This document shows, piece by piece, positions 1 to 64,000 of a stretch of DNA of 64,000 bases. Source of the DNA: Mixta hanseatica (GTDB lineage Bacteria > Pseudomonadota > Gammaproteobacteria > Enterobacterales > Enterobacteriaceae); the NCBI RefSeq assembly GCF_023517775.1, contig NZ_CP082904.1, positions 2,108,001 through 2,172,000 of the forward strand. Reading direction: 5' to 3'. Under the pieces are notes generated by a model that saw only the letters and a program-made list of their open reading frames with translations, had not been told where the DNA came from and searched no databases. The position numbers were made by a program, and so were the translations under genes. The stretch's first letter is position 1, and every line of letters begins with the position of its first letter.

Positions 1-687
1 ACCCATCCAGAATATGCGGTGCGCGTTGCCGAAGAGCTGGCGGCGTTGACGCGTCAACCGTTTGTTACCGCGCCGAATAAATTCGAAGCGCTGGCGACCT
101 GCGATGCGCTGGTGCATGCGCACGGCGCGCTGAAAGGTCTGGCGGCTTCGCTGATGAAAATTGCTAACGATGTGCGCTGGCTCTCATCCGGCCCGCGTTG
201 CGGCATCGGCGAGATCGCCATTCCGGAAAATGAACCGGGCAGTTCTATCATGCCAGGCAAAGTTAACCCGACCCAATGCGAAGCGATGACTATGCTTTGC
301 TGCCAGGTAATGGGTAACGACGTGGCGATTAACATCGGCGGCGCATCCGGTAACTTTGAGCTGAACGTTTTCCGCCCGATGGTGATCCATAACTTCCTGC
401 AGTCGATCCGTCTGTTGGCGGACGGTATGGATAGCTTTAATCACCATTGCGCCGTGGGCATTGAGCCGAACCGTGACCGTATTACCCAGCTGTTGAATGA
501 ATCGCTGATGCTGGTGACAGCGCTGAATACCCATATCGGCTACGATAAAGCGGCCGAAATCGCTAAAAAAGCGCACAAAGAGGGGCTGACGTTAAAAGCT
601 TCTGCGCTGAAGCTGGGCTATCTGAGCGAAGAAGAGTTTGATGCCTGGGTTCGACCAGAAGAAATGGTCGGCAGCATGAAGCAGTAA
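1..687 (+). CDS. fumC: Class II fumarate hydratase FumC, C-terminal part
   Basis: This is the C-terminal ~228 residues of fumarase C, which interconverts fumarate and malate in the TCA cycle. The reading frame is open from base 1, so the N-terminal half lies outside the window. The fumarase/aspartase signature [11 protein letters not shown] is at bases 238-270, followed by the typical C-terminal helical domain with [11 protein letters not shown] and the terminal MVGSMK. Sequence identity to enterobacterial FumC is obvious throughout. It converges with tus, the same arrangement as in E. coli. Only the truncation by the window edge is unusual. Confidence 0.97.
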
Positions 688-694
688 GGGGTGC

Positions 695-719
695 AACGGG
701 GCCGTCTGGCCCCGTTTTT
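695..719 (+). terminator. Rho-independent terminator of fumC
   Basis: A 9-bp perfect stem (AACGGGGCC / GGCCCCGTT) with a 4-base loop is followed by a T run, starting 8 bases after the fumC stop codon. Confidence 0.9.
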
Positions 720-806
720 AGCGCGTTGATACCTACTATTTTTTACCTCGCCGTTATATCCTCTGTATAAGCTGTTCATCCTCGTCTGACTGATGCTTGC
801 CTGGTT

Positions 807-1745
807 TTATGCCGTGCCTGTCGGCCGATCGCAGTAAAGATGCAGGCGGGGGATTAACAGCCACAGCGGTTCCGCCTGTGGCTTATAGCGATGGGTAATA
901 TTCTCCGCATCATAATTTAACAACTCGCCTAATACCGGCACCTGCTGGCGATGCGGGCAAAGCACCAGCAGCGGTGAAGGGCAGGCCAGCTGCGTCTGCT
1001 TTTGCTGCTCTTTATCCCAGATACGCGCAATCGGCTGAACTTTAACCGGCCGCTTTATTTTCAGCCGGGCACCCGCTGGCAGCGACTGTACCGCGATCAG
1101 CTCTTGTTGTACTTTCTCCGCCCACTGTTCCCGCGTCCAGGGCGCCTGAGCACGTCCCGCCTTCAGGCTTTTTTCCAGCTTCTCGATAATTTCCTGCGGC
1201 GTAACATTTTTAATAATATGCTTATTGGCCCAGCCGAAGCGCACGCTGTCCGGCGCATCAAGCAGGGTAATGGCGCGGTAGGCGTTCAGGGTTAACAGGC
1301 CACGCAGATGGGTATGCACAAACTCAAAGCGCGCTTCGCTTGGTAGCCCGGACTCAACGGTTATGATTTGCTCCAGCCGCGCTTTGAGCTGATTAATGTT
1401 TTCCACCTGCTGGTGGAGCAGGGCATGCTGATGCTCATCGGTCTCAAAACAGAGCGCGCCAGGCAGACGAACCGCCGCTTTAGTACTGATATTCTCGGAC
1501 TGACGCTGGATAAACAGGCGACAGTAGTGCTGTAGCGCCAGCTGCCGTGCTTCTTCGCCCAGGTGCTGGGTAACGCTGATCTGCGTAATCGGCTCGTGCT
1601 CAGCGCCTTTTGCTACCGGCGGCAATGAGAACACACGACCAACTAACAGCGGCAGCGCGGATAACTGATGTTGTAACGCATTAAGCTCTTCATCCAGCCG
1701 GTCGGCGCACTGACGCAGATCTTCAACTAAATCGTAGCGGCTCAT
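807..1745 (-). CDS. tus: Replication terminus site-binding protein Tus
   Basis: Tus binds Ter sites as a monomer and arrests the replicative helicase approaching from one side, confining fork convergence to the terminus. The 312-residue product matches E. coli Tus (309 aa) end to end. It keeps the N-terminal RYDLV, the segments QSENISTKAAVRLPG and RFGWANKHIIKN, the DNA-binding LKIKRPVKVQPIARIW, and the C-terminal LLNYDAENITHRYKPQAEPL. The start is supported by AAGGA 7 bases upstream. A Ter site lies 31-53 bases upstream of the start codon, as terB does in E. coli, so the gene is probably autorepressed by its own product. Confidence 0.97.
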   Translation of the reverse strand: MSRYDLVEDLRQCADRLDEELNALQHQLSALPLLVGRVFSLPPVAKGAEHEPITQISVTQHLGEEARQLALQHYCRLFIQRQSENISTKAAVRLPGALCFETDEHQHALLHQQVENINQLKARLEQIITVESGLPSEARFEFVHTHLRGLLTLNAYRAITLLDAPDSVRFGWANKHIIKNVTPQEIIEKLEKSLKAGRAQAPWTREQWAEKVQQELIAVQSLPAGARLKIKRPVKVQPIARIWDKEQQKQTQLACPSPLLVLCPHRQQVPVLGELLNYDAENITHRYKPQAEPLWLLIPRLHLYCDRPTGTA

Positions 1746-1775
1746 TGTGCTTCCTTATGTAATAGATCACCATCT

Positions 1776-1798
1776 CAATTAGTTACAACATACTTATA
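1776..1798 (-). promoter_or_regulatory. Ter replication-arrest site (terB-like), also tus operator
   Basis: On the minus strand, positions 2-20 of the 23-bp E. coli TerB site (ATAAGTATGTTGTAACTAA) are present without a mismatch (bases 1779-1797). The invariant G at position 6 (base 1793), whose partner C flips out on lock-up, is present. The non-permissive face is at the higher-coordinate side, so forks moving right to left should be stopped here and forks moving left to right should pass. Its position in the tus leader fits autoregulation of tus. Confidence 0.93.
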
Positions 1799-1848
1799 TA
1801 TAAATAAAAATACCAGCTCAGCATCGGGGAAATCATCAGTTAAGCAGG

Positions 1849-1870
1849 AAAAAAGCCGCACAAGGGCGGC
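1849..1870 (-). terminator. Terminator of ynfM
   Basis: On the minus strand GCCGC...GCGGC forms a short stem followed by six T, about 17 bases after the stop codon of the MFS gene. Confidence 0.7.
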
Positions 1871-1886
1871 CAGAGAAAAAGATGCG

Positions 1887-3143
1887 TTACAGCTTTTTAG
1901 CATAGAGACGGGCGGCGACAAGCAGCGCCAGTAATAGCATGAGCGCGATAAATGCCGTAATGCCCGGCCAGCCGAACGCATGCCAAAATAGGCCGCCCAG
2001 CGTACCGGCTACGCTGGAGCCCGCATAGTAGCTAAACAGATAGAGTGATGAGGCCTGGCCTTTAGCACGCCGCGCGCGTGGGCCAATCCAGCCGCTGGCG
2101 ACAGAGTGGGCAGCAAAAAATCCGGCGGTAAACAGCACCATCCCGGGGAAAATCAGCCACAGCGAATTGAACAGAGTGATAAGTAGGCCGCTCAGCATCA
2201 ATGCAGTAGAGAACAGCAGCACGGGTCCGCGCCCAAAGCGTGCCGTCATCGCGCCAGCTTTCGGCGAACTCCATGAGCCGGTCAGGTAAACGACTGATAG
2301 CAGGCCGACCACCGCCTGGCTGAGAAACCAGGGCGCGCTCAGCAGGCGGTAGCCAATATAGTTAAACAGCGTAACGAACGCGCCCATTAGCAGAAACCCT
2401 TCCGCAAACAGCAGCGGTAAACCACGATCGCGCCAATGCAGACGAAAGTTAATCATCAGGCTGCGGGGTTTTAACGAAGCAGGGCGGAAATGACGCGACG
2501 CGGGCAGGATTTTCCAAAACATCAGAGCCGAGGCCAGCGCAAAACAACCGATAAAAGCCACCGCCACGCGCCAGGAGCTGAAGTCGGTAATCACGCCGCT
2601 TAGCAGGCGGCCGCTCATGCCGCCTATCGAGTTACCGCTAATATAGAGGCCCATCGAAAAGGCGATAACGCTGGGATGGATTTCTTCGCTCAGATAGGTC
2701 ATACCCACCGCGGCTACGCCGCTCAGCGATAAGCCAATCAGGGCGCGCATAATCAGGATGCCGTGCCAGCTGGTCATGGCGGCGGAAATCAGCGTACAGA
2801 TCGCTGCCAGCAGTAGCGCAATAACCATGACCGGCTTGCGGCCTACCGCATCGGAAAGCGGGCCGGTAACCAACAGTCCCAGCGCCATAAGCGCGGTTGA
2901 AACAGAGAGCGAAATGCTGCTTGCCGCGGGCGAGACGCCAAACTCCTGCGAAAGCACCGGCAGAATAGGCTGAACGCAATAGAGCAGAGCGAAAGTGGCC
3001 AGCCCGGCTGAAAACAGCGCCAGCGTTACGCGCATAAATTGCGGCGTACCGCGTTTGATATAAAGGTGTTTATTTACAACAGCGGGCGAGACGCGCTGAG
3101 CTTTGTCGGCGGGCAACGTCGCGCTCTGGGATAAGCGTTCCAC
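1887..3143 (-). CDS. ynfM: MFS transporter YnfM
   Basis: This is a 12-helix major facilitator superfamily inner-membrane transporter of the drug-efflux-like DHA1 type, 418 aa. The MFS loop motif GPLSDAVGRKP is at about residues 99-109. The N-terminal ~37 residues are a cytoplasmic tail before the first helix. Translation probably starts at a GTG at 3143, preceded by AAGGA 7 bases away. It is divergent from the LysR gene ynfL, the same pair as in E. coli, where the substrate is not established. A hairpin follows the stop codon. The pairing suggests that the LysR protein controls it. Confidence 0.88.
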   Translation of the reverse strand: MERLSQSATLPADKAQRVSPAVVNKHLYIKRGTPQFMRVTLALFSAGLATFALLYCVQPILPVLSQEFGVSPAASSISLSVSTALMALGLLVTGPLSDAVGRKPVMVIALLLAAICTLISAAMTSWHGILIMRALIGLSLSGVAAVGMTYLSEEIHPSVIAFSMGLYISGNSIGGMSGRLLSGVITDFSSWRVAVAFIGCFALASALMFWKILPASRHFRPASLKPRSLMINFRLHWRDRGLPLLFAEGFLLMGAFVTLFNYIGYRLLSAPWFLSQAVVGLLSVVYLTGSWSSPKAGAMTARFGRGPVLLFSTALMLSGLLITLFNSLWLIFPGMVLFTAGFFAAHSVASGWIGPRARRAKGQASSLYLFSYYAGSSVAGTLGGLFWHAFGWPGITAFIALMLLLALLVAARLYAKKL

Positions 3144-3237
3144 AACGGTTCCTTATTTAAACATCAACCGTTTAATTGTGATTCGGTCAGATTATACTGT
3201 CTAATATATTAATTATCTGAATTGATACTTATAGAAT

Positions 3238-4128
3238 ATGAATATCGAGCTGCGTCATTTACGCTATTTTATCGCCGTGGCAGAAGAGCTGCATTTTGGC
3301 CGCGCGGCGCTGCGGCTGAATATCTCTCAGCCGCCGTTAAGCCAGCAAATTCAGCTGCTGGAGCAGCAGATTGGCGCCCGTTTGCTGGCGCGAACGAATC
3401 GCAGCGTCCAGCTGACGGCGGCTGGACGTCAGTTTTTGCAGGATGCGCGCGCTATTTTACTGGATGTTGACCAGGCGGCCAGCCGCGCCGCACGTTTACA
3501 TCAGGGAGAAGAGGGGGAAATACGCATCGGTTTCACCTCATCGGCGCCTTTTATCGCCGTCGTTTCTGACGCGCTGTTTACCTTTCGTCAACGTTTTCCG
3601 CAGGTACATATCCAGATGCAAGAGATGAACACCCGCCAACAGCTGGCGCCGATCGGTGACGGCCGGCTGGATCTTGGTGTGATGCGCAACACGCCGCTGC
3701 CCGATACGCTCGCCTGGCAACTGTTGCTGCGTGAACCGCTATGTTGCGTAGTACATCATGCGCATCCTCTGGCGAGCCGGCAAAGCGTTTCAGTGACCGC
3801 GCTACGCAATGAACCTTTTGTTTTTTTCGATGCGCAAAGCGGCACCGCGCTGTATGGCGAAACCATGGCGCTGCTGCATCGTTATCACATCCAGCCATTA
3901 ATTACGCAGGAAGTGGGCGAGGCGATGACCATTCTTGGGCTGGTCGCCACCGGGTTGGGAATTTCTATTCTGCCGGCTTCTTTCCGCCGCGCGCAGCTGA
4001 CCGGCGTGGTGTGGCTACCGCTGGAAGAGAAAGATGCGCGTTCGGAAATGTGGTTAGTCTGGTCAAAACAGCGGGAAATGACGGCGGTAATGGCGCAGAT
4101 GAAAGCGCTGTTACTGCGCGAAGAGTAA
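3238..4128 (+). CDS. ynfL: LysR-type regulator YnfL
   Basis: A 296-aa LysR-family transcription factor with an N-terminal winged helix-turn-helix (residues 1-60, RHLRYFIAVAEELHFGRAAL). A periplasmic-binding-like effector domain follows. It aligns closely with E. coli YnfL, including RIGFTSSAPFI and EVGEAMTILGLVATGLGISILP. It is divergent from ynfM with a 94-bp AT-rich gap, the usual place for a shared LysR operator. The ribosome binding site is weak. The start is chosen by homology (MNIELRHLRYF). The effector is unknown. Confidence 0.88.
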   Translation: MNIELRHLRYFIAVAEELHFGRAALRLNISQPPLSQQIQLLEQQIGARLLARTNRSVQLTAAGRQFLQDARAILLDVDQAASRAARLHQGEEGEIRIGFTSSAPFIAVVSDALFTFRQRFPQVHIQMQEMNTRQQLAPIGDGRLDLGVMRNTPLPDTLAWQLLLREPLCCVVHHAHPLASRQSVSVTALRNEPFVFFDAQSGTALYGETMALLHRYHIQPLITQEVGEAMTILGLVATGLGISILPASFRRAQLTGVVWLPLEEKDARSEMWLVWSKQREMTAVMAQMKALLLREE

Positions 4129-4266
4129 GCGTTATCGTAACGAAAAACGTTGTTTTTGTGCAGTAAATCACATATCGAATCAAATAGTTGACGCCCATTA
4201 ATATCTCATCCACCATAGCCTGAGCAGGTTTATTTTGAAGCGCGAAAATAAGTGGGAGCAGGGGGA

Positions 4267-5484
4267 GTGATTGCGGACAGTCAACCTGGTCATATTGACC
4301 AGATCAAGCAGACAAACGCTGGGGCTGTATATCGCCTGATCGACCAATTTGGCCCGATATCGCGTATTGAGCTTTCCCGGCGGGCCCAGCTGGCGCCGGC
4401 CAGTATTACCAAAATCGTGCGTGAAATGCTGGAAGCGCATCTGGTACAGGAAACGGAGTATCAGGAGCCGGGGAGCCGTGGCCGGCCGGCGGTCGGACTG
4501 ATTCTGGATACCGTTGCCTGGCACTATTTGGGGGTGCGTATCGGCAACGGTGAAATCACGCTGGCGCTGCGCGATCTTAGCAGCGCGCTGGTGACCGAAG
4601 AGACTCGCCCGCTACCGGTGCAAAGCGATACGCCACTGCTAAACCGCATTATCCTCGAAGTCGACCAGTTTTTTATCCGCCATCAGCGCCAGCTTGAGCG
4701 CCTGACCGCCATAGCCATTACTTTGCCCGGTATTATCCATACCGGTAAAGGGATGGTGCACCGCATGCCATTTTATCACGTCGCTGATATGCCGCTCGGG
4801 CCTGAGCTTTCTGCCCATACCGGCCTGCCGGTTTATATTCAGCATGATGTCTGCGCCTGGACCATCGCTGAGTCGCTGTTTGGCGCCTCACGCGGCGCCA
4901 GTGATGTTATCCAAATTGTGATTGATGATAATGTCGGCGCGGGCGTGATCACCGGCGGACGTCTGCTGCATAACAGCCGTAGCTCGCTGGTCGAGATTGG
5001 GCATACCCAGGTGGATGCGTACGGCAAGCAGTGCTATTGCGGCAATCATGGTTGTCTGGAGACGGTGGCCAGCATCGGCAGTATTCTGGAACTGGCTTCC
5101 CAGCGTATGCAAACTTCGCTCAGCTCGATTCTGCATCATCAGGCGTTAACGGTTGAATCCCTGTGTGATGCGGCGCTGAATGGCGATCCGCTGGCGCGCG
5201 ATATCATTACCGGTATCGGCAACAGCGTTGGGCGTATTCTGGCCATTATGGTCAACCTGTTTAACCCGGAAAAGATCCTGATTGGCTCACCGCTTAATCG
5301 CGCCGCCGAGGTGCTTTATCCGGCGATCGGCGCATCAATCCGCCAGCAGGCGCTGCCGGCCTATAGTGCGGATATCCATGTTGAACCCACAGAATTTCCT
5401 AACGTTGGCACCATGCCTGGCGCGGCGCTGGTCAAAAACGCCCTGTACAACGGCGAACTGCTGATAAAACTGTTGCAGGGCTAA
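4267..5484 (+). CDS. mlc: Mlc, glucose-responsive ROK-family repressor
   Basis: Mlc (DgsA) represses PTS and sugar-uptake genes and is inactivated when dephosphorylated EIICB-Glc sequesters it at the membrane. The 405-aa product has an N-terminal HTH (RIELSRRAQLAPASITKIV, about residues 34-52), a ROK sugar-kinase-like domain, and the structural zinc motif CYCGNHGC near residue 254. A GTG at 4267, 9 bases after GGGAG, gives MIADSQPGHIDQIKQ, matching the E. coli N-terminus. The GTG at 4252 would add five residues without homology. The following gene is bioD2, as in E. coli (ynfK). Confidence 0.95.
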   Translation: MIADSQPGHIDQIKQTNAGAVYRLIDQFGPISRIELSRRAQLAPASITKIVREMLEAHLVQETEYQEPGSRGRPAVGLILDTVAWHYLGVRIGNGEITLALRDLSSALVTEETRPLPVQSDTPLLNRIILEVDQFFIRHQRQLERLTAIAITLPGIIHTGKGMVHRMPFYHVADMPLGPELSAHTGLPVYIQHDVCAWTIAESLFGASRGASDVIQIVIDDNVGAGVITGGRLLHNSRSSLVEIGHTQVDAYGKQCYCGNHGCLETVASIGSILELASQRMQTSLSSILHHQALTVESLCDAALNGDPLARDIITGIGNSVGRILAIMVNLFNPEKILIGSPLNRAAEVLYPAIGASIRQQALPAYSADIHVEPTEFPNVGTMPGAALVKNALYNGELLIKLLQG

Positions 5485-5615
5485 TCTAATATCAGTTATC
5501 ACTAAAAAATTGCGCTAACGCAAGCCCTGCAAAAGCGCGATTTCCTACACTGTGCAACACAAACCGATGATTAAAGTTTAACTATTTCAGGCCGTCAGCC
5601 TGCCGGAGTGTTGCT

Positions 5616-6299
5616 ATGCTGAGTCGTCTTTTCGTTACCGGTACGGATACTGCCGTCGGTAAAACAGTTATTACCCGTGCCCTGATGCAAAAGCTGGCGG
5701 AGACGCATCCGGCCGTAGTGGGGTATAAACCGGTAGCAAAAAGCAGCCAGATGACGGCGGACGGGCTGCGTAATAAAGATGCGTTGATATTGCATCGCGC
5801 CTCCACGCTTGATGTGCCTTATGAAGCGATCAATCCCGTGACGCTGCTGGAGGATGAGATCAGCACGCATCGCGGCGAAACGATTAACTACGCGCGCCTG
5901 AGCAGCGGCCTGCAGTTGTTAGAGGCGCAGGCGGACGTGGTGGTGGTTGAGGGAACCGGCGGCTGGCGTAGCCTGATGAACGATCTACGCCCGTTATCTG
6001 ACTGGGTTATCCAGGAACAACTGCCGGTGGTATTGGTGGTCGGCATAAAGCTGGGCTGCATTAGCCATGCCTTACTAACCGCGCAGGCAATTATTAACGA
6101 CGGCCTGCCGCTGATGGGTTGGGTAGCGAACCGAATCAATCCGGGGCTGGCGCACTACGCAGAAATTATTGACGTGCTGCAAGAGAAGATCCCGGCGCCG
6201 CTGTTAGGCGAGCTGCCTTATTTACCCCGCGCCGAAGAGCGCGAACTGGCGGGCTATATCGACCTGTCGGCGCTCTCCTTGCCGCAGGCGGTGGCCTGA
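5616..6299 (+). CDS. bioD2: Dethiobiotin synthetase BioD2 (YnfK)
   Basis: ATP-dependent dethiobiotin synthetase catalyses carboxylation and ring closure of 7,8-diaminopelargonate, the penultimate step of biotin synthesis. The 227-aa protein has the P-loop GTDTAVGKT at residues 9-17 and the family motifs GYKPVAKSS and VVEGTGGW. It is the paralogue usually found next to mlc rather than the bio-operon copy; the main bioD is not in this window. The start has GGAG 8 bases upstream. The 131-bp gap after mlc holds no clear terminator, so read-through from mlc is possible. Confidence 0.92.
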   Translation: MLSRLFVTGTDTAVGKTVITRALMQKLAETHPAVVGYKPVAKSSQMTADGLRNKDALILHRASTLDVPYEAINPVTLLEDEISTHRGETINYARLSSGLQLLEAQADVVVVEGTGGWRSLMNDLRPLSDWVIQEQLPVVLVVGIKLGCISHALLTAQAIINDGLPLMGWVANRINPGLAHYAEIIDVLQEKIPAPLLGELPYLPRAEERELAGYIDLSALSLPQAVA

Positions 6300-6381
6300 G
6301 TCTCAGGCAGCGAAAGGCAGGGCGTTCCAACAGCAACGTCCTGCGCAGTGGCATTAACGCGCCCTGCGGCGCGTATTTCCT

Positions 6382-7518
6382 TTAGCGGCTGAGCGCGCGC
6401 CGCGTACGGCCTGAGCTGAGATAATCCGCAATATAGTCCTGCGAAATTTCGCCGCTGTAGCGGCCATCTTCATCCACAATCGGCATCCACACCAGGTTAT
6501 GTTCATAAAGCTTCGACAGCACCACGCGCAGATTCTCTTCCGCCTTGCCGGTTACGGTAAAGCTGTGCAGCTTCTCTTCGCAACAGCCGCTGGCACCGCG
6601 CGCTTCACGCCGTTTCACAAATCCCAGCGGGCGGTCATCGTTATCCACTACGGTAATGGAGCGCATATCGTTATCATCCATGATGACAAACGCTTCCGAC
6701 AACGGCGTGGCGCGTTTAACGGTGAAAGTTTGCTGTTGATCGGTTACGTCGCCCGCCTGCACTAACAGCAGACGCTTCAGGGTACGATCCTGACCAACAA
6801 AAGAGCCGACAAATTCATTGGCTGGTTTCGCCAACAGTTCATCTGGCGTGGCGCACTGCACAATTTTTCCCTGACCGAAAACGGCGATACGATCGCCCAG
6901 CTTTAACGCCTCATCGATATCGTGACTGACCAGCATTACGGTTTTCTTTAACTGGCGCTGCATTTCCAGGAATTCGTTTTGAATCGACTCGCGGTTAATC
7001 GGATCGACCGCGCCGAAAGGCTCGTCCATCAGCAGAACCGGCGGATCTGCCGCCAGGGCGCGGATAACGCCGATGCGCTGCTGCTGCCCGCCGGACATTT
7101 CTTTTGGATAGCGGTGTAAAAACTTATGCGGATCGAGGGCCACCATGCTCATCAGTTCACTGGCGCGCTCGCGGCAACGTTTTTTATCCCAGCCCAGCAT
7201 CCGCGGCACGACGGTGATATTTTCTTCAATCGTCATATTGGGGAACAGGCCGATCTGCTGAATCACATAGCCGATATTGCGGCGCAGGGTAACGGTATCC
7301 TGAGTGCTGGTATCTTCACCGTTAATGGTAATTTTGCCGCTGGTCGCCGGGATCAGGCGGTTAATCATCTTCAGCGTGGTGGTTTTGCCACAGCCGGACG
7401 GCCCAAGCAGCACGCACATTTCCCCAGCTGGCACATGCAGGCTGACATTATCTACTGCGTTAAGCGTGGTGCCATTCTTTTGAGTGAAGGTTTTAGTCAG
7501 GTTTTCCAGTTTTATCAT
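6382..7518 (-). CDS. osmV: Osmoprotectant ABC transporter ATPase (OsmV/YehX type)
   Basis: This is the ATP-binding subunit of a quaternary-amine (glycine betaine/choline-O-sulfate type) importer, 378 aa. Walker A GPSGCGKTT is near residue 38, the ABC signature MSGGQQQR near residue 142, and Walker B VLLMDEP follows. Two C-terminal CBS domains end the protein, as in OpuCA/ProV-like ATPases that sense ionic strength. It is the last gene of a four-gene operon; its ATG overlaps the stop codon of the permease gene (TAATG). Gene set, order and neighbourhood next to mlc and bioD2 match the Salmonella OsmU system as I remember it. The exact substrate is inferred. Confidence 0.88.
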   Translation of the reverse strand: MIKLENLTKTFTQKNGTTLNAVDNVSLHVPAGEMCVLLGPSGCGKTTTLKMINRLIPATSGKITINGEDTSTQDTVTLRRNIGYVIQQIGLFPNMTIEENITVVPRMLGWDKKRCRERASELMSMVALDPHKFLHRYPKEMSGGQQQRIGVIRALAADPPVLLMDEPFGAVDPINRESIQNEFLEMQRQLKKTVMLVSHDIDEALKLGDRIAVFGQGKIVQCATPDELLAKPANEFVGSFVGQDRTLKRLLLVQAGDVTDQQQTFTVKRATPLSEAFVIMDDNDMRSITVVDNDDRPLGFVKRREARGASGCCEEKLHSFTVTGKAEENLRVVLSKLYEHNLVWMPIVDEDGRYSGEISQDYIADYLSSGRTRRALSR

Positions 7519-8165
7519 TATCGAATCCCCTTCGGTGTCAGCGCCAGCTGCAGCCGATGCAGCAGCCAGTCAAGAATAATTGCCAAAAGGCAGATCAGCA
7601 GCGCGCCGGCGATCAGCATACGAATATCGCTGCCGCTGATGCCATCCAACAGCAGCAGGCCAAGACCTCCAGCGCCGATGACCGCCGCGATGGCCATCAC
7701 GCCGACATTCATCACTACCGCCGTACGAATGCCGCCGAAAATTACCGGCAGAGCCAGCGGGATTTCCACCCAGCGCAGACGCTGCCAAAAGGTCATGCCG
7801 ATACCGCGGCCCGCTTCGCGCAGACCGGGCGGTATGCTTTCCAGCGCGGTATGGGTATTGCGTACAATAGGCAACAGAGAATAGAGAAATACTGCCGTAA
7901 TCGCCGGCACCACGCCGATGCCCTGGCCGATCAGCGAAAAAAGCGGGATCATCAGGCCAAACAGCGCAATTGAGGGAATGGTCAGCACAATGGTCGCCAC
8001 GCCCAGCACCGGGGTTGCCAGCCATTTAAAGCGTACAATCAAGATGCCCAGCGGCACGCCGGCCAGAATGGCGCAACCGACCGCCACCAGCACCAACCAC
8101 AGATGTTGCCAGGTGAGGGCGACGAGGTGAGGCCAGTTGCCGATCATATAGTGAATCGTATCCAT
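7518..8165 (-). CDS. osmW: Osmoprotectant ABC transporter permease (OsmW type)
   Basis: A 215-aa inner-membrane permease with about five transmembrane helices and the binding-protein-dependent transport signature around ALESIPPGLREAGRGIGM. The start is at 8165 (MDTIHYMIGNWPHLV), preceded by AAGGAG at good spacing and 10 bp after osmX. An upstream in-frame ATG at 8237 lies inside osmX and lacks support. It partners osmV and osmX. The operon carries two different permease genes (this one and the one at 9097-9810), typical of OsmU/YehWXYZ systems. Confidence 0.87.
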   Translation of the reverse strand: MDTIHYMIGNWPHLVALTWQHLWLVLVAVGCAILAGVPLGILIVRFKWLATPVLGVATIVLTIPSIALFGLMIPLFSLIGQGIGVVPAITAVFLYSLLPIVRNTHTALESIPPGLREAGRGIGMTFWQRLRWVEIPLALPVIFGGIRTAVVMNVGVMAIAAVIGAGGLGLLLLDGISGSDIRMLIAGALLICLLAIILDWLLHRLQLALTPKGIR

Positions 8166-8175
8166 TAGCGTCTCC

Positions 8176-9087
8176 TTACAGCATGCCTTTAGACTGCAGG
8201 AAATCGCGGGCGACCTGCTGCGGTGATTGATGATCAATATCGACGCGTTTATTCAGTTCGGTAATGACATCATCGGTGATCAGCGCGGAAAGCTGATTAA
8301 GTGCCTCCGCCAGGCCCGGGTTCGCTTCCAGCACCTCTTTACGCACCAGCGGCGTCACGTTATAGCTGGGGAAGAAATGTTTATCATCCTCCAGAATTTT
8401 CAGATCGAAGCCTTTCACCCGGCCGTCAGTAGTGTAAACCAGCCCGGCATCGACAAAGCCGTCGCGAATGGCGTTATACACCAGGCCGGGATCCATCTGC
8501 CGGATTTGCGGACGATCGAGCGTTAATCCATAAAGTTTTTGTAACGGCTTCAGGCCATCGGAGCGGCCGGCGAACTCCAAATCCAGACCCAGCATCCAGT
8601 TATGCTTCGGGTCCTGTTTACGGATCTGCTCGATGCGCGCCACCAGCTGGGAAACGGTGGCGATATGCTCTTTTTCGGCCCGTTCACGCTGCATGGCAAA
8701 GGCGTAGGTGTTGTTCATCGGCGCTGGATGTAGCCAGACCAGCCCCAGCTTGCCATCCAGTCGCTTTACCGTTTGATAAGCTTCTTCCGAGGTCATCCGG
8801 GTAGTTATATGGTTAAAGATAATCAGCGAAGAGCCGGTATATTCCCAGGTCATATCGATCTGCTTGTTCAGCATGGCGTTACGTCCGATCGATACCGGGA
8901 TATTGGTTTTTGGGATCACCTCGAAGCCTTTCTTATTCAGCCACAGGGTGGTCATCGCCGATAAAATATGCTGCTCGGTAAAGTCTTTAGTGGCCATGGT
9001 AATCGGCGCGGCCTGAGCATGGGTAAGGCAGAGTAACAGCATCGCCAGCAGCATGCCCAGCACGCGCGTCATTTTAGCAATAGTCAT
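8176..9087 (-). CDS. osmX: Osmoprotectant periplasmic binding protein (OsmX type)
   Basis: A 303-aa substrate-binding protein with a cleavable signal peptide ([26 protein letters not shown], hydrophobic residues 9-21). An OpuAC/glycine-betaine-binding fold follows, opening with [17 protein letters not shown]. It captures the osmoprotectant in the periplasm and delivers it to the permease pair. The ribosome binding site AAAGGAG lies just upstream. It sits between the two permease genes in the operon. Which quaternary ammonium compound it binds cannot be read from the sequence. Confidence 0.88.
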
Positions 9088-9096
9088 AAGGCTCCT

Positions 9097-9810
9097 TTAC
9101 AACGCGTGTGGGCTTAACCAGCGACCCAGGGCCGCCAGCAGCATATCCAGAATCAGCGCAAACAGCGCCGTCGCCACCGCGCCTAAAATCAGGACGGGAA
9201 AGTCGTTGAGGTAAATACCGGGGAAGATCAGCTCGCCATAGCTGCTGGCACCAATCAGGAACGCCAGCGGAGCGGTGCCAACGTTAATCGCCATGGCGAT
9301 ACGGATCCCGGAAAGGATCACCGGCCAGGCGTTCGGTAGCTCGACCTGGCGCAGCCGCTGCCATTTAGTCATGCCGATGCCGTTGGCGGCTTCCAGCAGC
9401 GATTCCGGCACGCCAATCAATCCGGCATAGGTGTTGCGTACAATGGGCAGCAGAGAAGCAAGAAACAGGGCGATAATCGCCGGGCGGTCGCCAATACCGA
9501 TTACCACCATCGCCAGCGCCAGTACCGCCAATGGCGGCAGCGTGTTGCCGACGTTAAAGATCTGCATAATATATTCCGCCCAGCGGCGCATATAAGGACG
9601 GCTTAGTAAAATACCGCTGGGGATCCCGACCAGCAGGGCGAACAGCATAGACCAGCCCACCAGCCAGAGATGTTGCCTGCCAAGGTAAATTAAATCGACC
9701 TGGCGCGCTTTAATCACCTCAAGACCGACACCGTAAATCAACAGCGCAGCCACCAGCGCTATTACCAGTAGCGCCAGAAGTGTTCGCTTAATCGCGGGGG
9801 AAACATGCAT
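9097..9810 (-). CDS. osmY: Osmoprotectant ABC transporter permease (OsmY type)
   Basis: A ~237-aa inner-membrane permease, the first gene of the OsmU-like operon. It has a hydrophobic N-terminal helix (ALLVIALVAALLIYGVGL), about five further helices, and the permease motif around LLEAANGIGMTKWQRL. An AGGAG sequence favours the ATG at 9810 (spacing 10) over an in-frame TTG at 9816 (spacing 4). The name follows the Salmonella OsmVWXY usage and should not be confused with the E. coli periplasmic stress protein also called OsmY. Transcription should start in the 381-bp gap to its right. Confidence 0.83.
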   Translation of the reverse strand: MHVSPAIKRTLLALLVIALVAALLIYGVGLEVIKARQVDLIYLGRQHLWLVGWSMLFALLVGIPSGILLSRPYMRRWAEYIMQIFNVGNTLPPLAVLALAMVVIGIGDRPAIIALFLASLLPIVRNTYAGLIGVPESLLEAANGIGMTKWQRLRQVELPNAWPVILSGIRIAMAINVGTAPLAFLIGASSYGELIFPGIYLNDFPVLILGAVATALFALILDMLLAALGRWLSPHAL

Positions 9811-10191
9811 GAACAAGGTTCTCCTGGGGATGACCTGAAGCGCATCCTGAAAGATGCCTCAATTGTTATATTAATCCGTGGGCTTCACGCCGAGAGAGGC
9901 AGCCTCCCGTCAGCGCAGCCGGACGATAAAGATAAAGTGCTGATTTTTACGCCTTTATCAGCAAAAACAAACGCGGCGCCTTAAAGCTATAGCAGCGCTC
10001 AGGCAGGTTCGCCAGTTTTAGCGGCTAAATCAGCGGGATAGTTTTTCGGCTGCGGCGCCCGCAGCGGGCATGGGTAGCCGTTTCCGCGCCGCAGATATCA
10101 ATAGCGGCCTTTACGTGACGCTGTCACAAAAAGGATTACGCGCTGCGTTACGCGGTGGGCTACGCTTAGTGCATTAACAGGAAGGGATAAC
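9811..10191. other. Intergenic region between osm operon and DHA2 pump
   Basis: 381 bp between divergent genes with no convincing coding content. It must hold both promoters. A short inverted repeat (TGCTGAT...ATCAGCA near 9943-9964) and GC-rich palindromic patches around 10050-10090 are visible, but I cannot assign a regulator. Confidence 0.5.
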
Positions 10192-11646
10192 ATGTCAGAA
10201 GCTCAACATCAGACGGTCGTGCATCGTCACTGGATCTTAATCGCCTGTATGCTGGCGATGTTTATGGCGGCGATCGAAGTCACCATCGTTGCGACGGCGA
10301 TGCCGACTATTATTGCTCAGCTTGGCGGCTTTTCGCAGTTTGGCTGGGTGTTTTCCATTTATTTGCTCACCCAGGCGGTCAGCGTGCCGATCTACGGGCG
10401 TCTGGCCGATCTGTGGGGACGCAAGCGGATGTTCCTGATCGGAACCTCACTATTTTTACTCGGTTCGGTGCTGTGCGGCATGGCACAGAGTATGGCCTGG
10501 TTGATTCTGTTCCGCGCTTTTCAGGGGTTAGGGGCCGGGGCGATTATGCCGATCACCTCAACTATCGTTGCGGATATCTATTCGCCACGCGAACGGGCGG
10601 GCATTCAGGGTTGGCTTTCCAGCGTCTGGGGCGTCGCGGCAATTATCGGGCCGCTAACCGGCGCGTGGATTGTGCAACACTTCAGCTGGTCGCTGGTTTT
10701 CTGGGTTAACGTACCGCTGGGCATTATCTCTATGCTGATGCTGATACGCTGGCTGCCTGCGCATCAACAGCCCTCAGCGCAGCGTCTTAACGTTTCTGGC
10801 AGCGCCTGGCTGATGTTGAGCGTAAGCGCCTTACTGGTTGCGCTGCTCCAGGCAGAGGCGCTGGGATACTGGCTGCTGCTGTTCCTGGCCGTAGCGCTGA
10901 TTGCCGGTTTTATCCTGCTGCGCCATGAAAAAAAGGCCGAGGCGCCGCTGTTTCCGCTCGCTATCTGGCAAAGCCGGGTTATCGTTGCCGGCAATGCGGG
11001 CAATTTGATCATCGGCGCGGCGATGATGGGCATCAGCGCCTTTTTGCCTACCTGGATCCAGGGAATTAACGGCGGTTCGCCGCTGCAGGCGGGCAGCGCG
11101 CTGGCGATGATGTCGATTGGCTGGCCGCTCGCCAGTACCCTGAGCGGTCGTCTGATGTTACGCACCTCCTATCGTTTTACTGCACAGTTGGGCGCGCTGT
11201 TATTGATTGCCGGTACCGCGCTGCTGCTGACGCTGCATGCTAACAGCAGCCTGCTGCAGGCGGGCTTTGCCGCCTTTGTGATCGGCACCGGCATGGGCAT
11301 GACCAGCACCACCTTTCTGGTATCGGTGCAGAACAGCGCGGATTTCGCTATTCGCGGCATCTGTACCGCCTCAATTATGTTTAGCCGGATGCTGGGATCG
11401 GCGCTGGGCACAGCTATTATGGGCGCGGTACTGAATTATAATTTGCTATTGCGCCTGCCTGATGCCAGGGATCCGGTACAGCAAATTATGTCGCCGGAGC
11501 AGCGGCAGGCGTTAGACGGCGGCACGCTACAGCAAATGACGCTACAAATCGCCGCTTCGCTACATTGGGTGTTTATTGTGTCGTTAGTGATTGCCACAGG
11601 CAGCCTGTTTATCGCCTGGAGCATGCCGCGACGCAGACCGGAATAG
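10192..11646 (+). CDS. DHA2-family MFS efflux transporter
   Basis: A 484-aa transporter with 14 predicted transmembrane helices, typical of the EmrB/QacA (DHA2) branch of the MFS. Motif A GRLADLWGRKR follows helix 2, and the antiporter motif C-like segment WGVAAIIGPLTGAWI lies in helix 5. Such proteins exchange protons for drugs or organic cations. No adjacent membrane-fusion (EmrA-like) gene is present, so it probably acts as a single-component inner-membrane pump. AGGAAGGG precedes the ATG. Substrate unknown. Confidence 0.85.
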   Translation: MSEAQHQTVVHRHWILIACMLAMFMAAIEVTIVATAMPTIIAQLGGFSQFGWVFSIYLLTQAVSVPIYGRLADLWGRKRMFLIGTSLFLLGSVLCGMAQSMAWLILFRAFQGLGAGAIMPITSTIVADIYSPRERAGIQGWLSSVWGVAAIIGPLTGAWIVQHFSWSLVFWVNVPLGIISMLMLIRWLPAHQQPSAQRLNVSGSAWLMLSVSALLVALLQAEALGYWLLLFLAVALIAGFILLRHEKKAEAPLFPLAIWQSRVIVAGNAGNLIIGAAMMGISAFLPTWIQGINGGSPLQAGSALAMMSIGWPLASTLSGRLMLRTSYRFTAQLGALLLIAGTALLLTLHANSSLLQAGFAAFVIGTGMGMTSTTFLVSVQNSADFAIRGICTASIMFSRMLGSALGTAIMGAVLNYNLLLRLPDARDPVQQIMSPEQRQALDGGTLQQMTLQIAASLHWVFIVSLVIATGSLFIAWSMPRRRPE

Positions 11647-11655
11647 TGAAAAGTT

Positions 11656-11686
11656 AAAAAAACAGGCGCTAACTGAAAAGCGCCTG
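11656..11686 (-). terminator. Terminator after the DUF3472 gene
   Basis: The stem CAGGCGCT/AGCGCCTG with an 8-base loop is followed by a T run on the minus strand. It may also stop the converging MFS transcript. Confidence 0.7.
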
Positions 11687-11740
11687 AAATAACAGAAAGT
11701 TTACAGCGGCACAAATGACCGACTGTAAACTCTACAGCTA

Positions 11741-13111
11741 TTAAGGATGCTCACTGACAAACTGCCACCATTCATTCTCTTTCTGGGTAGGATAGTACCA
11801 GTATTTCCCATCTTCTTTTAAGATAAAATAGCGTTCTGCTGAATCATCCTGATAGAGCCATCCTTTTTTCCCCGTTCTATTCATCTCATCCCATTTATGC
11901 ACGGGGAGCGAAACAGAAGTAGATAGAGGTTCGTTCTTTTTCGGATATCTACCGACATATTGCCAGTATTCATTATCTACTTTATCTATAGGGAAATAGC
12001 CTGCTCCTGCTTTTTTCAGTTTAAAAAACTCAGTGTCATCATTATAGGGATTATGATAGATAAAATAATCGCCAATATTTACCTTATCTTCATTCCTTTC
12101 AGACCACTCATAAAGTTTCTGATTGCGAAAAAACAGGTCGTTTATAATAGGGTAACCTTTACCAATAGATTTCCAGTCACTGTTATTAGTTCCTTCCGGC
12201 GGGAGAGGGCCGTAAACGCCATCATGCAAAGCCTGATAAATATAGGGTTCCGCATCATCAAGGTTTTTAACAAACATCATGCCTTTATTGGCCATTTTCT
12301 GATAGCTTCCCCACTGATGCATGCCTCTATAATTATTACCCAGTAAGGTTAGCGTGCCATTTGTATCCCAGGACGATGATCCATAATCCTTTGGTGTCAT
12401 GCCGGGCAGAATATATCTTTGTTCACAATTATCCGGCTCGCCATAAGCATCGTCATTTGTCACTAATAGCTCGGCGTCTTTTCCATAATTTCCTTTTATT
12501 TGGCCCATTGTCGCCCTGGCGTGCCTTAATGTCGTACAATCATAAGGCCCCTAAAAGTATTCAAGAAAAACGCCATTGGAGCGGTTAAGCCCTTTCCATT
12601 TAGGCGTCTTGATCTCGCCTAATATATCTATAGTCCCCAATGTTAGATCGGCTAAAGTTATTTGCCACCAGTCTCCAGCCTCATCAGAGGCGGTTTGCGG
12701 GCTTACCTCTATGCGAAAGCGATAATTATGTCCTACCTTCCAGTCATAATCGCCTTTTATACTGCTGCAGGGACCGAACTCATAACAGCCGACAGCAGGT
12801 AACCTACCCGACTTAGCATCAAGACCATCCCAAAAAGAGACCAGGGCTATTTTTGTACCTCCGGCGCGCTGCAATCCCAGGTAGCCTCCAGACGCCTCAT
12901 TAAACGAAACATATTCAGCCCAATAGACAGAAGAGGGAGCGAAACCCGCGTTGGAGTAATACTCCCCTGGGTCGACATCGATACGCAGGGAATAATCTTT
13001 AACGTTTATTGATTCATTTTTTAATTCCCAACCTCCTGAAGGCGTAATGGCGCAAGCACTGCTGATACAGCCACCGCCAATAAGTAATGCAGCTATAATA
13101 TTTTTAAGCAT
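11741..13111 (-). pseudogene. DUF3472-like exported protein split by an in-frame amber codon
   Basis: One gene read as two pieces. The first (13111-12551) starts after AAGGA with a signal peptide (MLKNIIAALLIGGGCISSACA) and runs 186 residues through a DUF3472-like beta-rich domain to NGVFLEYF, then TAG at 12551-12553. The frame stays open beyond the TAG (GPYDCTTLRHARATMGQ...) for another ~270 residues without any frame change, ending EWWQFVSEHP at 11741. The C-terminal part carries related modules with conserved aromatic motifs (EYWQYVGRYP, EWWQFVSEHP; GDYFIYHN, ERYFILKE), possibly carbohydrate-binding. The DNA is AT-rich relative to its neighbours, suggesting acquisition. It is either inactivated by one recent nonsense change, dependent on amber suppression, or a sequencing error. 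Function unknown. Confidence 0.75.
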
Positions 13112-13192
13112 TATGAATTCCTTTTCTAAAATCGGGATTAATAAGCCCCATGAAAAATATGAAAAATTGCTTTGAGTTAAACAGTGTTGCAA

Positions 13193-13489
13193 GCAATTTT
13201 ATTTAAACATAAAAAATATCGCACCGTACAGAAAAACTTAACTCCATGGAATGCCAGATAGTATAAATAATTTTATCTTTATATAAGGGAGTATAGCTGT
13301 TGACTTATCAAACTATTATTTTTGACGTTGCGGATTAGTTCTTCCTGATATCAGGGAAATATCCTGTCAACTATACGGAATCCTATCGCAGTATCAATAC
13401 AGAACGTACAGGAATTGTCTGTTTAACTTAAACAAGCAGGGATTTAATGGATGGATAAAGACGTGGCCGAAAGAGTATGAGCGTGAGGC
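13193..13489. other. AT-rich intergenic region, no gene seen
   Basis: About 300 bp of AT-rich DNA upstream of the DUF3472 gene, presumably with its promoter. I see no RNA gene, insertion sequence or convincing ORF. A TTTATATA-rich patch at 13273-13285 resembles half of the lox-like site found at 33.9 kb but lacks the second arm. Confidence 0.5.
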
Positions 13490-13516
13490 AAAAAACAGGC
13501 GCCTGTTCAGGCGCCT
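13490..13516 (-). terminator. Terminator of the DUF1161 gene
   Basis: A perfect 9-bp stem AGGCGCCTG/CAGGCGCCT with a 2-base loop is followed by a T run on the minus strand, 10 bases after the stop codon. Confidence 0.88.
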
Positions 13517-13525
13517 TAAGGATGA

Positions 13526-13840
13526 TCAGGAGGCAGGGGCGTCCTGGGTGGTGCCGGCATCGGCAGGCACGTTAGTTTCGCTGTCGACGCCAGTGCGTTT
13601 ATAGACAATTTTCTGTGAATCGTTTTCACAATGGCCTACCACCTGACCGCCGGCAGCGTCAGCCTGATCGTTAGGCACAATATCCAGCGTAAAGCCTGAT
13701 TCAGGCACGCCATTATTGATAATCTTCTGACTAATATCCGCTTTTACCGACTCGCACGACGCCTGGGCAGCCAGCGGAGCAACAACCAGCAGGGCGCTTA
13801 ACATCCACTTCTTCGCTCTCATCACATCATCCTTTTGCAA
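13526..13840 (-). CDS. ynfD: DUF1161 exported protein (YnfD-like)
   Basis: A small 104-aa protein with a signal peptide (KKWMLSALLVVAPLAAQA after a basic start) and a DUF1161 domain containing two cysteines (SCESVKADISQKIINNGV and GHCENDSQKIVY) likely joined by a disulphide in the periplasm. It resembles E. coli YnfD, which is encoded near ynfB and ynfA. The C-terminal tail (ADAGTTQDAPAS) is low complexity. AAAGGAT lies upstream of the start. No function is established for the family. Confidence 0.82.
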   Translation of the reverse strand: MQKDDVMRAKKWMLSALLVVAPLAAQASCESVKADISQKIINNGVPESGFTLDIVPNDQADAAGGQVVGHCENDSQKIVYKRTGVDSETNVPADAGTTQDAPAS

Positions 13841-13874
13841 TAAAACCAGCGGTAACTATAGCAGTAAAGTACGA

Positions 13875-14225
13875 TCAGGGCGTGACGGGACGTCCGGTGC
13901 GTCGATCCAGGCAGCGCAACGTATTGCCTTCCCAGTAGGCGTTAACGTTATAGCTTTTCTCACAGGCGTCGCGGGTATCAAACGCGCGATCGGTTTTATC
14001 GAACTCTTTTTCGACGCGGCTGTTCACTTTTTTGCGCAGCATACGCGTGTCATCCCATTGTTCTTTATCCTGACGCGCTTCTTCATTGCTTAACGCGTTA
14101 TTGCCGTTTTCAATGACCAGGCGGTCAGTGCGCGCCTGCGCCGCGCCGGATGAGAGCGCCAGGGCGCTGAACAGCGTAAGCGGGAGCAGGGCGATAGCCA
14201 GACGTTTAGATAATGTTTGCATCAT
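13875..14225 (-). CDS. ynfB: UPF0482 exported protein YnfB
   Basis: A 116-aa exported protein of family UPF0482. It has a signal peptide (about residues 1-31, ending GAAQA), then the charged segment [30 protein letters not shown]. The conserved C-terminus [24 protein letters not shown] carries one of two cysteines. It aligns with E. coli YnfB. The start at 14225 has AAGGA at good spacing; the upstream ATG at 14243 does not. It is divergent from ynfA, exactly as in E. coli. Function unknown. Confidence 0.9.
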
Positions 14226-14343
14226 CGGTTCCTTAACTTTCATGGCAACCTGCCATGAGGTGACTCAGGTTTTAGTATATCATTGCCGATCATTTACTCA
14301 CCAGCGAGCCAGGCGCTTCGTTTAGCCTGGAGAAAGCTTTTTT

Positions 14344-14670
14344 ATGATCAAAACCACGCTGCTGTTTTTCCTTACCGCGCTGGCGGAAATTATTGGCTGT
14401 TTCCTTCCCTGGCTGTGGCTGAAAAAGGGCGCCTCGGTGTTGCTGTTGGTTCCGGCTGCGCTGAGCCTTGCGGCATTTGTCTGGCTTCTGACGCTGCATC
14501 CGGCCGCCAGCGGGCGCGTTTATGCCGCCTACGGCGGCGTATATGTGGTCACGGCGCTGCTGTGGTTGCGCTGGGTGGATGGCGTGCGCCTCAGCTATAC
14601 CGACTGGCTGGGCGCAGCGGTGGCCTTTTGCGGCATGTTGATTATCGTGGCGGGATGGGGAAAGGCCTGA
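14344..14670 (+). CDS. ynfA: UPF0060 membrane protein YnfA
   Basis: A 108-aa protein with four transmembrane helices, family UPF0060/YnfA, distantly related to small multidrug resistance transporters. Conserved family segments are [25 protein letters not shown] and [14 protein letters not shown]. It is divergent from ynfB, with the E. coli gene order kept. Some YnfA homologues have been linked to dye or drug efflux, but the physiological role is uncertain. The ATG at 14344 follows AAAGC with a weak ribosome binding site. Confidence 0.92.
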
Positions 14671-14782
14671 CGGCAGCAGGGTAAGGTTGGCCTGCTGAAC
14701 GCCTGCGCAAAGCCCGATCGCATCGACCGGGCTACGTCAGACACTTGATGTTTGCCGCCTCAGGCGGTTGCCTGGCGCGGCA

Positions 14783-15532
14783 TCAGGACTCTTTAGCCAC
14801 TTTCAGTCCGGCGGTGGTCTGGCTGACCGGCATCATTTCCAGCGTATTGATATTCACATGCGCAGGCAGCGTCGCTACCCAGTAGACCGCCTCGGTGACA
14901 TCTTCCGGCGTCAGCGCGGTGGTACCGGCATAGACATTCTCCGCCCGGCTGTCGTCGCCTTTGAAACGAACGTTGGAAAACTCAGTGCCGCCGACCAGGC
15001 CTGGCTCGATATCCGTAACGCGCAGCGCGGTGCCGTGCAGATCGGTACGTAAGTTCAGACTAAACTGACGAACAAAAGCTTTGGTTGCGCCATAAACGTT
15101 GCCGCCCAGGTAAGGCCAGTTACCGGCAACCGAACCCAGGTTAATAATATGGCCGGTATTGCGTTCGACCATGCCGGGCAGCAGCGCGCGGGTCATATAC
15201 ACCAGCCCTTTATTATTGGTATCGATCATGGTTTCCCAGTCTTCGATACTGGCCTGATGCGCAGGCTCAACGCCCAGCGCCAGCCCGGCGTTATTGACCA
15301 GAATATCGATCTGTTGCCAGTCTGCGGGCAGCGTCGCCAGCGCGGCATCCATCGCGGCGCGATCGCGCACGTCGAATTGCAGGGTATAGAGGTTATTTCC
15401 CAGCTCCGCCTTCAGCGCATCCAGGCGCTCCTGACGACGTCCGGTGGCGATTACTTTATGTCCTGCCGCAATAAAGCGACGGGCGATGGCCTGACCAAAA
15501 CCGGCGGTCGCGCCGGTAACGCAAATGATCAT
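14783..15532 (-). CDS. ydfG: NADP-dependent 3-hydroxy acid dehydrogenase YdfG
   Basis: A 249-aa classical short-chain dehydrogenase. The cofactor motif TGATAGFG is at residues 6-13, the NNAG motif near 80, and the catalytic Ser134, Tyr147 and Lys151 are all present (GSVAGNWPYLGGNVYGATK). In E. coli, YdfG oxidises L-allo-threonine and serine and reduces malonic semialdehyde. The start at 15532 matches the E. coli N-terminus and has GAGGA 8 bases upstream. In E. coli ydfG lies beside dcp; here the guaD-xdhABC block separates them. Confidence 0.94.
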   Translation of the reverse strand: MIICVTGATAGFGQAIARRFIAAGHKVIATGRRQERLDALKAELGNNLYTLQFDVRDRAAMDAALATLPADWQQIDILVNNAGLALGVEPAHQASIEDWETMIDTNNKGLVYMTRALLPGMVERNTGHIINLGSVAGNWPYLGGNVYGATKAFVRQFSLNLRTDLHGTALRVTDIEPGLVGGTEFSNVRFKGDDSRAENVYAGTTALTPEDVTEAVYWVATLPAHVNINTLEMMPVSQTTAGLKVAKES

Positions 15533-15892
15533 CTCACTGTTCCTCAACAGATTTTCCGGGTCGATCACCATAACATTTCGTTTTACTGCTGCCCAGCACC
15601 GCTTAAAGATGGATAAAACGCCCCGTACTGGTGCGCTCTGCACCAAAAGTTTGCCTGCGCAGGCACCCGTTCAGCTGTTTTTTTGCCCGTTTTTCACCTG
15701 GCGTAAGAAATTAAAGTTTTCTCCCTGCAGGCAAGCGTTTGCGCAATCGATTAGGTCACTGTAGAGGGGGGGTTCTTAATTTAATGTGTTGATTACAAAT
15801 AAGATTATCGAAATCAGCGGCTGGCATAACTCTTGCAGTTTGCTAATTATCCGCTCACCTGCCATAACGATAATTTAGGTTAAGGAAGCCTT
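15533..15892. other. Regulatory gap upstream of guaD
   Basis: 360 bp between the divergent ydfG and guaD genes. It holds a sigma-54 promoter (see 15822-15837) and, about 200 bp upstream of it, two imperfect NtrC-like dyads. These are CGCCCC-N5-GGTGCG at 15619-15635 and TGCACC-N5-TTTGCC at 15639-15655, with centres 20 bp (two helical turns) apart. No ORF is credible. Confidence 0.5.
15822..15837 (+). promoter_or_regulatory. Sigma-54 promoter of guaD-xdhABC
   Basis: TGGCAT-N5-TTGCA, with the obligatory GG and GC dinucleotides separated by exactly 10 bases (GG 15823-15824, GC 15835-15836). It differs from the consensus TGGCAC-N5-TTGCA at one position. Transcription would start near 15848, about 45 bases before guaD. 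It implies activation by an enhancer-binding protein, most plausibly NtrC. Confidence 0.75.
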
Positions 15893-17221
15893 ATGTCAGC
15901 AACCGAAACGTATGCTATTCGCAGCAGTTTTTTTGATATTACCGCCACGGCCAGCGATCCGCAGAAAATCGAACAGCAGGCGCGCTATATCGAAGATGGC
16001 CTGTTACTTATTAACGCGGGCAAGGTGGTCAGCCTGCGTCCCTGGCTGGAGGCGGAGGGCGCCTTGCCGATCGCATGCCCGGTTCTGGATCGGCGCGGGA
16101 GCCTGATCGTTCCGGGGTTTATTGATTGCCATATTCACTATCCGCAAACCGAGATGGTCGGCGCCTTTGGCGAACAGCTACTGAGCTGGCTGGAGAACTA
16201 CACCTTCCCGACTGAGGGACAATACCATTCCGCTGAACATGCGGCAGCAATGTCGGAATTCTTTTTACAGCAGCTGCTCAGCAACGGCACCACCAGCGCG
16301 CTGATTTTCGGCACCGTACATCCTGAATCGGTTGAGGCGCTGTTTCAGGCTGCAGAGCGGCGCGAGATGCGCATTATCGCCGGTAAAGTAATGATGGATC
16401 GCAACGCGCCGGATTATCTGCTGGAAAGCGCGGAACAGAGCTATCAGCAGACGCGCGCGCTAATTCAGCGCTGGCACAAACGCGGCCGGCTGGGCTACGC
16501 GCTGACGCCTCGTTTTGCGCCAACTTCATCGCCAGCGCTGCTGGAAAAGGTGACGCAGCTGCATCAGGAGTTTCCCGACACCTGGATCCATACCCACCTG
16601 GCGGAAAACCCGCAGGAAGTCGCATGGGTAAAGAAACTGTTCCCGGAACAGGCAGGCTACCTGGACGTTTATCATCACTATCAGCTCACCGGCCCGCGCA
16701 GCGTATTTGCCCACTGTTTACATCTGCAGCCGGAAGAGTGGCGCTGCCTGCATCACACTGACTCCGCCATCGCCTTTTGTCCCACCTCGAACCTGTTTCT
16801 CGGCAGCGGGCTGTTTAATTTACAACGCAGCTGGCAGGAGCAGATAAAAATCGGCATCGGCACCGATATCGGCGCGGGCACCACCTTTAACCTGCTGCAA
16901 ACGCTGGGCGAGGCCTACAAAGTGGGGCAGCTCCAGCACTATAAGCTGCACGCCAGCGAAGCCTTTTATCACGCCACGCTGGGCGGCGCCCGGGCGCTGA
17001 GCCTGGATCATCTGATCGGCAACTTTATGCCCGGCAAAGAGGCGGATTTTGTCGTACTGCAACCAGCGGCGACGCCGCTACAGAAAATGCGCTGGCATAA
17101 CAGCCGCGACATCTGGGAAAAGCTTTTTGTATTAATGACGCTGGGTGACGATCGCACCATCGCCGAAACCTGGATCAACGGCCAGTGCGCCTGGCGCCAA
17201 CAACACGGGGAGAGGGCATGA
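15893..17221 (+). CDS. guaD: Guanine deaminase GuaD
   Basis: Hydrolytic deaminase converting guanine to xanthine and ammonia, 442 aa, amidohydrolase superfamily. The zinc ligands His80 and His82 are in PGFIDCHIHYPQ, a third histidine is in HTHLAEN, and the catalytic Asp is in IGIGTDIGAGT near residue 325. AAGGA precedes the ATG. It is first in an operon with xdhA (the guaD stop overlaps the xdhA start as ATGA), so its product xanthine is passed directly to the enzyme encoded next. A sigma-54 promoter upstream points to nitrogen-limitation control. Confidence 0.95.
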   Translation: MSATETYAIRSSFFDITATASDPQKIEQQARYIEDGLLLINAGKVVSLRPWLEAEGALPIACPVLDRRGSLIVPGFIDCHIHYPQTEMVGAFGEQLLSWLENYTFPTEGQYHSAEHAAAMSEFFLQQLLSNGTTSALIFGTVHPESVEALFQAAERREMRIIAGKVMMDRNAPDYLLESAEQSYQQTRALIQRWHKRGRLGYALTPRFAPTSSPALLEKVTQLHQEFPDTWIHTHLAENPQEVAWVKKLFPEQAGYLDVYHHYQLTGPRSVFAHCLHLQPEEWRCLHHTDSAIAFCPTSNLFLGSGLFNLQRSWQEQIKIGIGTDIGAGTTFNLLQTLGEAYKVGQLQHYKLHASEAFYHATLGGARALSLDHLIGNFMPGKEADFVVLQPAATPLQKMRWHNSRDIWEKLFVLMTLGDDRTIAETWINGQCAWRQQHGERA

Positions 17222-18660
17222 TTCAATTTCTGCTTAATCAAACGCTGGTCAGCGAGCATCAGATTGATGCCAATACGACGGTGCTGAATTATCTGCGCCA
17301 GCGCAAAGGGCGTAGCGGCACGAAAGAGGGCTGCGCCTCCGGCGATTGCGGCGCCTGTACCGTGACGTTGGGCAGCGTGGTAGCGGGCAAAATGCGTTAT
17401 GAAACGGTTAACAGCTGCCTGTTGCCGATCGGCGCGCTGGACGGTAAGCAGTTAATTACCGTAGAAGATCTCCAGCAGGGCGATCGGCTGCACTGCGTAC
17501 AACAGGCAATGGTGGACAGCCACGCTTCGCAGTGCGGCTTTTGTACACCGGGTTTTGTTATGTCGCTGTTCGCCCTGCAAAAAAATAGCAGCGGCTGGGA
17601 TGCACAGCGGGCTGAAAGCGCGCTGGCTGGCAATCTGTGCCGCTGCACCGGCTACCGGCCGATTGTCGAGGCGGCACGTATCGCCTGCGAACAGCCGGAA
17701 GAGGACAGTTTTAGTCAGCGTGCAGAGGAGACCGTTGCCCGCCTGCAGGCGTTGCAGCAAAACATTCCAGGTGACGTTGTCACGGAAAGCAGCCGCTGCT
17801 TCATTCCGAAAACCTGCGCGCAGCTGGCACGTTTTTATCTGGCGAATCCGCAGGCAGAGCTGCTGGCAGGCGGGACGGACCTGACACTGCGTATTACCCA
17901 GCAGTATCAAAAGCTGCCGCTGATGATTGCGCTGGAACAGGTCGAAGAGTTACAGCAGTGGCAGGAAACGCCGGAAGCGATCGTTATCGGCGCTGCCATA
18001 CCGCTTAGCGTTTGTCAGCAGCGGCTGCGCGCCAGTCTCCCGCCGTTCAGCGAGATGCTGGATCGCTTTGCCTCCTTGCAGATCCGTAATCGCGGCACCC
18101 TGGGTGGCAACATCGCCAACGCCTCGCCGATCGGCGACTGCTCTCCCATGCTGCTGGCGCTGGAGGCAACGCTGATTTTGCAGCGGGGCGATCGGTTACG
18201 AGAGCTACCGCTCGATCGTTTTTTTCTCGGCTACCGTCGTACGTCGCTGGAAGCGGGCGAGTTTATTCGCGCTATTCGCCTGGATAAAGTGACGCTGTCA
18301 CCTGATTTTCGCGCCTGGAAAGTCTCAAAACGGCATGAGGATGATATTTCCGCTGTGTTCGCTGCTTTTAATATTAAACGTGTTGAAGGGGTGATTACCG
18401 CAGCGCGCCTGGCCTTTGGCGGCATGGCGGAAATCCCGCGTCGCGCCGCGGCCTGCGAAGCGGCGCTTATCGGCCAGGCGCTGACACCTGCCGCGCTGGA
18501 AAACGCCTGCCGGGCGCTGGAGCAAGATTTTCAGCCGTTAAGCGATGCGCGAGCCAGCGCCGCCTGGCGTATGCAGCTGGCGAAAAACTTGCTGCGCCGC
18601 TATTTCCATCAGCTGAACGGCGAACTGGCCGTGAGCGAGGTATCCCACTATGTCTCATAA
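17218..18660 (+). CDS. xdhA: Xanthine dehydrogenase small subunit XdhA (Fe-S/FAD)
   Basis: The 480-aa redox subunit of xanthine dehydrogenase. The N-terminal plant-type 2Fe-2S domain has cysteines in GCASGDCGAC (about residues 39-47) and near 67. The second helical 2Fe-2S domain has CGFCTPG and CRCTGYRPI. The CO-dehydrogenase-type FAD domain has LLAGGTDLTLR and IRNRGTLGGNIANASPIGD. It passes electrons from the molybdenum site in XdhB to NAD. The start at 17218 overlaps the guaD stop by 4 bp; an ATG at 17185 lies inside guaD and is not supported. It overlaps xdhB by 11 bp. Confidence 0.94.
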   Translation: MIQFLLNQTLVSEHQIDANTTVLNYLRQRKGRSGTKEGCASGDCGACTVTLGSVVAGKMRYETVNSCLLPIGALDGKQLITVEDLQQGDRLHCVQQAMVDSHASQCGFCTPGFVMSLFALQKNSSGWDAQRAESALAGNLCRCTGYRPIVEAARIACEQPEEDSFSQRAEETVARLQALQQNIPGDVVTESSRCFIPKTCAQLARFYLANPQAELLAGGTDLTLRITQQYQKLPLMIALEQVEELQQWQETPEAIVIGAAIPLSVCQQRLRASLPPFSEMLDRFASLQIRNRGTLGGNIANASPIGDCSPMLLALEATLILQRGDRLRELPLDRFFLGYRRTSLEAGEFIRAIRLDKVTLSPDFRAWKVSKRHEDDISAVFAAFNIKRVEGVITAARLAFGGMAEIPRRAAACEAALIGQALTPAALENACRALEQDFQPLSDARASAAWRMQLAKNLLRRYFHQLNGELAVSEVSHYVS

Positions 18661-21016
18661 TCGTCCGCCGGTTGAGCAAGAGGTGCTGGAGGCGCAGTAT
18701 CTGGCCGGCATACAGAACGGCGTTGGCCGTAATCAGCGCCACGAGAGCGCGGAAAAGCATGTGACCGGCGAAGCGCAATATATTGATGACCGGTTAGCCT
18801 TTCCCGGCCTGCTACACCTGTGTCCGCGCCTGAGCGACCAGGCGCACGCGCGCATTTTGCATATCGATACCGCCGCCTGCTATGCCGTGCCCGGCGTGAT
18901 TGAGGTACTTACCTGGCGCGACGTACCTGGCGAACTGGATATAGGCCCGCTGGAACCCGGCGATCCGCTGCTGGCGCGCGACACGGTCTGTTATGTCGGG
19001 CAAATAGTGCTGGTTGTGGCGGCCGAAAGCGAAGAGGCGGCGCGTCTGGGCGCGGAAGCGGCGCGCATTGCATACGCGCCGTTGCCCGCCATTCTTGATG
19101 TGGAAATGGCGCTGGCACAGCGTCATTTTGTCCAGGAGCCGCACGTCCATCAGCGCGGCGACGTCGATGCGGCGCTGGCACATGCGCCGCATCGCCTCCA
19201 GGGCGCGTTTCATATCGGCGGGCAAGAGCACTTCTATCTGGAAACCCAGATCGCGCTGGTCGCGCCCGGCGAGGATCATTCTTTTCAGGTCTGGTCATCC
19301 ACGCAAAACCCCACCGAAGTACAGAAACTGGTCGCCTCGGTGATGGGCATCGGGATGAATAACGTGACCATCGATATGCGCCGGATGGGCGGCGGTTTTG
19401 GCGGTAAAGAAACCCAGGCGGCGGGCGTCGCCTGTTTATGCGCGCTGGCGGCGCATAAAACCGGGCGACCGGCGAAAATGCGGTTGGCGCGTCGTGACGA
19501 TATGCGCATTACCGGCAAGCGTCATCCTTTTTTTGTGCGCTATGACGTCGGCTTCGATGATCAGGGGCTGTTTTGTGGGGTCAATATCGAGCTGGCGGGC
19601 AACTGCGGCTATTCGCTCGATCTTTCCGGTTCGATTGTCGACCGCGCGATGTTTCACGCCGATAATGCCTATTACCTTGGCGACGCGCGCATTACCGGTT
19701 ACCGCTGCCGTACGCATACCGCCTCCAATACCGCTTACCGCGGCTTCGGCGGCCCGCAGGGCATGGTGGCGATAGAACAAATTATCGAAGCGATTGCCCG
19801 CCATCGCCAGCTGGACCCGCTGATGGTGCGTAAGCGCAACTATTATGGTCAGCAGACGCGCAATATCACTCATTACCACCAGCGGGTAGAGGATAACCTG
19901 CTGGAAGAGATTACCACCCAGCTGGAACAGAGCGCGGATTATCAGGCTCGACGGGAGGCGGTACGGCAGTTTAACGCCGCCAGCCCGATCCTGAAACGCG
20001 GTCTGGCACTGACGCCGGTGAAATTTGGCATCTCTTTTACCTCCAGCTTTCTCAATCAGGCTGGCGCGCTGATCCTGATTTATACCGACGGCACCGTTCA
20101 GCTGAACCATGGCGGCACCGAAATGGGCCAGGGGCTGCATACCAAAGTGGCGCAAATCGTGGCGGAAGTTTTACAGATCGATGTGAGCACAATTCGCATT
20201 ACCGCCACCGATACCGGTAAAGTACCCAATACCTCGCCGACGGCCGCCTCCAGCGGTACCGATCTTAACGGCAAAGCCGCCCAGCACGCGGCGGAAATTT
20301 TGCGCCAGCGCCTGACGGACATGCTGTGTCGCCTGCATCAATGCAAAGCGCAGGAGGTCAGCTTCAGCAACGGTATCGTGCGGGTGAAACAGCAGCATTT
20401 TACCTTTAGTCAGGTTGCGCAGCTGGCCTGGTTGAATCAGGTGCCGCTCTCCGCTACCGGTTACTATCGCGTTCCCGGCATCCATTACGATCGCGAAGCG
20501 GGGCGCGGCCAGCCTTTTTACTATTTCTCTTACGGCGCGGCCTGTAGCGAAGTGCTGATCGACACCTTAACCGGCGAATATCGCCTGCTGCGCGCGGATA
20601 TTTTGCATGATGTCGGCGCTTCGCTGAATCCCGCTATTGATGTGGGCCAGGTGGAAGGCGGCTTTGTACAGGGCATGGGCTGGCTCACCTGCGAAGAGCT
20701 GGTATGGGATAGCCAGGGTCGGTTAATGACTGACGGTCCGGCCAGCTACAAGATCCCGACGATTGGCGACGTGCCCGCAGATTTACGCGTGCAGTTGCTC
20801 GAGAACCGTAAAAACCCGCAGCAAACGGTGTTTCATTCTAAAGCGGTAGGCGAACCGCCGTTTATGCTGGGCATTTCCGTCTGGATCGCGTTGCAGGACG
20901 CGATAGCCAGCGTGGCTGATTATCGTCTGCATCCGCATCTGGATACGCCCGCCACGCCGGAACGGGTCTTCTGGGCTGTCGACCGGCTAACGGGAGACAA
21001 AAATGCTGGCGCATGA
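18650..21016 (+). CDS. xdhB: Xanthine dehydrogenase molybdenum subunit XdhB
   Basis: The 788-aa catalytic subunit that hydroxylates hypoxanthine and xanthine to urate at a molybdopterin centre. The aldehyde oxidase/xanthine dehydrogenase a/b hammerhead domain is at about residues 30-150. The molybdopterin-binding domains follow, with GGGFGGKE, AYRGFGGPQG and EMGQGLHTK. The conserved active-site glutamate lies in KAVGEPPFM near residue 735. It overlaps xdhA and xdhC, so the three are probably translationally coupled. Two-subunit organisation with a separate XdhC matches the bacterial xdhABC type. Confidence 0.95.
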   Translation: MSHNRPPVEQEVLEAQYLAGIQNGVGRNQRHESAEKHVTGEAQYIDDRLAFPGLLHLCPRLSDQAHARILHIDTAACYAVPGVIEVLTWRDVPGELDIGPLEPGDPLLARDTVCYVGQIVLVVAAESEEAARLGAEAARIAYAPLPAILDVEMALAQRHFVQEPHVHQRGDVDAALAHAPHRLQGAFHIGGQEHFYLETQIALVAPGEDHSFQVWSSTQNPTEVQKLVASVMGIGMNNVTIDMRRMGGGFGGKETQAAGVACLCALAAHKTGRPAKMRLARRDDMRITGKRHPFFVRYDVGFDDQGLFCGVNIELAGNCGYSLDLSGSIVDRAMFHADNAYYLGDARITGYRCRTHTASNTAYRGFGGPQGMVAIEQIIEAIARHRQLDPLMVRKRNYYGQQTRNITHYHQRVEDNLLEEITTQLEQSADYQARREAVRQFNAASPILKRGLALTPVKFGISFTSSFLNQAGALILIYTDGTVQLNHGGTEMGQGLHTKVAQIVAEVLQIDVSTIRITATDTGKVPNTSPTAASSGTDLNGKAAQHAAEILRQRLTDMLCRLHQCKAQEVSFSNGIVRVKQQHFTFSQVAQLAWLNQVPLSATGYYRVPGIHYDREAGRGQPFYYFSYGAACSEVLIDTLTGEYRLLRADILHDVGASLNPAIDVGQVEGGFVQGMGWLTCEELVWDSQGRLMTDGPASYKIPTIGDVPADLRVQLLENRKNPQQTVFHSKAVGEPPFMLGISVWIALQDAIASVADYRLHPHLDTPATPERVFWAVDRLTGDKNAGA

Positions 21017-21794
21017 ATGGATTGAAACGCTGCAGCAGCTGCGGGCGCAGCGGCAGTCATGCGTGCTGATTACCGTGCTGAACGAACGAGGGTCGGTGCC
21101 GCGCGATCGCGGGAGTAAAATGATCGTCACGGCTGATCGGCAGTTTCTGACTATCGGCGGCGGACATCTGGAATTCCAGTGTATTGAAATAGCGCGCAAC
21201 CTGCTGATACAGGGGCGCGCAGAGCCGCACAGCGAACAGTTCAGCCTTGGCGCCCGACTTGGGCAGTGCTGCGGCGGCGCCAGCACCATTCTATTTGAGC
21301 CGCTGCTCTATGTGCAGCCGCAGATTGCCGTTTTCGGCGCAGGCCATGTTGGACAGGCGCTGGTGTCGCTGCTGGCGACGTTACCCTGTCACATTCACTG
21401 GATCGATCAGCGCGCTGAACAGTTCATCCAGGTGCCGCCTGGCGTCACCGTCTGCCAGACTGACGATCCGGTAGAGTATGTGCAACAGCTGCCGCCGGAG
21501 AGCTATTTTGTGGTGATGACCCATCATCATCCGCTTGATTTAGCGCTATGCGAAGCTATTTTACGCCGCAACGATTACCGTTACGCTGGCGTGATCGGCT
21601 CCAGCACCAAACGCCAACGCTTTGAATATCGCCTGAGCGGCAAAGGGTTCAGTCAGCAACAGCTGACGCGTCTGCGTTGTCCAATAGGTTTGCCGCAGGT
21701 GACCGGCAAACTGCCGGCGGAAATCGCCGTTGCTATCGCAGCGGAAATTATCGCCGTTTATCAACAGACGCAGAACGCTGGCACCATCGTTTAA
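21003..21794 (+). CDS. xdhC: Xanthine dehydrogenase accessory protein XdhC
   Basis: A 263-aa maturation factor that binds molybdenum cofactor, helps its sulfuration, and inserts it into XdhB. It has an N-terminal XdhC/CoxI domain (RGSVPRDRGSKMIV, IGGGHLEFQCIE, LGQCCGG) and a C-terminal Rossmann domain (IAVFGAGHVGQAL; YAGVIGSSTKRQRFEYRL). Its start overlaps xdhB by 14 bp. It is the last gene of the guaD-xdhABC operon. The dcp gene follows after 49 bp without a clear terminator between them. Confidence 0.93.
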   Translation: MLAHEWIETLQQLRAQRQSCVLITVLNERGSVPRDRGSKMIVTADRQFLTIGGGHLEFQCIEIARNLLIQGRAEPHSEQFSLGARLGQCCGGASTILFEPLLYVQPQIAVFGAGHVGQALVSLLATLPCHIHWIDQRAEQFIQVPPGVTVCQTDDPVEYVQQLPPESYFVVMTHHHPLDLALCEAILRRNDYRYAGVIGSSTKRQRFEYRLSGKGFSQQQLTRLRCPIGLPQVTGKLPAEIAVAIAAEIIAVYQQTQNAGTIV

Positions 21795-21843
21795 CTGCGC
21801 TTATGATTCTGACTTTACAGGCAAGGAACAGGAGAGTAAGGAT

Positions 21844-23997
21844 ATGCGGTTATCGGTGTTATTTTTAGCCATTAGCCTGGCGCTGAGCGGAGCCGCTCAG
21901 GCAGCCGACGCGACGGCTAACCACGATCAGGAGAAGACCATGTCCGGCGAACAGCAGAATCCCTTTAGCCAGCCCAGCGCGTTGCCTTTTCAGGCGCCGC
22001 CTTTCGATCGTATCAAGGACAGCGACTATCTTCCCGCAATTGAAGCGGGTATCCGTGAGAAACAGCAGGAAGTGGCGCACATCGCCAACGACTCGCAGCC
22101 GCCCACCTTTGAAAATACCTATGTGGCGCTGGAAAAAAGCGGCCTGATGCTGAATCGCGTACTTAACGTGTTTAGCGCGATGACCTCGGCCAATACGAAT
22201 GACGAACTGCAAAAAATTGATGAAGCAATGGCGCCCAAACTGGCGGCGCTGGATGATGAAATCCACCTTAACAGCAAACTCTTTGCGCGCCTCGACAGCA
22301 TTTATCAGCAGCGCGATAAGCTCCAGCTGGATGCGGAGTCCCGTCGTCTGGTTGAGGTGACCTGGCAGTCATTTCAGCTGGCCGGCGCCAGCCTGAGCGA
22401 TGAGCAAAAAACCGAACTCAAGGCGCTGAACCAGGAAGCGGCCACGCTCAGCACCCAGTTTACCAATCGTCTGCTGGCGGCGACCAAAGCGGGTGGTCTG
22501 GTGGTCAAAGATAAGGCGGCGCTGGCCGGGCTCAGCGAGGGCGAAATCGCCGCTGCGGCGGAAGCGGCCGAGGCGCGCGGTTTGAAACACCAATGGCTGC
22601 TGGCGCTGCAAAACACCACGCAGCAGCCGGAGCTGCAAAGCTTGTCTAATCGCCAGACGCGCGAAGCGCTGTTTAACGCCTCATGGCAGCGCGCGGAAAA
22701 AGGCGACGCCAACGATACGCGTCAGCTGATTGCGCGGCTGGCCGCGGTGCGGGCACAGCAGGCGAAGCTGCTGGGCTTTGATAGCTACGCCGCCTGGAAA
22801 TTGCAGGATCAGATGGCGAAAACCCCGCAGGCGGCGCTCGACTTTATGCGCGATATCGTCCCGGCGGCCACGGCGCGCGCGCAGCGCGAAGCGGCGGATA
22901 TCCAGGCGGTTATTGATAAGCAGCAGGGCGGCTTTAAGCTGGCGCCCTGGGACTGGACCTTTTACGCCGAGCAGGTACGTCGTGCTAAATACGATCTCGA
23001 TGAATCGCAAATCCGTCCCTATTTCGAACTGAACAACGTGCTGGAGAACGGCGTATTTTATGCTGCTAACCAGCTTTACGGGCTGACCTTTAAGCAGCGT
23101 AAAGATTTGCCGGTTTATCAACCTGACGTACGCGTCTATGAGGTATTTGATAAGGATGGCGCCTCGCTGGCGCTGTTCTATACCGATTTCTTTAAGCGTG
23201 ATAACAAAGGCGGCGGGGCGTGGATGAGCAATTTCGTCGATCAGTCGACGCTGCTGGGCACTAAACCGGTGATTTATAACGTCGCTAACTTTAGCAAACC
23301 AGCGGCGGGACAGCCGGCGCTGCTGTCGTGGGACGATGTCATCACTATGTTCCATGAGTTTGGTCATGCGCTGCATGGGATGTTTGCCGATCAGCAATAT
23401 CCGAGCCTCTCCGGCACCGCCACTCCTCGTGACTTTGTAGAATTTCCGTCGCAGTTTAATGAGCACTGGGCCAGCGACGATAAGGTGTTTAAGCATTTTG
23501 CCCGTCACTATCAGAGCGGTGAACCCATGCCGCAGGCGCTACACGATAAGATCCTGAAGGCGGATAAGTTTAACAAAGGCTATGACATGACCGAACTGTT
23601 GGCGGCGGCGCTGCTGGATATGCACTGGCACAGCCTCAGCGCCGGTAAGCCGCAGCCAGATGTGGACGCCTTTGAACAGCAGGCGCTGGCGCAGGATAAG
23701 GTCAACTTGCCGCAGGTGCCGCCGCGCTATCGTTCCAGCTATTTCCAGCATATCTGGGGCAACGGCTATGCGGCGGGCTATTACGCCTATCTGTGGACCG
23801 AAATGCTGGCGGATGACGGCTTCACCTGGTTTAAAGAGCACGGCGGCCTGACGCGTGAAAACGGCCAGCGCTTCCGCGATATGATCCTGTCACGCGGTAA
23901 CAGCAGCGATCTTAAACAGCTCTATCATGACTGGCGCGGCCACGATCCGGAAATCGAACCGATGCTGATTAACCGTGGCCTGAAAGAAGCGCCGTAA
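21844..23997 (+). CDS. dcp: Dipeptidyl carboxypeptidase Dcp with signal peptide
   Basis: An M3-family zinc metallopeptidase removing C-terminal dipeptides. The zinc motif FHEFGHALHG is near residues 503-512, with the downstream third ligand in EFPSQFNEHW. The protein is 717 aa versus 681 in E. coli. The extra length is an N-terminal leader (MRLSVLFLAISLALSGAAQA then ADATANHDQ), a clear Sec signal peptide, so this enzyme should be periplasmic. The chosen start at 21844 follows AGGAGAGTAAGG. A hairpin terminator follows. In E. coli dcp adjoins ydfG; here purine genes intervene. Confidence 0.93.
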   Translation: MRLSVLFLAISLALSGAAQAADATANHDQEKTMSGEQQNPFSQPSALPFQAPPFDRIKDSDYLPAIEAGIREKQQEVAHIANDSQPPTFENTYVALEKSGLMLNRVLNVFSAMTSANTNDELQKIDEAMAPKLAALDDEIHLNSKLFARLDSIYQQRDKLQLDAESRRLVEVTWQSFQLAGASLSDEQKTELKALNQEAATLSTQFTNRLLAATKAGGLVVKDKAALAGLSEGEIAAAAEAAEARGLKHQWLLALQNTTQQPELQSLSNRQTREALFNASWQRAEKGDANDTRQLIARLAAVRAQQAKLLGFDSYAAWKLQDQMAKTPQAALDFMRDIVPAATARAQREAADIQAVIDKQQGGFKLAPWDWTFYAEQVRRAKYDLDESQIRPYFELNNVLENGVFYAANQLYGLTFKQRKDLPVYQPDVRVYEVFDKDGASLALFYTDFFKRDNKGGGAWMSNFVDQSTLLGTKPVIYNVANFSKPAAGQPALLSWDDVITMFHEFGHALHGMFADQQYPSLSGTATPRDFVEFPSQFNEHWASDDKVFKHFARHYQSGEPMPQALHDKILKADKFNKGYDMTELLAAALLDMHWHSLSAGKPQPDVDAFEQQALAQDKVNLPQVPPRYRSSYFQHIWGNGYAAGYYAYLWTEMLADDGFTWFKEHGGLTRENGQRFRDMILSRGNSSDLKQLYHDWRGHDPEIEPMLINRGLKEAP

Positions 23998-24020
23998 ACT
24001 TCTTCTTTATCAACCAGTGA

Positions 24021-24044
24021 AAAGGGCAGCGATGCCCTTTTTTT
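24021..24044 (+). terminator. Terminator of dcp
   Basis: Stem AAAGGGCA/TGCCCTTT with a 4-base loop and a T run, 24 bases after the dcp stop. Confidence 0.9.
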
Positions 24045-24137
24045 ACGCCTGTCGCACGCGGAACATAGCGGCTAAAACAGGTACTTAATGTACAATAATG
24101 CTTCATCTTCAGGGCTATCTTTAACAGGATGTTTCAA

Positions 24138-25001
24138 ATGCAAAAAACGCGGTTATGGCGCTATTCACTGCTGGCTGGATTATTGTCTCTGTGGACGGCT
24201 AACGCGCTGGGCAGCGAGGCTTCGCTGACGCAACAACTGGCTGAGCTGGAGAAATCCAGCGGCGGGCGGCTCGGCGTGGCATGGATTGATGGCAATCATC
24301 GCTACGGCTATCGGGCCGATGAACGTTTTCCCATGACCAGCACCTTTAAAACGCTGGCGGTCGCGGCCATTCTGCATAAAAGCGTCAGCCAGCCCGATCT
24401 GCTGGAGAAAAAAGTGGTAATTAACAATCCGCATCAGGTGCCCTGGACGCCGGTCACCGGAGAATCGTTTGGGAAGCCGATGACTATCGCCGCACTGTGT
24501 GCCGCCGCCATCGAATACAGCGATAATCTGGCCGCCAACTATTTATTGCAGGAGCTGGGCGGTCCGCAGGGCGTTACCGCTCTGGCGCGTCAGCTGGGCG
24601 ACCCGCTAACGCAGCTCGATCGCAATGAGCCAGCGTTAAATACCGCCATTCCGGGGGATAAGCGCGACACCAGCACGCCTGCGGCAATGGCGGCTAATTT
24701 GCATCAGCTGGCGCTGGGCGACGCGTTGCCAGTTAAACAGCGCCAGCTATTTAACCGCTGGCTTCAGCAAAATACCACCGGCAATGAGAGCATTCGTGCT
24801 GGCGTACCGGCTGACTGGCGCATAGGCGACAAGACCGGCTCCGGCGATTATGGCACCACCAACGATCTGGCGGTGATCTGGCCGACAACCGGGCAGCCCA
24901 AAATTTTAGCCATCTACTTTACCCAGCCGCAGCAGAAGGCAGCGAATAATAAAGCGGTGCTGGCAGCCGCCACGCGTGCGGTCATTGCCGAGCTTCCCTG
25001 A
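24138..25001 (+). CDS. Chromosomal class A beta-lactamase
   Basis: A 287-aa serine beta-lactamase with an N-terminal signal peptide (LLAGLLSLWTANALG). The class A motifs are all present: STFK (68-71; Ambler 70-73), SDN (128-130), EPALN in the omega loop (Ambler 166-170) and KTG (232-234). After KTG comes SGDYGTTND, giving Ser237, Gly238 and Asp240 in Ambler numbering as in CTX-M-like enzymes. Cys69 is replaced by Thr. AGGA at 24126-24129 has correct spacing to the ATG at 24138, not to the one at 24129. No ampR-like regulator is adjacent, and no mobile element flanks it, so it looks like an intrinsic species enzyme. Confidence 0.93.
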   Translation: MQKTRLWRYSLLAGLLSLWTANALGSEASLTQQLAELEKSSGGRLGVAWIDGNHRYGYRADERFPMTSTFKTLAVAAILHKSVSQPDLLEKKVVINNPHQVPWTPVTGESFGKPMTIAALCAAAIEYSDNLAANYLLQELGGPQGVTALARQLGDPLTQLDRNEPALNTAIPGDKRDTSTPAAMAANLHQLALGDALPVKQRQLFNRWLQQNTTGNESIRAGVPADWRIGDKTGSGDYGTTNDLAVIWPTTGQPKILAIYFTQPQQKAANNKAVLAAATRAVIAELP

Positions 25002-25004
25002 GAA

Positions 25005-25029
25005 GCCGGGCGTTATGCCCGGTTTTTTT
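25005..25029 (+). terminator. Terminator of the beta-lactamase gene
   Basis: Stem CCGGGC/GCCCGG with a 5-base loop followed by seven T, directly after the stop codon. It overlaps the 3' end of the converging hpxO gene. Confidence 0.88.
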
Positions 25030-26185
25030 ATGCCAGCGGGCCGCCGATGATGGTCTCCTGCATTCCGCTCAGGATGCGCTCGCCGGTCTCCTGTTTCAGT
25101 TCCTCATACCAGGCTTGCGTCACCTCCGGCTGTTTGCCATGGGTAACATCGCAACGTCTGCGCGCCTTGAGTACCAGATCTTTTACCCGCTCTGCGCGGC
25201 GCGCCTCATAGCGCCGTAGCGCATCCTCAATTCCCAGCGAATGCGACTGAAGCGTTAATGCCAGCACCACTGCATCCTCCATTGCGGCACAGCCGCCCTG
25301 ACCAATATCCGGCGTGGTGCTGTGTCCGGCATCGCCCAGCAGCGCGACGCGGCCTTTTACCAGCCGCGGGAAGGGGTCGATATCATGGATTTCGATACGG
25401 TTGGTGGTTTGCGGATCAATAGCGGCGATCAGCTTCTGTACCGGCGCGGCCCAGCCGCTGAAATAGCGGGTGAGGTCTGCTTTCACGCTGCTGCGATCTT
25501 CCGCCAGTCCCTGCGGCAGCGGAACGTCAAAAAAGAAATAGAAACGGTTGCCGCTGACCGGCATTAGCGAAACCCGTTTGCCTTCGCCGACAAAGGTGGT
25601 CCACTGATCGGCAGGCGCAATGGACTCATCAATGCTGACCAGTCCATTCCAGTTGACGTAGCCAGCATAGCGCCGCTCGGCGGGCTGGCCGGTTACCGTG
25701 GCGCGGATGACCGAGTGGGTGCCGTCGGCGGCGATCAGAAAGTCGCCGCGCGCCTCGCTGCCATCCTCAAACCAGGCGGTAACGCCCGTGGCATCCTGCT
25801 CTATATGGCTGACGCGCTTGCCGAAGTTAACGCGCTGCGCACCGTAACGCTCAAGCAACATCGCCTGCAAATCGGCGCGCGCTACCGGATATGGCCGTTC
25901 GCCGACGCTCTCCACCAGCGGTCTCATGGAGAAACGGGTCAGGGTTTGTCCGTGCTGAAAATCGTTATAGGCCATAAACGCCATATTGCCGCCCAGCGCC
26001 TGCAGCTGCGTCTTCAGGCCAAGAAAATTCAGGCATTTGACGCCGTTTGGCCAGATAGAGATAGCCGCGCCCACCGGACGGATAATTTTTACCGCTTCAT
26101 AGACCTCGGTTTGATAACCGCTCTGTTCCAGCGCCAGCGCCGCGCACATTCCACCAATACCGCCACCGATTACGATCGCTTTCAT
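25028..26185 (-). CDS. hpxO: FAD-dependent urate hydroxylase HpxO
   Basis: A 385-aa flavoprotein monooxygenase that converts urate to 5-hydroxyisourate with NADH and oxygen, replacing uricase. The N-terminal dinucleotide motif GGGIGG follows MKAIVI, DG motif FLIAADGTHS is mid-protein, and the FAD-ribityl motif GDAGHSTTPDIGQGG is near residue 285. It aligns strongly with the Klebsiella HpxO. The start at 26185 has AAGGAG; upstream in-frame ATGs have no homology. A sigma-54-type promoter lies 32-47 bp upstream of the start codon, matching the control of guaD-xdhABC. No genes for hydroxyisourate hydrolase, OHCU decarboxylase or allantoinase are in the window. Confidence 0.93.
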   Translation of the reverse strand: MKAIVIGGGIGGMCAALALEQSGYQTEVYEAVKIIRPVGAAISIWPNGVKCLNFLGLKTQLQALGGNMAFMAYNDFQHGQTLTRFSMRPLVESVGERPYPVARADLQAMLLERYGAQRVNFGKRVSHIEQDATGVTAWFEDGSEARGDFLIAADGTHSVIRATVTGQPAERRYAGYVNWNGLVSIDESIAPADQWTTFVGEGKRVSLMPVSGNRFYFFFDVPLPQGLAEDRSSVKADLTRYFSGWAAPVQKLIAAIDPQTTNRIEIHDIDPFPRLVKGRVALLGDAGHSTTPDIGQGGCAAMEDAVVLALTLQSHSLGIEDALRRYEARRAERVKDLVLKARRRCDVTHGKQPEVTQAWYEELKQETGERILSGMQETIIGGPLA

Positions 26186-26216
26186 TGCCGTCTCCTTGCT
26201 GTTGATAGCAGGAGGT

Positions 26217-26232
26217 TGCAACTTTTGTACCA
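26217..26232 (-). promoter_or_regulatory. Sigma-54-type promoter of hpxO
   Basis: On the minus strand TGGTAC-N5-TTGCA, with GG and GC exactly 10 bases apart. The predicted start near 26206 leaves a ~20-base leader that just holds the AAGGAG ribosome binding site. A TGCACC half-site resembling an NtrC half-dyad lies upstream near 26310. Confidence 0.65.
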
Positions 26233-26356
26233 GCTTTGCCGAGCGGAGAAACGGCCCTTTTCCCGCTGCGGCTGCGCATTCACAGGGCAACCCGCACGAC
26301 CAACGACCCTTAATGGTGCATTTTTTTGTGCGTTGAAACCTTTGTTTCAGTAATAA

Positions 26357-27280
26357 TCAGAAGATTGAACAGCCGAGCCGCTCGGAAAGCAGCTCCAGCG
26401 CAGCGGTTCCCGCCAGTGAGTTGCCGGAGGCGTCCAGACCCGGCGACCAGACGGCAATAGTCATCTCGCCGGGAATAATGGCAATAATTCCGCCGCCTAC
26501 GCCCGATTTCGCTGGCATCCCGACCCGCCAGGCAAATTCGCCTGCGCCGTCATACATACCACTGGTAATCAACAGGGCATTAATCTGACGCGTCTGGCGT
26601 ACCGTCAGCACCGGCGCGGTGCTGCCCAGCGGATAGCCCTGATTCGCCAGATAGGAGAAACAGCGCGCCAGCTCCTGACAGCTCATCGCCAGCGAACAGT
26701 AGTGAAAATAGGTTTGCAGCACGCCGGGCACATCATTGTCAAAGTTGCCGAAGGATTTCATCAGCCAGGCGATAGCGGCATTACGCGCGGAGTGTTCGAA
26801 CTCAGAGCGAGCAACGTGACGATCGTAATTAATCGTCGGTTCATCGCATAGCTGGCGTACCACTTCCAACATTCTTTGCCGCGGGGCGGTCAGGCGAGTT
26901 TCGAGCATATCGCAAATCACCAGCGCCCCTGCGTTGATAAAAGGATTACGCGGCTTGCCACGTTCCATCTCCAGCTGCACCAGAGAGTTAAAGGGCTGGC
27001 CGGAAGGCTCTTTGCCTACGCGCTGCCAAATCTCCTGTTCCTGATAACGCGTTTGCGCCAGCGTTAGCGACAATACTTTGGAAATAGACTGAATAGAGAA
27101 ACGCACTTGCGCATCGCCAGCCTGAAATAGCTCGCCGTTACGGGTAAGAACGGCAATGCCAAGATAGTCAGGCGATACCTGCGCCAGCGCCGGGATATAA
27201 TCGGCAACCTTGCCCTGACGCGTTAAAGGGCGCACCTGATGCAGGATCTCTCCCAGTAAAGCATTGCTGAGTTCAGCCAC
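26357..27280 (-). CDS. glsB: Glutaminase (GlsB/YneH type)
   Basis: A 307-aa serine-dependent glutaminase of the beta-lactamase-like fold, hydrolysing glutamine to glutamate and ammonia. The catalytic SxxK tetrad is Ser65-Ile-Ser-Lys68 in FSIQSISK. Other conserved segments are [10 protein letters not shown] and [22 protein letters not shown]. Length and sequence match E. coli GlsB (308 aa). It probably begins with GTG at 27280 behind a purine-rich GGAGAAGG. It is transcribed in the same direction as hpxO, 171 bp upstream of it. With HpxO having its own promoter, the two are likely separate units. Confidence 0.93.
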
Positions 27281-27452
27281 GACAACCTTCTCCGTTACGT
27301 TAGATAGCGCAGCATGATCTGAGGTTGTTTGCGCGACGTCAACGGTCAGTGATGCATTGTTGATTTTTCATTCGTCGCGCAATAGATAAGAATTTGGCGC
27401 TTGTCGTCCCGTGCTTTTCGCCAGCGGAAACGGAAAGCGCCCTTAAAGGCTA

Positions 27453-28520
27453 TCAGGAGGGAATAATACGGTTGGCCTTCAGCTTATCAAACAGCGTAAA
27501 GAAAGCGTCACGCGTGCTGCGATAGCCGGTAAAGCCCGCTTTGCGGCTTTTGCTGATGTCGGTAAACACTTCCATCGGACGGCCGAGATCGGCATCGGTA
27601 TGCCACCAGGAGGCCAGGCGGGTAACATCCTTCTCGCGCAGCTGATATTTCTCAGCGATTTTTTCCCAGTCGTGATCGGCATTCAGCATACGGCCTTCCA
27701 GCGGCTGCATGTCGCCAGGGAACGGCGCGGCTTTGATACCAAAGTAGTCAGCGATTTGTTCCCACATCCATTGCCAGCGGAAAACGTCGCCGTTAACCAC
27801 ATTGAAATCTTCATTTTTCGCCGCAGGCGAGGTGGCGGCCCATTCCAGCTGCTCGGCTAACAGGCTGGCATCGGTCATGTCGGTCACACCCTTCCACTGC
27901 GCTTCTGAACCCGGGAAAATAAACGGCTTGCCGGTCTCTTTGCACAGAGTCGCGTAGACGGCCAGCGTCTGGCCCATATTCATCGCGTTGCCCAGCGCAT
28001 AGCCAATAATGGTATGCGGACGATGCACGCTCCAGGTACAGCCATATTTTTCTGCGGCGGCGAACAGCTCATCTTCCTGCGCATAGTAAAAGTTATCGAC
28101 CGGCTGGCGACCCTGTTCCTCACGGAACGGCGTCATCGGCACGCTGCCTTTACCATAAGCGTCAAACGGACCCAGATAGTGTTTAAGGCCGGTAACCAAC
28201 GCCACATGGCTGCCTTTCAGGCGTTCGCCTATCGCTTCCAGTACGTTGCGCACCATTGCGCCGTTCACCCGAATATTCTCTTTCTCATTGGCCTGACGTG
28301 ACCAGACGCTAAAGAACAGACTGTCGAAACGCAGATCTTTTAGCGCAGCGTTAACCGATTCCGGGGAAGTCAGATCGGCGGTCAAAGCGTGACAGCCTTG
28401 CGGCACCGCCGCGCGTCCGCGCGACAGGCCATAAACTTCCCAGCCATCCGCCTGTAGTTTTTCCGCCAGCGCGCTGCCAACCACGCCACTCACACCAATA
28501 ATCAATGCCTTCTTACTCAT
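27453..28520 (-). CDS. PRISE-type NAD(P)-dependent oxidoreductase
   Basis: A 355-aa atypical short-chain dehydrogenase of the progesterone 5-beta-reductase/iridoid-synthase-like (PRISE) family. The cofactor motif is ALIIGVSGVVGSALAE (residues 5-20). Further family features are SVWSRQANEKENIRVNG, the LVTGLKHYLGPFDAY segment holding the catalytic lysine equivalent, and RPHTIIGYALGNAMN. Bacterial members reduce activated C=C bonds of enones. It is divergent from a LysR regulator, suggesting substrate-induced expression. AGGAGG precedes the ATG. The natural substrate is unknown. Confidence 0.85.
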   Translation of the reverse strand: MSKKALIIGVSGVVGSALAEKLQADGWEVYGLSRGRAAVPQGCHALTADLTSPESVNAALKDLRFDSLFFSVWSRQANEKENIRVNGAMVRNVLEAIGERLKGSHVALVTGLKHYLGPFDAYGKGSVPMTPFREEQGRQPVDNFYYAQEDELFAAAEKYGCTWSVHRPHTIIGYALGNAMNMGQTLAVYATLCKETGKPFIFPGSEAQWKGVTDMTDASLLAEQLEWAATSPAAKNEDFNVVNGDVFRWQWMWEQIADYFGIKAAPFPGDMQPLEGRMLNADHDWEKIAEKYQLREKDVTRLASWWHTDADLGRPMEVFTDISKSRKAGFTGYRSTRDAFFTLFDKLKANRIIPS

Positions 28521-28618
28521 TTAGCCTCCTGTGTAACAGATAGAGATAAGCATAGTGCGGAATTAATTTCATATCTGAGGTATAAATTCACAAGATTTCA
28601 GAACAGGATTCACTAATT

Positions 28619-29524
28619 ATGATCGGCAATGACTTGCTTAAGGGCATTATGCCGTTTGTAGCGACGGTAGAAGCGGGTAGCTTCAGCGCGGCAGCCGAGC
28701 GGCTGAATCTGACCAGCTCGGCTATCAGTAAGAGTATAGCCAGGCTGGAGCAGCGTCTGGGATCGCGACTGTTTGAACGCACCACACGTAGCCTGCGTCT
28801 GACCGATGCCGGAGAAGCCTATTATCAAACCTGTCAGCGTGTGGTGAATGAGTTAAGCGAAGCGGAAACGGTGCTGGCGGCGCAGCGTACCCATGCGGTA
28901 GGGCGGCTGCGCGTTGCCGTACCGATGACCTTTGGCCGCACGCATGTGATGCCGCTGGTTAATGACTTTTGCCGCGACTATCCCGATCTGCAGATCAATA
29001 TGACCTTTGCCGATCGCTTTGTTGATCTGTTTGAGGAGAATATCGATATCGCGGTGCGTATCGGCGGTCCGGCAGACTATCCCGCCTCGCTGGGCATGCG
29101 CTATCTGGGCAACGAACAGCTGGTGTTTTGCGCCGCGCCGGGCTATCTGCAGCAATATGGTATCCCACAGAATTTTGATGAGCTGCAACAGCATCGCGCT
29201 ATCGCCTATGATCGGGTTGACGGCACAACCACGCCGTGGCGCTTTATCGCCGCCGACGGGCGGATCGCCAGCCGTACGGTGAATTCCGCGCTGGCCTTTG
29301 GCGACAGCGAAGCGCAGTTGAGCGCGGTCTGCGCCGGCCTGGGCATTGCGCAGATGGCGACATGGCTAATCCGGGATGCGGAACTGGCGGGCAGGGTGAA
29401 GATCATCCTGCCGCAGCTGATGCTGGATGGCCTGCCGCTCTGGCTGGTTTGGCCACGTAAGAAACAGCTGTTGCCAAAGGTGGATGCGCTACTGAAAACC
29501 TTTCATCATTTAGCGATTCGCTAA
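28619..29524 (+). CDS. LysR-type regulator divergent from the PRISE oxidoreductase
   Basis: A 301-aa LysR-family regulator: HTH at residues 1-62 (VEAGSFSAAAERLNLTSSAISKSIARLEQRLGSRLFERTTR) and a type 2 periplasmic-binding effector domain (GRLRVAVPMTFGRTHVMPL, VRIGGPADYPASLGMRYLG). It resembles the CrgA/PA2449-like group that controls an adjacent divergent oxidoreductase, here 98 bp away. The 3' end overlaps the end of the converging NicO gene by 4 bp. The ribosome binding site is AGGA at 11 bases, slightly long. Confidence 0.87.
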   Translation: MIGNDLLKGIMPFVATVEAGSFSAAAERLNLTSSAISKSIARLEQRLGSRLFERTTRSLRLTDAGEAYYQTCQRVVNELSEAETVLAAQRTHAVGRLRVAVPMTFGRTHVMPLVNDFCRDYPDLQINMTFADRFVDLFEENIDIAVRIGGPADYPASLGMRYLGNEQLVFCAAPGYLQQYGIPQNFDELQQHRAIAYDRVDGTTTPWRFIAADGRIASRTVNSALAFGDSEAQLSAVCAGLGIAQMATWLIRDAELAGRVKIILPQLMLDGLPLWLVWPRKKQLLPKVDALLKTFHHLAIR

Positions 29525-30555
29525 CAGCCGGCAGCGATAAAATCCCCATTCGGGCTGACCGGCACCACGGTCAGAAACAAAATCAGGGCAAAAAGCAGCA
29601 ACAACAGGCCACCGGCAATGCGTACCAGCGCCAGGACGCTGGTGGTTGCGCCAGGCGACTCACGTAGCCAGATAGCCGCTACCGTGTCCCGTAAGCGGGT
29701 TACGGCGATAGCGAGCAATAACAGGGAAAGCCCGGTGCCTAACGCCATGGTCATCACGCCGAGCATGCCCCATTTCACGATGCCGATAGCGTTAGAGAAC
29801 AATAAAACGGTAATCGCGCCGCTGCAGGGGCGTAAGCCAATGGCCGCAATTACGCTGATCAGCTCTTTCCAGTTAGCAGGCTGAACCAGCGGAATATGAT
29901 GATGACCGCATCCGCATTGCTGGTGCATATGATGTGTTGATGTGTGTGTATGGGGCATCGCATCGGGCGACATCGGCGCGGCGCTCAGCGTGTAACCGGC
30001 GGCATCGGCTGGTGGCTGTGTTGAAAACGCCTGTCGGTTGGCGAAAGCGAGCGGAAAACCACGCAGACCGCGTAGTAGCATCCAGCCGCCAAAAGCGGCA
30101 ATCAGCAGCGCGCTAACTTTTTCCATAATCCAGCGGCTCAGGCTTAAATCACCCGCTACCAGGTTAAACCCCACCGCCAGAACAAACACGAATAAAATGG
30201 CGCTTAGCCCCTGCACCAGGCTACCAACCAGCGGTACTGCTTTTAGCGCAGTGGACGTGTGCTGCTGTTGCGTACTCAGCCAGGTGGTAACAACAAACTT
30301 ACCGTGGCCGGGTCCAATCGCATGCAGCACGCCATACAGAAAGGTAAACAACAGCAGCCACAGCCCGCCGCTGTACTGACCGTTGTTGATTTGCAGCAGA
30401 TGCAGCACCAGATAACGATGCAGCGTAATCTGCGTCGCCAGGCTCCAGGCTAAGAAATCACTCCAGTTCCACCAACAAAGCAGCGCCAGCAGCGCTAACA
30501 GCGTGGCGATAATTCCCAGGCTTTGCCTGCCAGAGAAGCGCGCGCGACTGAGCAT
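29521..30555 (-). CDS. NicO-family nickel/cobalt transporter
   Basis: A 344-aa inner-membrane protein of the NicO/RcnA family, which moves Ni or Co out of the cell. It has about seven helices, the signature HAIGPGHGK near residues 78-86, a second family motif GLRPCSGAITVLLF, and a cytoplasmic His/Cys-rich loop (PHTHTSTHHMHQQCGCGHHH, about residues 201-221) between the two halves. It lacks an adjacent rcnR-like or DUF1007 gene. The direction of transport and metal are inferred from family membership. Confidence 0.88.
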   Translation of the reverse strand: MLSRARFSGRQSLGIIATLLALLALLCWWNWSDFLAWSLATQITLHRYLVLHLLQINNGQYSGGLWLLLFTFLYGVLHAIGPGHGKFVVTTWLSTQQQHTSTALKAVPLVGSLVQGLSAILFVFVLAVGFNLVAGDLSLSRWIMEKVSALLIAAFGGWMLLRGLRGFPLAFANRQAFSTQPPADAAGYTLSAAPMSPDAMPHTHTSTHHMHQQCGCGHHHIPLVQPANWKELISVIAAIGLRPCSGAITVLLFSNAIGIVKWGMLGVMTMALGTGLSLLLLAIAVTRLRDTVAAIWLRESPGATTSVLALVRIAGGLLLLLFALILFLTVVPVSPNGDFIAAGC

Positions 30556-30665
30556 AAGGCATCCAGATTAAGAAAAAACTGTGTTCAGTATATACGCTAA
30601 GTCATTCGTGTTGCAGGCAGACGGCGACACAATGCCCCTGTCGATAACAAGATAGGATCCCGTCG

Positions 30666-31628
30666 CTAACGGGTCGTCTGACGATATTCATACAGCCGAT
30701 CCCGGGCCAGATTTTTCATTTTCACTTCGCACATAATATCGAAATCGATAAATGACAATGCCCAGTCATTTAATGTGCTGTTGAAATAATAATCGGAATG
30801 CGAGCGAAATTTCATTTTCGACAAGCCTAATAAACATTGGTCGGGAAAACCCTGATCAGGAATTAATCCTTCCTGCGAAATAGAGTAGTGCAACACCGGC
30901 CTGACGCCGCGCCATGACTCTTTCACTGTGACGATACGGGGATCGTCAGGTTTAATAAATTCGTTTTCTTTCACCCAGTGATGGTGAATATCTAACACCA
31001 CCGGGCACAGGGCTTTGGCCTGTAATACATCATCCAGCGAGCAGGATATTTCGTCATTCTCTACCGTCAGCATCAGCCTGGCTTCCGGACTCAGCTTGCC
31101 GAAGGAATCTCTAAAACCGGCAAAGCCTTTTTTGCCGTTCATATGGATATTGATCTTAAAATCCTGGAATTCGCGGCCATATCCCATCAACTTTGCGCAA
31201 AGTGCATGATATTCCACATCCTCCAATGATCTAACTACCACCGACTCATCTTCAGAAGCCAGTACTGAATATTGTCCCGGATGGAAAGAGAGGCGGATAT
31301 TATTGGCCTTAGCAAAATCACCACATTTAATAAACAGCGGCAAAAGATCGGGCAGAAATTCATTATACAACGGCGTGGCTTCAGGCACGGTATATAAAGG
31401 TAACAGATCGCTGCCAATACGCATCATGCGTAAATCATCCGGCAGCAAAGCCAACTGCTCCAGCGTTTGAAATAAATTAACCAGGTTATTTTTAGCTAAT
31501 TCATAAATCAGACGCGTTCGTTCTTCATTATTATTCAGACCCAGAAATCGCTTCCGGGTGGTGGCTTTGAACGGAAAAGGCTGTTTTAAATCAGCATTCA
31601 AATATTTGCACGCAAAGCCTAATTTCAT
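30666..31628 (-). CDS. uvsE: UV damage endonuclease UvsE (UVDE)
   Basis: A 320-aa TIM-barrel endonuclease that nicks DNA 5' of UV photoproducts and some abasic lesions, starting excision repair independently of UvrABC. Family motifs include MKLGFACKYLN at the start, LSFHPGQYSVLAS, HMNGKKGFAGFRDSF, LTVENDEISCSLDDVL and VVLDIHHHW, which hold metal-binding Glu and His residues. AGGAG sits 6 bases before the ATG. UVDE is uncommon in enteric bacteria. The gene is more AT-rich than its surroundings and appears to be acquired. It stands alone with no repair operon. Confidence 0.92.
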   Translation of the reverse strand: MKLGFACKYLNADLKQPFPFKATTRKRFLGLNNNEERTRLIYELAKNNLVNLFQTLEQLALLPDDLRMMRIGSDLLPLYTVPEATPLYNEFLPDLLPLFIKCGDFAKANNIRLSFHPGQYSVLASEDESVVVRSLEDVEYHALCAKLMGYGREFQDFKINIHMNGKKGFAGFRDSFGKLSPEARLMLTVENDEISCSLDDVLQAKALCPVVLDIHHHWVKENEFIKPDDPRIVTVKESWRGVRPVLHYSISQEGLIPDQGFPDQCLLGLSKMKFRSHSDYYFNSTLNDWALSFIDFDIMCEVKMKNLARDRLYEYRQTTR

Positions 31629-31748
31629 GATTTCTCCTGTCTGTCGGGCATACTTAAGTGTAACAGTTAACAGAGAAATGGCTAAAAACAGGAGAGGAAA
31701 GGGCGACGATAGTTATTTGGCTGAAAGCGGAACAGCAGGTGTGGCAGA

Positions 31749-31778
31749 GAAAAGCCGCGCAAGGATGGCCTGCGCGGC
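31749..31778 (-). terminator. Terminator of the nlpA-type gene
   Basis: Minus-strand stem GCCGCGCA/TGCGCGGC with a 9-base loop, followed by TTTTCT, 16 bases after the stop. Confidence 0.8.
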
Positions 31779-31793
31779 CTGCATCAGAGAAGA

Positions 31794-32594
31794 TTACCAG
31801 CCTTTGATAATATCGCCTTTATACAGTTCGTTGGCTTTGTTAAGCACTTCCTGTGACTGGAAGGCTTCTTTCAGCTTCTGAACATTTGGGCTGTCTTTGT
31901 TATCTTCACGCGCCACGATGGCATTAACATAAGGAGAGGCTTTGCCTTCCATAAACATGCCGTCGCGTGACGCAGAGAGATTAACCAGCGCCGCGAAGTT
32001 GTTATTGATGATGGAAACATAAACCTGCGGATCGTCCAGGGTGCGGGCCAGCTGTGGCGTATCAACCTCAACGAATTTAATTTTTTTCGGGTTAGAGGTG
32101 ATATCCAGCGTAGTCGGCAGCAGACCGGCTTCCGGCTTAACGGTGATCAAGCCCTGCGCCTGCAGCAGCAACAGGCTACGACCCAGCGTAGTGGCCTCAT
32201 TGGAAATGGTGATGGTCGCGCCATCCGGCAGTTCTTTCAGCGATTTGATCTTGTGTGAGTAGCCCGCGATCGGGAAAACAAAGGTATTAGTCACTACCGC
32301 AAAACGATAGCCGCGCTCTTTCGACTGCATTTCCAGATAGGGCAAGCTCTGGAAAGCGTTAGCGTCAACGTCTTTGTTAAACAGCGCTTCGTTTGGCTGT
32401 ACGTAGTCGTTAAAGGCCACCACATCGACATCAAGCTTATACTTATCGTGAGCAACCTGCTTAACGGTTTCCCATAATTGCTGATCGGGCCCGGTATTGA
32501 TGGCTACTTTGATTTTATTCTCGCTGTCGTTATCACAGGCGCTGAGCAGCGTTACAGATGCGGCAAGCAGTACCGTGAGCAGTGTTTTTTTCAT
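31794..32594 (-). CDS. NlpA/MetQ-family substrate-binding lipoprotein
   Basis: A 266-aa lipoprotein with the lipobox LLSAC (Cys20). It has the NLPA binding-protein domain of methionine ABC importers (VAINTGPDQQLWETVKQVA, FNDYVQPNEALFNKDVDANAFQ, NNNFAALVNLSASRDGMFMEGKASPYVN). Asp21 after the cysteine suggests retention in the inner membrane. No metN/metI genes adjoin it, as for E. coli NlpA. The promoter region carries tandem MetJ boxes, supporting a role in methionine or sulfur-compound uptake. Either NlpA or a second MetQ is possible. Confidence 0.88.
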   Translation of the reverse strand: MKKTLLTVLLAASVTLLSACDNDSENKIKVAINTGPDQQLWETVKQVAHDKYKLDVDVVAFNDYVQPNEALFNKDVDANAFQSLPYLEMQSKERGYRFAVVTNTFVFPIAGYSHKIKSLKELPDGATITISNEATTLGRSLLLLQAQGLITVKPEAGLLPTTLDITSNPKKIKFVEVDTPQLARTLDDPQVYVSIINNNFAALVNLSASRDGMFMEGKASPYVNAIVAREDNKDSPNVQKLKEAFQSQEVLNKANELYKGDIIKGW

Positions 32595-32633
32595 TCTGTA
32601 GTTCCCTTATAAGTGTTAGAAAACCACTATAAT

Positions 32634-32657
32634 ATACATCCAGACGTCTGTACATCC
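32634..32657 (-). promoter_or_regulatory. Tandem MetJ boxes upstream of the nlpA-type gene
   Basis: The exact MetJ consensus AGACGTCT at 32642-32649 is flanked in register by the degenerate 8-mers ATACATCC (32634-32641) and GTACATCC (32650-32657). MetJ binds adjacent 8-bp boxes cooperatively. The boxes overlap the probable -35 region; a TATATTATAG-like -10 lies just downstream on the minus strand. Repression by MetJ-SAM is expected. Confidence 0.75.
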
Positions 32658-32713
32658 GTAAGCGTTGCGTTAGTTAAAATTTCAGTTGTCCGTAGCGCTT
32701 CTCAGAGTAATGA

Positions 32714-33748
32714 TCACAGCTGGCCGATTTTCTTTTCCATCAGGTCGATCATCGCGCCAGTATGGGCATCAACGTTACGGATGTAGCGCATCAGGGTTTC
32801 CGGTTTCTTCCACGTGCCTTCCTGCATGATCTGCGCCACGGCATAACCTTGTTTCGCCATATCCTGAGCGGCGCCCACGCGGGCGCTGTGCCCGCTCCAG
32901 CCGCGATAACGATTTTTGTTACCCTTTGGCTGACCTTGCCCAACTTCTCGCCAGGCATGGATAAAAATATCCTCCAGCGCCGGCGTGCTTAAAGGGCGGT
33001 GCGCGGTTATCAGGGCTTTATTCGCGCGATGTACCGGACAGAAAAGAAAGGCATCCGGCTCGCTGGTAAGTCCGGCAAGGTTTATCCATTCGGTGAGGCG
33101 TAGAGAAGATAAGGTGCTAAGCGCCTTAATCAATCCACCGGTTTGAACAATGGTTTTTGTCCAGGCGACATCAAGGATAATGCGGCCATCGTCAGCGCGG
33201 GTAATATCGCTGACCCGCAGACGCGCCAGTTCGCTCACACGCAGCAGCGTACTGTACGCCACATGCAAAAATGCCAGATTACGCACTTCTTTTAATTGCG
33301 CGGAGTTTTGCCATCGGCTATCAAGCGCCTTTAAATCTGATAAACAAAAAGGGACGGCCTGGCCGGTGCGTTCGCCAGAGACCACGGCCACACGGTTGAT
33401 TTTCTTCATGGCGCGGAACACCGCAGGAGAACTATTCGGTGGAAGTAGTCCGGCGTTACGATGCAGCATGGAAATAAGCGATGCGTGCGTGGCGATAGTA
33501 GAAGAAGCGCGGCCGCTTGCCTGCAACCAGGTCAGGTAATCCCGCAAATCTTCAGGCGTCATCGGCAAAAAGCACCGACCGTTTTCCGTAGCCCAGTGAT
33601 GACAAATACGCATTACGCTTAGCAGCTGGCGCCAGGTATTCGGCGAGAAAGCGTCACGATCCTGCACAAACGCGCGCAGCTGTTCGGCGATGTTGTCATC
33701 GGCAATCAAGGCCGGTAGTTGCGCATCCTGTTGGATAATTTTTGTCAT
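32714..33748 (-). CDS. Cre-type tyrosine recombinase
   Basis: A 344-aa tyrosine recombinase that resembles phage P1 Cre (343 aa) along its full length, far more than phage integrases or XerC/D. Shared segments include FSPNTWRQLLSV, the PEDLRDYLTWLQASG core-binding part, NLAFLHVAYSTLLRVSELAR and WSGHSARVGAAQDMA. All six catalytic positions of Cre have counterparts: Arg170 (Cre R173), Lys198 (K201), His287 (H289), Arg290 (R292), Trp313 (W315) and Tyr322 (Y324) in YIRN. It should therefore be active. Upstream lie a 17-bp inverted repeat and a 34-bp lox-like site, and dif is 1 kb away. There is no excisionase or other phage gene nearby. The ribosome binding site is weak (GAGC). Confidence 0.93.
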   Translation of the reverse strand: MTKIIQQDAQLPALIADDNIAEQLRAFVQDRDAFSPNTWRQLLSVMRICHHWATENGRCFLPMTPEDLRDYLTWLQASGRASSTIATHASLISMLHRNAGLLPPNSSPAVFRAMKKINRVAVVSGERTGQAVPFCLSDLKALDSRWQNSAQLKEVRNLAFLHVAYSTLLRVSELARLRVSDITRADDGRIILDVAWTKTIVQTGGLIKALSTLSSLRLTEWINLAGLTSEPDAFLFCPVHRANKALITAHRPLSTPALEDIFIHAWREVGQGQPKGNKNRYRGWSGHSARVGAAQDMAKQGYAVAQIMQEGTWKKPETLMRYIRNVDAHTGAMIDLMEKKIGQL

Positions 33749-33783
33749 TTTTAGCTCGGTAAATGTCCATATTGCCTTTGATC

Positions 33784-33842
33784 GCGCTACGTGAAATCTG
33801 AGGAATAAGCAGGGTAGTTATGCTGCAGAATTCACGTAGCGC
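33784..33842. repeat. 17-bp inverted repeat upstream of the Cre-like gene
   Basis: Arm GCGCTACGTGAAATCTG (33784-33800) and its reverse complement with one mismatch (33826-33842) are separated by 25 bp. It lies 36 bp upstream of the recombinase start, so it may be an operator, a leader hairpin controlling translation, or an accessory recombination site. Confidence 0.85.
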
Positions 33843-34198
33843 CACCAAAATAGCGGCGTAAATTTGCCTGGTTAAGGGCGCCGATCATCATACCTGCCTG
33901 ATAATACGCTGTCATAACTTTATATAAGTCCCATTATATAAGGTTAAGCAGCAGGATCCTCAAACGATCGCAAAGGAGAGGGTAAAGACGGCCTGTTTCC
34001 GTGGCGCTCGTTGAAAGGCAGCTATAAATATTAATAGCCTTCCGGTAAGCTTTTTTGTGCCAGGGCGAGCGGAATAAAATTAGGTCTGACGTCTTATTGG
34101 CATAACGACTGCGATGAAAATAGACTGAAGGCTACTGACATTGCACAGCAGGACTAAAATTGGCTGATGTAAGCAGCGCCGCCTGAATAAGGGAAATC
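33843..34198. other. Non-coding stretch between recombinase and GrpB gene
   Basis: Together with the flanking repeats this makes 450 bp without a gene (33749-34198). Apart from the lox-like site and the inverted repeat I see no ORF, tRNA or second recombination site. The part after 33948 presumably holds the promoter of the GrpB-family gene. Confidence 0.5.
33914..33947. repeat. lox-like recombination site (13-8-13)
   Basis: Left arm ATAACTTTATATA (33914-33926), spacer AGTCCCAT (33927-33934), right arm TATATAAGGTTAA (33935-33947). The arms are inverted with 11 of 13 positions matching. The left arm differs from the P1 loxP arm (ATAACTTCGTATA) at only two positions, and the 8-bp asymmetric spacer is exactly loxP-sized. 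It is 166 bp upstream of the Cre-like gene. A second copy was not found in the window. Confidence 0.82.
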
Positions 34199-34717
34199 AT
34201 GCCGAGAATCATCACTGTTGAACCATACAATCCTGACTGGCCAGCCGCGTATAAAAAAGAAGCGAGTCAATTCAACAATGTTTTATCCGATCTGTTGCTG
34301 AACATAGAGCATATCGGCAGCACCGCAGTAACGGGGCTGGCAGCCAAGCCGATCATTGATATTTTATTCGTCGTGAAAAGCCTGCAAGAACTGGACGAGA
34401 GCGATGCGGCAATCAAAGCGATGGGATACATACCGCGTGGTGAATATGGCATTGCAGGTCGACGTTATTTTGTTAAGGGCGGTGACAGCCGTACGCATCA
34501 CGTGCATGCATTTGAAAACGGAAGCCAGCATATCGTCAGGCATTTAGCCTTCAGGGATTATCTGCGTAGACATCATGAAATTGCTGAGCAGTATGCCGAG
34601 ACTAAGCGCAAAGCCGTTGCAGCATGTGGCGACAGTTCAGCCATCTATAGTCAGCTGAAAAGCGCGTTTATCGGTTGCCATGAAAAACGGGCGCTGGAGG
34701 AGCTGAGGGCCAGATAG
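34199..34717 (+). CDS. GrpB-family nucleotidyltransferase-like protein
   Basis: A 172-aa protein of the GrpB/UPF0157 family, which has a nucleotidyltransferase fold. Typical segments are VEPYNPDWPAAYKKEA, IEHIGSTAVTGLAAKPIIDI and the HHVHAFENGSQHIVRHLAFRDYLR region. In some proteins this domain is fused to dephospho-CoA kinase, but the free-standing form has no proven activity. AAGGGAA precedes the ATG. It ends 46 bp before dif and is the only gene between the lox-like site and dif. Confidence 0.88.
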   Translation: MPRIITVEPYNPDWPAAYKKEASQFNNVLSDLLLNIEHIGSTAVTGLAAKPIIDILFVVKSLQELDESDAAIKAMGYIPRGEYGIAGRRYFVKGGDSRTHHVHAFENGSQHIVRHLAFRDYLRRHHEIAEQYAETKRKAVAACGDSSAIYSQLKSAFIGCHEKRALEELRAR

Positions 34718-34763
34718 CTATAACATTGAGCCTGAGAACCACGCCAACTGGCTCAGATATATT

Positions 34764-34791
34764 GGTGCGCATAATGTATATTATGTTAAAT
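34764..34791 (+). other. dif, chromosome dimer resolution site
   Basis: 28 bp identical to the E. coli dif sequence as I know it: XerC arm GGTGCGCATAA, central TGTATA, XerD arm TTATGTTAAAT. XerC and XerD, activated by FtsK at the septum, recombine here to resolve chromosome dimers. The position fits the terminus: Ter/tus lies 33 kb away, oriented to stop forks that have already passed dif from the right. The orientation XerC-to-XerD is left to right in the window. Confidence 0.96.
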
Positions 34792-34892
34792 TGCATAGGG
34801 GGAATATATTGTTCATAAGCATTTACAAGCCACCATCAATCATTCACTTATCTCATGCGTCCCCTTCTTATAGATCATTAGTCAACAACCAG

Positions 34893-35600
34893 TCAGTCCT
34901 TGCCCGGCACAATAAGGACATCAAGCCTGTCAGCAAGATCGAGCACATCGTCGTAAGTAGCGGGATCGTGAACCAGGCTGAGTGACTCACCGGTCTGGCA
35001 AAGCGATCCTGGGGTAATCCGATCACCAAATAGCATCATCGCACGTGCGGTGTCATCCTGCCTCGATACCCATGCCAGCCCCTGCGCCGTCAGGCTTTGC
35101 TGATAAAGCTTTTCGGCCCATTTTCGGGTCATTGAGTACTGATCCTTTTCGGTGTCGATTAACGCTTTGCGAGTAATACCCAGCTTACGCAACGACACAC
35201 TGGCAAGGTCCAGTAGTTCCAGATCCTCGACGACCTCAAGTGTGGAATGCACCTGCCCCTTCAGCTTGCTTTTATCGTAAGTTTTAACTCCAGGCGCAAA
35301 TGAGACATCATGAAACACCGTCTCCATCATGGCACAGTCTTTGGTTACCCCCGCGTACATAGTCGGGATGGGCTCACCTTCAGCATCCTGTATAGGGCTG
35401 AAGCGCGCGTTGCCGCGCTGGCCAGGATTAAACTGGTCGGCCGCATACTGCTCTTGATGGACGCGGTGCAATAGGGTCCCTTTCTTTAACGAGTACGTTG
35501 TTGTCTTCAGGAGGCCAGAATGAGGCAGCGGCGTATTCCAGGCGTCATCCTGCTTGGGTTGCTCCGACGCCGCTTTTGCTTTGGCGGGACGCTTAGCCAT
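34893..35600 (-). CDS. RES-domain toxin
   Basis: A 235-aa protein with a RES domain (about residues 35-215). Such toxins (ParT/MbcT-like) act on NAD or by ADP-ribosylation and halt growth. Recognisable parts are LLHRVHQEQYAADQFNPGQRGNARFSP, holding the conserved Arg and Tyr, and TMYAGVTKDCAMMETVFHDV with the conserved Glu. The basic N-terminal tail (MAKRPAKAKAASEQPKQDD) precedes it. The ATG overlaps the end of the upstream Xre-type antitoxin gene by 8 bp, the usual antitoxin-toxin coupling. The pair lies immediately beyond dif. Confidence 0.88.
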   Translation of the reverse strand: MAKRPAKAKAASEQPKQDDAWNTPLPHSGLLKTTTYSLKKGTLLHRVHQEQYAADQFNPGQRGNARFSPIQDAEGEPIPTMYAGVTKDCAMMETVFHDVSFAPGVKTYDKSKLKGQVHSTLEVVEDLELLDLASVSLRKLGITRKALIDTEKDQYSMTRKWAEKLYQQSLTAQGLAWVSRQDDTARAMMLFGDRITPGSLCQTGESLSLVHDPATYDDVLDLADRLDVLIVPGKD

Positions 35601-36270
35601 GCTCTATCCCCTGAACTTCATCCCTGGCCGCTGCAATCACCTGCTCAGGCTGCGTAGCCAGCATGTCCTGTGGCCGTTTCCCGCCCAGAAAGCTGTTGGC
35701 CGACAAAAACCAGAACGCCATCCCCCAACTATCTTTATGACTTTCAAACACCTCGATCACATGAGCCAGTGCTTTCAGAGGCCGGAAGCCCTCATCCTTG
35801 TTCAGACCATAGGCCGGGAAGTAATCAACACCATTATGATGGATGGCAAAGATGCGGCCGGTCTTCTTCCATTTATTCGGCTGCGCACTTGGGTTGGCGG
35901 TGCTTAACTGCGCCAGCTCTGTCAGTTCAGCAGCAGTTAGCCAGTCACCACTTTCCAGCACGGCCTTGCGCGCTTTAACCAACATTGCCACTTCTTTAAT
36001 AATGTGTGGCGACGCAGGTTTAGGTGGCACCAGCGCCTCTGCCAGGCGATCCAGCGTTGCACGACTTTGCTGCTGCTGTTGAAACACCCCGTACATAGAA
36101 GACGCCATGTTTGACAGGTTTTCCATCAGAACCTTTGTCTCGTGATGATTCTGGTGCTCAAAAGAGACAACCAGCACTTGCCTGGCATGGGACTTGTCGA
36201 GACGGACTCTCACTTCTTTCGGGGTTCCAATCAGGGTGGAAACCCCAGGGTGCTCTTTCTGGACACTCAT
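35593..36270 (-). CDS. Xre/MbcA/ParS-type antitoxin partner of RES toxin
   Basis: A 225-aa protein whose C-terminal ~60 residues (VIEVFESHKDSWGMAFWFLSANSFLGGKRPQDMLATQPEQVIAAARDE) match the DUF2384 toxin-binding domain of RES-neutralising antitoxins. It is longer than typical members (about 120-150 aa). It has an extra N-terminal region (residues 1-100) with a glutamine-rich helix (VFQQQQQSRATLDRLAEAL), and a middle AAELTELAQLS segment that may be an HTH. The start at 36270 follows GGAG at 9 bases. A palindrome in the promoter suggests autorepression. Confidence 0.82.
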   Translation of the reverse strand: MSVQKEHPGVSTLIGTPKEVRVRLDKSHARQVLVVSFEHQNHHETKVLMENLSNMASSMYGVFQQQQQSRATLDRLAEALVPPKPASPHIIKEVAMLVKARKAVLESGDWLTAAELTELAQLSTANPSAQPNKWKKTGRIFAIHHNGVDYFPAYGLNKDEGFRPLKALAHVIEVFESHKDSWGMAFWFLSANSFLGGKRPQDMLATQPEQVIAAARDEVQGIEHG

Positions 36271-36286
36271 GGATGCTCTCCTGCAT

Positions 36287-36329
36287 GGGTTATCAACATG
36301 ATTTAATAATATCATATCCATGATAACCC
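36287..36329 (-). promoter_or_regulatory. Palindromic operator/promoter of the toxin-antitoxin operon
   Basis: Perfect 9-bp inverted repeats GGGTTATCA (36287-36295) and TGATAACCC (36321-36329) surround a 25-bp AT-rich centre. The centre contains inner ATGAT/ATCAT repeats and a TATTAT-like -10 on the minus strand. It lies 17 bp upstream of the antitoxin start codon. Confidence 0.65.
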
Positions 36330-36411
36330 TCCAAAGCGTTCCTCTCTTTTATGCCCCTGCTACACGGCCCGCCTTTACACCCAACGTCTCAACCATCAGT
36401 CCATCAGCCCA

Positions 36412-38895
36412 TCAACCATTCGGGAGCAGCGAGTGATGCTGAACCAACATTTCTGCCAGCGCATTCTCCATTACCGGCAGATTTGATGTTTCACTCGCCC
36501 TGTCCTGCATCACCGTGCTCCATATTTCACTGACAGGTGTGGCCAACGAAACCGGCGTCTCCGTCTGTATCGGTAAGCTCTCCCGTGGCGGCTCGCCGTT
36601 ATCATTGGCCAGCAACAGTAGCGCGTCCTGTTCGTGAGGCGCCTGCAACCCTAAGGCATCCAGCGTCAGCGCATCGGCTATATCTGCCTTATCCACCAAC
36701 AGCGACTGAACGGCGGTGACTTCATGGCCAAAGGCGTCGTTGGTTCGCACATAAACCGTATTGGATCCCTCTTCCAATAGCGCCAGCTCCGCAGGAGACA
36801 GCGTGAAGCTCCATGTCGAACCATCAGGAATGGTGTAGTAAATACTGTCACCGATAACCATTTCGAGCCGGCTGCCGGGAGCAAACGGACCTTCAAGCGT
36901 TCCGCTGATTGTAAGCGGGCTAAGCGCCTCTTCAGGCGTCAGGATGTAGTCCTCGCTGACGGGCGACATGGTGATGTAGCCGCGCGGAGGATCCTGGATA
37001 AGCAATAGCTCAGCGGTGCTGACCTCCACACCCCGCTCCGTTGTTACCCGCGCTTCAATCACTTCGCTGTCATTAGTCAGCACCTGCAAATCCGCAGCGG
37101 GGATTAACGTTGCCCAGTGGCCATCCGTCGATGTCACCGCAGAGTAATCCTTTCCACCCAGCGTAATAGTAATGTTCTGCCCAGACTGGATGTGCTGCGC
37201 GGTTCCGGTTAACGGTTGATCCTGTTGGCTTTCCGCCAGTGAAAGCGAGTTATCGCCGGTGAAGGGATCAATATCAATCTGCGGCTGAGGTTTATTAACG
37301 TTGATGATCTGTACGCTGGTTGCCGTCTCGCCGAGATCGGCAAGGCTTGCCAACAGCGTCGCGGTTCCTAAACTCAGCGCATGAAGCGCATCACGAGGGA
37401 TGTTAAGCTGCCAGTAACCCCCATCCTGTACCTCAGTGGTATAGTGTTCGCCATTGAGCGTGACCGTGATGGTTTTACCGCTGGCCGCATTATAAGCCCT
37501 GCCGCTAACAGAAAGATCCTGATAATTTTCAAGCGCATTAAATACGCTATCCTCCGCGAGCGGATTGAGCGTGACTCGGGCCGAGTAGCTATTGCCCCGC
37601 CCGCCGGCAACATCGATAACTTTATTACTGGTGTAGATATCGCCGTTTTCACTGATGGCCTGAGCGCGTAACAGCACATTCCCCACCGGCAGGGCCAGCA
37701 TATCCGCGCTGGGGATCACCGCGCTCCAGGCCCCTTCATGGGTTAACGTAGCGTTATAGCTTTTACCGTTCAACTGTACCGTTAACTGCTGCCAGTCGGC
37801 ATTACTCTCATCCAGCATGCCGGAGATAACCTGATCGACGCGCTTCTCTCGGCCATAAAAACTGTTGTCGCCACTGACATTATCAATGGTAATGGGCTGG
37901 TACGGCGGAACACGGTCAACGATAAAAACGGAAGTATCGGCGCTATAGCGATAAAATTCATCATAGCTGTTTACGTAAACGTAATTTTCACCTTCAACCA
38001 GGCTTTCCACTTCGTCGTGAGTCAGCGTGACCTGCCAACTGCCATCCTCCTGAATAAGGGCATAATGATAGATATCATTCACCACCACCTCGACGGTGTT
38101 TCCTGCTGTAATCCCCTGGCTGATGCCACTCACACTTAACAACCCCTGCGCTTCATTGGCATCAAGAATGTCATCGCCCGCGATCGCATTCAGCGTTAAG
38201 CTACCCGCTTCCGTTACGCCGTGCGCCACCAATAGCGGCTGTGACGTTGCGGCGGTTTCCGTCAGATCGGCGACGGAAGCCAGTAACGATGCTCTACCAT
38301 TATCTAACGCCTGCAAATCCTCATTTGGTACTGTGATACGCCAGAATCCTCCCGGCTGTACCTGCGTGGTGTAATCCTGATCGTTAAGCGTTACCGTAAC
38401 CGTCTTTCCGCTGGCGACGTTATAGGTCCGCCCGGAAAATGAGAGGGTCTCTCCCGCGACGATCGCATTAAGAATGGCGTCGTCAGCAACAGGGTTAACC
38501 TCAATGCGGGCGGAATATTCATTGCCGCTCCCGGCCTGAAGGGTTAATGATTTGGCCGCGAAACGTTGATTGCCATCCATATCGTTAACGGCGGCCGAGA
38601 GCACCGTGTCGCCGGCGGGAAAAGATAAAATATCGCTGGCAGGCACTTGCAGGCTCCAGACGCGGTCATTGCCTACCGTGGCTTGCCAGCGTTGGCCAAA
38701 CGCCTCAACGGTGACGCTTTCGCCTACGGCAATCTCCTCAGAGACGCGGCCAGAAATAAGCTGATCAACCTGTTTTTCCCGGGCATTAAGCAGATCGTTA
38801 CCGGAAACACTATCTATAATAATCGGAGATACGAGCTGAATGGCGCTGGGAATCAGGCCATTCTCGCTATAAGGGACAGGACGCGTCGAAGCCAT
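36412..38895 (-). CDS. Ig-like repeat surface/adhesin-type protein
   Basis: An 827-aa acidic protein built of seven ~95-110-residue bacterial Ig-like (BapA/SiiE-type) modules. Each has a motif like 'DN-SGDN-hhN--E' at the start and 'G-W---hp---L--L' towards the end. Modules 1 and 4, and 2 and 5, are close pairs (NVSGDNSFYGREKRVDQVISG; NAASGKTITVTLNGEHYTTEVQ); 3 and 7 also pair. There is no Sec signal peptide. The start at 38895 (MASTRP) has AAGGAG. The ~90-residue C-terminal tail (from DALTLDALGLQ to HHSLLPNG) could be a type I secretion signal, but no type I secretion genes and no RTX repeats are nearby. It may be a truncated or orphan adhesin. Confidence 0.78.
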   Translation of the reverse strand: MASTRPVPYSENGLIPSAIQLVSPIIIDSVSGNDLLNAREKQVDQLISGRVSEEIAVGESVTVEAFGQRWQATVGNDRVWSLQVPASDILSFPAGDTVLSAAVNDMDGNQRFAAKSLTLQAGSGNEYSARIEVNPVADDAILNAIVAGETLSFSGRTYNVASGKTVTVTLNDQDYTTQVQPGGFWRITVPNEDLQALDNGRASLLASVADLTETAATSQPLLVAHGVTEAGSLTLNAIAGDDILDANEAQGLLSVSGISQGITAGNTVEVVVNDIYHYALIQEDGSWQVTLTHDEVESLVEGENYVYVNSYDEFYRYSADTSVFIVDRVPPYQPITIDNVSGDNSFYGREKRVDQVISGMLDESNADWQQLTVQLNGKSYNATLTHEGAWSAVIPSADMLALPVGNVLLRAQAISENGDIYTSNKVIDVAGGRGNSYSARVTLNPLAEDSVFNALENYQDLSVSGRAYNAASGKTITVTLNGEHYTTEVQDGGYWQLNIPRDALHALSLGTATLLASLADLGETATSVQIINVNKPQPQIDIDPFTGDNSLSLAESQQDQPLTGTAQHIQSGQNITITLGGKDYSAVTSTDGHWATLIPAADLQVLTNDSEVIEARVTTERGVEVSTAELLLIQDPPRGYITMSPVSEDYILTPEEALSPLTISGTLEGPFAPGSRLEMVIGDSIYYTIPDGSTWSFTLSPAELALLEEGSNTVYVRTNDAFGHEVTAVQSLLVDKADIADALTLDALGLQAPHEQDALLLLANDNGEPPRESLPIQTETPVSLATPVSEIWSTVMQDRASETSNLPVMENALAEMLVQHHSLLPNG

Positions 38896-39373
38896 ATTAA
38901 ACTCCTTGTACACCAGTTAGTTAGATAACGCGCACGAAACATCACTGTAGACGCGCTACAGCGTTTGCGTACGGCATTAGCGGTAAGTTTCCCCAGGAGC
39001 GGAAACGTTTAATGGTGTACACCGGGATCAATCACGACCCAGAATGAGGTAAAAGTGTGCCAGTAGAGCTGGCGTCTTACTTTTTACTTCTACAGCTATA
39101 AGTAATTACGCTGGCTTTGTCTTTGAGTGAAATTTATTGTGATGATTAAATAAATTAATTAATAACCGAAAACAACCGAGTTTAGATCCAACGATAAACG
39201 GCATGATTTTCGAATAAGCCGAAAAGCCATTTTTTTATTCCTGTTCCCCTGTCACCGGCAGAAAGGAGATTCTGGTCTTTTTACTATTGCCTGGTCTTGA
39301 AAAAAACAGGCGCGGCCCGCTCTGGCAAAATGTAACTTTGTGACAGAAACGGCATTGCTAACATGGAGAAACT
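38896..39373. other. Intergenic region between Ig-repeat and uvrA2-type genes
   Basis: 478 bp, partly very AT-rich (39110-39180), between divergent genes. A nested hairpin spans 39050-39087 (outer GTAAAAGT/ACTTTTTAC, inner GCCAG/CTGGC). No ORF, tRNA or insertion sequence was recognised. Confidence 0.5.
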
Positions 39374-41914
39374 ATGAGCACCAACAGAACTGAACGCACT
39401 TCAGCCGTTCCACGCCAAAGTGTCAGTTCTGACATTCGCGTACACGGAGCGAGAACGCATAATCTGAAAGATGTTTCCCTCTCATTCCCCCGGGATGCAA
39501 TGGTTATCTTTACCGGCGTTTCCGGTTCGGGCAAATCCTCGCTGGCCTTTGATACGATTTATGCTGAAGCACAGCGAAGATATATGGAATCCATCGCACC
39601 GCACGCGCGTCGCTTGATTGAGCAGGCTTCGGTGCCTGAAGTGGATAACATTGATGGCCTGCCACCGGCTGTCGCCCTGCAACAGAGTCGTGCCGGCGCG
39701 CAGGAACGTTCCACGGTCGGCAGTCTGACCCGTATCTCGGTCACCCTGCGTTTGCTGTTCTCGCGCGCTGGCATAAAACCGGCTGGCATCCCGTTTCTGG
39801 CTGCAGAGGCATTTTCCCCAAATAATCCTCAGGGAGCCTGTCCGGTTTGCCAGGGCCTGGGCAGGGTTCATGAAGTTAAACCAGAGGCGATGGTACCCGA
39901 TAAATCATTAAGCATCCGCGAAGGAGCTATCGCTTCATGGCCTAACGGCTGGCAGGCTAAAAACCTGCGCACCATTCTTGACGCGCTGGGCTATGATATT
40001 GATGCGCCCTGGGAAACGCTGCCCCTGAAAGCACAGCAATGGATATTGTTTACCGATGAGCAGCCCACTCTTCCGGTATTTTCTGGCCTGAATGCTGAAC
40101 AGCGCAAAGCGGCGATAGCCGCTGGCATGGAGCCATCTTACAACGGCACCTATACCAGCGCCCGGAGATATGTGCTGCAAAGCTATGCCAGCGGGAAGGA
40201 GTCCGTTAAAAAACGCCTTGCGCCTTTTGTCACCATTGCTTCTTGCCCGGCGTGCCACGGAAAAAGGCTGAATCAACACGCCCTTTCCGTCAAATTTGCG
40301 GGCTACAATATCGCCGAGCTGGGAGAATTAACGGTGACGCAGCTCAGAGCATTACTTCATCCCTACGCGCAAGGCACATCCGCCGACCTTCCTGAAGAGA
40401 TGGCGCTTCGGGAAGCGGTGATCCGAATGAGCGCTGATATCTGTCGACGCCTTGATCAGCTGGATGAATTAGGGCTTGGGCACCTTGCGTTGGGGCGACG
40501 AACCACCATGCTGTCATCCGGGGAGCTGCAGCGGATACGGCTGGCGACACAGCTGATTTCCCGGCTTTTCGGCGTGCTGTATGTTCTGGATGAACCCTCT
40601 GCCGGGCTGCACCCGGAAGATGTCAAAGCGCTGATGCAGTCGTTGCGCTCGCTTCTGGATGCCGGCAACTCGCTGGCCATCGTTGAGCACAACCTTGATG
40701 TCATTTCTGAAGCCGACTGGCTGATCGAAGTCGGTCCTGGCCCGGGCCGTCTGGGCGGCGAAGTGGTATATAGCGGCGTCCCGGCTGGGCTGGCAAACAT
40801 CGCGGCATCACGTACGGCTGGGTATCTTTTTAATCAAAGCCATAGCGGCTTGCGCCAGCGTCACGCCCCTGATAGCTGGCTCAAACTGGCACAGGTTAGC
40901 TGCAACAATATTTCAATGCTTGATGCCGCTATTCCGCTTGAACGCATGACGGTAATTACCGGCGTTTCCGGTTCGGGTAAGTCAACGCTGCTGGCGCGCG
41001 TGCTACCTGCATTGCTTGAGCGGCTTGATAAAACGCATACGGATGAGGATAAGCAGGAAGAAGATGTCGCCTTAGAAATAAAGGGGAAAATCATTTCCGG
41101 CGCCGCTTTACTTCAACGGCTGGTACGCATCGATCAGCGCCCTATCGGACGTACCCCGCGCTCAAACCTGGCGACATACACCGGTTTTTTCGACACGGTA
41201 CGTAAACTGTTTGCAGAAACCGAGGAAGCTAAGCGCAGAGGCTTTGATGCCAGCCGTTTTTCCTTCAATCTTCCCGCCGGTCGCTGTCCGGTCTGTGAGG
41301 GCCAGGGACAAATCATCATTGAACTGCTGTTTATGCCTGAAGCCAGCGCGCCCTGCTCAACCTGCGGCGGCACCCGCTACAACGAGGAGACGCTTGCGGT
41401 ACGCTGGGAGAACAGAACCATTGCTGATGTTCTTGACCTGACGGTGGACGATGCCGTGGAGGCGTTCAAAAACAATCCGTCCATTCAACGTTCTCTGACG
41501 GCGCTTACCGCCCTGGGGCTGGGCTATTTGAAATTAGGACAGCCAGCAACGGAGTTATCTGGCGGCGAGTGCCAGCGCATTAAACTGGCCTGGGAGCTGC
41601 AACGGGTACAACGCGGCAAAACCCTCTATCTGCTGGACGAGCCATCCTCGGGTTTACACCCTTCCGATATGGATAAGTTAATGCGGGTACTGGATCAGCT
41701 GGTTCAACGTGGCAATACCGTGGTTATGGCTGAACATGATATGCGCATCGCATCAGAAGCGGACTGGGTTATCGACCTGGGGCCAGGTTCGGGAGTGAAC
41801 GGCGGCCGCATCGTTGCGGCAGGCACGCCTGAAGAAGTGAGTCAGTCAGCACAAAGCCTTACTGCGCCCTGGCTGGCCAGACAACTGCAAAAAAGAGTTG
41901 GCGATCCGCAATAA
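39374..41914 (+). CDS. UvrA2-type excinuclease ATPase
   Basis: An 846-aa ABC-type protein of the UvrA family lacking the UvrB-binding insertion of the ~940-aa canonical UvrA, i.e. class II UvrA (UvrA2/DrrC-like). It has two Walker A motifs (GVSGSGKSS near residue 51 and GVSGSGKST near residue 533), zinc-finger pairs [16 protein letters not shown] and [15 protein letters not shown], and signatures LSSGELQR and LSGGECQR with Walker [11 protein letters not shown] and [10 protein letters not shown]. Members have been linked to tolerance of DNA-binding drugs. GGAG lies 6 bases before the ATG, and a strong bidirectional terminator follows. It stands at the right edge of the dif accessory region. 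Confidence 0.9.
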
Positions 41915-41915
41915 T

Positions 41916-41945
41916 AAAAAAGGCTGGTTAAAAACCAGCCTTTTT
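41916..41945. terminator. Bidirectional terminator between uvrA2-type gene and mqo
   Basis: Stem AGGCTGGTT/AACCAGCCT with A run before and T run after, serving both converging genes. Confidence 0.92.
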
Positions 41946-41996
41946 ATTTACCGAACCGGGGAATGCAATGTTCTACATCCGCCGGTTAAGCTAACC

Positions 41997-43646
41997 TTAC
42001 AGCGCCATATCGTGCTGCGGTTCTGCCGCTTTCGGCGCCTGAGCTGCCGGCGCGTCAGTAGATTTACCGGCCATATTAATCACTGGCGGTTTGGTCAGCT
42101 GCAGCGTAGCCGCAGTATCGTTCCACACCTGCTGTGCCAGCGCCGGGTCGTCGTTCAGCTTCTTGCCGTAGCTCGGTACGAAGTTACGGATTTTCGCCTG
42201 CCATTCCGGGGTCTTGAACTGCTCAGGGAACAGCTGCTTAACCACGTTCAGCGCAATCGGTGCTGCGGTTGATGCGCCCGGAGATGCGCCCAACAATGCC
42301 GCGACAGTTTTCTGCTGATCGGTGACGATTTCAGTGCCCAGTTTCAGCACGCCGCCCTTCTCTGCGTCTTTCTTGATGATCTGTACGCGCTGACCCGCCT
42401 GAATCAGGTGCCAGTCTTCTTTCTTCGCATTCGGATAGTACTCTTTCAGCGCCGCGAAACGGTCATCGTCGCTCAGCATTACCTGACCAATCAGATATTT
42501 GACCAGATCAAAGTTATCCATACCAACATGCGTCATCGGCATGAAGTTATTGGTAGTGGTGGTGCTCAGCAGATCAAACAACGATCCGTTTTTCAGGAAC
42601 TTGGTTGAGAACGTCGCAAAAGGTCCGAACAGCACAACCTGTTTGCCATCCAGATAGCGGGAATCCAGATGCGGAACAGACATCGGCGGCGCGCCCACGG
42701 AAGCCTGACCATACACTTTCTGGTTATGACGCTTGGCAATTGCCGGATTTTCGGTTACCAGGAAAGAGCCGCCAACCGGGAAGCCTGCATAGTTATCCGC
42801 TTCCGGAATACCGGTTTCCTGCAGCAGCTTCAGCGCCCCGCCACCAGCACCGATAAAGACATATTTGGCATCAACGGCACGCGTTTCGCCATTTTTGGCA
42901 TCTTTGATAGTAACATGCCAGGAATTATCGCCGTTACGTTTGAAATCAGTAACTTCAGACGAGGTTTCCAGCTTGAAGTTATCGTTCTTCTTCAGACTGC
43001 CGATCAGCTGACGGGTGATTTCGCCATAGTTAACATCGGTGCCCACCGGCGTCCAGGTCGCGGCTACTTTCTGCTGCGGATCGCGGCCTTCCATAATCAG
43101 TGGCGACCATTGTTCAATCTGCTTATGATCGGTAGAGAATTTCATGCCCTGGAACAGCACAGTTTTCTGCAGCGCCTGATAACGACGGCTCAGATAGTCC
43201 ACGTTCTTATCGCCCCAGACAAAGCTCATGTGCGCCGTGGAGTTGATAAAGGAGTGCGGATTATTCAACACACCGCTTTTAACCTGCGCCGACCAGAACT
43301 GACGGGAGATCATAAAGGCTTCGTTGATTTCTAACGCTTTCGTCACATCGATTGAACCGTCCGCGCGCTCTGGCGTGTAGTTCAGTTCCATGTTCGCTGA
43401 GTGACCGGTACCGGCATTGTTCCAGCCATTAGAGGATTCCAGCGCGACGCCGTCGAGTTTTTCAACCATGATCTGTTTCCAGTCAGGCTGCAGCTCTTCA
43501 AGGAAGGTTCCTAATGAAGCGCTCATAATGCCGCCGCCGATCAGTAATACATCAGTTTTCTCTGGTGTAGTTTCAGCATGCGCTGCGGAAGTGACTAACA
43601 GGGCCAAAAGGGAAAGCGAAGGCAGTACTTTTGTTGATTTAATCAT
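41997..43646 (-). CDS. mqo: Malate:quinone oxidoreductase Mqo
   Basis: A 549-aa FAD-dependent membrane-associated enzyme oxidising malate to oxaloacetate with transfer of electrons to quinone. The FAD motif [16 protein letters not shown] follows an N-terminal hydrophobic leader ([17 protein letters not shown]). Family segments [38 protein letters not shown] and [16 protein letters not shown] are all present. The C-terminal tail is Ala/Pro-rich. It is divergent from dcuS, so C4-dicarboxylate sensing may influence it. The start follows the E. coli homologue; the ribosome binding site is weak. Confidence 0.95.
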
Positions 43647-43689
43647 GCTTAATCTTCAATATATCGCTGTAACGGTTAAAAAATACTGG

Positions 43690-43775
43690 GTAACTTTAAA
43701 ATATTGTTACTGATTAGTTGATATATTTTTAGTTACTTAATTAAAAAAATCGATCCGCGAGTAACTTTAGTTACT
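43690..43775. promoter_or_regulatory. GTAAC/GTTAC repeat cluster between mqo and dcuS
   Basis: Five GTAAC or GTTAC units lie at 43690, 43706, 43732, 43761 and 43770 in the 147-bp AT-rich divergent promoter region. The last two form the dyad AGTAAC-TTTA-GTTACT (43760-43775). The others form a wider inverted pair and a single copy. They look like operator half-sites for a shared regulator, which I cannot name with certainty (DcuR or ArcA are candidates). Confidence 0.45.
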
Positions 43776-43793
43776 AAACACCTCACGCTAAGA

Positions 43794-45425
43794 ATGCAAT
43801 TAATGAATCTGTCACCACAGCTCACGCCCGCGCCTAAGCGCCCAATGAAACTCAGTACCCTGGCTACGTTAATGATGGTTGGGGTGATATTTACGGTGCT
43901 GCTTAGCGTTCACCTTCTCTATTTTATTCAGATCGATAATTTCACTCATTCGCATGTGAAAGATAAGGCCTTAGCTGTTGCGCGCACGCTGGCTGAAGAT
44001 CCGCAAATTCAGCGCGGCCTGACCCTGCCCGCTGACCAGGGTATTATCCAGCCTGTCGCCAAAGCGGTGCAAAAGCGTAACGATCTGCTGTTTGTCACCG
44101 TAACCGATATGCAAGGCGTGCGTTATTCACATGCTAATAGCGCTTTAGTTAATAAACGTTTTATTGGCCAGGATCTGCAACCAGCGCTGGCCGGTCATGA
44201 AAACGTCTCGGTTAATCACGGTACGCTGGTTGAAGCCTTACGCGTATTCACACCGGTATTTAATACGCGCCACCAGCAAATCGGCGTGGTAGCGATCGGC
44301 ATCTCCCTTAGCGATGTCACGGCACAAATTAATCGAAGCCGCTGGAATATTTTCTGGACTATTTTGCTGGGCGGTTCGGTAGGCATATTAGGCGTGCTGA
44401 TATTGGTCAGGCGCCTGAAGACGATTCTGCTGGGGCTGGAGCCACATGAGATTTCCAGCCTGTTTGAACAGCGGCAGGCGATTCTTGATTCGGTAAAGGA
44501 AGGCGTCATTGCGGTGGATGCCGATGCGCGCGTGACGCTGATTAATCAGGCCGCGCAGCAGCTGTTGCGGGAAACAGCGATCGAAGCGCCGCTCAGCGGC
44601 GATCGCATCCCTGAGCATTCGCTGATGTTAAGCCATCTGCGGGACGCGCTGCATGACGGCACGGCCCGCTACGATGGAGAACTTAACGTGCAGGGACGCA
44701 TTATGATCAGCAATACGGTGCCGGTGCGCAGTCACAAACGAATTATCGGCGCGGTATGTACCTTCCGCGATAAAACGGAAATCAGCCAGCTGATGCAGCG
44801 TCTCGACGGCATGGTAAACTATGTCGATGCGTTACGTGAACGCTCCCATGAGTTTATGAATAAACTGCACGTTATCCTCGGGCTGCTGCATATGAAAAAC
44901 TATGCCCAGATGGAAGCCTATATATTAAAAACCGCAAATAATTATCAGACCGAGATCGGCTCCCTGTTGCAACGCATTAAGCCGCCGATAATAGCAGGAT
45001 GTTTGTTAAGTAAAATTAACCGGGCATCGGATAAGGGGCATCGCTTAATTCTGAACGAGGCCAGTTATCTGCCTGACAGCGGCAGCGAAAAACAGGTTGC
45101 GGCGCTGGTAAGCATCCTGGGAAACCTGATTGAGAATGCGCTGGAAGCGTTAGACCAGCAGCAGGAAGGCGAAATACATCTGTTGCTGCATTACCAGAAT
45201 GGATGGTTGTCCTGCGAGGTCAGCGATGACGGCCCGGGTATTCCCGCCCCGCTGGCAAGTGCCATTTTCACTAAAGGTTTTTCTTCAAAAGGCGATGAAC
45301 GCGGGATGGGCCTGTTTTTGGTTAAACAGCAAACAGAAAGCCTTGGCGGGAATATTAGCGTCGAATCGGAACCGGGCGTCTATACCCAATTTTTTGTACA
45401 ACTCCCGTGGGATAAAGGAAATTAA
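43794..45425 (+). CDS. dcuS: C4-dicarboxylate sensor kinase DcuS
   Basis: A 543-aa membrane histidine kinase of the CitA/DcuS family sensing fumarate, malate and succinate. It has transmembrane helix 1 at about residues 22-45, a periplasmic PAS (Cache-like) domain with RYSHANSALVNKRFIGQ, and transmembrane helix 2 near 185-205. A cytoplasmic PAS domain follows, then the phospho-acceptor His in RERSHEFMNKLHVILGLLHMK and the HATPase N-box NLIENALEAL with DDGPGI. Length equals E. coli DcuS. It is followed by dcuR 5 bp downstream. ATGs at 43794 and 43803 are both possible starts. Confidence 0.95.
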   Translation: MQLMNLSPQLTPAPKRPMKLSTLATLMMVGVIFTVLLSVHLLYFIQIDNFTHSHVKDKALAVARTLAEDPQIQRGLTLPADQGIIQPVAKAVQKRNDLLFVTVTDMQGVRYSHANSALVNKRFIGQDLQPALAGHENVSVNHGTLVEALRVFTPVFNTRHQQIGVVAIGISLSDVTAQINRSRWNIFWTILLGGSVGILGVLILVRRLKTILLGLEPHEISSLFEQRQAILDSVKEGVIAVDADARVTLINQAAQQLLRETAIEAPLSGDRIPEHSLMLSHLRDALHDGTARYDGELNVQGRIMISNTVPVRSHKRIIGAVCTFRDKTEISQLMQRLDGMVNYVDALRERSHEFMNKLHVILGLLHMKNYAQMEAYILKTANNYQTEIGSLLQRIKPPIIAGCLLSKINRASDKGHRLILNEASYLPDSGSEKQVAALVSILGNLIENALEALDQQQEGEIHLLLHYQNGWLSCEVSDDGPGIPAPLASAIFTKGFSSKGDERGMGLFLVKQQTESLGGNISVESEPGVYTQFFVQLPWDKGN

Positions 45426-45430
45426 GCTTT

Positions 45431-46144
45431 ATGATGAATGTATTAGTGGTCGACGATGATGCGATGGTCGCTGAGCTTAACCGTTGCTACATTGAACAGA
45501 TCCCAGGGTTGACCTGCTGTGGTACCGCATCGACCTTACAGCAGGCCAAAGATCGATTACTACAAATCGAACCGCCTGTAGATCTCATCCTGCTGGATAT
45601 CTACATGCAGCAGGAAAACGGACTGGATCTACTGACAGAGCTACGTCATTCTCACTATCCCGTGGATGTGATTATTATCTCGTCCGCAGCGGATGCAGCC
45701 ACCATCAAAGCATCGCTTAACTATGGTGTGGTCGACTACCTGATCAAACCTTTCCAGTTCTCTCGTTTTGAGGAAGCATTAACCCACTGGCGACAGAAAC
45801 GCTCGCAGATGGATAATCAGCAATATTACCAACAGGCGGAGCTTGATCGCTTAATTCATGGCCGTTCCAACCCCACTGAGCAAAAACGGCTGCCGAAAGG
45901 ATTAACGCCGCAAACATTACGCACCTTATGCCAGTGGATTGATGAGCATCCCGACCGGGAGTTTTCCACCGATGAACTGGCCGCTGAGGTCAATATCTCG
46001 CGCGTCTCCTGTCGTAAATATCTTATCTGGCTGGCGGAAATTAATATTCTGTTCACCACCATTCATTACGGCGCCACCGGCAGGCCAGTTTACCGTTATC
46101 GCCTGCAGGCGGAATATCACTCCCTGCTAAAGCACTATTGCTAA
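45431..46144 (+). CDS. dcuR: Response regulator DcuR
   Basis: A 237-aa response regulator. Its receiver domain carries the acidic pocket VDDDAM, the phospho-acceptor Asp in LILLDIYM near residue 56, and Lys in LIKPFQ. The C-terminal CitB-type HTH is FSTDELAAEVNISRVSCRKYLIWL. It partners DcuS in activating C4-dicarboxylate transport and fumarate respiration genes (dcuB, dctA, frd in E. coli). AAGGA lies upstream. A second in-frame ATG at 45434 is an equally plausible start. A long stem terminator follows. Confidence 0.95.
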   Translation: MMNVLVVDDDAMVAELNRCYIEQIPGLTCCGTASTLQQAKDRLLQIEPPVDLILLDIYMQQENGLDLLTELRHSHYPVDVIIISSAADAATIKASLNYGVVDYLIKPFQFSRFEEALTHWRQKRSQMDNQQYYQQAELDRLIHGRSNPTEQKRLPKGLTPQTLRTLCQWIDEHPDREFSTDELAAEVNISRVSCRKYLIWLAEINILFTTIHYGATGRPVYRYRLQAEYHSLLKHYC

Positions 46145-46151
46145 TACGCGC

Positions 46152-46179
46152 GGCCGGTAAAATTTCCCTTTTACCGGCC
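46152..46179 (+). terminator. Hairpin after dcuR
   Basis: Perfect 11-bp stem GGCCGGTAAAA/TTTTACCGGCC with a 6-base loop directly after dcuR. The T run is short, but A/U-rich stem bases flank it, so termination in either direction is plausible. Confidence 0.65.
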
Positions 46180-46233
46180 TGTCTATAAAGTGCAACCAGG
46201 CACGCCCTGATAAAACCAGTAACTTTATGCCAG

Positions 46234-46575
46234 TCAGTGATTATCCGGCGTAGCGCCTTCAACGACGATACGCGCAAAAAAGGGAAAGGCGCCAAGGGTA
46301 ATCGGGACAATCGCTGCTGTGCTGCCGAGCGTGGTGCCAACCAGTAAACGCGTAAAGGGGATCAGCGCAATCAACAGCACCACAAACGGTAAGGCGCGTC
46401 CGGTGTTAACCAGCACATTGAGCAGCAATGAGACGCTGCGGTTAGGTAAAATGCCCTCTTTACGCGTCAGAAACAGCAGCACGCCGACTGGCAGGCCCAG
46501 CGCTATAGTAAACAGCGCGGCGATTAGCACCATATAGAGGTTTCTCCCGTGGCATTCAGCAGCAACTCCGACTCA
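46234..46575 (-). pseudogene. Remnant of a MetI-type ABC permease
   Basis: Fragment of a methionine-type permease. The 5' part [10 protein letters not shown] (near 46570-46545) is in a different frame from the continuation LYMVLIAALFTIALGLPVGVLL; one lost C in an ACCC context explains the shift. The product then matches MetI to PITLGAFPFFARIVVEGATP and stops at DNH. Compared with E. coli MetI (217 aa) the segment between ARMVE and GATP is deleted and everything after is missing. It cannot encode a working permease. Confidence 0.85.
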
Positions 46576-47040
46576 TAATTTGGGCAATGCTGCCGCTCTC
46601 CACCAGCTGGCCATGCTCCAGCAACGCCGCGCCGTGGCAAATACGTTTCACCACTGCCATTTCATGAGTAATCAGCACGATAGTAATGTTGAGCTTCTGC
46701 TGAATATCGGCCAACAAATCAAGAATCGATCCGGTGGTTTCCGGGTCGAGAGCGCTGGTCGCTTCGTCACACAACAAATAACGTGGCTGCGCCGCCAGCG
46801 CGCGCGCAATACCAACGCGTTGCTTCTGCCCGCCGGAAAGTTGCGATGGCCAGGCGCCAGCGAATGTTTCCAGCCCCACCAGCTGCAACAGCGCGTCTAC
46901 CCGCTGACGCCGTTCTTTCGCGGCAACGCCGGCAATTTCCAGCGGCAAATCGATGTTGTCATGCACATTGCGCGAGTGCAGCAAATTGAAATGCTGAAAT
47001 ATCATGCCCATTTGCTGACGCTGACGGCGACGCCGGGAGC
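46556..47040 (-). pseudogene. Remnant of a MetN-type ABC ATPase
   Basis: Central fragment of a methionine-importer ATPase: from [22 protein letters not shown] through signature LSGGQKQR and Walker [13 protein letters not shown] to [17 protein letters not shown]. The N-terminal ~75 residues with Walker A and the whole C-terminal NIL regulatory domain are gone. Its 5' end is fused to the truncated 2OG-oxygenase gene near 47040, and its 3' end runs into the metI remnant. An ORF from 47155 exists only by reading the oxygenase DNA in the wrong frame. Confidence 0.85.
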
Positions 47041-47917
47041 TGATAAATCGGCACCACCTTATCGAGCTGGGCGCCAAGGAAAAAGGCCATAGAGAGGCGC
47101 TGATGCGCCGCCTGCGGCGATACCACACGATGCACCGTGGCGCGCAGATAGCCATTGGTTGCCAGCTCCAGCAATTCCCCGATATTCACCACGAAGGAAC
47201 CAGGCAGCGGCGACGCGGCAACCCAGTTATCGGGCATCACTTCCACTTCGAGGCCGGGTTGGTCATCCTGCAGCAGCAGCGTCAGGAAGCCGGAATCTTT
47301 ATGGGCGCCAACGCCCTGACGGGATTCGCTATCCGTACGACCGGGATAGCGAATTAGCTTGATGTGTTCATTAGGATAGTCGCCATACAGGTTATCGAAG
47401 GCGTTACGCGGCAGATGTAGCGCTTCGGCAAAAGCGCGCAGCAACTCCAGCGCGACTTGGGTCATCGCCTGCTGCCATTGAGTAAGGATGCTTTGCAGTT
47501 CGGGCAAGGCGGACGGCCATTGATTCGGCCCCTGCATCCGTTGCCAGCTGGGGGAATCGGCGGTTCGGCGGTGATGGGCAACGCTTCCCGCTCGGCGCCG
47601 ATATCAAATTGTTCACGAAAATCGGGCTGGCGGCGGGTGATTTCTACGCCGGCCAGATTGTAACCGCGAAAGTGCGGCGAGTTGGCCATGCTAACTTTTA
47701 GCTTCTCATCCTGCGGCAGGGCAAAAAAAGCGCGCGTAACGCGTTGTACGTTATCTAATAATTCACGATCAATGCCATGATTGATCAGATAAAAGAAACC
47801 GACGTCGCGCGCGGCCTGGCCCAGGTTTTCAAGCAATGCTGTGCGCTCGGCCCCTGCGCCCGATGATAAGTGGGCAAAATTAACGATCGGCAGCGTTAAC
47901 GAATTCAACTTACTCAT
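47041..47917 (-). pseudogene. Frameshifted, truncated 2OG-Fe(II) oxygenase (IPNS-like)
   Basis: An isopenicillin-N-synthase-like dioxygenase gene in two frames. Residues MSKLNSLTLPIVNFAHL to ITAEPPIPP (47917 to about 47550) are in one frame. MQGPNQWPSALPE to [21 protein letters not shown], with iron ligands in HKDSGFLTLL and TVHRVVSP, are in another. Adding one C to a C5 tract (47550-47554) restores IPPSWQRMQGPNQWP. The 3' ~50 codons are replaced by the metN remnant. Such enzymes accompany LLM monooxygenases and MetNI-like importers in sulfur-compound clusters. Confidence 0.85.
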
Positions 47918-48033
47918 TATTAATGACCGGGTTGCAGAGAATAAAACAACATTGCCACTTCGTTAGCTGCTTAACTACGAAGTAATCCTGCTATCAATAT
48001 GCAACCCGTAGAAATGAGTATATTCCGTTGTGC

Positions 48034-49056
48034 TTAGCGCCAGCCCAGCTCAGGCGCGACCTGAGTCAAAATCGCTTCCAGCACGTGCGCGCAATAGTCC
48101 ACGCCCAGCTGGTTAGGGATCGTCAGCAACAGCGTATCCGCTTCGGCGATCGCCTCATCCTGTTTCAGTTGCGCAATCAGTTGTTCCGGCTCTGCGGCAT
48201 AGCTGCGGCCAAAAATTGCCCGCGTTTTCTCATCCAGATAACCCACCTGATCGCCCTCCTGTCTGCTGGCGCCAAAGTAAGCGCGATCCTGTTCGTTAAC
48301 TAACGGGAAAATGCTGCGGCTTACCGAAACCCGCGGTTTGCGTGCATGCCCAGCCTCCAGCCAGGCGGCGCGCCAGGCACGGATCTGCTTAGCCTGCTGA
48401 ATATGAAACGCTTCGCCGGTTTCATCATCCTTCAGCGTGGAGCTCTGCAGATTCATCCCCAGCTTTGCCGCCCAGACCGCGGTGGCGTTGGAACCCGATC
48501 CCCACCAGATACGATCGCGCAGCCCTTCGGAAAAAGGCTCCGGTCGTAACAGCCCCGGCGGATTGGCAAACATCGGCTGCGGATTCGGTTTGGCAAATCC
48601 TTCGCCGCGCAGCACATCAAGCAATACTTCGCTATGACGTCGCCCCATATCCGCGTCGCTTTCCTCTTCCTGCGGCTGATAGCCGAAATAGCGCCAGCCA
48701 TCAATCACCTGCTCTGGCGAACCACGGCTGATGCCCAGCTGCAGGCGGCCGCCGCTGATTAAATCGGCTACGCCCGCCTCTTCCGCCATATAAAACGGAT
48801 TCTCATAGCGCATATCGATCACGCCAGTGCCGATTTCAATACGTCGCGTGCGCGCGCCCACTGCCGCCAGCAAGGGAAACGGCGCGCTAAGCTGACGGGC
48901 AAAGTGATGCACGCGGAAGTAAGCGCCGTCCGCTCCCAGGTCTTCCGCCGCCTCGGCCAGTTCGATCGATTGCTGCAGCGCATCAGCGGCGGTACGCGTT
49001 GCCGACTGGAACGACGGTCCCCAATGGCCAAATGACAGAAATCCAATTTTTTTCAT
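48034..49056 (-). CDS. LLM-class flavin-dependent monooxygenase
   Basis: A 340-aa luciferase-like monooxygenase: TIM-barrel with MKKIGFLSFGHWG at the start, AYFRVHHFARQLSAPFPLLAAVGARTRRIEIGTGVIDMRYENP, SGGRLQLGISRGSPEQVIDG and WWGSGSNATAVWAAKLGMNL. These proteins use FMNH2 supplied by a reductase to oxidise small organic substrates, often sulfonates or related compounds. It appears intact, unlike the oxygenase and metNI remnants downstream that probably formed one operon with it. Specific substrate unknown. Confidence 0.87.
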   Translation of the reverse strand: MKKIGFLSFGHWGPSFQSATRTAADALQQSIELAEAAEDLGADGAYFRVHHFARQLSAPFPLLAAVGARTRRIEIGTGVIDMRYENPFYMAEEAGVADLISGGRLQLGISRGSPEQVIDGWRYFGYQPQEEESDADMGRRHSEVLLDVLRGEGFAKPNPQPMFANPPGLLRPEPFSEGLRDRIWWGSGSNATAVWAAKLGMNLQSSTLKDDETGEAFHIQQAKQIRAWRAAWLEAGHARKPRVSVSRSIFPLVNEQDRAYFGASRQEGDQVGYLDEKTRAIFGRSYAAEPEQLIAQLKQDEAIAEADTLLLTIPNQLGVDYCAHVLEAILTQVAPELGWR

Positions 49057-49178
49057 GCTGTTGCCTTCTGTATAGATGCGGGTTAAGCGGCACGATTAGT
49101 GCGGCTTTTCATCCGTTAACTGTAGCGGCCCGTCAGTTGGAAAGCATCTTCTCTGGCGCGAGGAACAGGATTTTTAGC

Positions 49179-49231
49179 GGTAAAATTTGTTGTACAGCCA
49201 CAGCCTGGCTATCTGTCATGAATATTTGACG
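49179..49231 (+). promoter_or_regulatory. Candidate TyrR boxes upstream of tyrP
   Basis: GGTAAA-N6-TGTACA (49179-49196) matches the TyrR consensus TGTAAA-N6-TTTACA at 10 of 12 positions. TGTCAT-N6-TTGACG (49214-49231) is a weaker match of the kind seen as the weak box at E. coli tyrP, and it overlaps a plausible -35 (TTGACG). Expected effect: tyrosine-dependent repression, phenylalanine activation. Confidence 0.5.
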
Positions 49232-49298
49232 GAGTGTAAAGCTTCCCTTACCCTGCGCGCACGAAGATGAAAGCGGAACCGGACATTCAGGGGAAAGC

Positions 49299-50510
49299 GT
49301 GAAGAACCGCATTTTTGGCAGTATTTTTCTTGTGGCTGGCACCACTATCGGCGCCGGCATGTTGGCGATGCCGTTGGCAGCCGCCGGTATCGGACCCGGC
49401 GTCACCCTGCTGTTGCTGGTCGGACTGTGGGCGTTAATGTGTTATACCGCGCTGCTGCTGGTAGAGGTTTATCAGCACGCCTCAGCGGATACCGGGCTGG
49501 GCACGCTTACCCAGCGTTATCTTGGCCGGCCGGGCCAGTGGCTGACCGGCTTTAGCATGCTGTTCTTGCTGTATGCCCTGACTGCCGCCTATATCAGCGG
49601 CGCGGGCGAATTACTGGCGACCAGCCTGAGCCAGTGGTTCTCTACTGAGATCTCCGCCAGCAGCGGCGTTTTACTGTTTACCCTGGTAGCGGGCAGTATT
49701 GTCTGCGTCGGCACCTCTATGGTGGATATGTTTAATCGCCTGTTATTCAGCGCCAAGATCATTTTGCTGGTAGTGATGCTGGGGCTGATGATGCCGCATA
49801 TCCATCAAACCAACCTGCTGTCGCTGCCGCTGGAGAAAGGCCTGGTGCTGGCCGCCATTCCGGTGATCTTTACCTCGTTTGGCTTTCACGGCAGTGTGCC
49901 CAGCATTATCAGCTATCTGAACGGCGACCTGCGCAAGCTGCGCTGGGTGTTTATCACCGGCAGCGCGATCCCGCTGGTAGCCTATATCTTCTGGCAGCTG
50001 GCGACGCTCGGCGCTATCGATCAAACCGCCTTTAGCGCCCTGCTCGCCAGCCATGCCGGGCTGAATGGCCTGTTACAGGCGATTCGTGAGATTGTCGCTT
50101 CGCCGCACGTTGAGCTGGCGGTGCATCTGTTCGCCGATCTGGCGCTGGCCACCTCCTTTTTAGGCGTATCGCTGGGTCTGTTCGATTATCTGGCTGATAT
50201 CTGCAAGCGTAACGCCAGCGTTACAGGGCGACTGCAAAGTGGACTGATGACCTTTCTGCCGCCGCTGCTGTTTGCTCTTTTCTATCCGCAGGGTTTTGTG
50301 TTGGCGCTGGGCTATGCCGGCGTGGCGCTGGCGGTGCTGGCGCTGATTATTCCCTCTCTGCTGGTATGGCGTAGCCGCCAGCGGCACGGCGCGGCGAATT
50401 ATCACGTCGTGGGTGGCAAACCGGCTCTGCTGTTGGTGTTTCTCTGCGGTATCGGCGTCATCGTCATTCAGCTATTGATGGCGCTGGGCTGGCTGCCGGA
50501 AGTGGGATAA
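49299..50510 (+). CDS. tyrP: Tyrosine-specific permease TyrP
   Basis: A 403-aa proton-coupled aromatic amino acid importer with 11 transmembrane helices, same length as E. coli TyrP and near-identical in [67 protein letters not shown] and [31 protein letters not shown]. It starts with GTG at 49299 behind AGGGGA at 7 bases. A bidirectional terminator separates it from the converging nitroreductase gene. Probable TyrR control upstream. Confidence 0.95.
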
Positions 50511-50518
50511 GAGATTTA

Positions 50519-50548
50519 ATAAAAAACGGAGGCCTGGCCTCCGTTTTT
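50519..50548. terminator. Bidirectional terminator between tyrP and nitroreductase
   Basis: Stem ACGGAGG/CCTCCGT with a short CCTGG-type loop, A run on the left and T run on the right. Confidence 0.92.
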
Positions 50549-50562
50549 GTCGGGCGTCAGGA

Positions 50563-51303
50563 TTATTTATCCTTGCCGAAGCCCTGTTTTAATAGCGCCG
50601 GCAATACGTCCGGGAAGTAGATGTTTTTATAGTAGTTAGCTACGGTCTGGCTCCAGTTTTCGCCGCCGTCGCGCTTAATATCACGCCAGTGCTGCTCCAG
50701 TTGCTGGTTGAATTCGCCAATTTTCTCAACCATGCCTTCCGTCTGATATTTCTCTTCATGGCGGAACGTCGACATCGGCAGACGCGGCTTCAGATCGGCA
50801 GGACGATCGACATAGCCCAGCGCCAGGCCCACCAGCGGGAAGGTCAGCGGTGGCAGATCGAACAGTTCGATAAACTCCGCCGGGCTTCTTCTCATTCCGC
50901 CAATCGGCACCACACCCAGCCCCTGCGCATGGGCAGCTGCCATGGCAGATGCCAGTGCAATCCCGACGTCGGTGCTGCCGGAAACGATGCTTTCAATACT
51001 TTCATGCGCGATATGCTGCTCATCAATCAGATTCATTGCCTCACGCGTTTTATGCATATCCAGCACAAAGGTGATAAACACCGGCGCCTGTGCGATCCAC
51101 GGCTGGCCGCCCGCCAGCTCGGCGATTTTCGCCCTGGTGGCTTTATCACGCGTAACGATCACCGAAACCTGTTGCGAGTGAACTGAGGTCGGGGCACGGT
51201 AAGCCGCCAGGATAATATTATCCAGAATGTCATCCGGGACGGCTTTATCCAGATAGCTGCGATCGCTGCGGTGATTAATAAGTGTGTCAATTACCGGATT
51301 CAT
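50563..51303 (-). CDS. NADPH-dependent nitroreductase-family oxidoreductase
   Basis: A 246-aa FMN-binding protein of the NfsA/FRP branch of nitroreductases: RSDRSYLDKAVPDDILDNII with the FMN-phosphate-binding Arg, APTSVHSQQVSVIVTRD, AAHAQGLGVVPIGGMRRSP and LPLVGLALGYVD-like segments, and a C-terminal basic stretch RLPMSTFRHEEKY. It probably reduces nitro- or azo-aromatics or flavin using NADPH. It resembles NfsA in length (240 aa) but is not clearly its orthologue. It converges with tyrP. Confidence 0.85.
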   Translation of the reverse strand: MNPVIDTLINHRSDRSYLDKAVPDDILDNIILAAYRAPTSVHSQQVSVIVTRDKATRAKIAELAGGQPWIAQAPVFITFVLDMHKTREAMNLIDEQHIAHESIESIVSGSTDVGIALASAMAAAHAQGLGVVPIGGMRRSPAEFIELFDLPPLTFPLVGLALGYVDRPADLKPRLPMSTFRHEEKYQTEGMVEKIGEFNQQLEQHWRDIKRDGGENWSQTVANYYKNIYFPDVLPALLKQGFGKDK

Positions 51304-51411
51304 GACTTTTCCCTTGTTATAAGATTCCGGCGAAGTGTAGAGGAGCGTGATTCTAGCGGCTTCGCACTCTGTGCCGCCGATGCTGTCAATACGCCCTCCC
51401 TGGCGCGCAAT

Positions 51412-52320
51412 TTACGGCAGTTGCGGCCAAACGCCCGGCCCAATCGGCAGCCCAAGCAGATACCAGACCAGCAGCAGTGCGATCCAAGTGATAAAAAACA
51501 CCAGCGGATAAGGGAATATCAGCACATTGCCGGCGGCACGCAAACCGCGGTTTTCCAGCGAGGTCAGCGCCGCCAGGCGCTCGCCGTTGCCCTCCTGCCA
51601 CTGCGGCAGACGCGGCTCGACGAATTTATCGGTCAGAATTGCGCCGGCGAGAGTTAAAACAATCACCGAGGTGGCCATAAAGAACCAGTTATCAATCACA
51701 CTAACATGCACGGTATCGCTGACCGCTTTTGCCGCTTCGGTGCTGATGCCGGACAGCAGCACATCGGTGGTCACGATAAGCAGGTTGGCGGTAAAACCAG
51801 AGGCAACCCCGGCAATCGCCGCCAGTAGCCCGGCGACGGGATGGCGACCCACCGCCAAAAAGATCAGCGCGCCAAGCGGCGGCATTACCACCAGCGCAGC
51901 ATCAGAGGAGATATGACTGAAAAAAGCGATAAACAGCACCATATAACTGGCATAACGCCGACTGACCCGCGAAGCCAGCTTAACCATCAGCGCCTGCAAC
52001 AGCCCCACCTTCTCCGCCAGACCGGCGCCGATAACCAGCGCCAGAATCGAGCCCAGCGGGGTAAAATTGCTGAAATTTTTAATAATATTCGGCAGGATCC
52101 ACTGTAAACCGGCAATGCTCATTAGGTTATTGACGCGCACCATTTCGCCATTGGTCGGGTTTTTCACCGCCAGATCAAAGCTGCTAATAATGGCGGTGGC
52201 GACCATCAGCACCAGAATCAGATAAACAAACAACAAAAAGGGGTTCGGCACCTTATTGCCGATGCGCTCAATCCAACTGAATACCTTCCCGGGGCTAGGG
52301 TTCTCCGATGTCGCTTCCAT
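51412..52320 (-). pseudogene. abgT: abgT with large in-frame internal deletion
   Basis: p-Aminobenzoyl-glutamate transporter gene reduced from ~510 to 302 codons. Residues 1 to about 262 (KVFSWIERIGNKVPNPFLLF to LENRGLRAAG) match the N-terminal half of AbgT. The sequence then jumps near 51530 to the last ~38 residues (FPYPLVFFITWIALLLVWYLLGLPIGPG), which match the AbgT C-terminus, ending at the native stop. About 210 residues containing much of the transport core are missing. Since the frame is kept, a membrane protein could be made, but it should not transport. It was the third gene of abgABT. Confidence 0.9.
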
Positions 52321-52396
52321 CGTTATGTCCTCGTTTATGTTGTATTTGCATGATGTTCTTTTTTTATCGGTCCGCGCCTGCTGGCGCGGTCGCGGC

Positions 52397-52827
52397 TCAG
52401 TTGGCCAGTTTTGAAGGCTTTACGCCTTCCGGGACAGGACAAATATAAGGTTGCGCGCTGCGTACCCGGGCAGCGCGGTATGCCGTCAGCGCGGCAGACC
52501 AAAATGTTGCAAGTAGCGTGCCATCACCGCCTCCAGCGTGCGGTTCGGAACATAGTCAGAGCAGGCTTTATCAAAGCGCACCGTGAGCTGCGTATCGGTC
52601 ATCAGCGCTGCCCCTTCGGCTACCCTGATCACGCGCTGATAGATTGTCTGCGCCTGGGGCAACTCTGGTGCACGGATCAGATAGAGCACCTCAGCATCCG
52701 CCTGCACTACATTGGGCGATACGCCGCCGCTGTTAGTGACGGCATAGTGCAGACGCGCTTCCGGGACAATATGCTCACGCAGAAAATTCGCGCCGGTATT
52801 CAATCCGCATTCATTGGCCGCCTCCAA
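52397..52827 (-). pseudogene. abgB: abgB remnant
   Basis: Subunit of p-aminobenzoyl-glutamate hydrolase in pieces. The region LNTGANFLREHIVPEARLHYAVTNSGGVSPNVVQADAEVLYLIRAPE through DYVPNRTLEAVMARYLQHFGLP (52827-52486) matches about residues 210-325 of the ~480-aa AbgB. The first ~200 residues are absent, and the end of abgA runs straight into it. After a second deletion only the native C-terminus survives in another frame (QPYICPVPEGVKPSKLAN, stop at 52397). Confidence 0.88.
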
Positions 52828-54124
52828 ACTGCGCCTGATTAAGCGCCAGCGTCGCCAGGGTTTTAACGGCGGTCGCCATCACCTGCTCATTAAAGTCGAA
52901 CCTGGCGTTGTGATGACCGGCCGCCAGATCACAGCCGAAAATCAGATAGGTTGCCTGGCCGCCGCGCTGCTTCACGCGCTCCATCATGTAGGTGGCATCT
53001 TCCGAGCCTGCCGCCTGGGCGGTGCGATCGATTACCGAATTGAACTCACCGAGCGCGACCGCCTGCTGATGAATAAAATCGACCCAGGGCTGCGTCGGGG
53101 TGCAACTGCGCGCTGCGCCCATCAGTTTCACTTGATACTCCACGCCATACATCGCCGCTGCGCCAGCAATAACCCGTAACGCCTGCTGGTAAATATCATC
53201 ATTCACCTGATTGCTGACGCCGCGCGTTTCCAGTTTCATCAGGGCCGTATCCGCCACGACATTGCGTCCGCTACCGGCCTGCAATACGCCAACGTTAATC
53301 CGTGCCACGCCGCCGCTGTGCTGCGGCAGGCTATACAGCCCTAATGTGGCCTGCGCCGCGGCCAGTAGCGCGTTACGCCCCGCTTCCGGCTTGCCGCCCG
53401 CATGGGCGCCGACACCGGTAAAATGCACATCCAGCTTGGTGGTGGCCAGAAAGCTGTCGTTGCCGCACACCAGTTCGCCCGCCGGGACGCCGGTGCCGAG
53501 GTGAATGGCGGTAAAGAGATCGACATCATCAACCACGCCCGCTTCCACCATCGCTTTTGCGCCGCGCACGCCCTCTTCGGCTGGCTGAAAAATCAGTTTA
53601 ATGACACCGGACAGCTGCACCTTCATCGCCATCACCACGGTGGCAAGGCCAAGGCCGATGGTTGTATGGCCATCGTGCGCGCAGGCATGCATCATGCCGG
53701 GATTGCAGGAACCGAAACCTTCGCGCTGCGGCAGATGATCCGCCGCCTGACTTTCATTGAGATCGAGCGCATCCATATCGACGCGAAAGCCCATTACCGG
53801 ACCGGGGCGGCCGGTATCCAGCGTGGCGACAATACCGCAAAAACCGCCGGAGAAATGTGGCAGCCACTGCGCCAGCGCGCCCTGAGCGAGCGCCCGTGCC
53901 TCCTGCTGCCGTAGCGTTTCCGCATCCGGCAAGCCCATGCGCGCCTCGGCGGCAATCACTTCACGTCCCAACTGCAGCTGATAACCCAGCTGACGTAACT
54001 CTTCAGCTACCAGAGTGGCGGTGCGGAATTCCAGCCAGCCAGATTCAGCAAAGCGATGCAGATCGCGGCGCCAGTTTTGCAGCTTCGGCACCAGCACGCT
54101 GACGTGATCGGAGAGGGTTTTCAT
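52811..54124 (-). CDS. abgA: AbgA, p-aminobenzoyl-glutamate hydrolase subunit (start region damaged)
   Basis: A 437-aa M20-family metallohydrolase subunit that with AbgB cleaves p-aminobenzoyl-glutamate, a folate breakdown product. It matches E. coli AbgA from KLQNWRRDLHRFAESGWLEFRTATLVAEELRQLGY through CNPGMMHACAHDGHTTIGLG (metal-site histidines) and LIFQPAEEGVRGAKAMVEAGVVDDVD to SEDATYMM and AAGHHNARFDFNEQ. A perfect 16-bp tandem duplication (54109-54124 and 54125-54140) straddles the start. The ATG at ideal distance from AAGGA (54140) is out of frame and would give a ~31-residue peptide, while the true ATG (54124) is 16 bp too far. Expression is probably impaired, and its partner AbgB is destroyed. 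Confidence 0.85.
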   Translation of the reverse strand: MKTLSDHVSVLVPKLQNWRRDLHRFAESGWLEFRTATLVAEELRQLGYQLQLGREVIAAEARMGLPDAETLRQQEARALAQGALAQWLPHFSGGFCGIVATLDTGRPGPVMGFRVDMDALDLNESQAADHLPQREGFGSCNPGMMHACAHDGHTTIGLGLATVVMAMKVQLSGVIKLIFQPAEEGVRGAKAMVEAGVVDDVDLFTAIHLGTGVPAGELVCGNDSFLATTKLDVHFTGVGAHAGGKPEAGRNALLAAAQATLGLYSLPQHSGGVARINVGVLQAGSGRNVVADTALMKLETRGVSNQVNDDIYQQALRVIAGAAAMYGVEYQVKLMGAARSCTPTQPWVDFIHQQAVALGEFNSVIDRTAQAAGSEDATYMMERVKQRGGQATYLIFGCDLAAGHHNARFDFNEQVMATAVKTLATLALNQAQFGGGQ

Positions 54125-54140
54125 CGGAGAGGGTTTTCAT
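54109..54140. repeat. 16-bp perfect tandem duplication over the abgA start codon
   Basis: Two adjacent copies of CGGAGAGGGTTTTCAT (plus strand). Because 16 is not a multiple of 3, the second start codon is out of frame with abgA. No third copy is present. Confidence 0.95.
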
Positions 54141-54236
54141 CAGGATATCCTTACTGTTGGTTTTTTATGCGCTGGTTCGAATTTACACAACGCCCTGCGG
54201 CAACGTAAGATGCCAAAACCTTGCTCCTGATAAACA

Positions 54237-55154
54237 ATGGTTATCAACCAAACGATGTCAGCAAACCTTAAACTTCATCAGTTGCGCGCTTTTGTTCAGG
54301 TGGCGCGTCAGGGCAGCATTCGTGCCGCCAGCCGCATCTCCGGGCTTTCCCAGCCGGCTCTTACTAAATCGATTCAGGAGCTGGAGCTGTTTTTGGGCGC
54401 GCGCCTGTTTATCCGTCGGCAGCAGGGCGTGGTGCTTACCGATATGGGTGATAACTTTTTTCGGCATGCCAGTCTGGTGCTGGAGGAATTACGCGTGGCT
54501 CAGGAGGATATTCAGCAGCGGCTGGGGCTGGCGGGCGGTCAGGTAAATATCGGTGTGGGCGGCAGCGTGGCGCGCACGCTGATGCCGCAGGTCATCACCC
54601 AGTTTCATCGGGAATATCCGTTGGTAAAAGTGCGCATCGTTGAGGGGCAACTGGTCTCAATGATCCCGGAGTTGCGTCAGGGAGAACTGGATTTTACTAT
54701 CAGCACCTACGATCGTAGCCATCTCGATCAGGAGTTAACCTGCGAACGGCTGATGCAGCGCAAATATAAAGTGGCGGTACGCAAAGGCCATCCGATGGAG
54801 AAGGCGCGATCGCTGGCTGAGCTACAACAGTGTGAATGGACGATGCCGACGCCCCGGGGCAGCTATTATCGTCTGCTGCATGACATGTTCGCTGAGCGCG
54901 GCATAGCGCCCAATATTGTGGTGACGTGTGAAACCTTTATGGCCTGCGTCAGCCTGGTGGCGAAAAGTGATTTCGTCACCATCCTTTCCGTCGATGTGCT
55001 GGATGATCCGCTGTTAAGTCAACATCTGACGGCGCTGGAGCTGGACGAGCCGCTGCCACAGGCGACCTTTTACCTTATCCAGCGTAAGGATACCGCCCTT
55101 ACGCCGATGAGCGCGCATATGGCTCAGCTGTTTCGCCGCTCCTGTCAGCGCTGA
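54237..55154 (+). CDS. abgR: LysR-type regulator AbgR
   Basis: A 305-aa LysR regulator matching E. coli AbgR. It has the HTH in LHQLRAFVQVARQGSIRAASRISGLSQPALTKSIQELE and the effector domain with VNIGVGGSVARTLMPQVITQFH, VRIVEGQLVSMIPELRQGELDFTI, WTMPTPRGSYYRLLHD and CETFMACVSLVAKSDF. It is divergent from abgA, the standard abgR-abgABT arrangement. It remains intact although all three target genes are damaged. Alternative start at 54255 (MSANLKLHQLR). The ribosome binding site is poor for either. Confidence 0.9.
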   Translation: MVINQTMSANLKLHQLRAFVQVARQGSIRAASRISGLSQPALTKSIQELELFLGARLFIRRQQGVVLTDMGDNFFRHASLVLEELRVAQEDIQQRLGLAGGQVNIGVGGSVARTLMPQVITQFHREYPLVKVRIVEGQLVSMIPELRQGELDFTISTYDRSHLDQELTCERLMQRKYKVAVRKGHPMEKARSLAELQQCEWTMPTPRGSYYRLLHDMFAERGIAPNIVVTCETFMACVSLVAKSDFVTILSVDVLDDPLLSQHLTALELDEPLPQATFYLIQRKDTALTPMSAHMAQLFRRSCQR

Positions 55155-55290
55155 ACCCGGCAAAATTAAAACCTGCAGATAGCGGTGAAAAAGCGGCCAC
55201 AGGCCAGCTTGTCAGGCGCTGCGAAAGTTGCTGTTTATAAAAGCGTTAGGAGAACCAGTCGCTTTCAGGGCCAGCAATAACCGGATAAAA

Positions 55291-55317
55291 AATATCCATA
55301 CAGCCTATATGGATATT
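55291..55317. repeat. Perfect 10-bp inverted repeat with 7-base loop
   Basis: AATATCCATA, loop CAGCCTA, TATGGATATT. It lies in the non-coding gap between abgR and narI (55155-55435), which otherwise shows only a terminator. There is no T run, so it is not a rho-independent terminator. Confidence 0.85.
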
Positions 55318-55392
55318 GCTTTCCAGGTAATCTTTACTAACTTTAATAACGAGTTCCTGTGTAACCCTTTTTGCTGTAGACGCTTTTCGTCG

Positions 55393-55430
55393 TCCGGCAC
55401 CGCTTCATTGCCACGGTGCCGGATTTTTTT
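55393..55430 (+). terminator. Terminator between abgR and narI
   Basis: Strong 10-bp stem TCCGGCACCG/CGGTGCCGGA followed by seven T on the plus strand. The stem may also end the converging nar transcript. Confidence 0.88.
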
Positions 55431-55435
55431 ATGTT

Positions 55436-56113
55436 CTAGCGGCGAGCCCGCACCAGCTGGTAACGGCGGGTAAAGTATTCAAACGGCGCGCTCCAGACGT
55501 GAACCAGACGGGTGAAAGGAAAGATCAGGAAAATCGTCATCCCCAGCACCAGATGAACGCGATAAATCCATTCAACCCCATCCAGCCAGGTAGAAGCGTT
55601 ACCCTGGAAGGTTACTACCGACTGTGCCCAGCCCACCAGTTTCATCATTCCCACGCCGTCCAGGTGGCGTAGCGAGAACAGAATAGAGGTCAGGCCGAGG
55701 ATCAGCTGCGTCATCAAAATCCCCAGAATCACAATATCAGCCCGGCTTGAGGTGGCACGCACGCGTGGATTAAACATGCGGCGTTTCAGCAGCATTAACC
55801 CGCCCACCAGCGCCATCAGGCCAAAGACCCCGCCGGCGATCATCGCCAGTTTCTGCTTGGTGGCGATCTCCAGGAACGGTTCATAGACCCAGTGCGGCGT
55901 CAGCAGGCCAAACAGATGACCGAAGAAAATGCCGATAATCCCGATATGGAACAGGTTCGAGGCCAGACGGAAGTTGCCTTTATCCAGCATCTGACTGGAT
56001 CCGGCGCGCCAGGTGTACTGCCCATAGTCATAACGTAACCAGCTGCCGATCAGAAACACCGTCCCGCACAGATAGGGATAGATATCGAAAAAGAAGATGT
56101 TCAGATAGTGCAT
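55436..56113 (-). CDS. narI: Respiratory nitrate reductase gamma subunit NarI
   Basis: The 225-aa membrane cytochrome b subunit (five helices, two b hemes) that takes electrons from quinol and passes them to NarH. The N-terminus is [36 protein letters not shown], with heme histidines in [17 protein letters not shown] and in the C-terminal [24 protein letters not shown]. Start and length equal the E. coli protein, and the ATG overlaps the narJ stop (TAATG). It is the last gene of narGHJI. Confidence 0.96.
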
Positions 56114-56808
56114 TATTTCGATCCTCCGGCTGACAAATCCAGATATTGCGGGATGGGCTGCTGCTGAAAACGCTGCTGATGCGCTTTTTCCAGTGAGGTG
56201 TCGCACGCCTGCGCCCGGTCGTCGATAAATTTTATTTGCGCCTCTTCCCATACGGCATCCAGCGCCTGGCGGGTATCGTCGCGCGGCTCTTTGCTGACCT
56301 GTCCGGCCACGCTGCTGCTGCGCAGCGGACTGCCCGCCCAGATCAGCAGCGTATCGAACAGCTGGCTAAAAGCGCTGGCGCGCTGCTGTAGCCGCCCGCC
56401 AATCAGCGCCAAAATCGGCGCCACATCCAACAGCCCTTCGCGCGCCGCCATCTCTGGCTGCTGGCTCAGATACTCCAGATAAAGCGGCAAATAGTCCGGC
56501 AGCTCGCGGCAGTCCAGCAGCAGCCCCGCCTGCTCATACTGCGCCAGCAAATTGACCATCGCCTGGCCGCGATCGCGTGATTCGCCATGTACATGCTCAA
56601 ACAGCAGCAGCGAGGTGGCGCAGCCGCGATCGAAAGTTTCACACCACTCCGACTGCCGATCCAGCAGCTCGCCGCTGAGCCAGTGGCTGGCAAACGACTG
56701 CAGCATTGGCGCCTGCTGCGCCACCAGCGCTTTCAGCTCCTCCCTCTCCTCCCACAGCGTCTTATCCGGGTACTCCAGCAGCAGGGCAATCACTTTAAGC
56801 ATCAGCAT
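56113..56808 (-). CDS. narJ: Nitrate reductase assembly chaperone NarJ
   Basis: A 231-aa redox enzyme maturation chaperone that binds apo-NarG and times molybdenum-cofactor and FS0 cluster insertion before membrane attachment. It is an all-helical protein with family segments [49 protein letters not shown] and [15 protein letters not shown]. Its ATG overlaps the narH stop codon (TAATG), and its stop overlaps narI. The C-terminal ~60 residues are less conserved, as usual. Confidence 0.95.
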
Positions 56809-58340
56809 TATTCGCCCTCCGCCCGGTGGGTGATATTGATGGCATCGATGCGGCGGCTATTGAACAGGTTGAATTTGCTGTCGCTGCCATGGCAGCCGTC
56901 GCCAAAGGTAAAGCCGCAGCCGTTGCGCTCCGGGAAAGCGTCCGCCGCCAGCTCGCGATGGCTGGTGGGGATCACGAAGCGATCCTCATAGTTGGCGATG
57001 GCCAAATAGCGATACATCTCTTCCACCTGCGCCACGCTCAGGCCAACCTGCTCAATGGCGCGGGTATCGGTCTCGCCATCCACCGTTTGCGCGCGCTTGT
57101 AATGGCGCATCGCCATCATTCTTTTCAGTGCCCGCAGCACCGGCGCGGTATCGCCAGCGCTCAGCAGGTTCGCCAGGTATTGCACCGGAATGCGCAGCGT
57201 TTCCACCGCCGGCAGCGCGCCATCCATCGGCAGCGCGCCCGCGTCAGCCACCGACTGAATCGGCGACAAGGGCGGCACGTACCAGACCATCGGCAAGGTA
57301 CGGTATTCAGGGTGCAGCGGCAGCGCCAGTTTCCAGTCCATCGCCAGCTTCCAGACCGGCGATTTTTGCGCCGCGTCCAGCACGTTTTCCGGGATGCCCT
57401 GCGCCAGCGCTTCCGCAATCACTTCCGGGTCATTGGGATCCAAAAACACGTCAAGCTGACGCTCATAGAGATCGGTTTCATGCTCGGTGCTGGCGGCATC
57501 GGCAATGCGGTCGGCGTCATACAGCACCACGCCAAGATAGCGGATACGGCCAACGCAGGTTTCTGAACAGACGGTCGGCATGCCGGATTCGATACGTGGA
57601 TAACAAAAAATGCACTTCTCCGATTTCCCGCTTTTCCAGTTAAAGTAGATTTTTTTGTAGGGGCAGCCGCTGATGCACAGGCGCCAGCCGCGGCAGCGGT
57701 CCTGATCAATCAGTACGATGCCGTCCTCTTCGCGCTTATAGATAGCGCCGCTGGGACAGGTAGCCACGCAGCTGGGGTTCAGGCAGTGTTCGCACAGGCG
57801 CGGCAGATACATCATAAAGGTGTTTTCAAACTGGCCGTACATCTCCTTCTGCATCGCCACGAAGTTGCTGTCCTGCGAGCGCATACTGAATTCGCCGCCA
57901 AGAATCTCTTCCCAGTTCGGTCCCCACTCCACCTTTTTCATGCGCTGCCCGCTGATCAGCGAACGCGGGCGGGCGATCGGCTGATATTTACCCTCTTTGG
58001 CGTTATGCAGATGCTGATAGTCAAAGCTGAACGGCTCGTAGTAATCATCAATGCCCGGCACTTCCGGGTTAGCGAAGATTTTAGCCATGACGCCCGCTTT
58101 GCCGCCCAGCCTTGGCTCCAGCTTGCCGTTGATTTTACGGATCCAGCCGCCCTTCCATTTGTCCTGATCTTCCCAGGCTTTGGGATAGCCGATGCCCGGC
58201 TTGGTTTCCACATTATTAAACCAGGCGTATTCCATGCCTTCGCGTCCGGTCCAGACGTTTTTACAGGTAACGGAGCAGGTATGACAGCCAATGCATTTGT
58301 CGAGATTCATCACCATCCCGACCTGTGAACGTATTTTCAT
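56808..58340 (-). CDS. narH: Nitrate reductase beta subunit NarH
   Basis: The 510-aa iron-sulfur subunit carrying three 4Fe-4S and one 3Fe-4S clusters between NarI and NarG. Cysteine groups are CIGCHTCSVTC near residue 16-26, CEHCLNPSCVATC near 184-196, CRGWRLCISGC (the Trp replacing a Cys marks the 3Fe-4S cluster) and CIFCYPRIESGMPTVCSETC. The start MKIRSQVGMVMNLDKC overlaps the narG stop by 4 bp. Confidence 0.97.
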   Translation of the reverse strand: MKIRSQVGMVMNLDKCIGCHTCSVTCKNVWTGREGMEYAWFNNVETKPGIGYPKAWEDQDKWKGGWIRKINGKLEPRLGGKAGVMAKIFANPEVPGIDDYYEPFSFDYQHLHNAKEGKYQPIARPRSLISGQRMKKVEWGPNWEEILGGEFSMRSQDSNFVAMQKEMYGQFENTFMMYLPRLCEHCLNPSCVATCPSGAIYKREEDGIVLIDQDRCRGWRLCISGCPYKKIYFNWKSGKSEKCIFCYPRIESGMPTVCSETCVGRIRYLGVVLYDADRIADAASTEHETDLYERQLDVFLDPNDPEVIAEALAQGIPENVLDAAQKSPVWKLAMDWKLALPLHPEYRTLPMVWYVPPLSPIQSVADAGALPMDGALPAVETLRIPVQYLANLLSAGDTAPVLRALKRMMAMRHYKRAQTVDGETDTRAIEQVGLSVAQVEEMYRYLAIANYEDRFVIPTSHRELAADAFPERNGCGFTFGDGCHGSDSKFNLFNSRRIDAINITHRAEGE

Positions 58341-61300
58341 TGCGCTTCCCCCTGCACCTGGTCCTGGCCTTCGCCATCCAGCCAGTTGATGTTTTTCATT
58401 TTGCGGATCATGATGAACTCGTCGCGGTTAGAGCCGACGGTGCCGTAATAGTTAAAGCTGTAGGCCAGATGTGCATAGCCGCCGATCATATGGGTGGGTT
58501 TCGGGCAGATGCGGGTCACGGAGTTATGGAAGCCGCCGCGAATGCCGGTTACCTCCGAACCGGGGATATTGGTGATGCGCTCCTGCGCGTGATACATCAT
58601 GGTGGAGCCAGGCTTCACGCGCTGGCTCACCACCGCGCGACAGGTCAGCGCACCGTTGGCGTTAAACACCTCTACCCAGTCGTTATCCTTGATCCGTAGC
58701 TCACGCGCGTCATCCTCGCTCATCCAGATAATCGGTCCGCCGCGCGACATGGTCAGCATCAGCAGGTTTTCGCTGTAGGTAGAGTGAATGCCCCATTTCT
58801 GATGCGGCGTCAGGAAGTTCAGCGCCTTTTCCGGGAAACCGTTCGACGGAATATGCTGTAGCTGGGTGACGCTTCGCGTATCAATCGGCGGACGATAGGA
58901 GACCAGGCTTTCGCCAAAAGCGCGCATCCACGGATGATCCTGATAAAGCTGCTGACGTCCGGAAAGCGTGCGCCACGGAATCAGCTCATGCACGTTGGTA
59001 TAGCTGGAGTTATAAGAGACATGCTCATCCTCCAGGCCGGACCAGGTGGGACTGGAGATAATTTTGCGCGGCTGCGCCTGAATATCGCGGAAGCGGATTT
59101 TCTCCTCTTCTTTGCGGCGCGCCAGATGGGTATGTTCGCGGCCAGTGATCTCGCCCAGCGCTTCCCAGGCTTTTACCGCCACCTGGCCATTGGTCTCTGG
59201 CGCCAGCGTCAGGATCATCTCCGCCGCGTCGATAGCGCTGTTGATCATCGGCTGCCCTTTCGCCGGGCCATCCGCCTTCACATAGTTCAACTTACGCAGC
59301 AGCTCGACCTCATTGGCCGTCTGCCAGTTAATCCCCTTGCCGCCGTTACCGATGCTCTCCAGCAGGGGGCCAACCGAGGTAAAGCGCTCCCAGGTGGCCG
59401 GATAGTCGCGTTCAACCGTGATGATATTGGGCGCGGTTTTGCCGGGGATCAGATCGCACTCGCCTTTATGCCACTCTTTGATGTCGTAGGGCTGGGCCAG
59501 TTCGGCGGGCGAATCGTGCTGAATCGGCTGCAGCACGACATCGGTTTCCTTGCCCAGATGGCCCACACAGAGCGTGGAGAAGGTTTTAGCGATATCTTTA
59601 TAGATCTCCCAGTCCGAGCGCGACTCCCAGACCGGATCGACCGCGGCAGAAAGCGGATGAATAAACGGATGCATATCCGTGGTGTTCATATCATCCTTCT
59701 CATACCAGGAGGCGGTCGGCAGCACCACGTCCGAGTAGAGACAGGTGGTGGACATGCGAAAATCGAGCGTTACCAGCAGATCCAGCTTGCCCTCCAGCGC
59801 CTGGGTCTGCCATTCCACCTCTTCCGGGATAGCATCGCCCTTGCCCACGCACTCTTCCCCCTGAATGCCGCTGTCGGTGCCCAGCAGATATTTCAGCAGG
59901 TACTCATGGCCCTTGCCGGAGGACCCGAGCAGATTGGATCGCCAGATAAACAGATTACGCGGATGGTTATTGCCGTCGTCCGGCTGTTCACAGGCGAAGC
60001 GCAGTTTGCCGCTTTTCAACGCGTCGACGGTGTAATCCACCGGCGACTGTCCCGCCTCTTTCGCCAGCCCGGCGAGGCGCAGCGGGTTGGTGTTCAGCTG
60101 CGGCGCCGAAGGCAGCCAGCCCATACGCTCGGCGCGGACATTGAAATCGATCAGCTGGCCGGTGAATTTTTGTTTCTGAGCGATAGGCGACAGCAGCTCG
60201 CCGATGCTCAGTTTCTCAAAACGCCACTGGCTGGCATGCGCGTAAAAATAAGAGGTGCTGTTCATCTGACGCGGCGGCCGCGCCCAGTCCAGCGCAAAGG
60301 CCAGCGGCATCCAGCCAGTTTGCGGCCGCAGCTTCTCCTGGCCGACATAGTGCGCCCAGCCGCCGCCGGTTTGCCCTACGCAGCCGCAAAAGACCAGCAT
60401 GTTAATCAGGCCGCGGTAGTTCATATCCATGTGGTACCAGTGGTTGAGACCGGCACCGACGATAATCATTGAGCGCCCACGCGTTTTATGGGCGGTCTCG
60501 GCGAACTCGCGCGCGATATGTTCCAGGTTTTTACGCGGCACGCCGCTGATCTGCTCCGCCCAGGCAGGCGTATAGGCCTTGATATCATCGTAGCTTTGCG
60601 CGCAGTTGGCATCGTCCATCCCGCGATCCAGCCCGTAATTCGCCAGCATCAAATCGTATACCGTCACCACGCGTCCAGCGCTGCCGTCCGCCAGGGTAAT
60701 ATGCTTCACCGGTAGCTGATGCAGCAGCACCGGCTCTTGCTTCACATGACGGAAGTTAGGGTTTTCGTTACCGCCATAGTAGGGAAAGGCGACTGAGACC
60801 ACCTCGTCGCGATCGTCAATCAACGAGAGGCGCAGTTCTACCTCGCTGCCTGCCGCCTGCGGCTCCAGGTTCCATTTCCCCTTTTCGCCCCAGCGGAAAC
60901 CGATGGATCCGTTTGGCACCACCAGATCGCCGCTGGCGCTCAGGGCCACGGTTTTCCAGTCCGGATTATTGGCTTCGCCCAGCGCATCGGTGAGATCGGC
61001 GGCGCGCAGCAGCCGGCCCGATGTGTAATAGCCGCTTTCATCTGGCTCCAGCAGCACCAGCATCGGCATATCGGTATAGCGCCGCGCATAGCTGAGAAAA
61101 TATTCGCTGGGGTTATTCAGATGGAACTCTTTCAGGATCACATGGCCCATCGCCATCGCCAGCGCGCTGTCGGTCCCCTGTTTCGGCGACAGCCACTGAT
61201 CGCACAGCTTGGCGACTTCTGAATAGTCCGGGCTAATGGCGATGGTTTTGGTGCCTTTGTAACGCACTTCGGTAAAGAAATGGGCATCTGGCGTACGGGT

Positions 61301-62077
61301 CTGCGGTACGTTTGACCCCCAGGCGATGATATAGCTGGAGTTATACCAGTCGGCCGATTCCGGCACGTCGGTCTGTTCGCCCCAGGTCATCGGCGAGGCG
61401 GGCGGCAAATCGCAGTACCAGTCATAAAAGCTCAGACTGGTGGCGCCAATCAGCGAAAGATAGCGCGTGCCGGCAGCGTAGGAGATCATCGACATCGCCG
61501 GGATGGGTGAAAAACCAGCGACGCGATCGGGGCCGCAGTGCTTAATGGTCCAGATATTGGCGGCGGCGATCAGCGTATTCAGCTCTTTCCAGTCAGAGCG
61601 GATAAAGCCGCCGTGCCCGCGCGCCTGTTTATAACTGCGGCTTTTTTCCGGATCGGTGACAATGGCGTTCCAGGCCAGCACCGGATCGCCATGCTGCGCC
61701 AGCGCCTCGCGCCACAGTTCCACCAGCCGTCTGCGCACCAGCGGATATTTCAGCCGGTTGGCGCTGTAGATATACCAGGAGTAGCTGGCGCCGCGTGGGC
61801 AGCCGCGCGGCTCATGGTTAGGTAAATCGGGACGGGTGCGCGGATAGTCGGTCTGCTGCGTTTCCCAGGTGACCAGCCCATTTTTGACATAAATTTTCCA
61901 GCTACAGGAGCCGGTACAGTTTACGCCGTGGGTCGATCTTACGATTTTGTCGTACTGCCAGCGCTGGCGATAGCTGTCTTCCCAATCGCGGTTGCTGTTC
62001 ATCAACTGCCCGTGTCCATCCGAGAAGGAGTCGCTTTTCTGGCGGAAATAGCGAAACTTGTCCACTAGCTTGCTCAT
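58337..62077 (-). CDS. narG: Respiratory nitrate reductase alpha subunit NarG
   Basis: The 1246-aa cytoplasmic-facing catalytic subunit containing bis-MGD molybdenum and the FS0 cluster. It reduces nitrate to nitrite in anaerobic respiration. His50 and Cys54, Cys58 in HGVNCTGSC plus the later Cys in GCPRGASYSW bind FS0. The molybdopterin domains follow (NRLKYPLVRRRL; SFYDWYCDLPPASPMTWGEQTDVPE). The start MSKLVDKFRYFRQKS at 62077 has GGAG 6 bases upstream and matches E. coli; the ATG at 62128 is not supported. The distance to narK is only 84 bp. Confidence 0.97.
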   Translation of the reverse strand: MSKLVDKFRYFRQKSDSFSDGHGQLMNSNRDWEDSYRQRWQYDKIVRSTHGVNCTGSCSWKIYVKNGLVTWETQQTDYPRTRPDLPNHEPRGCPRGASYSWYIYSANRLKYPLVRRRLVELWREALAQHGDPVLAWNAIVTDPEKSRSYKQARGHGGFIRSDWKELNTLIAAANIWTIKHCGPDRVAGFSPIPAMSMISYAAGTRYLSLIGATSLSFYDWYCDLPPASPMTWGEQTDVPESADWYNSSYIIAWGSNVPQTRTPDAHFFTEVRYKGTKTIAISPDYSEVAKLCDQWLSPKQGTDSALAMAMGHVILKEFHLNNPSEYFLSYARRYTDMPMLVLLEPDESGYYTSGRLLRAADLTDALGEANNPDWKTVALSASGDLVVPNGSIGFRWGEKGKWNLEPQAAGSEVELRLSLIDDRDEVVSVAFPYYGGNENPNFRHVKQEPVLLHQLPVKHITLADGSAGRVVTVYDLMLANYGLDRGMDDANCAQSYDDIKAYTPAWAEQISGVPRKNLEHIAREFAETAHKTRGRSMIIVGAGLNHWYHMDMNYRGLINMLVFCGCVGQTGGGWAHYVGQEKLRPQTGWMPLAFALDWARPPRQMNSTSYFYAHASQWRFEKLSIGELLSPIAQKQKFTGQLIDFNVRAERMGWLPSAPQLNTNPLRLAGLAKEAGQSPVDYTVDALKSGKLRFACEQPDDGNNHPRNLFIWRSNLLGSSGKGHEYLLKYLLGTDSGIQGEECVGKGDAIPEEVEWQTQALEGKLDLLVTLDFRMSTTCLYSDVVLPTASWYEKDDMNTTDMHPFIHPLSAAVDPVWESRSDWEIYKDIAKTFSTLCVGHLGKETDVVLQPIQHDSPAELAQPYDIKEWHKGECDLIPGKTAPNIITVERDYPATWERFTSVGPLLESIGNGGKGINWQTANEVELLRKLNYVKADGPAKGQPMINSAIDAAEMILTLAPETNGQVAVKAWEALGEITGREHTHLARRKEEEKIRFRDIQAQPRKIISSPTWSGLEDEHVSYNSSYTNVHELIPWRTLSGRQQLYQDHPWMRAFGESLVSYRPPIDTRSVTQLQHIPSNGFPEKALNFLTPHQKWGIHSTYSENLLMLTMSRGGPIIWMSEDDARELRIKDNDWVEVFNANGALTCRAVVSQRVKPGSTMMYHAQERITNIPGSEVTGIRGGFHNSVTRICPKPTHMIGGYAHLAYSFNYYGTVGSNRDEFIMIRKMKNINWLDGEGQDQVQGEAQ

Positions 62078-62161
62078 TACCCACTCCTGGCAGAGAGTTT
62101 CCCTGCGGTTACATGGCTCAAATTGCACAACCTGAAAAACAGGTCGAAGAAGATGCCGTGA

Positions 62162-63550
62162 TTAGCCTTGAGAAAAGCGGCGCCCGTAAACCAGCCAGGT
62201 CACCAATATGCAGACAAGGTAGAAAACCAGAAAGACTTTCATCGCCCCGACCGGCGAGCCGGTCATCGCCAGCGACGTGCCGAAGGCTTTAGGAATAAAG
62301 AAACCGCCGATCGCGCCGATGGCAGAGATAAAGCCCAGCGCCGCAGCGGTTTCGGTAACCGCGATATGCTGCGCCTGGGCTTCGCTGCCGCCTTCCGCCA
62401 GCACCCGTTTGCGCGTCAAGGTGCGGAAGATGACCGCGATCATCTGGAAAGTAGAGCCGCTGCCCAGGCCTGCGGTCAGGAACAGTCCCATAAACACGGC
62501 GTAAAAAGCGGTAAAACTGCCGGTGCCATAACCCGGCAGCGTGGAAAACAGCAGCAGCGTGAACAGCGCCATCAGAATAAAGTTCACCAGCGTTACGCGG
62601 ATACCGCCAAGCTTATCGGAGATAATGCCGCCCGCCGATCGCGCCAGCGCGCCGAGAAACGGCCCGAAAAAGGCCAGCTTGAGAATATCGATGTTGGGAA
62701 ACTGCGTTTTTGCCAGCATGCCGAAACCGGCGGAAAAACCGATAAAAGATCCGAACGTCGCCAGATAGAGCAGGCTCAGCAGCCACATATGACCGCGTTT
62801 CAGTACCGTAAGCTGTTCGCGTAGCGAAGCCTGCGTGCCCGCCAGCGTATCCATGCAGAACCAGGCGGCCAGCACCGCAATCAGCAGCAGCGGCACCCAC
62901 AGCCACGCGGCATTAGCCAGCCACAGACGGCTACCGTCCGGCTGCTCTACGCCGTGCACGCCAAGGAAAGTAAAAATCGGTAGCGAGATCACCACTGGCG
63001 TTAACAGCTGCATCACGCTGACGCCTAAATTACCCAGCCCGCCGTTAATTCCTAACGCGCTACCCTGACGCGCCCGGGGAAAGAAAAAACTGATATTTCC
63101 CATACTGGAGGCAAAGTTCGCGCCGGCAAAACCACACAGCAGTGAAATTACAATAAATACGCCGTACGGCGTCGCGGGGTTCTGAATGGCAAAGCCCAGC
63201 CAGACGCAAGGGATAATCAGAATGGCGGTGCTGATCACCGTCCATTGCCGTCCGCCAAACAGCGGCACCGCAAAGGAATAAGGCACGCGCAGAATCGCGC
63301 CGGAAAGTGAAGGCAGCGCAGTAAGCAGAAACAGCTGATCGGTGGTGAAATGAAAGCCGACCTTATTCAGGTTTACCGCCACGGCGCTGAATAACATCCA
63401 GACGCAGAAGGCTAACAGCAGAGCAAAAACAGAGGTCCATAAATTACGCTGCGCAATCTTTTTGCCGCTCTTTTCCCAGTAGCGTGGGTTTTCGGCATCC
63501 CAGCCGCGCAGCGCGGCATGCGTCGATTTCTCATGTGTAGCCATATTCAC
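62162..63550 (-). CDS. narK: Nitrate/nitrite antiporter NarK
   Basis: A 462-aa MFS transporter with 12 helices exchanging nitrate for nitrite. It has the two nitrate signature motifs (GFAGANFASSMGNISFFFP in helix 5 and GLGSGSTFQMIAVIFR in helix 11), and the substrate-binding arginine in ILRVPYSF. It lies just upstream of narGHJI, as in E. coli. The 84-bp gap to narG lacks an FNR site or terminator, so narK and narGHJI may be one transcript here, unlike E. coli where narG has its own FNR/NarL promoter. Confidence 0.95.
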   Translation of the reverse strand: MNMATHEKSTHAALRGWDAENPRYWEKSGKKIAQRNLWTSVFALLLAFCVWMLFSAVAVNLNKVGFHFTTDQLFLLTALPSLSGAILRVPYSFAVPLFGGRQWTVISTAILIIPCVWLGFAIQNPATPYGVFIVISLLCGFAGANFASSMGNISFFFPRARQGSALGINGGLGNLGVSVMQLLTPVVISLPIFTFLGVHGVEQPDGSRLWLANAAWLWVPLLLIAVLAAWFCMDTLAGTQASLREQLTVLKRGHMWLLSLLYLATFGSFIGFSAGFGMLAKTQFPNIDILKLAFFGPFLGALARSAGGIISDKLGGIRVTLVNFILMALFTLLLFSTLPGYGTGSFTAFYAVFMGLFLTAGLGSGSTFQMIAVIFRTLTRKRVLAEGGSEAQAQHIAVTETAAALGFISAIGAIGGFFIPKAFGTSLAMTGSPVGAMKVFLVFYLVCILVTWLVYGRRFSQG

Positions 63551-64000
63551 GTTCCCAGCCTGGATTCAATGAAGACGGAATGAAGCAAAGCGACAAATTC
63601 CCGTAAGCGTAGTCGGGTTATTTAGAGTGATCAATAATCAATACGAAATTATGACGAAGGTAACAATTAGGCAGGGGAACAAAAATAGCTATTTAAATAC
63701 AATAATTTAAATTAAACCCAGCGGCTAGCTAAAAAGAGTTACCCCCCCTACTGTCGGTAGCAGGCCGGCGAAATCCTTCTGCGCCTGTTAGCCTCTCTGC
63801 TCTGAACAGAACACTGATAAATGGCATAATTTTGCCTATGGCAGAGAGGCTTTCACAGATCGGCCTGGTTTTACGTCAGGCGTGCGGCAGAGAAAATTAG
63901 CATGGCCCTGCCGCTGCTGTTTAATTGAACGCTATCACACTTTCAGCCCGCCGCGCCCGCTTCAGTACCTAATGCGGAACAGGATTGCAGACGGCTATAG
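63551..64000. other. Upstream region of narK to window end
   Basis: 450 bp without a recognisable gene; in related genomes narXL lies beyond it in the opposite direction. An FNR-like element TTGAA-N4-ATCAC is at 63925-63938 (8 of 10 consensus positions). NarL-like heptamers (TACCCCC, TACTGTC) cluster near 63739-63758. A TTGAT half-site with off-spacing partner lies at 63630-63642. I cannot place the narK start site with confidence. Confidence 0.35.

Follow-up and report, generated by a model that had tools for sequence, protein, structure and literature searches.

A gene for a Cre-type tyrosine recombinase and its cognate lox site are located on the chromosome of Mixta hanseatica, 0.8 kb away from dif. 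Chromosomal pairs of this type occupy four loci in M. hanseatica and its relatives; in the eight genomes with cre and dif on one contig, lox is never more than about 60 kb from dif, and at three of the four loci the gene is under purifying selection. The recombinase is a member of a known family; new is the arrangement at the terminus beside dif, and this proximity, which the preliminary description of the sequence had missed, is the real finding at cre/lox. A literature search at the level of titles and the opening of abstracts returned, among its best matches, no report of a natural chromosomal Cre/lox system beside dif. We incline to the reading that modules of the plasmid dimer-resolution type were repeatedly moved into the terminus and are kept there as an auxiliary Cre/lox resolution system beside XerCD/dif. 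Positions refer to the window, i.e., the whole stretch of 64,000 nucleotides that was analysed (positions 2,108,001 to 2,172,000 of contig NZ_CP082904.1), and are listed in Table 1.

Table 1. Features surrounding lox and dif in the window.
Feature	Position	Strand	Remarks
MetQ/NlpA-family lipoprotein gene, on the cre side	31794..32594	minus	Conserved chromosomal neighbour; left edge of the variable dif zone
cre, P1-Cre-type tyrosine recombinase gene (344 aa)	32714..33748	minus	ORF, Pfam and phmmer; one copy in the genome
57-bp inverted-repeat element, between lox and cre	33785..33841	minus	Span equal in relatives and phage P1
lox-like site	33914..33947	minus	Arms 33914-33926 and 33935-33947; 8-bp spacer at 33927-33934 (cre strand: ATGGGACT)
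GrpB-family gene, located between lox and dif	34199..34717	plus	PF04229, E = 6e-50
dif (XerC/XerD core)	34764..34791	plus	Identical to the E. coli dif core; one copy in the genome at ≤3 mismatches
RES-domain gene and upstream partner (toxin-antitoxin-like pair), just past dif	34893..36321	minus	PF08808 for the RES protein; partner without Pfam match

The architecture of P1 Cre and the six catalytic positions attributed earlier to the 344-aa protein were confirmed by the open reading frame, Pfam, phmmer and alignment. The product displays the Phage_integrase and SAM-like N domains of Pfam, matches P1 Cre structures in the PDB with an E value of approximately 7e-85 (phmmer), and aligns with Cre over nearly its full length (query residues 9-338), with an identity of 42.6% over 340 aligned columns. 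Residues R170, E173, K198, H287, R290, W313, and Y322 pair with R173, E176, K201, H289, R292, W315, and Y324 of Cre, and the R-K-H-R-W-Y set of the tyrosine recombinases is complete. The corresponding residues at Cre positions 43 and 259 are Arg40 and Pro256, as in Dre. Compared to the curated cut-offs for XerC and XerD, the protein scored 35.3 vs 335.15 and 33.1 vs 329.6 bits, respectively, and is not a Xer equivalog. The gene occurs once in the genome (4.44 Mb, 5 contigs), on contig C1 of 4,302,229 bp that bears lox and also dif, which supports the chromosomal location of a Cre-type recombinase with its cognate site. Cre-type systems are usually, but not by definition, found on plasmids or plasmid prophages, and this cre is not. 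The protein is no rarity: 4,198 plasmid records matched it in a tblastn search, with identities of 60-80% for 120 records and of less than 60% for all others. The nearest named relatives at 92% identity, in Mixta theicola and in Pantoea alhagi (now classed in Mixta), are both already annotated as 'recombinase Cre'. A 2023 paper reportedly presents new Cre-type recombinases, some of which may belong to this family. As a recombinase tool, the pair adds one to the Cre-type systems, and its arms resemble those of plasmid relatives.

The 34-bp element of 13-8-13 geometry described before was found exactly as such upstream of cre, with 165 bp between it and the start codon, and 11 of 13 positions of its arms are complementary. 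Allowing up to three mismatches, the 34-mer matched once in the window, compared to no match in 100 shuffles, and once in the genome, at the window site. The site was still single when searched with relaxed arms and a free spacer (≤3 mismatches). Single sites also occur in G002, G003, G004, G005, G100, G545, and G542, so that neither in these genomes nor in that of M. hanseatica (G000) is a plasmid lox partner visible. No lox was found in G001 and G007, both lacking cre. In G066, a different contig bears a second lox-like site. For the lox, repeat, and tree counts, 36 duplicates were removed from 115 loci with a cre relative, leaving 79. A lox-like site was present upstream of cre in 74 of the 79 loci and in none of 74 downstream control stretches; the preliminary description had let its case hang on the site being present in relatives that carry the gene, and it is. 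The five other loci differ among themselves. A perfect lox lies about 17 kb away on the same contig in L009 (G065), L031 has a divergent lox-like site, and L200 is the fifth locus without a nearby site. In L004 (G486), a weak match is found some 17 kb off, and in L059 (G027, Duffyella gerundensis) cre is on a 571-kb contig while the only lox-like match, G027:C3:83048, is on another; both matches may be due to chance, as each has three mismatches and a backward control pattern matched once in 5 of 24 genomes.

Arms and spacer of the window site recur in relatives. The arms are part of a continuous family among the 74 sites (TTTATATA, TTCATATA, TTCGTATA), and the spacer ATGGGACT is the commonest of 36 spacers, occurring in 14 of the 74 sites. 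The idea of a pair with spacer and arm specificity of its own is therefore not supported, and we rejected a unique lox specificity. The left arm departs from loxP at arm positions 8-9 and the right arm at more positions. The difference of the left arm in the CG bases had been correctly noted, and the lack of CG is common in the family. C is present at arm position 8 of both arms wherever Cre position 259 is Arg (31 of 31 proteins), but for none of the 38 proteins with Pro; the 5 other proteins have Lys, Val or a gap. The lox arms therefore track the enzyme and co-vary with Cre residue 259, although shared ancestry inflates the association. Position 259 is among the residues known to shift Cre between loxP and rox (PMC4957104, in part).

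The 57-bp inverted repeat between lox and cre, when folded as DNA, yielded a z score of -6.0. It was detected in 65 of the 71 near loci and in 6 of the 8 distant ones, compared to 3 of 67 downstream controls. The counterpart in phage P1 (L257:117-173) overlaps the annotated P3cre promoter, and the element is conserved at a fixed span from P1 to the Pantoea-type loci. As a guess, the repeat may be involved in the regulation of cre. Rfam matches near the repeat (a microRNA precursor and an IRES) were below the gathering score and were attributed to chance. At one of the chromosomal loci, locus C (L010, L049, and L194), lox is located about 905 bp from cre, with an extra open reading frame, cytochrome b561-like by eye, between the repeat and cre.

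In the window, the distance between lox and dif is 847 bp from centre to centre. KOPS motifs occur on the plus strand at 25368, 29389, and 39859 and on the minus strand at 44023, one of the four against the expected polarity; lox is a terminus site, at or near dif and the KOPS switch. Chromosomal backbone on both sides is syntenic in Mixta, and the zone from the MetQ-family gene to approximately 48.03 kb, which includes dif, varies from one compared species to the next. The junction between cre and the MetQ-family gene is common to the window, G005, and G004 (M. theicola), as is the cre-lox stretch, and homology stops at the outer edge of lox; G001 and G007 lack both cre and lox. A block of the dif zone at approximately 41997-46160 matches, with 76% identity, Pantoea megaplasmid genes for a sensor kinase as well as mqo and dcuR, and two plasmid records have a piece of the 30-50 kb region at ≥99%. 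A tellurite-resistance-type cluster (by eye) in the dif zone of G005 (C1:3711-3723 kb) matches, at 66-77%, part of the contig that carries cre in G006. Another 20 kb of this G006 contig match Pantoea plasmids at 99.9-100%, and among plasmid searches with four stretches of draft cre contigs, near-identical matches over most of the query were obtained for G006 only. Dif-like sites are present on some plasmids or secondary contigs. The idea of an element bounded by a pair of dif or a pair of lox sites was dismissed, as only one of each was found in the M. hanseatica genome. In M. theicola (G004, C2:305080-333302) the segment from lox to dif is inverted, dif being reversed relative to the backbone; we do not claim an inversion made by Cre, since the breakpoint is about 95 bp outside lox and the search of that genome revealed no second lox. 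A YhgA-like gene (PF04754) is found near cre in G100 (L155:8386-9204), and similarly in G066, G542, G545, G420, and G474, on chromosomes as well as on secondary contigs.

The search for dif covered the M. hanseatica genome and sets of 8, 45, and 30 genomes, several of them doubly represented and two (G001 and G007) without cre. On contigs holding both cre and dif, from 8 distinct genomes, lox was located 0.8-60.3 kb from dif in 8 of 8, a count that leaves out 13 genomes with cre at E 1e-60 or better (G471, G482, G488, G498, G504, G505, G506, and the more distant G124, G154, G214, G220, G383, and G434) as well as the contigs (0.9-4.7 Mb) with the candidate proteins P0003, P0030, P0033, P0036, and P0104. 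A cre far from dif was not found on the contigs with both in these 8 genomes. According to synteny, the pairs belong to four non-orthologous loci. At locus A, lox and dif are separated by 0.85 kb in M. hanseatica, 1.07 kb in G005, and 25.0 kb in M. theicola (G004); at locus B by 55.2 kb in G002, with a draft counterpart in G003 in which cre and dif are on separate contigs; at locus C by 45.1 kb in G066, 34.3 kb in G100, and 29.0 kb in G545; and at locus D by 60.3 kb in G542. The set of 45 genomes stood for 46 of 53 loci, L016 excepted, the seven others belonging by record title to genomes covered otherwise; in this set, dif was on the cre contig in G066 and G100 only. For the remaining genomes of this set, the size of the dif contig was unlike that of the cre contig or the dif position was beyond its end, and G084 yielded no match to dif. 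In 24 other genomes whose cre contig was sized, this contig measures 73 kb to 1.5 Mb and is not the one with dif; G473 and G474 carry cre on secondary contigs of 1.4-1.5 Mb and gave no dif match.

A tree of 79 Cre proteins required four label changes, and its well-supported branches force four. In this tree, loci not shown to be chromosomal were labelled 'other', so that undecided drafts (e.g., L005, L006, L008, L009, and L011) could alter the changes, and a warning of long branches among the distant rows applies. Sisters in the tree include copies on secondary replicons, two of which are annotated plasmids (E602 and Duffyella), and we infer that movement was from plasmid to chromosome. If four events were placed uniformly, the probability of all being within 60.3 kb of dif would be 6e-7, or 4e-4 with a five-fold enrichment of the terminus, a statistic picked after the data had been seen.

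The ratio dN/dS of cre was 0.043-0.062 at locus A, 0.083 at locus B, and 0.078-0.096 at locus C, demonstrating strong purifying selection on the chromosomal gene at these loci; two pairs from other loci gave 0.028 and 0.149, values that bracket those of loci A, B, and C. Between species, lox keeps 30-34 of 34 positions and the adjoining 72 bp keep 61-82%. The spacer is identical in locus A and keeps 7-8 of 8 positions in C and 6 of 8 in B, as would be anticipated if the only recombination partner of a site is its own sister copy. Locus D is decaying, as the cre gene of G542 has an in-frame TAG. In G062, a lox with three mismatches and the 57-bp repeat occur without cre (L249, G062:C22:57009) at 60.7 kb from dif, in a place matching locus D of G542, which appears to be the scar of a lost chromosomal cre.

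According to the reading we prefer, the lox-repeat-cre unit would be a plasmid dimer-resolution module relocated to the terminus of the chromosome. After replication, both sister copies of lox would be located at mid-cell, in the terminus region in which FtsK is active. The encoded Cre would act on this lox and recombine the sister copies in a synapse simplified by FtsK translocation, and would in this FtsK-dependent way contribute to turning chromosome dimers into monomers in its native host, as engineered Cre/loxP does in the E. coli ter region. In E. coli, Cre-loxP within ter can substitute for XerCD-dif, depending on KOPS-guided FtsK; recombination by Cre needs no activation by FtsK, but chromosome dimer resolution by Cre does need FtsK (both PMC2680272, in part). 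FtsK is active chiefly within some 400 kb surrounding dif, and E. coli dif is efficient only inside a narrower dif activity zone (PMC3140498, in part). A lox site beside dif is therefore where a Cre system can resolve dimers. On P1, loxP is located opposite the origin in a genome with KOPS bias (PMC11724359, in part). That Erwiniaceae moved a plasmid Cre/lox module to the dif region at least four times independently, and that selection keeps it as a second system for chromosome dimer resolution, seems to us evenly poised between right and wrong. Several observations argue against an auxiliary role. Dif is intact in 8 genomes (7 exact, 1 with one mismatch), 6 of which carry cre, and there is therefore no known need of the cell for a second system. 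By analogy to the narrower dif activity zone of E. coli, the distances of 29-60 kb at loci B, C, and D may be too large. The decay of locus D, the second lox-like site in G066, and the argument that control by FtsK is not readily gained outside XerCD (PMC11724359, in part) point in the same direction.

The chief rival, in our view unlikely, is that plasmid DNA with cre/lox entered the variable zone at dif, either through integration by Xer at dif or owing to a terminus prone to insertion, and has no role in segregation. The zone from MetQ to approximately 48.03 kb is different in each Mixta genome of the comparison and contains further plasmid-like DNA, so that a hot spot alone could place cre there. 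Such an origin is also favoured by the resemblance of the window block at about 42.0-46.2 kb to Pantoea megaplasmids, by the similarity of the G005 cluster to the plasmid-like G006 contig, by the dif-like sites on plasmids or secondary contigs, and by the decay of locus D. A passenger of this type is, however, difficult to reconcile with dN/dS values of 0.04-0.10 at pairwise dS of 0.4-1.1 at three loci and with a lox that outlasts its flanks. In addition, G002 has conserved chromosomal backbone between dif and cre, and integration at dif itself therefore cannot explain locus B.

Ranked after this, and improbable, is counter-selection without benefit: an active Cre/lox elsewhere would generate dimers that FtsK cannot resolve, and only insertions near dif would survive. 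The lack of FtsK activation in Cre recombination along with the FtsK dependence of dimer resolution by Cre (PMC2680272, in part) would fit such a filter, as does the absence of cre far from dif on contigs with both; however, it leaves the long purifying selection on cre unexplained, since a merely tolerated gene should decay. We give very little credence to an action of chromosomal cre in trans, either in plasmid dimer resolution in the same cell or in the capture of lox-bearing plasmids. Relatives do have such modules on plasmids, and in G027 cre and the only lox-like match, possibly a chance one, are on different contigs. On the other hand, all 5 contigs of the M. hanseatica genome together hold one cre and one lox, and the same seven relatives as above have a single lox.

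The replacement of dif by loxP together with Cre is said to have been a laboratory experiment that showed what dimer resolution requires. If the preferred reading, that of an auxiliary resolution system, is true, a natural Cre/lox less than 1 kb from dif, with three further loci following the pattern, would be nature's counterpart of the engineered Cre at dif. It would also mean that chromosomes can domesticate the resolution modules of plasmids, and would raise the question of why a cell with an intact dif retains a second system.

Compared to known systems, the window pair resembles Cre/loxP of phage P1 in domain order and catalytic residues, in having a 13-8-13 site located upstream of cre, and in the 57-bp inverted repeat. 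It differs in sequence identity, in the Dre-type residues at Cre positions 43 and 259, and in arms and spacer. P1 Cre/loxP resides on a plasmid prophage, whereas the window pair is chromosomal and beside dif, and P1 has cra between lox and cre, for which the 165 bp in the window leave no room. With Dre/rox of phage D6 and Panto/pox of Pantoea sp. aB, the pair shares arms without CG and the residues Arg (Cre position 43) and Pro (position 259). In Cre, these two residues cause a shift towards rox (PMC4957104, in part). The window protein is 42.7% identical to Dre and differs from it at position 263, with Asp instead of Lys. Like the engineered dif::loxP with Cre in E. coli, which substitutes for XerCD/dif in an FtsK-dependent manner (PMC2680272, in part), the pair combines a terminus lox with Cre. 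In contrast to the engineered system, it is natural, encoded in cis, located beside an intact dif rather than replacing it, and known here from sequence. With XerCD/dif and the single-recombinase XerL/dif system of Legionellales (PMC9765430, in part) it shares a tyrosine recombinase with a terminus site, but the window cre is not a Xer equivalog (35 and 33 bits vs 335 and 330) and its site is additional to dif.
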